From NCBI GenBank assembly GCA_000436795.1, contig HF993178.1, forward strand, positions 1 to 10,246: a DNA stretch of 10,246 bases, in the 5' to 3' direction. The position numbers and the translations under genes were made by a program. The DNA is from Bacteroides sp. CAG:1076 (GTDB taxonomy: Bacteria; Bacteroidota; Bacteroidia; Bacteroidales; Bacteroidaceae). Below are positions 1 to 10,246 of this stretch, piece after piece. The notes under the pieces are model-generated. The model made no database searches, had not been told where the DNA came from, and saw nothing but the letters and a program-made list of their open reading frames with translations. How positions within the stretch are numbered: position 1 is the stretch's first letter; every line of letters begins with the position of its first letter.

Positions 1-20
1 CAATAACATAGTGCCCCCAT

Positions 21-67
21 ATTATATTGTCAGGACATAGTATTATGCCAATATAATGCCCTGACAA
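21..67. repeat. overlapping inverted repeats near the left edge
   Basis: An 8-bp inverted repeat, TTGTCAGG at 27-34 and CCTGACAA at 60-67, brackets 25 bp. A second one overlaps it: ATTATATTG at 21-29 is the reverse complement of CAATATAAT at 49-57. There is no T-run typical of a terminator. It lies past the last leftward ORF and could be a recombination or protein-binding site; the role is unknown. Confidence 0.4.
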
Positions 68-168
68 AACAATATCCTAATGCTCCAAATAGTATGATGT
101 AAAAATCTGAACAACATAGCCCGGAAAAATCCATCACCATTATCTGATAATGGATATTTCTGAGCCAT
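43..168 (-). CDS. possible 41-residue hydrophobic peptide
   Basis: This short ORF starts with ATG at 166-168, 10 bp after the stop of the 130-residue gene upstream, behind a purine-rich AAGAAGAAG that could serve as a ribosome binding site. It reads MAQKYPLSDNGDGFFRAML at the N-terminus, and the C-terminal half is rich in F, L, I and W, so a single membrane-associated helix is possible. The stop codon falls inside the inverted-repeat region at 21-67. I do not recognise a family. Tight spacing and shared strand suggest it belongs to the same transcript, but an ORF this short can arise by chance, and it may be the start of a longer gene cut short by the palindromic sequence. Confidence 0.3.
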   Translation of the reverse strand: MAQKYPLSDNGDGFFRAMLFRFLHHTIWSIRILFCQGIILA

Positions 169-178
169 CTTCTTCTTG

Positions 179-571
179 CTATTTGAAAATCGGATTGGAA
201 AGCAGAATCTTGTAATATACTGTACCTCCCACCTCTATGGGAGCCTTGGCAATCATAAACTGTACGGTCTTCCTTTCCACTTTTGCCTGAAGCATGATTC
301 TTCTGACGATGAATCCGGCAGAGAATCTGGCACACCTTTTATCTTTCCATACAGTGAACCCGTCCTTGTCTGTCGTATGGCAGATATACCATTCTCCCGT
401 ATCCTCATCGTGTGCGAAATTAACCCGTCCTCCACCGAGAATCCCCAGTTCAATAGACATTGTCTTTGATAGGTAAACCGTTCCCTTGCTGTCCATGTTG
501 ATTGTCCGCTTCCCCTGATAAACCACCTGCTGCGGACGTGAGTTCTCCTTGTTATATACTATCAGTGCCAT
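179..571 (-). CDS. hypothetical protein of a mobile-element gene set, 130 aa
   Basis: I do not recognise a named family. The protein is soluble, with no signal peptide or membrane helix. A central part (about residues 23-62) reads NMDSKGTVYLSKTMSIELGI followed by GGGRVNF and DEDTGEWYI. This pattern, short beta strands with a 'G.hyhsk.hs..LGl..G..V.F' rhythm, faintly recalls AbrB/SpoVT-type swapped-hairpin DNA-binding domains. The C-terminal half (about 85-130) has alternating basic and hydrophobic residues. The gene follows the sigma-like gene by 38 bp on the same strand, so the two are probably co-transcribed. Small proteins of this style are common in Bacteroides mobile elements (general knowledge). 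A DNA-binding role is a guess. The ATG at 569-571 is the first in the open frame. Confidence 0.7.
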   Translation of the reverse strand: MALIVYNKENSRPQQVVYQGKRTINMDSKGTVYLSKTMSIELGILGGGRVNFAHDEDTGEWYICHTTDKDGFTVWKDKRCARFSAGFIVRRIMLQAKVERKTVQFMIAKAPIEVGGTVYYKILLSNPIFK

Positions 572-609
572 AAGTTTCTGTTTTAAGGGTGATACAATAA
601 ACTAACGGA

Positions 610-1164
610 TTAGGATATGAATCCTTCTACTGCCAGCATCTGGCTTCTCCATGAGAATCCCCGGTTTGACCGTACTGCATCCATGATCGTGTTTACTTTT
701 CCTGAAATGGCACTTGCCGATATACCCATACATTCACCCAACGCCTTGAATGAAAAGTCTGATTCATAAAAACGCAACGTAAACATCCTGTATTCCTGAT
801 AGGAGAACTTTCTTCTGATAAAGTTAAGAATGTCCTTCACCAGTTTTTCACAGCTGTTCAGGTCATCCGGAGAAAGGAAATCCGCATCTTCCCCACATCG
901 AAGAAAGAAATATTCATCCGGATGGGCATATTTGCTTTCCAGCCTGAACTTGGCCATGAACGCTTTCCTGTAACATCCGATAAAGTATGCTTCATAATCC
1001 GTTATTTCCCTTTCCGGATTCAGCACCTGTTTTCTTACAAACAGATAAGTGTCATGAAAATTGTCCTCATCCAGTGCCCCGTATCTGTCAACGAGATTTC
1101 TTAACCTGTCATAAGACACCGTAAACCAGTCATTGAACCTTTTTTCCACATTGTTCGCTTCCAT
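610..1164 (-). CDS. sigma-70 family-like protein, 184 aa
   Basis: The protein has the outline of a small ECF-type sigma factor. Residues about 8-48 (KRFNDWFTVSYDRLRNLVDR, then an acidic stretch and FHDTYLFV) resemble region 2, which binds core RNA polymerase and the -10 element. Residues about 119-165 end in a helix-turn-helix (FSFKALGECMGISASAISGK) resembling region 4, which reads the -35 element. The length is normal for the class. It sits between an integrase gene and a hypothetical gene, all leftward, so it may control genes of an integrated element rather than a host stress regulon. No anti-sigma gene is visible. It could also be a non-sigma regulator that borrowed the fold, since region 2 is weakly conserved. 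The ATG at 1162-1164 is the natural start. No convincing TAnnTTTG box was found just upstream. Confidence 0.65.
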   Translation of the reverse strand: MEANNVEKRFNDWFTVSYDRLRNLVDRYGALDEDNFHDTYLFVRKQVLNPEREITDYEAYFIGCYRKAFMAKFRLESKYAHPDEYFFLRCGEDADFLSPDDLNSCEKLVKDILNFIRRKFSYQEYRMFTLRFYESDFSFKALGECMGISASAISGKVNTIMDAVRSNRGFSWRSQMLAVEGFIS

Positions 1165-1464
1165 AATCTTCCATTTATTGAGTTATACATGGCCTGCCCG
1201 TGGGTAGGCATTCTTATTTCTTGTGCGTTCTCCAGTTCGTTTTCCGATGATTGCTGCAAGGCTTGCCGTGAAAAAATACGCTCTTGCGCCAGCAAGAGGA
1301 AGATTTTTTCACAGGCAACCAAGCCCCTTCAGGGGCCGCCTTGCGCGATCATTCGGAAAAACAACTATCTTTGCTGCAAGAAATGAGGATGACTTCATCT
1401 TGAAAGCGCCTGGTCTCTGTATATTATTACAGACGGTTATGCAAGGTATAAGATACGTTTATCT
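1165..1464. other. gene-free interval between integrase and sigma-like gene
   Basis: About 300 bp without a credible gene. It holds the long hairpin at 1258-1324, a GCCCC-TTCA-GGGGC stem-loop at 1323-1336, a small inverted repeat TCTGTA/TACAGA at 1416-1433, and a plus-strand TATCTTTG (1366-1373) that matches the Bacteroides -7 box but has no good -33 partner and no gene after it. Several rightward ORFs cross the interval, but their translations look like chance products rich in C, R and F. Confidence 0.6.
1258..1324. repeat. long imperfect hairpin
   Basis: Nested complementary arms are visible: TTGCC/GGCAA on the outside, GTGAAAAAAT/ATTTTTTCAC (10 bp perfect, about 1268-1277 and 1303-1312) in the middle, and CTCTTGC/GCAAGAG (1281-1287 and 1292-1298) around a GCCA loop. 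GGCTT and AAGCC extend the pairing outward. On either strand the transcript would form a stem of more than 20 pairs. The T-run lies inside the stem, so this is not a standard intrinsic terminator, although it could still stop or process the integrase transcript. Confidence 0.6.
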
Positions 1465-2706
1465 CTATAACCCCATCTTGCTCCTTACTATATTCATGTT
1501 GTCCTTCAGGTTCCTGTCCATGACTCTTGCATAATGTTGTGTCATTCTTGTGGATGCATGTCCGAGCATGGCAGACACCTCCTGTAATGGAACGTTGTTG
1601 GCCAGCGTGACGGTAGTAGCAAACGTATGTCGGGCTGCATGCGTGGTCAGATTCTTTTTGATGCCGCAGAAGTCCGCAATCTCCTTCAGGTAGCTGTTTG
1701 CCTTCTGATTGCAGACAACAGGAAGGCATGTCCCTTGTTTAAGACATGTCGGATGTGATTCGTATTTCTTCAGTATTGCCAATGGAACAGGAAGAAGCGG
1801 AACATTTGCTATGGAACTTGACTTTCTTCTTCTCTCCAGCTTTACACGTCCTTTTCTTATCCACCAGTCACCGTTATTGTCCTGCTCCAGATGTTCCGGT
1901 CTCAATGTGGATACATCAGCGAACGCCAGACCGGTGAAGCACGCAAACAAAAAGATGTCCTTGACAAGCTCCAGCCTCGGAATATCAAATTCCCTGTTCA
2001 TTATAGCCTGAAGCTCGTTGTTTGTCAGGAATACCGGATCAGTCTCGTCCTGTTCCATCTTATATCCGTAAAACGGGTCTTTCCGCATCCATTCTTTGGC
2101 TATTGCCATATTGGTGATTTTCTTCAGGCATTTCATGTAGCGGACTATTGTGTTGCGGCACAGTCCGGCTTCTGTCTTCAGGAAAACATCAAAAGCCTTG
2201 ATGAAATCAGGGGAAAGTTCATGGAATGTAATATCATCCTTCTCATAAAAACGTGGCACAAACGTTTCAAGTTTTCTGAGCACATTCTTATAACGGTTGA
2301 TGGTGACGGGAGAATAGTCTATGTCAACAACCTTCTCCATAGAAGAAATTTCTTCTTTGACTGTTCCAAGCAACGTCCGGACAGTTTCATCCTTTCCGAA
2401 CACACGCTTTAATATCGTCTTTGGAGTTATCAGTGCCGATTCAAAGGTCAGTTCCTTGTGCTTTTCGTATGCGCGTGTAGTGAGGGCGGAAATATAGTTG
2501 TTCAGTTCGATGGAAGCCCTGTCTTTTCCTTTGCTGCATCCCTTGGCCGGATTCCAGTTCTTTAATGGAACGCTTCTCTGTATTCTTATTTCTTCATATT
2601 GCCCGTTGATGGTAATCCTCATTAGGATTGGAGCCTCGCCATTTTTCAGCAGTTTTGTTTTCAGAACGAAAAATAGAATGTTCATTGTTCCTTGTTTCAT
2701 GATCAT
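1465..2706 (-). CDS. tyrosine recombinase (integrase), Bacteroides mobile-element type
   Basis: This is a site-specific DNA recombinase of the lambda-integrase superfamily, about 413 aa. It has an N-terminal arm-binding-like domain (FFVLKTKLLKNGEAPILMRI), a SAM-like core-binding domain near residues 120-220, and a C-terminal catalytic domain. Numbered from an ATG at 2727, box II is H363-A-A-R366-H367 in THAARHTFAT, box III is LGH390, and the nucleophile is Y399 in MTQHYARV. The box I arginine is absent: FTGLAFADV carries alanine at 268, as is common in Bacteroides integrases (IntDOT also lacks this arginine). A lysine in RRKSSS (302) is the likely beta-hairpin lysine. I prefer the ATG at 2704-2706, because it forms an ATGA overlap with the upstream ORF and follows an A-rich stretch. 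The gene reads away from tRNA-Phe, so it may belong to an element lying left of that tRNA. Confidence 0.9.
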   Translation of the reverse strand: MIMKQGTMNILFFVLKTKLLKNGEAPILMRITINGQYEEIRIQRSVPLKNWNPAKGCSKGKDRASIELNNYISALTTRAYEKHKELTFESALITPKTILKRVFGKDETVRTLLGTVKEEISSMEKVVDIDYSPVTINRYKNVLRKLETFVPRFYEKDDITFHELSPDFIKAFDVFLKTEAGLCRNTIVRYMKCLKKITNMAIAKEWMRKDPFYGYKMEQDETDPVFLTNNELQAIMNREFDIPRLELVKDIFLFACFTGLAFADVSTLRPEHLEQDNNGDWWIRKGRVKLERRRKSSSIANVPLLPVPLAILKKYESHPTCLKQGTCLPVVCNQKANSYLKEIADFCGIKKNLTTHAARHTFATTVTLANNVPLQEVSAMLGHASTRMTQHYARVMDRNLKDNMNIVRSKMGL

Positions 2707-2912
2707 TTTCTTTTTGAAGTTGCACATTCGGTTATTTCGTCAATCCTGAATTGAGGGGATGGCTGGAGAGAAATGTTAAATTCGGTGGCTTTTATTATTG
2801 CCGGCTCTAAAAAACCACCGATTTTTGTTTCTCTTACTATTATCCGCCTGTAGGTACAATCATTATCATCGGATAAGAAAGCCTTTAGCAGACGTTGTAT
2901 TTCATCCGTCAT
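2703..2912 (-). CDS. possible 69-residue protein coupled to the integrase
   Basis: This small ORF ends in TGA overlapping the preferred integrase ATG (ATGA at 2703-2706), and a perfect Bacteroides -7 box lies about 14 bp before its ATG. Both points support a real translated gene. The product has an acidic, polar N-terminus (MTDEIQRLLKAFLSDDND) and a C-terminal part containing GGFLEPAIIKATEFN. I do not recognise the family. A small excisionase-like or regulatory partner of the integrase would fit the position, but no helix-turn-helix is obvious. The codons for GGFLEPAIIKAT fall in the first copy of a duplicated palindrome, so part of the coding sequence may have come from a repeat. Confidence 0.4.
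   Translation of the reverse strand: MTDEIQRLLKAFLSDDNDCTYRRIIVRETKIGGFLEPAIIKATEFNISLQPSPQFRIDEITECATSKRK
2782..2821. repeat. palindromic repeat, copy 1 (GGTGGC family)
   Basis: The 40-nt element begins TCGGTGGCTTTT and ends AAAAAACCACCGA, so its ends are complementary apart from one missing G. The centre contains CCGGCTCTA. It lies inside the 69-residue ORF. It closely resembles copy 2 at 2995-3032. Confidence 0.6.
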
Positions 2913-2925
2913 TCAGTAGGGTATG

Positions 2926-2933
2926 CAAATGTA
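2926..2933 (-). promoter_or_regulatory. -7 box for the integrase unit
   Basis: On the minus strand TACATTTG matches TAnnTTTG exactly, 13 bp before the ATG of the 69-residue ORF, which implies a very short leader. The spacing to the nearest TTTG is 27 bp instead of about 20, so the -33 element is poor and the promoter may be weak or need an activator. Confidence 0.4.
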
Positions 2934-2994
2934 GAATTTCATCCCTGAAAATGATTCACGCAAATCGTTGAGAATAAGTGAAGTATGGTACATA

Positions 2995-3032
2995 TCGGTG
3001 GCTTTTTCATGGGACTCAAAAAAAGCCACCGA
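2995..3032. repeat. palindromic repeat, copy 2 (GGTGGC family)
   Basis: The 38-nt element begins TCGGTGGCTTTTT and ends AAAAAGCCACCGA, with perfect arms around a centre containing GGGACTC. Its ends and the CTC-A-rich part of its centre match copy 1, 213 bp away, in the same orientation. It lies in the noncoding gap between the integrase unit and the tRNA-Phe terminator. Confidence 0.6.
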
Positions 3033-3086
3033 ATCAGCAATTTTTTATTGCACCAGATTGCATATTTTTGCGGATAGTACATAAAG

Positions 3087-3122
3087 AAAAAACCGCTGAA
3101 ATAACTGTATTTCAGCGGTTTT
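3087..3122 (-). terminator. intrinsic terminator of tRNA-Phe
   Basis: A 12-bp perfect stem (3091-3102 with 3109-3120) and a 6-nt loop are followed, on the minus strand, by a run of T. It starts 24 bp after the tRNA-Phe 3' end. Confidence 0.85.
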
Positions 3123-3145
3123 CATGATTTTTCGTTTTGTAAAAG

Positions 3146-3218
3146 TGGTGCCACCAGGAATCGAACCGGGGACACAAGGATTTTCAGTCCTTTGCTCTAC
3201 CAACTGAGCTATGGCACC
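3146..3218 (-). tRNA. tRNA-Phe(GAA)
   Basis: The 73-nt gene folds as a complete cloverleaf. The acceptor stem is GGTGCCA with TGGCACC, the discriminator is A, the D-arm holds AGCTCAGTTGGTAGAGC, the anticodon loop is CTGAAAA with anticodon GAA, and the T-loop is TTCGATT. CCA is not encoded (AC follows). It has its own promoter (3257-3288) and terminator (3087-3122). Its last 18 nt plus 2 flanking nt recur at 3803-3822, marking this tRNA 3' end as an integrase target sequence. Confidence 0.97.
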
Positions 3219-3256
3219 AATGTGTCGTTGCAAAGAATTTTTCTCGTTTGCGGTTG

Positions 3257-3288
3257 CAAAGGTAAATTAAACTTTTGGAGTATACAAA
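3257..3288 (-). promoter_or_regulatory. Bacteroides-type promoter of tRNA-Phe
   Basis: On the minus strand TTTG (3285-3288) and TACCTTTG (3257-3264) are separated by exactly 20 bp, a full match to the Bacteroides primary sigma consensus. Transcription would begin about 30 nt before the mature tRNA. Confidence 0.8.
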
Positions 3289-3342
3289 TATTTTGGGAAA
3301 GAAATGATGAAAAATATTTTATGTAAATTTTTTCTTTATTTG

Positions 3343-3374
3343 TTTGGCCGTTTCTCAGAATATGCATATCTTTG
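3343..3374 (+). promoter_or_regulatory. Bacteroides-type promoter of tRNA-Pro
   Basis: TTTG (3343-3346) and TATCTTTG (3367-3374) are separated by 20 bp, and the tRNA begins 27 bp downstream. This promoter and the tRNA-Phe promoter sit back to back, so the two tRNAs diverge. Confidence 0.8.
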
Positions 3375-3400
3375 CACCGCAAATCAGAAATGACTGCAAT

Positions 3401-3473
3401 CGGAATGTAGCGCAGTTGGTAGCGCACTACGTTCGGGACGTAGGGGTCGGGCGTTCGAGTCGCCTCATTCCGA
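3401..3473 (+). tRNA. tRNA-Pro(CGG)
   Basis: The cloverleaf is complete. The acceptor stem is CGGAATG with CATTCCG, the discriminator is A, the D-stem is GCGC/GCGC around AGTTGGTA, the anticodon stem is CTACG/CGTAG with loop TTCGGGA (anticodon CGG, reading CCG), and the T-arm is GGGCG-TTCGAGT-CGCCT. CCA is not encoded. Its own promoter and an immediate terminator make it a single-gene unit. Confidence 0.96.
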
Positions 3474-3476
3474 CAG

Positions 3477-3516
3477 AAAAGGTTTAACTCTTCTCTCTGA
3501 GTTAAACCTTTTTTTT
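3477..3516 (+). terminator. intrinsic terminator of tRNA-Pro
   Basis: The arms GGTTTAACTC and GAGTTAAACC surround an 8-nt loop and are followed by eight T. It begins a few bases after the tRNA 3' end. Confidence 0.9.
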
Positions 3517-3520
3517 GTGT

Positions 3521-3767
3521 CTGTTTGCAAACTGCTGTGCCGGTATGTAATCGGGATGAGAGCAGAGGCTGGGATTTTATTAAGCGTGTGGAAGATGGAG
3601 TTTGCTTGAATTGAAAGGGTTGATGGTGCTTGTGAAGTCTTTTGTGGGCATGGATGGTGTTATTTTAAGCTTTGAAGGCGATTGTTTGTTTTTAGAAAAA
3701 GCGAATCTGTAGTTGAAGGTATTTGGGGTGATTGAGTTATGAAAGTGCGGGGTTGTATGTGTGAAAA
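3521..3767. other. gene-free stretch with extreme G over C bias
   Basis: No credible gene lies here. By hand count over 3541-3760 the plus strand has roughly 35% G and 6% C. A leftward 77-residue ORF crosses it (3580-3813), but it starts in the tRNA remnant, reads through a terminator and has a composition (rich in T, P, S, N, K, H) dictated by the skew. The stretch lies between two terminators that point into it. A relic or an unrecognised RNA are both possible. Confidence 0.6.
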
Positions 3768-3770
3768 CAA

Positions 3771-3801
3771 AAAATCCCGATTCGGAAAGAATCAGGATTT
3801 T
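3771..3801 (-). terminator. orphan terminator left by a displaced tRNA-Phe
   Basis: The 13-nt arms at 3771-3783 and 3789-3801 surround a 5-nt loop. On the minus strand all pairs form, one of them a U-G wobble, and a T-rich run follows; on the plus strand that pair is a C-A mismatch. The terminator is therefore built for leftward transcription and sits directly after a tRNA-Phe 3' end whose body is gone. Confidence 0.7.
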
Positions 3802-3802
3802 G

Positions 3803-3822
3803 AGTGGTGCCACCAGGAATCG
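3803..3822 (-). repeat. tRNA-Phe 3' remnant, probable attachment site
   Basis: This 20-bp sequence is identical and in the same orientation to 3144-3163, the 3' end of the intact tRNA-Phe. It covers the last 18 nt of the gene and 2 nt beyond. To its right the tRNA sequence stops at once and AT-rich island DNA begins; to its left is a terminator suited to a tRNA. This is the expected junction when an element integrates into a tRNA 3' end. The complete tRNA should have been rebuilt at the far end of the island, outside this window. Confidence 0.75.
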
Positions 3823-3935
3823 TAATCTAACGATAAGTGGCTGAATATCTTTGATGTATCTTTTAGCTAAAGAAGTAATCTCCCGCTATTGCTCCACCGG
3901 ATTCTTGCAATATTTTGCACAAGGTTGCGTGGATA

Positions 3936-3961
3936 ATTTCCTAGGAACAAAAATAGGAAAT
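3936..3961. repeat. inverted repeat upstream of the rexA-like gene
   Basis: The perfect 8-bp arms ATTTCCTA and TAGGAAAT lie 10 bp apart, about 70 bp before the -7 box of the downstream operon. It may be an operator or a recombinase site. The rest of 3823-4029 shows only a stray TATCTTTG (3846-3853) without a gene behind it. Confidence 0.35.
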
Positions 3962-4029
3962 ATATTGATATTTTCTACTTTTTAATTCATTTTTCTAGAT
4001 ATAAAAGTAGCTTTTTCAGGTATTATTCT

Positions 4030-4037
4030 TATATTTG
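4030..4037 (+). promoter_or_regulatory. -7 box of the rexA-rexB-like operon
   Basis: TATATTTG is a perfect TAnnTTTG. No clear TTTG lies 20 bp upstream, only a T-rich run at 4012-4016. Transcription would start near 4042-4046, just before the ATG at 4048 and about 15 nt before the in-frame ATG at 4060, which favours the second ATG. Confidence 0.5.
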
Positions 4038-4047
4038 TCCTTATTAA

Positions 4048-5016
4048 ATGAATAATTGTATGGCAAATATTCCTCCCAAAAAGCTTACCCTAAGAGCATT
4101 TAGAATAGAGAATCCTAATCTTACCGAAGCTCATTCTGGTATACTAGGGCTGTTACAACAGGTTTTAACCGCTGGATCAATAGCAGCACAACGTCGTATG
4201 ACATTAAATGCAGAAGATCCTGATAGAGAATTGTTGGCAAATTTTATATGGGCTCCTAACAATGCATATTTATTCGGTATGATGCTTCGTGTTATACCAG
4301 CTGACACTGGTGGCGTTATGGATGAACAGTTATTCAACCAACCAACAATAACAATGGCAGATGTAAATGAAGGTAATCCTAGTCAGAGCCAATATAAAGA
4401 TCATTTCTATTTTGCTATAAATAATAATTTTCTGGTTACCAATTTAGCTGGAAACATTAACATTGATCGACTTCAGACATATATAAATTGGCTACTTGAA
4501 AGTGTAAGAGGGGAAAAACTTTTCCAATTTACAGAGTTGACAAAATTACCAGATGGTGTGCCATTAAGTGATATTAAAGACATTCAATTTGTCGGCGGTG
4601 GTAGCATTGTAAGTACAACACCAACAGAAGGTGAGCAAACTACAATTGCAGCAAGATTAGGTAATATAACAAATGGAATTTTAGAGCAATTACTTGGTAA
4701 TGACACAGCTAATTTAGAAAAAATACGTGCAAATCAGCTTGTAGAAGCCAAGTTAGTACTGAAAATAAAAGGGAAAAGTAAAGGGTTGGCTACTGAGGAA
4801 TACAAACGCGTTATGAGTGCACTTGCTACAAATGTAACTAATGATAGCGGTATAGTTGTACGCACTAAAACGGGAAACAAATATACAGGTGCAGCTGTTA
4901 AAGTAAAAAAATCGATTACTGTTCAGTGTGTTGCTCCCAATCGTATTGTGGAAGAACAGTTAAAACAACAAATGGAGCAATTTTTAAGCGAAGTACGAGA
5001 ACTAGAGAATGAGTAG
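4048..5016 (+). CDS. RexA-like soluble protein of a putative phage exclusion pair
   Basis: This 322-residue protein has no signal peptide or membrane helix. Against lambda RexA as I remember it (279 aa), several spaced features agree in order: a strand ending FYFAINNNF (120-128; RexA FLFVEGDTI), an L-rich helix near 141-151, then GEKLFQF-T-E-L (155-164; RexA GERVQIEPL), SDIKDIQFVGGGSI (174-187; RexA DDVMHMHFIGRTTV), ILEQLLG (211-217; RexA ILKVLG), LVLKIKGKSK (236-245; RexA IVIKPKFK) and a charged C-terminal helix. Together with a four-helix membrane partner directly downstream, this suggests a RexAB-like module, in which RexA senses a phage intermediate and activates the channel RexB. The ATG at 4060 (MANIPPKK) is the likelier start. 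The resemblance is by eye and remote; an unrelated two-gene abortive system is the alternative. Confidence 0.5.
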   Translation: MNNCMANIPPKKLTLRAFRIENPNLTEAHSGILGLLQQVLTAGSIAAQRRMTLNAEDPDRELLANFIWAPNNAYLFGMMLRVIPADTGGVMDEQLFNQPTITMADVNEGNPSQSQYKDHFYFAINNNFLVTNLAGNINIDRLQTYINWLLESVRGEKLFQFTELTKLPDGVPLSDIKDIQFVGGGSIVSTTPTEGEQTTIAARLGNITNGILEQLLGNDTANLEKIRANQLVEAKLVLKIKGKSKGLATEEYKRVMSALATNVTNDSGIVVRTKTGNKYTGAAVKVKKSITVQCVAPNRIVEEQLKQQMEQFLSEVRELENE

Positions 5017-5464
5017 AATGATAATACGTATAGCATTAGCAATAGGAGTAGCTATATTACTGGCTATTGCTGGTGTGAATGGCAATGCAATAGTGCTGCA
5101 AACGCTATTCACGGTCTTAGGTATTGTCTTTTCTATAAGTATGAGTTTGTTAGTATCTTTTAGTCTTACAAAAATACTTAATAAAAAAATACGGGATAGT
5201 TTACGGATATCCATATCGCATACACGTAATATGTTATTGCTAGATTTTAGCATGTCTACAATTGTGTCTGTAGTAGCTTTAATCTGGGATAGTAAATTAT
5301 TAAGATATACGTTTAAAGGTATTATACTAGACATAATGCTGATAGGAGTCATGCTTATTGCAACTTCGTTAATTTACGAAATTTATAATTTTCGTAAATT
5401 ACATAAGCTGCATACTGACATAGAAGATGCTATAATAGCAGAAGAAACAAAGAAAGCTAGTTAA
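5009..5464 (+). CDS. RexB-like four-helix membrane protein
   Basis: This 151-residue inner-membrane protein has four predicted helices at about 4-21, 29-51, 75-93 and 104-124. A basic loop (KILNKKIRDSLR) follows helix 2, and the cytoplasmic tail is charged (NFRKLHKLHTDIED and on). Its ATG overlaps the end of the upstream gene by 8 bp, so translation is coupled and the two products probably act together. Lambda RexB is 144 aa, has four helices, follows rexA, and as I remember ends in LYNLTREQE; here helix 4 ends in IYEIYNFRK. RexB is proposed to be an ion channel that depolarises the infected cell. The membrane topology is secure; the RexB assignment rests on size, order and weak similarity. 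Confidence 0.5.
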   Translation: MSRMIIRIALAIGVAILLAIAGVNGNAIVLQTLFTVLGIVFSISMSLLVSFSLTKILNKKIRDSLRISISHTRNMLLLDFSMSTIVSVVALIWDSKLLRYTFKGIILDIMLIGVMLIATSLIYEIYNFRKLHKLHTDIEDAIIAEETKKAS

Positions 5465-5585
5465 AAAATCCGTATACATTTAGTAACCTACAATCTATTA
5501 TAAAATTGAGGTCTGATTGTATTTGCGAGGGCAAAGTTACAGCCAAACCTCAAAGTATGAAAGGTGCATTTATTCGAATGCTTAC
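5465..5585. other. convergent intergenic gap between the two defence modules
   Basis: The rexB-like gene and hsdR end facing each other here. The only structure is an imperfect inverted repeat, TTGAGGT (5507-5513) with ACCTCAA (5548-5554), which lacks a T-run. No strong terminator for either side is seen. Confidence 0.5.
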
Positions 5586-8500
5586 TTATAATCTACCACC
5601 AACACCTTTAAATTTATCGATAAAAGCAACTATCTTTTGAAATACGGTCTGCTTCTTCGTCAGATATTGGGGATTCAAAGGACTCATTTTCGGTAAAATG
5701 TTGTTGAAATCAGTTCCGTTCTCACTAGCGTATTCACGCTTTAAAGATATCTCCATATAATGTTTAGCTTCTCTTTCGTTTAACTTTTCGTTTGCAATCA
5801 AGTCAGCTGCTTCTTCTTTTTGCTTGGCCTGTGCATATTCAAAAAATGCTTTTATAATTTCTGTTTTATCAGAAATAGCATCAAGATTAGCATCATTGAT
5901 AAAATCAACAATCAAACTTTCTTTGGCTCTGTTACCTACACTTGACCGAATGATCCGACGAATTTCCTCTATCAAAGAGGATTTATCCATCTTCTTTTTA
6001 TTGTGTTCAAAAATCAGTTCAAGGATATAATCCAGATTTATTTCTTGTGATTTAAGCAGATCTATCTCAAATACAACATCATCCCAATCAATTCTTGATT
6101 TTTCTGATTTATTGCCTTCTTTTTCTCGTCTTAACCAGTCCCGTATGTCGTTATAAATTGATTTATAATCCTGAATGATTCTGTCAGACGGCATTTGCAA
6201 TTTCTGCATTTTTGCAATATCACTATCTGTAACAAAATAATCGTTTTTAAATGTCTCTACAGCTTCCTTATCGTTAATGTCCAAAGTCTGAAAAGCTTTG
6301 AGCGTGGTAAACTCATCAAAATTCTGAAGTATGTTTTCCACACGCAAATATTCCCCGAACAATTTGACAAATTCTTTTTTATCCTGTTCTGTATTTATTT
6401 TGTCTGTATCAGGAAACTTATCACTCAGTTCTTTTACAATATCAATATATCCTTTTCGAGTTTCACCGGAAACAATATCCTTAAAACCTTCCAAATACTC
6501 TTTGTAACTTTTTTCGAGTACTACATTTGCAGTATTCTCATCACCAAATAATCTTATTGCATCAACCGTATGCTTTTCAAGGTCTCTGAAAGTTACGATA
6601 TTACCGAACGTTTTGGTTGAGTCGTAAATTCTGTTTGTACGAGAAAAAGCCTGTATCAGTCCATGAAAACGCAAATTCTTATCTACGAAAAGAGTATTCA
6701 GAGTCGGAGCATCAAAACCTGTAAGGAACATACCAACTACTATTACAAGATCCACCTCTTTATTCTTTATCCTCTTGGCCAAGTCTCTGTAATAATTCTG
6801 AAATTCTTTGCTGTCAATGCCATAGCTTGTCCCAAACAGGTTATTGTAATCATTAATAGCTTTAGTCAGGAACTCTTTCGCACTGAGAGCCATTGCCGAA
6901 GGTTCGAAATTTTCATCAGATATCTCACCTATTGCACTTTGCTCTTCGTTGGCAGCAAAAGAAAATATTGTAGCTATTTTCAGAGGCTTTCCCGAGTTTT
7001 TCTGCAATCGGTTTAACTCTTCGTAGTAGCATTTGGCTGCATCCACACTGCTGACAGCAAACATTGCATTGAAACCTTTGCTATTACTTTGATTTCGGTG
7101 TGTTTTTGTTCTGAAATTCTTCAGTATATATTGGGATATTTCATTGACACGAGCAGGATGAAGCAATGCCTGCTTGTTTTCTGCGGCACTCAGCTTATGC
7201 TCGTCAAGTTCTGTTTCTATATTCTTGAAACGAGGTCTTACATTGTTGTAATCTACTTTGAATTTCAAGACTTTTTCATCACGAATAGCATCGGTTATAA
7301 CATACGAATGCAATTCACGACCGAACACACTTGCCGTTGTTTCCGAGCCATTGGCATTTTCCGGAAAGATAGGTGTTCCAGTAAAACCGAACTGATAATA
7401 TTTCTTGAATTTCTTTTTCAGCTGCTTTTGTGCCTCGCCGAATTGGGAACGGTGACACTCATCAAAAATGAAAACCACCTGCTTCTGATAAATCGGAAGA
7501 TTGTCTTCACTTTTCATCAGGTTATTAAGTTTCTGAATAGTAGTGACAATAATTCTATTGTCATCCTTTTCTATATTCCGTTTCAATCCTGCTGTGCTTT
7601 CAGACCCATTGACACTATCCGGAGAGAACCTCTGATATTCTTTCATAGTCTGATAGTCAAGGTCCTTGCGATCTACCACAAAGAACACCTTATCGATAAA
7701 GTCTAATTCTGTTGCCAATCGTGCCGCCTTAAAGCTAGTAAGAGTTTTCCCAGAACCTGTAGTATGCCAAATATATCCTCCCCCCTCAGTCGTAGACCAT
7801 TTTTTTGCTTGATATGAGCTTTTTATTTTCCACAACATACGCTCTGTTGCCGCAATCTGATACGGACGCATTATTAGCAATGTGTTATTTACATCAAAGA
7901 CTGAATAAGTAAAGATGACATTAAGCAATGTGTTCTTTTGAAAAAATGTCTCCGTGAAATCTTTCAAGTCTTTTATCGCAATATTCTTGGCATTTGCCCA
8001 ATTCATTGTAAAGTCAAAACTGTTCTTGTTACGTTCAACAGTATTAGCAAAATAACGGCTATCTGTACCGTTTGAAATGACAAATACTTGGATATACTTG
8101 AAAAGTGAGTTATCGCTATTGAAACTTTCCTTGGAATATCGGTGAACCTGATTGAACGCTTCACGAATAGCAACTCCTCTCCTTTTCAATTCGATTTGTA
8201 CTAATGGTAAACCATTGACCAGAATAGTAACATCATAGCGGTTTGCTTGAGCTCCAGTCTGCTCAAATTGGTTGATTACCTGTATCTTGTTTTGGGCGAT
8301 ATCTTGTTTATTAACAAGATAGATATTTTTAATATGTCCGTCATCGAAAACAAAATCATAGATATAGTTATCATGAATCTTACGGGTTTTGTCTATCAAG
8401 GTATCTCCCGGCTTATCCAAATATTCAACTACAAATCGTACCCATTCCTTGTCAGTAAACTCCACATCGTTAAGTTCCTGAATTTTCAAACGGACATTAG

Positions 8501-8699
8501 CCAGTAATGCTTCAGGTGTTGAAATATCCTGGCGATATTCATAGCCTTGATTCACTAAGTCTTGAATAAACTCGTGTTCAAGACTAGCTTCCGATTGGTA
8601 CACAACAGAAGCCTCATGAAGTTCATTATACTTAGTATAAGCATCAAGTACAATGAAATTATTTGATTCTGCTATGATGTTATATTGTGCCATTTTCAT
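5586..8699 (-). CDS. hsdR: type I restriction enzyme R subunit (HsdR), type IC-like
   Basis: This is the DNA-translocating endonuclease subunit of a type I restriction-modification complex. The 1037 residues match EcoR124I HsdR (about 1038). The N-terminal PD-(D/E)xK nuclease shows D156, E170 and K172 in NRYDV and VQIELKR, the same spacing as D151/E165/K167 of EcoR124I. The helicase motor follows: Walker A TTGSGKT (313-319), DECH box (413-416), GFTGTP (438-443), motif [11 protein letters not shown] (655-664) and motif [10 protein letters not shown] (683-690). The C-terminal helical region binds the methylase core. It appears intact. The ATG at 8697-8699 overlaps the end of prrC by 20 bp, giving translational coupling; a second ATG two codons on is possible. 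It is the last gene of a leftward hsdS-prrC-hsdR unit. It cuts unmodified DNA in the cytoplasm. Confidence 0.96.
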
Positions 8700-9879
8700 T
8701 AATATCTTTAGCTTGTTCTTTGAAATGATACGTTGTCTTAATGTTTTCTACCAAGAAGGTTAGGACTCTCTTATCGTTATCATCAATTAAAGAGATTTCT
8801 TCTCCAGAATGTTTTCCATGACTACACAAATTTATAATACGATTATAGTATGCCTCCTGTGCATCATGGGGTAATAGTTCTTTCCATGTCGTATATCCAA
8901 GAAATGTTGAAGTTTTTTCTAATATCTGTCGTAAGAAATTATAGTGATACTTCTTGATTTCACCTGATTTTATAGCCTTTTCAAGTTCAGTTAATAGAAA
9001 AAGATGATACGAGAAAGGGGAATCTACAGATTGTTCTACAAGTAAATAGGTCCCGTCGCTCATCTTTTCCAATCGTCGTTTTATTGAATGTTTAGGCTTA
9101 TAGTTATACCGTTTGTCGGAATTGCTAAATTCATTATAAAGCACATTATAAAATAGGGGATTATGTGTAGTAATAATAAATTTTAATTGTGATTGGCTTG
9201 ACTTTATTAATTCTGAAATATTTACAGCTAACTCAATTAAATGGTTTTCGTCCAACGAACTTACGGGGTCATCTATAAATACATATTTTAGATCATTAAA
9301 TTGATCCGTTTCTCTATCCGCCTCTTCAGCCACATTTAACACTTCAATAACTTGTTCAAGTAAACTATAAAATACACACCAAATTAGGCAACTTTCTTCT
9401 CCTTTCGATATTTTTATATTCTCAATTTTGCCTTCATTGCCACTTTCTACTGAGAATATAATTTCTGAATATGCTTTGACAGTAATGTCCTTATCATTTT
9501 CATCTTTTGCTGTATATTCTTCATTAAAACGAGGCGTTAATTTGTTATTTGTATAACGCTGAAAATTGGTAACTATATTTCTTTCTTGACCTTGTTCTTT
9601 AAGAATCCAATCGGTAAAACTATTTGGTTGTATTTTGAGCTTTCTTGTAGAATCTGCATATAAATCATTGTCCCAGTAGAACAAATCCTCAGTAAAGGCA
9701 TTATAATACAAAACCTTTATTTTTGAATCTTCTACCTCGCCATCATGGCTCTTGGGAGAAATCAATTCTTTGAATTCACGCGACAGACGAGTTTTACCTA
9801 CACCATTGAAGGCATAAATCAACTGTACCTTTTTTTCTGAACAAAGGTCATGTGCTATTTCTTTTAATGATTGTCCCAT
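8680..9879 (-). CDS. prrC: PrrC-type anticodon nuclease (tRNA-Lys cleaving guard of HsdRMS)
   Basis: The 399-residue protein is close in length to E. coli PrrC (396) and lies, as there, between hsdS and hsdR. The N-terminal ABC-type ATPase has Walker A in [12 protein letters not shown] (22-33), signature-like KISKGEES (157-164), Walker B and D-loop [11 protein letters not shown] (200-210) and the switch histidine in TTHNP (H239). The C-terminal nuclease part shows R317 and E321 ([13 protein letters not shown]), then H354 in NLCSHGKHS, corresponding to the PrrC triad R320-E324-H356. VDSPFSYH (285-292) aligns with the PrrC segment around D287 that helps read the tRNA-Lys anticodon. In E. coli the enzyme is held silent by the type IC complex and cleaves tRNA-Lys when phage T4 Stp perturbs it. 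Its ATG is 1 nt after the hsdS stop. Compared with E. coli PrrC a short N-terminal insertion before Walker A seems missing. Confidence 0.9.
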
Positions 9880-9880
9880 A

Positions 9881-10246
9881 TTATGCTTCTTTTATTTTCT
9901 GGAATGACAATAACTTGTTTCTATAATACTCATATTGTTCCTTTCTCGCTTGCAGCTCCGCTTGCAGCTCCGCAGCAAATTTGGTCAAGCAATCAAGAAT
10001 GCGAACTATTTCTTCTTGCACTTCAAGGGGAGGAACTGCGATTTCAACCTTATTTAAAATAGACTGTGTCAAACTTGGAACTCCACCTGCTTTATTCAAA
10101 TTCTCCAAATGTTCATTAGCTAATACATAATACAGATACTTGGCTATAATCTGATTTATATCAATTTCAGTATAAAAGATTGTATCAACATTCCAAAATG
10201 GAGTATCAACATAAAATAAACAGATAGCTAAAAAGTAAATTTGAGA
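9881..10246 (-). CDS. hsdS: type I restriction specificity subunit (HsdS), 3' part only
   Basis: The gene is open to the right edge, so only the last 121 or so residues are seen. They are the end of the second target-recognition domain ([15 protein letters not shown], then [20 protein letters not shown]), the typical [20 protein letters not shown] junction, and the C-terminal conserved helix EEIVRIL...[18 protein letters not shown]. An internal TTG at 10106-10108 is not the true start; the frame continues upstream. HsdS sets the DNA sequence recognised by methylase and nuclease. The C-terminal coiled coil contains a perfect 12-bp tandem duplication coding AELQAELQ. Its stop is followed after 1 nt by prrC. 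hsdM and the first recognition domain should lie outside the window. Confidence 0.93.
9947..9973. repeat. 12-bp tandem repeat in hsdS
   Basis: Two perfect copies of CGCTTGCAGCTC (9947-9958 and 9959-9970) plus the first three bases of a third are in frame and encode the AELQ repeat of the HsdS C-terminal helix. A whole-unit gain or loss would lengthen or shorten the helix by four residues without a frameshift. Confidence 0.85.

Follow-up and report, generated by a model that had tools for sequence, protein, structure and literature searches.

Lambda RexAB has been called the first abortive-infection system to be tied to anti-phage defence, and its trigger is still described as unsettled (PMC12894663). 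The same account counts five RexAB-like systems, in four of which the membrane protein is the effector, and a few additional actinophage homologues have been named (PMC11077077). The prophage-borne pairs Sbash gp30/gp31 and CarolAnn gp44/gp43 have been tested for phage defence, and R70 and D73 of the central cytoplasmic loop of Sbash gp31 are needed for that by Sbash (PMC6426596, PMC6426606). According to the available reports on lambda, Sbash, CarolAnn and Pseudomonas putida, the soluble protein is regarded as a sensor of infection that activates the membrane protein; non-specific DNA binding has been described for RexA, three actinophage homologues and RexApp, and in P. putida the membrane protein is a growth-stopping effector that raises permeability, with no depolarisation seen. 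The mycobacteriophage Butters pair gp30/gp31 is laid out alike, and its two proteins have swapped roles (PMC7542560, PMC12894663). No description of a RexAB system in Bacteroidota was found in the literature accessible to us.

Here, we have analyzed a stretch of 10,246 nucleotides from Bacteroides sp. CAG:1076 (hereafter, the window), in which a sequence-only reading had proposed a divergent Rex module. The proposal was supported, both by the RexA-like predicted fold of the soluble protein and by a membrane partner in 12 of 12 distinct related loci. The pair is probably a new, divergent variant of the RexAB-type system.

The gene pair and its surroundings

The features of the window are shown in Table 1. 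As proposed, a soluble ORF of about 320 residues overlaps a 151-residue ORF by 8 bp, and the pair lies beside a type I restriction operon with HsdR, a PrrC-like gene and an HsdS piece. The start position in most of the 30 sequences of alignment A1 is the second ATG (base 4060); therefore, the soluble gene may truly start there, which would give a protein of 318 aa. This protein is slightly acidic. Hydropathy peaks of the membrane ORF were observed near residues 4-22, 28-52, 76-94 and 103-121, the first two divided by a shallow dip only. The four proposed membrane helices were separate in the predicted model (2-20, 27-49, 59-92 and 109-150; 39-sequence alignment, pLDDT 84.6, pTM 0.75), which has four long helices, with a small hairpin separating helices 3 and 4. 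The promoter-like box noticed earlier is present and possibly represents a Bacteroidota-type -7 box; on its own it is weak evidence, because 10 TAnnTTTG-type boxes occur on both strands of the window against 6.0 expected.

Table 1. Coordinates of features in the window
Feature	Position	Strand	Basis or remark
Tyrosine integrase	1465-2727		upstream of pair
tRNA-Phe	3145-3218		upstream of pair
tRNA-Pro	3401-3474		upstream of pair
Exact 20-bp copy of tRNA-Phe 3' end, candidate attachment site	3803..3822		225 bp before pair
Possible Bacteroidota-type promoter -7 box, TATATTTG	4030..4037	+	weak; TAnnTTTG-type
RexA-like soluble protein, 322 aa	4048..5016	+	ORF; predicted fold; homologues at rexA position
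8-bp gene overlap	5009..5016	+	ORF coordinates; putative translational coupling
RexB-like membrane protein, 151 aa, four membrane helices	5009..5464	+	ORF, hydropathy, model, homologous partner ORFs
HsdR, type I restriction	5586-8699		operon convergent with pair, downstream
PrrC-like anticodon-nuclease gene	8680-9879	-	PADLOC PrrC 7.7e-143; between HsdS and HsdR
HsdS piece	9881-10246		same type I restriction operon

The original of the 20-bp copy is found at 3144-3163, and the mean number of such copies expected in shuffles was 0.00, with up to 3 mismatches. The copy is likely an attachment site whose other end would lie beyond the window. Derivation of the pair from the element of the tyrosine integrase was considered; however, the tRNA-Phe gene directs that element leftward, away from the pair. 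Judging from this orientation only, the pair more likely belongs to the DNA right of the copy. Inspection by eye of the ORFs from 3803 to 5586 revealed no evident phage structural gene. Left of the integrase, a 184-aa protein (610-1164, minus strand) had a weak match to sigma-70 region 4 (E 0.029, under the Pfam cut-off). We also observed that a prr-type locus inside the type I restriction operon adjoins the Rex-type pair; exclusion of T4 mutants is a classical property of Rex as well as of Prr.

Family, pairing and genomic position of relatives

At E<=0.001, the soluble ORF had 173 homologues and the membrane ORF 231, so the pair is not a product of chance. With alignment A4 the soluble family reached 228 homologues, in a search whose scoring was restricted to the 7994 candidates with most words in common. 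Among metagenomes, an identical membrane protein was present in 51 contigs, and a cluster of 99% identical soluble proteins contained 72 sequences. Two Muribaculaceae MAGs, one Prevotellaceae MAG and viral contigs carry related loci; by itself, this range of relatives also points to a Bacteroidota host for the window. The family is rare among species representatives: 1 of 393 genomes was positive at the level of the order (the genome on which that survey was centred), 4 of 297 in one family (three already found among the related MAG loci) and 2 of 395 at the level of the phylum (one being the genome on which the survey was centred). Two of 50,697 phage records matched, Escherichia PhiR68_2 and Acinetobacter TCUAN1, and none of 72,556 plasmid records did. 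The membrane protein alone gave no tblastn match in the phage records, although PhiR68_2 and TCUAN1 both encode a partner with 29% identity to it. Of 5426 E. coli genomes, 42 contained 80% or more of the PhiR68_2 stretch; when 25 of the 1747 matching E. coli records were sampled, all but one (24) covered about 45-55 bp, at the far end only.

Pfam, PADLOC and NCBIfam named neither protein, giving matches only far under the cut-off or with E above 0.05, and no solved structure was matched up to E 10 when A1 was used for a sequence search. The soluble protein was assigned to phrog_3482 (function unknown; 1.7e-13), which the TCUAN1 protein also matched, and the PhiR68_2 protein did not. A confident match of the soluble protein to an unrelated family, named beforehand as a ground for giving up the Rex interpretation, was not found in Pfam, PADLOC, NCBIfam or PHROGs.

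In all 15 loci surveyed, several of which are near-duplicates, the next ORF overlaps the soluble ORF and has three or more strong hydrophobic segments. Homologues lacking the partner had been set as a further ground, and every one of the 12 distinct loci besides the window has a four-helix partner, with overlaps of 4-26 bp. These partners are homologous to the window membrane protein (scores 124 to 512, shuffle maxima 51-71), including those of five lambda-like loci (124-165, shuffle maxima 51-66). The 8-bp overlap recurs, identical in size, in L002, L003, L004 and L007; an overlapping membrane ORF is present too in L041/L046, L045, L027, L028 and L009, and in L029 the membrane frame runs past the contig end. 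As an independent check, 23 longest-contig sizes were common to the 120 soluble and 120 membrane homologues listed, whereas 60 shifted controls averaged 1.28, with no more than 4 in any of them. Eighteen of the 24 invariant positions of the soluble family fall in the globular domain. In the membrane partner, T32, G38, I39, F41, S42, N58, F80, N127, F128 and I138 were conserved in 16 of 16 sequences and R66 and R73 in 15 of 16; most invariant residues belong to helix 2, the central loop or the C-terminal helix. R66 and R73 correspond to R70 and D73 of Sbash gp31 by topology, not by alignment.

The gene order in PhiR68_2 is cro, cI, soluble gene, membrane gene, gam, bet, exonuclease and integrase; the pair thus sits where lambda has rexAB. 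In the single E. coli genome examined, the pair lies just downstream of cI in a prophage with emrE, nohD and rrrD, beside intD, tRNA-Arg and folD, which we take to be of the DLP12 type. In this record (L042, NZ_AP025214.2) the membrane partner at 19080-19530 is unannotated; its frame is open, between a CDS ending at 1619096 and a CDS starting at 1619999, and the DNA is 100% identical to PhiR68_2. A 2025 study of E. coli prophage defence systems by Brenes and Laub may have tested a phage of the type of the E. coli member. In TCUAN1 (L005), a 151-aa membrane ORF at 5914-6369 overlaps the soluble gene, and the record annotates 6151-6369 only. A repressor with Peptidase_S24 and HTH domains was located upstream in all four loci tested (TCUAN1, L030, L031 and L035), with one small ORF between repressor and pair in TCUAN1 and L031.

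A location beside a CI-type repressor was thus seen in five lambda-like loci, whereas the window pair lies by the tRNA-Phe copy and the restriction genes. Such a location is not strictly defining for RexAB, because Sbash is also without it. The sequence-only reading had placed the pair outside the lambda setting, which holds for the window and not for the whole family: an Escherichia phage and one E. coli prophage carry members after cI, and several Bacteroidota loci lie near integrase genes. By Pfam, an integrase precedes the pair in L002 and L003 and an amidase follows it in L003. A glycosyl hydrolase 108 gene is near the pair in L007. In L008 an integrase is beside the pair, near a tRNA-Phe gene of whose 3' end no second copy was found there. 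L004 adjoins the PADLOC candidates PDC-S27 and PDC-M29A. In L045 (6884-12325) the pair is flanked by a GajB-like helicase of the UvrD type, a DarT match (1.4e-8) and an ADP-ribosylglycohydrolase-like protein, the last assigned by eye without a PADLOC match; inspection by eye of the 15 kb read showed no evident phage gene.

Comparison with lambda RexA-RexB and related systems

The top PDB match of the predicted soluble monomer was lambda RexA (8twq; Foldseek, VIA-align), with a score of 9.3 versus 6.5 for RdgC; the strand counts of the model and RexA agree only roughly. On the basis of this model, the soluble component has the predicted RexA fold, and the fold comparison that had been set as a possible refutation came out in favour of RexA. 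Three uncharacterized phage proteins in BFVD (A0A8S5S8L2, A0A8S5QGP5 and A0A6J5Q1Z2) also matched the soluble model (E 1.5e-11 to 1.3e-6), above phage RdgC (1.7e-3), and are candidates for further members with the RexA fold. For the membrane model, nothing in BFVD reached E<=0.001 and no match was named RexB; the top hit, at 8.2e-3, was a protein of 170 aa that has no name, and a Sbash protein of 165 aa, which came in at rank 26 with E 2.8, is not evidence.

The pair resembles lambda RexA-RexB in gene order, similar sizes, the four-helix membrane partner and the predicted fold and, for the Escherichia phage and prophage members, in genomic position. It differs in that the window genes overlap, whereas the lambda genes are separated by a 15-bp gap, in that the window copy has no adjacent repressor, and in the lack of detectable sequence similarity. 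Direct alignment of the window pair with lambda RexA and RexB gave scores of 35 and 47, within the shuffled range (maxima 52 and 67), and the earlier idea that residues of the window pair agree with RexA and with the C-terminus of RexB found no support. No match to Pfam RexA (PF15969) or RexB (PF15968) was observed up to E 1, while lambda RexA and RexB as controls matched at 1e-97 and 8.5e-92; the window pair thus does not belong to the lambda sequence families. HHalign probabilities were 0.1% against lambda RexA (A6), 0.3% against lambda RexB (A9) and 0.04% with the Sbash-CarolAnn-Sejanus alignment, these alignments being shallow (3-4 sequences on one side). It should be noted that a control, in which lambda RexA was compared with the Sbash family as its accepted homologue, likewise gave nothing (0.14%); values from alignments this shallow are therefore uninformative and do not count against a relationship, and strict homology rests on fold, partner and position. 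DUF4747, which published accounts link to RexA by HHpred, gave no match in three related genomes, where the controls were equally silent. The gene layout, the homologous pairing, the predicted fold and the position after a CI-type repressor in the lambda-like loci are established here.

Sbash gp30/gp31 and CarolAnn gp44/gp43 likewise consist of a soluble protein and an overlapping four-helix protein, with overlaps of 41 and 26 bp. In contrast to the window pair, their soluble proteins are longer, and no sequence similarity to either system was found. Lambda RexA/RexB and Sbash gp30/gp31 are assigned to families other than those of the window pair; for the Sbash PHROG families (phrog_36224 and phrog_38328), the window soluble protein had no match to phrog_36224. 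P. putida RexABpp (PP_5643/PP_5644), compared by description only, has a longer RexB, with mutations up to residue 181. RdgC differs in its lower structural score and in that it is not known to have a membrane partner, whereas the window has one.

Possible mode of action and meaning

The two genes probably constitute a RexAB-type abortive-infection module of a divergent family, with an anti-phage function suggested by analogy. The soluble protein would have a split globular domain, an inserted dimerization domain and a returning C-terminal helix, and its dimer would be expected to clamp DNA and to sense a phage replication product or a phage protein. The downstream four-helix membrane effector, presumably translated in step with the sensor and silent until activated by it, would then damage the inner membrane, so that growth would stop and infection abort. 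DNA binding, activation, membrane damage and defence are proposed by analogy with work on lambda, Sbash, CarolAnn and P. putida; because of the roles described in these systems, a sensor and a membrane effector were chosen and the type of damage was left open.

It is unlikely, but the strongest of the alternatives, that roles are reversed as in Butters, so that the soluble protein itself would act against phages or as a toxin while being held and restrained by the membrane protein. Butters has an equal layout, and the conserved overlap would suit any pair that depends on stoichiometry; however, the membrane protein is the effector in four of the five systems counted (PMC12894663), and in the present family helix 2, the central loop and the C-terminal helix of this protein show good conservation, as expected for a working effector, although a restrainer could do so too. 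Still less probable is an RdgC-like protein for DNA management or the lysogeny switch with an accessory membrane protein, not primarily for defence: RexA outscored RdgC, all 12 distinct loci have the four-helix partner, and the window, L004 and L045 have restriction genes or candidate defence genes next to the pair. That the pair is what remains of a decayed prophage and serves no purpose today, as the tRNA-Phe 3'-end copy and the lack of evident phage structural genes might suggest, is very improbable given that both frames are intact and conserved and near-identical copies recur in metagenomes.

Returning to the RexAB-type module, an island pair shares the predicted fold and layout of RexA-RexB and has relatives that occupy the site of rexA-rexB in a phage and a prophage of E. 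coli; thus, the system appears to be more varied than its annotated members suggest. It is possible, and we suggest this only tentatively, that the family forms a second, phylum-spanning RexAB lineage, with an enterobacterial allele at the lambdoid rexAB site and a repressor-free, stand-alone island defence in Bacteroidota, which in the window, next to restriction and PrrC, might serve as a backup against phages able to disarm restriction. Tests in K-12 would be easy with the E. coli member, for whose membrane gene the record examined has no annotation. The family counts at least 173 proteins, among them members from Bacteroidota MAGs and E. coli prophages, and, with invariant residues in both partners, provides natural variation for studying the trigger of RexA and the action of RexB.
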